This document shows, in pieces, positions 1-5,142 of a stretch of 5,142 bases of DNA. The number at the start of each line of letters is the position of its first letter. Within the stretch, counting starts at the first letter, position 1. Source of the DNA: Phycisphaerae bacterium (GTDB lineage Bacteria; Planctomycetota; Phycisphaerae; Sedimentisphaerales; SG8-4). Location of the stretch: contig JAUXAH010000160.1 of the NCBI GenBank assembly GCA_030614945.1, forward strand, positions 1 through 5,142, given 5' to 3'. The notes below the pieces were generated by a model. It had not been told where the DNA came from, searched no databases, and was given only the letters and a program-made list of their open reading frames with translations. A program made the position numbers and the translations under genes.

Positions 1-12
1 CATGATGGTTTG

Positions 13-105
13 GTGATCCCACGCCCAAAAAACGAAAACGGTGCATCACTGTTTCGACCCGACATCGACGGCGGCATGCCTAGTTTTCGGATGGTCGTGT
101 GGTAG
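13..105 (+). CDS. 30-aa microprotein with C-terminal PSFRMVVW tail (same gene as 5014-5106)
   Basis: This is the left-hand copy of the gene that crosses the contig junction; on the 5001-bp circle it is one gene. It starts at a GTG overlapping the stop codon of the upstream 100-aa gene and ends with TAG. See the entry at 5014-5106 for the reasoning. Confidence 0.6.
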   Translation: MIPRPKNENGASLFRPDIDGGMPSFRMVVW

Positions 106-107
106 TC

Positions 108-114
108 TTTAAAA
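108..114 (+). promoter_or_regulatory. Putative archaeal TATA box TTTAAAA
   Basis: An isolated AT-rich heptamer TTTAAAA sits just after the stop codon of the 30-aa microprotein. Archaeal transcription starts about 25 bp downstream of such a box, which would place a start near base 135-140. No convincing gene begins right there, so the product would be a leader or small RNA reading towards the gene at 340. The right-end copy is at 5109-5115. Confidence 0.4.
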
Positions 115-231
115 GGCCAGCCACACATAACTTCACCTGCGGGGAGAACGCTCATCCTTACCGGGGATGATCGGGTACGCCCTCCGCTTGGCTGCCGTCG
201 ATCTTCTGCTTGAACCTCGGCGGCAATCACC

Positions 232-238
232 TTTATAA
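232..238 (+). promoter_or_regulatory. Putative TATA box TTTATAA upstream of the 167-aa gene
   Basis: TTTATAA is followed at 243-250 by a second AT-rich run, TTAAATAA, inside otherwise GC-balanced sequence. A start about 25 bp downstream falls near base 260, leaving a leader of about 80 nt before the GTG at 340. It is the best promoter candidate for the left-hand gene block. The exact box, and whether it is used, cannot be settled by eye. Confidence 0.4.
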
Positions 239-339
239 CGGATTAAATAAACTGTAATTCGGTTCAAGCATGCCGAACTTCAAAAACTCGCGCTTAGCCG
301 ATCTGCACGTCTAGCCTCCCTGCCCAGGGTTCTAGCCTT

Positions 340-843
340 GTGGGTGGCCCTCGCGGGTACCCCAAACCCCTACCACGCCGACATTATACCCAGCTGCCAG
401 CTGACATAGAACGTCGACGACGTGGGATCGGAACCCATCCTGGGCGCTTTTCGGTTGTCCAGTGCCCACGGATTGTGAAATTTGCAGATTCCCCCAGGCC
501 TACTCAGCGATGCAAGGGTTTTATCATCGCTCGATCGAGGCAACGCAGCGGCGAGTGCCCGATCTGCGGCTATAGATCATGGCTGGCTGGGCTAGTTCCG
601 ATCTACTCGCACCGATCCCTGGCCGTGGTCAAGGCCATTATCGCAGGACTTCGGGGATCCCGACAAGGCACGTTTTTCTTGCCTACGGGGAAATTCGCCA
701 AGTGGGAGAAAGCTGCAGAGCGGCGCGATCTCGATCGGAGATCTCTCAAGGTCATGCAGAAGGGGAGGACCGCGCAGGGGTGGAAGCTCCCCAGGAAAAT
801 GGAGGATGAGTATGTCAAACGAATTTTACGCTCATGGGATTGA
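340..843 (+). CDS. Cys-rich basic protein, 167 aa, unrecognised (candidate replication or DNA-binding protein)
   Basis: I do not recognise a family. The protein is very basic and has four cysteines, C42, C58, C73 and C76. The last two form a CPIC knuckle typical of zinc-binding domains, so a C-x15-C-x14-C-x2-C site is plausible. A moderately hydrophobic stretch (about 81-105) follows, then a charged Lys/Arg/Glu-rich C-terminal half (about 118-165) that could be helical. The GTG at 340 is chosen because C42 lies upstream of the next possible start, a GTG at 475 (residue 46). Neither start has a strong ribosome site. It is the largest protein of the left half and lies between a promoter region and the G-rich hairpin, so it is the best candidate for a replication initiator by position alone. 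I see no HUH motif, Walker motif or primase signature. Confidence 0.6.
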   Translation: MGGPRGYPKPLPRRHYTQLPADIERRRRGIGTHPGRFSVVQCPRIVKFADSPRPTQRCKGFIIARSRQRSGECPICGYRSWLAGLVPIYSHRSLAVVKAIIAGLRGSRQGTFFLPTGKFAKWEKAAERRDLDRRSLKVMQKGRTAQGWKLPRKMEDEYVKRILRSWD

Positions 844-1129
844 AGCAAAACCGCCTGGCGGTTTGGGCCACAGATCGTTGGGAGTCCCCTGGGGAATGGC
901 CAATCGGCGAGGTGTGCGGAGCTCGTGGCTTCCCTCACATGCGCCCCGAGTATTTTCAAGCACCGCTGATCCGAGCCGGTTAAAAGAAGTGAGGAAAGGC
1001 TCCTCCTGCATGCAGTTAGTAGTTGGGCACAGGTCTATGACTGCGGCCCTCTGGACTCAAGACCCAGGAACCCTGCAAGTAGAAGACGAGCGACCGCGTG
1101 CTAGATGTTTGATTCAAAGGCTTCTCTAG
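812..1129 (+). CDS. Alternative 105-aa ORF with good ribosome site, doubtful
   Basis: The ATG at 812 has a GGAGG 6 nt upstream (801-805), overlaps the previous gene by 32 nt and stays open to the TAG at 1127-1129; an ATG at 806 is in frame but touches the ribosome site. The product is rich in Ser, Arg and Pro with no recognisable domain, as shadow frames often are, and it conflicts with the frame at 834-983. The ribosome site is the main argument in its favour. No function can be given. Confidence 0.3.
   Translation: MSNEFYAHGIEAKPPGGLGHRSLGVPWGMANRRGVRSSWLPSHAPRVFSSTADPSRLKEVRKGSSCMQLVVGHRSMTAALWTQDPGTLQVEDERPRARCLIQRLL
834..983 (+). CDS. Possible 49-aa protein overlapping the end of the 167-aa gene
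   Basis: An ATG at 834 overlaps the last 10 nt of the preceding gene, the kind of short overlap used elsewhere in this element, and the frame runs to a TAA at 981-983. The predicted peptide is rich in Trp and Pro and has mixed charge, reading more like a protein than the neighbouring frame does. Codon first positions are also somewhat richer in G. Against it, there is no ribosome site directly before the ATG, so it would depend on translational coupling. It competes with a frame starting at 812 that has a good ribosome site; probably only one of the two is real. Confidence 0.35.
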   Translation: MGLKQNRLAVWATDRWESPGEWPIGEVCGARGFPHMRPEYFQAPLIRAG

Positions 1130-1532
1130 CGCGTCTACGCGGAGCTTATGTAGAAAATGAGCTCTTGAAAGCCTGCCTATGTTGCCGGCGACAGCATGGG
1201 TAGCGGGCATGCTTAAACCCCCTGGGGAAGGGGGGGGGTTAGGGGGGGGTTTAATCATGCCCGCTGAAGTCTGTAACATGGGGCCCAAGTCAAGTGTCGC
1301 GCACTCGAGCCACGACTAGGCGAAAGATTTTTAGATACAACCTTCCCAAGATTTATCGAGCTCAACCGAGAGGTTAGCCAGGCTATCTAGCCCACAACCT
1401 TAACTTGAATCTTGTCCGGTTGTGTAGCTCAAAAGTGCGTACGCCACCAATCGGCTGAGCTCATTGGTTTAAGGCAAGGCAAGAAGGCGAGAAAATGAAG
1501 GCGCAAGGCGCAAGCGCAAGGAGGTGGTACGG
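1130..1532. other. Noncoding region with G-rich fold-back; candidate replication origin region
   Basis: No ORF here is longer than about 30 codons with a reasonable start. The region holds the fold-back at 1202-1265, small palindromes such as TAGCC-A-GGCTA (1375-1385), a 6-bp inverted pair ACCAAT/ATTGGT (1446-1451, 1463-1468), and a CACAACC/GGTTGTG pair separated by about 17 bases near 1394-1424. A purine-rich run of AAGGC-like units (about 1471-1520) leads into the ribosome site of the next gene. Clustered inverted repeats in the longest gene-free stretch fit a replication or control region. Confidence 0.45.
1202..1265. repeat. 21-base inverted repeat enclosing a G-tract loop (G-quadruplex potential)
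   Basis: Arm 1202-1222 pairs with arm 1245-1265 at 20 of 21 positions; the single mismatch is C1212 with T1255. The arms read AGCGGGCATG-C-TTAAACCCCC and its complement. The 22-base loop is almost all purine. Across loop and right arm there is a G4 run (1224-1227), a G9 run (1230-1238) and, after TTA, a G8 run (1242-1249), enough for four G4 tracts with very short loops. The strand can therefore form either a long hairpin or a quadruplex. Likely roles are a replication origin, a single-strand initiation site or a transcription block. Confidence 0.85.
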
Positions 1533-1700
1533 ATGCGCGTGAAGGCGAAGTGTTCTCGGTGCGATAGTGTAGTTTCATTGTTCTTCGACGACAACGACTC
1601 CCATGAAATCGAGGCCATCGAAGCCTTGGCTGTCGGCGAATATTTAGAGCACAAGTGCCCAAAGTGCGAGGCGTGGGCTGCGTTCGAGAAGCTAGAGTGA
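1533..1700 (+). CDS. 55-aa zinc-ribbon protein
   Basis: This small protein has two CxxC knuckles, C7-x2-C10 and C42-x2-C45, separated by an acidic stretch (about 19-39) that includes a DDND cluster. Four cysteines in two knuckles are the hallmark of a zinc ribbon, common in small archaeal regulators and virus proteins that bind nucleic acid or other proteins. The ATG at 1533 is fixed by one of the best ribosome sites in the window, AGGAGGTGG at 1519-1527, and the frame ends with TGA at 1698-1700. It is an isolated unit: noncoding DNA precedes it and a perfect palindrome follows 21 bp after the stop. The acidic rather than basic character argues for a protein partner over direct DNA binding, but this is inference. 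Confidence 0.8.
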   Translation: MRVKAKCSRCDSVVSLFFDDNDSHEIEAIEALAVGEYLEHKCPKCEAWAAFEKLE

Positions 1701-1721
1701 GCTGACTAGAGATAGTCGGCA

Positions 1722-1743
1722 GGGGCCCAGGATCCTGGGCCCC
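1722..1743. repeat. Perfect 22-bp GC-rich palindrome, possible terminator or nick-site hairpin
   Basis: The half-site GGGGCCCAGGA is followed directly by its exact reverse complement, giving 22 bp of uninterrupted dyad symmetry. In RNA it could form a very stable hairpin 21 nt after the zinc-ribbon stop codon. No T-run follows at once; the nearest is T5 at 1781-1785. A classical intrinsic terminator is therefore only moderately supported. In a small circle it could also be a cruciform or protein-binding site. Confidence 0.6.
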
Positions 1744-1876
1744 AAGCTACTTCGATCCTGACCGGAATCCGATATCCGACTTTTTACCGAGTTGGGCAGG
1801 GGTGAACGTCAAAAGACACCCTCTAGGGAGGGCTGAATAGGCGTAGCCCCTAACCCTTGCTCTTTATCTGGTAGGG

Positions 1877-1899
1877 CACCCCACCAAGGATGGGGTGAT
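1877..1899 (+). promoter_or_regulatory. Hairpin that would hide the ribosome site of the C2H2 gene
   Basis: CACCCCA (1877-1883) is the exact complement of TGGGGTG (1891-1897), leaving a 7-base loop. The right arm contains most of the GGGGTGAT ribosome site (1892-1899) of the gene starting at 1903. In a transcript begun upstream, this stem would block ribosome access and could act as a temperature or ligand switch, or limit readthrough expression. If transcription starts from an AT-rich box near 1863-1868 instead, the left arm would be missing and the site free. Confidence 0.45.
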
Positions 1900-1902
1900 A
1901 GG

Positions 1903-2040
1903 TTGAAAATCGAGAAGGCAAAGCTTGATGGGTTTCGGGCGGCCTGCCCGAAGTGCCAGCGTGAGTTCACCTCCCTGTCCAAGGGCCAGCTGCGGGCGAT
2001 CGTCAAATCCCATGTCAAAATCCACGCTCGCAAGGGGTAG
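1903..2040 (+). CDS. 45-aa single C2H2 zinc-finger protein
   Basis: The peptide carries C15-P-K-C18 followed by F22 and L30 and then H37-x3-H41, a C2H2-type zinc finger with a longer than usual Cys-His spacer (18 residues against about 12 in the classical form). It is strongly basic, as expected for a DNA-binding protein. Such one-finger proteins are typical of archaeal viruses and plasmids. The start is a TTG placed three bases after GGGGTGAT, the same layout as two other genes in this window, which decides the start. The gene is missed if only ATG starts or long ORFs are considered. Its last 29 nt overlap the next gene. It could repress its own operon or mark the replication region. Confidence 0.75.
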   Translation: MKIEKAKLDGFRAACPKCQREFTSLSKGQLRAIVKSHVKIHARKG

Positions 2041-2254
2041 TTCAGCTATCGAGGAGCGCCACCCTCCAAGATTGCTGCGGCAGTACGAATTTTGTGTCCT
2101 GTGCAAGAAGGTGCTGGTCAAAACTGTTTATAAGCGATATCGCTACAGACCCGTCTGCGCCGGCTGCATAGAACACGCTGATCGTATCCTCCACCGCCCT
2201 GGTGGCATTTTCAAGGGGGGCCCCAGCCAGGCGGGTATCGAGCGCGGGGGATGA
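2012..2254 (+). CDS. 80-aa basic zinc-ribbon protein
   Basis: Two knuckles, C28-x2-C31 and C49-x2-C52, flank a basic Tyr/Lys/Arg-rich hairpin (about 32-47), a compact zinc ribbon likely to bind nucleic acid. The C-terminal tail (about 62-80) is Gly-rich and probably disordered. The frame is open from 1925, but that upstream part is the shadow of the C2H2 gene, so the ATG at 2012 is preferred even though it gives a 29-nt overlap and has only a weak purine-rich upstream sequence. A TTG at 2071 would keep the whole ribbon and is the fallback start. The gene ends just before the operator and promoter of the next operon, so it closes the left-hand zinc-protein cluster. Confidence 0.65.
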   Translation: MSKSTLARGSSAIEERHPPRLLRQYEFCVLCKKVLVKTVYKRYRYRPVCAGCIEHADRILHRPGGIFKGGPSQAGIERGG

Positions 2255-2257
2255 ATG

Positions 2258-2272
2258 TTTAACGGTGTTCAA
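2258..2272. promoter_or_regulatory. Operator box 1: TTTAAC-GGT-GTTCAA
   Basis: This is an interrupted palindrome with half-sites TTTAAC and GTTCAA around a GGT centre, one mismatch from perfect symmetry. It lies 7 bp upstream of the TATA box of the AbrB-like gene, starting 45 bp before box 2. That matches a repressor or activator site on the upstream side of the promoter. Confidence 0.65.
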
Positions 2273-2279
2273 CCCTACT

Positions 2280-2286
2280 TTTATAT
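2280..2286 (+). promoter_or_regulatory. TATA box TTTATAT of the main operon
   Basis: TTTATAT lies in the only short AT-rich patch between the 80-aa gene and the AbrB-like gene. A start 22-27 bp downstream falls at about 2305-2310, which is 10 nt or so before the TTG at 2318, so the mRNA would have an almost absent leader. Its placement exactly between two copies of the same operator makes a real promoter likely. Confidence 0.65.
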
Positions 2287-2302
2287 GTGTTTAGATTGGT
2301 AG

Positions 2303-2317
2303 TTAAACGGTGTTAAA
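2303..2317. promoter_or_regulatory. Operator box 2 overlapping the transcription start and ribosome site
   Basis: TTAAAC-GGT-GTTAAA ends on the base before the start codon at 2318. It spans the expected transcription start, and its GGTGTT centre sits where the ribosome site should be (3 nt before the TTG). One sequence may therefore serve as DNA operator and translation signal. A protein bound here would block polymerase loading. Confidence 0.65.
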
Positions 2318-2614
2318 TTGCCGAAGCACAAGCGCAAATCTAAGCGACCTCGAAAACACCGCCAAGCCCCTCTGCCACGTTTGGTCGAGCCTCGCAGCCT
2401 GCTGAAAGTGGGCTCAAGCTGGCTTTTGTCGGTTCCCCCCAAATGGTTCAAGGCCCACAAAATCACGCCAAAGAAGGGCGATAAAGTCTACGTTGCTTGT
2501 AATAAGGATTTAACGGTGTTAAACCCCAAGGACGCCGCCAAGTTCAGGCAATTCGTCGACGCTAGGACAACCCGCGCTCGAAAGCGCCTTCTACGTAAAA
2601 CACCTGGGGGGTGA
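2318..2614 (+). CDS. AbrB/SpoVT-like swapped-hairpin DNA-binding protein, probable autoregulator
   Basis: The 98-aa protein has a strongly basic N-terminal arm (1-22, mostly Lys/Arg/His/Pro). A core at about 27-72 follows the AbrB/SpoVT pattern: a strand with KVGSSWLLSVPPKW, a short helix, then KGDKVYVAC and a last strand DLTVLNP. A basic helical tail (74-94) completes it. AbrB domains dimerise into a swapped-hairpin barrel that grips DNA, and archaeal versions often act as transcription regulators or antitoxins. The start is TTG because the operator ends at 2317 and GGTG lies just upstream; there is no ATG. Two copies of a TTTAAC-GGT-GTTAAA box flank its promoter and a third lies inside the gene at 2509-2523, so negative autoregulation is the natural inference. 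Its TGA is built into the ribosome site of the next gene. Confidence 0.8.
   Translation: MPKHKRKSKRPRKHRQAPLPRLVEPRSLLKVGSSWLLSVPPKWFKAHKITPKKGDKVYVACNKDLTVLNPKDAAKFRQFVDARTTRARKRLLRKTPGG
2509..2523. promoter_or_regulatory. Operator-like box 3 inside the AbrB-like gene, perfect palindrome
   Basis: TTTAAC-GGT-GTTAAA is the most symmetrical copy in the window, with exact half-sites around GGT. It encodes part of the last strand of the AbrB core, so it sits in coding DNA 206 bp downstream of box 2. An internal copy could allow looping or a roadblock; chance preservation in coding sequence is the alternative. A weaker relative (12 of 15 bases) is at 4892-4906. Confidence 0.55.
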
Positions 2615-2615
2615 T
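2608..2615 (+). promoter_or_regulatory. Ribosome site GGGGTGAT containing the upstream stop codon
   Basis: The TGA that ends the AbrB-like gene (2612-2614) is part of the ribosome site of the gene starting with TTG at 2619, three bases further on. The identical arrangement recurs at 2747-2754 before the TTG at 2758. Termination and re-initiation are thus almost superimposed, implying coupling and a fixed protein ratio. Confidence 0.7.
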
Positions 2616-2618
2616 TCG

Positions 2619-2753
2619 TTGGCTAGCGGATTTGACCTAAAGAATTTGCTCGCTGGGCTCCGGGAGAGCGTTGTCGATAATTGTCCCGAGCTGGATCCTG
2701 ATAAGGTGATCGCCTCGGTCGCGCGGGTGTTGGTGAAAACCAAGCGGGGGTGA
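2619..2753 (+). CDS. 44-aa helical mini-protein, first of a tandem paralogous pair
   Basis: The protein is not a family I know. The sequence suggests two amphipathic helices (about 5-20 and 27-40) joined by a Pro-containing turn at C22-P23. It aligns without gaps to the next gene's product, sharing 11 of 41 positions (including D6, L11, S17, P23, D26, A32, V34, R36 and L38) plus many conservative swaps, so the two arose by tandem duplication. The TTG start is set by GGGGTGAT three bases upstream and the stop lies in the ribosome site of the sister gene. Position between two DNA-binding regulators suggests a small accessory or antagonist protein, but no role can be assigned. It is too short for most gene callers. 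Confidence 0.75.
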   Translation: MASGFDLKNLLAGLRESVVDNCPELDPDKVIASVARVLVKTKRG

Positions 2754-2757
2754 TACG

Positions 2758-2883
2758 TTGATTAGTGAGCATGACATAAACAAGATACTCGATCTAGTCA
2801 AAGATAGCCTCAATCGCTATGCGCCCAATCAGGACACTGCCCCGATACTCGCCGAGGTTGAAAGGGCGTTGCGTCGAGAATGA
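2758..2883 (+). CDS. 41-aa helical mini-protein, second of the tandem pair
   Basis: This is a diverged copy of the preceding 44-aa protein. It has the same two-helix layout, with helix one around the D-I-N-K-I-L motif and helix two ending in a basic R-A-L-R-R tail. The hinge Pro at position 23 is kept while Cys22 is replaced by Ala. It starts with a TTG three bases after GGGGTGAT and ends with TGA, 15 bp before the ribbon-helix-helix gene. Two equal-sized paralogs in tandem could form a heterodimer or bind two different partners. Function unknown. Confidence 0.75.
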   Translation: MISEHDINKILDLVKDSLNRYAPNQDTAPILAEVERALRRE

Positions 2884-2898
2884 AAGGGGGGAGCCAAC

Positions 2899-3183
2899 GT
2901 GCCACACAGCACAATGCAAGACTTTAAGCGGTCTGCCTACAATGGTATTTTGATGGATCGCATCATATCTGTTAGACTCCCGAGCACGCTCGACGATCGT
3001 GTGGAAGCGGTTGCTGCTCGCCTGGGCTATTCAAAAAGTGACTTCATCCGACTTTGCATCGAGGAGAGGCTCGGCGGCCTCGGCAGCCAGCAGCGTATCG
3101 AGATTTTTATCAAGGACCCTGAACCTATTGTGAGATTTCTGAAAATCCTAGGGAAAAAGCTCGAGGGGGGCTCGCGTGATTGA
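2899..3183 (+). CDS. Ribbon-helix-helix (CopG/MetJ-like) transcriptional regulator
   Basis: Residues 21-58 fit the ribbon-helix-helix fold: a strand RIISVRLP, helix A from about 30 to 42, a turn at LGYSKSD, and helix B to about 58. In this family the strands of a dimer enter the DNA major groove, with Ser24, Arg26 and neighbours facing the bases. The 94-aa length exceeds a minimal domain, and the tail (62-94) may be an oligomerisation region. The GTG at 2899 follows GGGGGGAG by a suitable distance, but the Met at residue 20 (base 2957), right before the strand, looks like an ordinary family start and cannot be excluded. It overlaps the membrane-protein gene by 8 nt. It could regulate its own operon or copy number; the TTTAAC boxes might equally be its target. 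Confidence 0.8.
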   Translation: MPHSTMQDFKRSAYNGILMDRIISVRLPSTLDDRVEAVAARLGYSKSDFIRLCIEERLGGLGSQQRIEIFIKDPEPIVRFLKILGKKLEGGSRD

Positions 3184-3319
3184 GCTGGCTTTAGAACTCT
3201 TACTCCTCGTCGCCGTCGCTGCCGTTGTCGTTGGGATCGTTGTCGGGATCGCTGCGGCCTGCGTCCTGGCTATCAAAGTTCTCAGAAAAATCACCAAGTT
3301 CCTGGGGTGGATTCCATAA
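3176..3319 (+). CDS. 47-aa single-span membrane protein, filamentous-coat-like layout
   Basis: The protein has a short acidic N-terminus (E3, E7), one long hydrophobic helix (about 8-33, nearly all Leu, Val, Ala, Ile and Gly) with a GxxxG packing motif at G20-G24, and a basic C-terminus (K34, R37, K38, K41). There is no signal peptide before the span. By the positive-inside rule the C-terminus is cytoplasmic. The acidic-hydrophobic-basic order is that of mature major coat proteins of filamentous phages, and the IKVLRKITKF tail resembles the IKLFKKFTSK end of M13 pVIII. That is analogy, not proven homology; a holin, a toxin or a membrane anchor are alternatives. The GTG start overlaps the upstream gene by 8 nt (GTGATTGA) and follows a GAGGGGGG purine run. 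Confidence 0.75.
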   Translation: MIELALELLLLVAVAAVVVGIVVGIAAACVLAIKVLRKITKFLGWIP

Positions 3320-3492
3320 GGCCGACTACTCGGCAGCCGGTGAGCCCTGCCTCGAGTCTGTTCATTCTCCGTGTCGAAAATGGCATCCTCAAAATGGAAC
3401 TCATTTGTACCTATCTCGAGGATTATCACTCAACGGGGCATATCCAAGCCTGCACCCTCGGCGGCAACGGGTTGCTGGCGTTGGCTGGCTAG
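3307..3492 (+). CDS. 61-aa hypothetical protein, translationally coupled
   Basis: The frame opens with a GTG at 3307 inside the last codons of the membrane-protein gene, a 13-nt overlap, and ends with TAG at 3490-3492. The N-terminal third is Pro/Ser-rich and polar. The rest alternates hydrophobic and polar residues and ends in a Gly/Leu/Ala-rich tail, which suggests a small beta-rich domain. An ATG at 3394 could give a 32-aa product. A longer ORF in another frame covers the same bases but looks like a shadow. I recognise no family. Its place directly after a membrane protein hints at a shared complex. Confidence 0.5.
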   Translation: MDSIRPTTRQPVSPASSLFILRVENGILKMELICTYLEDYHSTGHIQACTLGGNGLLALAG

Positions 3493-3510
3493 CATCATGA
3501 GGTGATCGTT

Positions 3511-4275
3511 GTGGCTAGGTCGAATAAGCTGAATAGAACGAATAGGACGAGTTCAGCATCGGATTCAACATCGGGTTCAGGCCCTAATAGGGGTGGTACT
3601 CTTACGTGTCCTGAACCCAACTGCAATAGAGTGTTCAGTGGGAAACGCGCACGGCAAGCGTTGGCCATGCACCGTCTGAAAGCTCATGGGGTACCCACCG
3701 TCCAGCCTAGGATTGAAAAGGATCCATCCATCTCCGTGTTGGAGAACACAATCCGACTTTTGAAGCTCAAGGTAACTGAGGCTGATCTCGAAAAACGACT
3801 GCCGCAGCCTGAGCCTCAAAAGTCATCGGTTCCCTCGATGCAAGAAGCTACGTACTCCACTTGGTTATCGGCGCAAGCCGACCTATTAGAGGCGAAAGCC
3901 CAGGCTTTGAAAAATCCACCAGCGGCTAGCGCGGGGGATAGCGGCGAGCTCTCGGAGCTCCGTGCTGAGCTCCGTGTCGTAAAAGAAAAACTCGATGCAA
4001 AGCGTGATGATGAGATTTCAGCGCTCCGTGACGAGCTGCGCGAGGTGCGCAAGGAGCGAGCTCATCCTGCCTCGAGCAGCTCTGAAAAAGTCGAGCTCAG
4101 CCGCTTGGTGGCTGATACCGTCGATCGCGTCGGGGACCGAATCTCAGCTAAGTTGGACCCCGTCGTTGGCTGGATTTTCCAGGGTAATCCTGGGGAGAAA
4201 AAATTTGCGCCTGGGGCTCGAGATAATTCTGAGATTTTAAAAAAAATCAGGCCCGAATATGTCGTTGAGGAGTGA
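3511..4275 (+). CDS. C2H2 zinc-finger and coiled-coil protein, 254 aa (largest gene)
   Basis: The N-terminal tail (1-30) is polar and repetitive, rich in Asn, Arg, Thr and Ser. A C2H2-type finger follows: C33-x4-C38, F42, then H54-x4-H59, with a basic GKRARQ stretch between. Next come a helical Leu-rich segment (about 74-98), a Pro linker, and a strongly predicted coiled coil (about 147-184, heptads of Leu with Glu/Arg/Lys). The C-terminal domain (195-254) has a helix and an aromatic segment around VVGWIF. The start is the GTG at 3511, four bases after GAGGTGAT; an in-frame GTG at 3502 lies inside that ribosome site and is rejected. The fold suggests a DNA-bound oligomer, as in partition, DNA-packaging or structural nucleoproteins. 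It ends 11 bp before the next gene. Confidence 0.85.
   Translation: MARSNKLNRTNRTSSASDSTSGSGPNRGGTLTCPEPNCNRVFSGKRARQALAMHRLKAHGVPTVQPRIEKDPSISVLENTIRLLKLKVTEADLEKRLPQPEPQKSSVPSMQEATYSTWLSAQADLLEAKAQALKNPPAASAGDSGELSELRAELRVVKEKLDAKRDDEISALRDELREVRKERAHPASSSSEKVELSRLVADTVDRVGDRISAKLDPVVGWIFQGNPGEKKFAPGARDNSEILKKIRPEYVVEE
3522..3581 (+). repeat. Short tandem DNA repeats in the N-terminal tail of the zinc-finger gene
   Basis: Three 9-bp units (GAATAAGCT, GAATAGAAC, GAATAGGAC at 3522-3548) encode NKL-NRT-NRT. They are followed by two 12-bp units of TTCARCATCGGR (3552-3575) and the beginning of a third. Such microrepeats let a disordered tail change length by slippage. Confidence 0.75.
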
Positions 4276-4286
4276 GGAGTGATATC

Positions 4287-4712
4287 GTGGAAGGAGAAAC
4301 ACCTGGGGATCGGGTCGAAATTCTGCGGCGTAAGATTGCAAGCCTCCGGCCCAACCTTCTCAGTCGAATCGGTCAAAGTGACGTGGGTGATCTCCAGCCG
4401 GTTTCAGTTCCTCTGACCGGCCAAAACCTGCGCATCGTGAGCGCTGCCGGTGATAAGGTAGACCAACCTAGGGAGGTGGTCGCAACCGAACGCTCTGACC
4501 CGAGCTTCGCCGGCCCTCGCGCTCCTGGTCCTCTCATGTCGATCATCTCAACCCTGCTGCAGCCACCTCAACCATCCCAGGCTGAGCTTGAAGCGGTCCG
4601 ACTTGCTGAGCGCCAACGTGCTAGAGCTGAACTAGCTCGGGCTGAGCAGCTTCGACGCGAGCGCGAGGCTGCAGCTGATAAGGCTCGGGCCGAAAAGCCG
4701 GCGGTGTTGTAA
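4287..4712 (+). CDS. 141-aa protein with charged helical C-terminus
   Basis: No known family is evident. The N-terminal part (1-25) is an amphipathic charged helix, the middle (26-80) is probably beta and loop with many Pro, Val and Gly, and a hydrophobic patch PLMSIISTLL lies at about 82-91. The tail (99-136) is a continuous Ala/Arg/Glu/Leu helix typical of a coiled coil or long single helix. The start is the GTG at 4287, three bases after GGAGTGAT; the frame-opening GTG at 4272 lies inside the previous gene's stop region and has no ribosome site. It may assemble with the coiled coil of the upstream protein, given adjacency and matching helix type. The next gene begins 2 bases after its TAA. 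Confidence 0.8.
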   Translation: MEGETPGDRVEILRRKIASLRPNLLSRIGQSDVGDLQPVSVPLTGQNLRIVSAAGDKVDQPREVVATERSDPSFAGPRAPGPLMSIISTLLQPPQPSQAELEAVRLAERQRARAELARAEQLRREREAAADKARAEKPAVL

Positions 4713-4714
4713 TC

Positions 4715-5017
4715 ATGATCTCCGTTGAAGTTCTCGTGGACCTCCTGGGAATCCGCAAAAACTATCGATCCTACGCTGGCTCGTTAGATCCGGCTAGGCC
4801 TGCAAAGTTAAACGTGCTGTCTGACCTGGGTCGCCCTGGCAAGAGGGGCTGGCTCACAAATGACGATACGACACTAAGCTTCCTGGCCACGTTCAACGGT
4901 GGTGAACCTGTCGAAGTCATGGCCGGCGAGCGAATCCCTCTCGACTACCTCGTTATCGAAACGGTCCTTTTACGTGCGGCTGCCGGATCCCCCACCTATC
5001 GCATGATGGTTTGGTGA
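4715..5017 (+). CDS. 100-aa beta-rich protein ending in PTYRMMVW
   Basis: The sequence alternates hydrophobic and polar residues through most of its length (for example VEVMAGERIPLDYLVIETVLL at 66-86, split by turns), suggesting a compact beta-sandwich or barrel. It ends AGSPTYRMMVW, with Trp as the final residue. Small beta proteins with a late AGE-R-I-P-like strand and terminal hydrophobic strand occur as phage and virus structural proteins, so a virion or decoration protein is a reasonable but weak guess. There is no signal peptide or membrane span. The ATG start has GGTG about 8 nt upstream inside the previous gene. The stop TGA overlaps the GTG of the junction-spanning microprotein, whose C-terminus repeats the same motif. 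Confidence 0.8.
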   Translation: MISVEVLVDLLGIRKNYRSYAGSLDPARPAKLNVLSDLGRPGKRGWLTNDDTTLSFLATFNGGEPVEVMAGERIPLDYLVIETVLLRAAAGSPTYRMMVW

Positions 5018-5142
5018 TCCCACGCCCAAAAAACGAAAACGGTGCATCACTGTTTCGACCCGACATCGACGGCGGCATGCCTAGTTTTCGGATGGTCGTG
5101 TGGTAGTCTTTAAAAGGCCAGCCACACATAACTTCACCTGCG
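5002..5142. repeat. Right copy of the 141-bp terminal repeat
   Basis: This stretch is identical to bases 1-141 and begins within the last codons of the 100-aa gene. It shows that base 5001 is followed by base 1 on a circle. Annotations here duplicate those at the left end. Confidence 0.95.
5014..5106 (+). CDS. 30-aa microprotein crossing the circle junction, tail paralogous to the 100-aa protein
   Basis: On the linear contig this gene is seen whole only because of the terminal repeat; it is the same as 13-105. It starts with GTG at 5014 overlapping the TGA of the 100-aa gene (GTGA), or with the in-frame TTG three bases earlier, and ends TAG. Its last residues, P23-S-F-R-M-V-V-W30, match P93-T-Y-R-M-M-V-W100 of the upstream protein, and a preceding LFR aligns with LLR. 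The codons differ almost everywhere while the residues are kept, which argues for selection on protein. It may be the detached last hairpin of the same fold, a competitor, or a peptide recognised by a shared partner. The short length keeps confidence moderate. Confidence 0.6.
   Translation: MIPRPKNENGASLFRPDIDGGMPSFRMVVW

Follow-up and report, generated by a model that had tools for sequence, protein, structure and literature searches.

Gene organization and terminal repeat of the element

The window, by which we mean the whole stretch of 5,142 nt that was analysed, carries one identical 141-base sequence at both of its ends, which gives a circle of 5001 bp. One common assembler uses k-mers of up to 141, and the window is best read from its sequence as a 5001-bp circle whose overlap is included in the written sequence. 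All placed genes point rightward and lie inside positions 1533–5106. The last long gene of this array encodes a protein of 100 amino acids, and its stop codon overlaps the start of a second, much shorter open reading frame (ORF) of 30 codons (Table 1). The array is tight, with six of the nine other intergenic gaps falling between −8 and +15 nt.

Table 1. Coordinates of the two tails, the frames that carry them and the terminal repeat in the 5,142-nt window.
Feature	Position	Strand	Remark
Gene for the 100-aa protein, final long gene of the rightward array, ending GSPTYRMMVW-TGA	4715..5017	+	The window's own copy is the only one found
Tail A, GSPTYRMMVW	4985..5014	+	C-terminus of the 100-aa protein
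30-aa ORF VIPRPKNENGASLFRPDIDGGMPSFRMVVW, GTG start, TAG stop; proposed coupled microprotein	5014..5106	+	
GTGA, start of the 30-aa frame overlapping the stop of the 100-aa gene by four bases (−4 nt)	5014..5017	+	
Tail B, GMPSFRMVVW	5074..5103	+	C-terminus of the 30-aa frame
Second copy of the 30-aa ORF within the terminal repeat	13..105	+	Assembly duplicate, no second gene
Exact terminal repeat, left copy	1..141	+	Equals 5002–5142, closes the 5001-bp circle
Exact terminal repeat, right copy	5002..5142	+	Equals 1–141

An initial sequence-only reading of this DNA had described the 30-aa gene as being cut by the contig ends. This was mistaken, because the terminal repeat contains the complete frame, which is present in full at both ends of the window. 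If annotation overlooks the frame, its small size would be a likelier cause than the contig ends.

Five of the placed genes, located in 1903–4287, have a TTG or GTG start that lies 3–4 bases 3ˊ of the sequence GTGAT, and the host may thus be archaeal. Judged by these start signals alone, the element itself is possibly archaeal.

Two similar C-terminal tails in overlapping frames

The feature that first drew attention to this region was the presence of PTYRMMVW at the end of the 100-aa ORF and PSFRMVVW at the end of the 30-aa frame, each with a tryptophan immediately before the stop. Both sequences were confirmed, and the match extends over 10 residues, two more than had been recognized. Six of the 10 positions are identical (G, P, R, M, V, W) and another three are conservative replacements (T/S, Y/F, M/V), yielding an end-anchored BLOSUM62 score of 42 and the shared end pattern G-x-P-[ST]-[FY]-R-M-x-V-W. 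Both reading frames and both stops line up in this alignment, and the second tail lies in the directly following, overlapping frame.

The significance of this score was assessed against several null distributions, with DNA nulls generated as first-order Markov resamplings of the 5001-bp unit. When every ORF of 20 aa or more was paired with every other, a score of 42 was reached in none of 60 resamplings (maximum 32) and in none of 1000 further resamplings (maximum 40). Neighbouring pairs, defined as an ORF of at least 80 aa together with any stop-ended tail up to 300 nt downstream, likewise failed to reach this score in 1000 resamplings (maximum 30) and among 5945 natural pairs (maximum 36). 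The natural pairs came from 207 kb of virus DNA, drawn in portions from five records, of which four are archaeal viruses and one is lambda. The widest null for a single tail compared tail A with all stop-ended tails of the resampled circle, in six frames. Here, 42 was observed once in 1500 resamplings; a Gumbel fit of this null yields 3e-5, which is below the 1/1500 seen. Shuffling the residues of the 30-mer gave 42 in 31 of 50,000 cases with free local alignment at ordinary gap costs, in 263 of 50,000 with soft gap costs, and in 0 of 200,000 with the tail anchored. In the circle itself, the runner-up partner of tail A scores 16 among 373 stop-ended tails from both strands (both tails included), and the maximum score against either tail elsewhere in the six frames of the window is 26.

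These distributions bear directly on the possibility that a Trp-ended terminal stretch arose twice by chance or convergence and that the 30-aa frame is no gene. The one hit in the widest null and the free-alignment shuffles can be cited for this explanation, as can the neutral codon usage of the frame and the ease with which such a frame stays open, both of which are described below. It is opposed by the nulls for all ORF pairs (0/1000) and for neighbours (0/1000 and 0/5945), and by the placement of the match, which lies in the immediately following overlapping frame and is aligned to both stop codons. The sequence-only reading had held the match to be improbable as chance, and this judgement is borne out by the absence of a score of 42 from the ORF-pair and neighbour nulls and its occurrence in 1/1500 of the widest. 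A chance match, at about 1/1000 for the widest look and lower for neighbours, is unlikely. Coincidence still retains a low but appreciable probability in our assessment because the earlier reader examined many things. At the level of sequence, the tail pair is currently a statistically real likeness within a single element, but one based on ten residues.

Likeness of residues versus likeness of DNA

The codons of the two tails differ at two of 10 first positions, three of 10 second positions and seven of 10 third positions. Differences thus affect five of 20 first and second positions versus seven of the eight third positions that are free to change (the two identical codons ATG and TGG being left out; Fisher p 0.004), a contrast that is weakened by the choice of the tail pair for its protein likeness and that alone is no proof of selection. 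Of the eight codons in the tails considered by the sequence-only reading, six differ. The conclusion of that reading that the tails do not stem from a recent DNA duplication holds, given the seven differences at eight changeable third positions. Because first and second positions are mostly kept and third positions are saturated, a recent copy is excluded, any duplication must be old, and the likeness resides in the residues.

At the DNA level, 16 of 23 bases around the stops are identical, and the next best places in the element, of which there are three, have 14. No place in the element matches this stretch better, and the two copies lie 89 bases apart, which can be cited for a DNA or RNA element without any peptide, for instance a repeat at the array's end that serves in recombination, processing or the binding of a protein. 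We consider such an element very improbable. The matching bases keep the register of the two frames and of their stops, the changeable third positions are saturated, and a search for a third copy of the tail DNA with three or fewer mismatches found none. Furthermore, the junction region folds no clearly better than its shuffled versions (z −0.92; 41 of 200 shuffles as good), and searches for an RNA explanation gave no Rfam match (E <= 1) and no tRNA.

An old duplication of a coding sequence is the main rival to the reading that we favour, although we regard it as unlikely. Under this scenario, the 100-aa gene, whole or just its 3ˊ end, was copied in tandem, and the copy was selected until its silent sites were saturated and was then truncated to a nearly idle frame that retains the tail. 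Precedent exists within the element, which holds another tandem pair, made up of small genes that look related (2619–2753 and 2758–2883), with a 46-nt direct repeat at 72%, and local duplication has therefore probably occurred there. The neutral coding score of the 30-aa frame and its lack of a ribosome-binding site of its own would also fit a relic. However, the likeness expected along the aligned length of tandem paralogues was not found, as the alignment is confined to the tail. Specifically, residues 1–20 of the 30-mer aligned with residues 71–90 of the 100-aa protein score 11, a value reached by 16,506 of 20,000 shuffles (17,094 of 20,000 with soft gaps). Moreover, if a whole copy had decayed, one would not expect survival of just the ten final codons together with differences at seven of eight changeable third positions.

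Evidence regarding translation of the 30-aa frame

Codon usage, trained on the ten other placed genes, is neutral for the 30-aa frame at −0.037 log2 units per codon, which is the best value of the six frames at its place. The same codon score is equalled by 20% of 936 stop-free stretches of 30 codons in bases 106–1480. This test has little power, because the 100-aa gene and the 41-aa gene, when left out of training, also score near zero (0.011 and −0.039, respectively). In 33% of trials, chance alone kept a frame open over 29 codons.

When the bases upstream of the placed genes were read by eye, purine-rich start signals were seen for eight of the ten other genes, GTGAT being included in five, and the genes for the 98-aa and 100-aa proteins had GGTGTT as their sole start-signal sequence. 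By the same inspection, the 30-aa frame lacks a ribosome-binding-like sequence of its own. It would therefore rely on reinitiation at the overlap. The GTGA sequence at the junction is an NTGA stop-start overlap of the type that characterizes translationally coupled (−4 nt) gene pairs. One study states that, in archaea and bacteria, −4 and −1 nt overlaps far outnumber all others, that translational coupling needs such short overlaps, and that short overlaps are enriched among the subunits of heteromeric complexes (PMC10666635).

A different route to the second tail would be a −1 frameshift, in which ribosomes slip while reading the 36 final codons of the 100-aa gene and generate a longer form whose second tail replaces or follows the old one. 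The −1 register is open from 4906 to 5103, and a run of five C nucleotides at 4989–4993 allows re-pairing of a single tRNA. Phage structural genes with frameshifted C-terminal forms exist. However, a scan of the end of the 100-aa frame, from about 4900 to 5012, revealed no canonical X_XXY_YYZ heptamer, and the GTGA start offers a simpler route. We therefore view a frameshift as quite unlikely.

A proposed coupled microprotein with a second docking tail

The explanation that we tentatively prefer, with confidence somewhat short of even, is that translation of the 30-aa frame is coupled to that of the 100-aa gene and yields a microprotein whose docking tail or strand corresponds, in diverged form, to the C-terminus of the larger protein. 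This microprotein would be made by termination-reinitiation from the 100-aa gene via the GTGA overlap, and its ten C-terminal residues would represent a diverged second version of the terminal peptide of the 100-aa protein. Both tails would then most probably dock at a single shared site: a partner might bind them as a C-terminal recognition signal, or they might form the final strand of an assembly whose building block is the 100-aa protein. Presumably, a microprotein produced in step with the big subunit could cap, fill or compete for the shared site. We infer translation of the 30-mer, its docking and its capping or filling role.

A more specific version of this proposal is that, in a virus-like element, the sole job of the microprotein made via the four-base overlap is to carry a duplicate of the strand or docking tail found at the C-terminus of an assembly subunit, and that it caps or completes this subunit in trans at a set ratio, with the second copy arising from separate DNA and not from internal initiation. 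This version, which assumes that the element may be virus-like, is speculative and appears improbable in its full form.

If the coupled microprotein is real, the arrangement would be a compact means of setting the ratio of subunit to terminator, or of providing two ligands for one site, from a single ribosome pass. The frame would also be small enough for gene calling to miss, and the G-x-P-[ST]-[FY]-R-M-x-V-W end would serve as a handle for partner proteins in elements that have few recognisable genes.

Comparison with known systems

Translationally coupled gene pairs with a −4 nt overlap, which proceed by termination-reinitiation, are described for archaea and bacteria in two studies (PMC10666635, PMC6728339). 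The pair examined here resembles them in its GTGA overlap and in closing a tightly packed array of genes on one strand. It differs in that the downstream product would be just 30 aa long and would end in a repeat of the upstream product's C-terminal peptide, and in that its coupling is predicted from sequence.

In phage lambda, the C and Nu3 genes both end at position 5737 (J02459), such that a large and a small product have a common C-terminus by way of an internal in-frame start. Our pair would likewise combine a large and a small product with a common C-terminal part. However, one DNA stretch encodes both lambda products, whereas the two tails of this element are encoded by two stretches in different frames and are diverged versions of each other.

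For archaeal threads, one report describes donor-strand complementation involving Saci_0406 and a putative cap, Saci_0405, and shows that archaeal subunits can join through a strand given in trans, in that case an N-terminal one (PMC9715654). The resemblance to the proposed microprotein would lie in the working idea only, namely that a strand is supplied in trans and that a neighbouring protein may be able to cap. In the threads, folded filament subunits carry the strand at their N-terminus, whereas the tails of the present pair are C-terminal.

A further lead comes from the small beta-sandwich virion proteins of tailed phages, for example head spike base or decoration proteins. The 100-aa protein is of similar size (about 100 aa) and is rich in predicted strands, although it has no significant family or Foldseek match and these strands are taken from a model with a mean pLDDT of 47.

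Structure models and search for relatives

In this single-sequence model of the 100-aa protein, residues 91–100, which comprise tail A, have a pLDDT of about 34 and form no strand. The corresponding model of the 30-mer (mean pLDDT 65) is without any strand of three or more residues, and both models are of too low a quality to reveal one. The earlier proposal of an assembly or sorting tail, or of a strand supplied in trans, thus gains no support from them. The low-confidence model of the 100-aa protein had no Foldseek match at E <= 0.001, and the best viral row was a 98-aa uncharacterised Caudovirales protein at E 0.03. In profile searches, the 100-aa protein had no match in Pfam or NCBIfam and one in PHROG at E 0.41. 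More generally, searches of ten proteins each against Pfam, PHROG and NCBIfam produced no significant match to a replication or capsid protein of known family.

A set of 5.8 billion proteins yielded 15 candidates for the 100-aa protein, among which the only match was the protein itself. Viral contigs contained 20 stretches that matched its pattern, none of which was confirmed, and tblastn with this protein gave no match in phages or plasmids. A degenerate DNA pattern of the shared tail had 0 matches in viral contigs. Similar searches of viral contigs with the 257-aa, 98-aa and 146-aa proteins confirmed 0 of 14, 0 of 39 and 0 of 36 stretches, respectively. With an alignment of the 254-aa form and its relative P0004, for which the two search patterns came from outside the best conserved block, 0 of 35 stretches were confirmed in viral contigs and 0 of 56 in genome contigs; with the best conserved block (A3) alone, the corresponding counts were 0 of 30 and 0 of 15. 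The whole window by blastn and the 254-aa form by tblastn had no match in phages or plasmids.

Relatives were found for two other proteins of the array, in each case on a short contig. The 98-aa protein has a close relative, P0002, with 92–95% identity, on a contig of 1366 bp. The 254-aa protein has a distant relative, P0004, with an identity of 39% by BLAST and 47% in the alignment; the longest contig that contains P0004 measures 2754 bp.

Additional features of the element

A comparison at the protein level indicates that the longer N-terminus of P0002 resembles the translated stretch upstream of the 98-aa gene, where the window has a TAG. In the same region, the sequence GTTTAACGGTGTTNAA is present in three similar copies (at least 88% to the reference) at 2257–2272, 2302–2317 and 2508–2523, which stand just upstream of and inside the 98-aa gene, and a weaker copy is located at 4891–4906. 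These copies are candidates for operators or iterons.

The 254-aa protein (3511–4275) has, by eye, an apparent C2H2 finger and a coiled coil, and has no Pfam match above the cut-off. Its block EKVELSRLVA[DE]TVDRVGDRISAK[LF]DPV[VI]GWIF is nearly unchanged in the otherwise far more diverged P0004, which points to a functional core.

The tandem small genes at 2619–2753 (44 aa) and 2758–2883 (41 aa) have a common start signal, GGGGTGATnCGTTG, and the 46-nt repeat at their starts occupies 2607–2652 and 2746–2791. From these sequences, the two genes are likely to be a diverged duplicate pair.

A strong imperfect palindrome at 1202–1265 has 21-nt arms that are 95% complementary and includes C-run and G-run tracts. 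It sits in a region of about 1.4 kb (106–1530) without a placed gene, and its surroundings (1195–1275) fold with a z of −4.0 compared to shuffled sequences. As a guess, this palindrome is possibly a replication origin or a packaging signal. Finally, the gene at 2899–3183 encodes a ribbon-helix-helix (CopG-type) regulator, with a match to Pfam RHH_1 above the cut-off.
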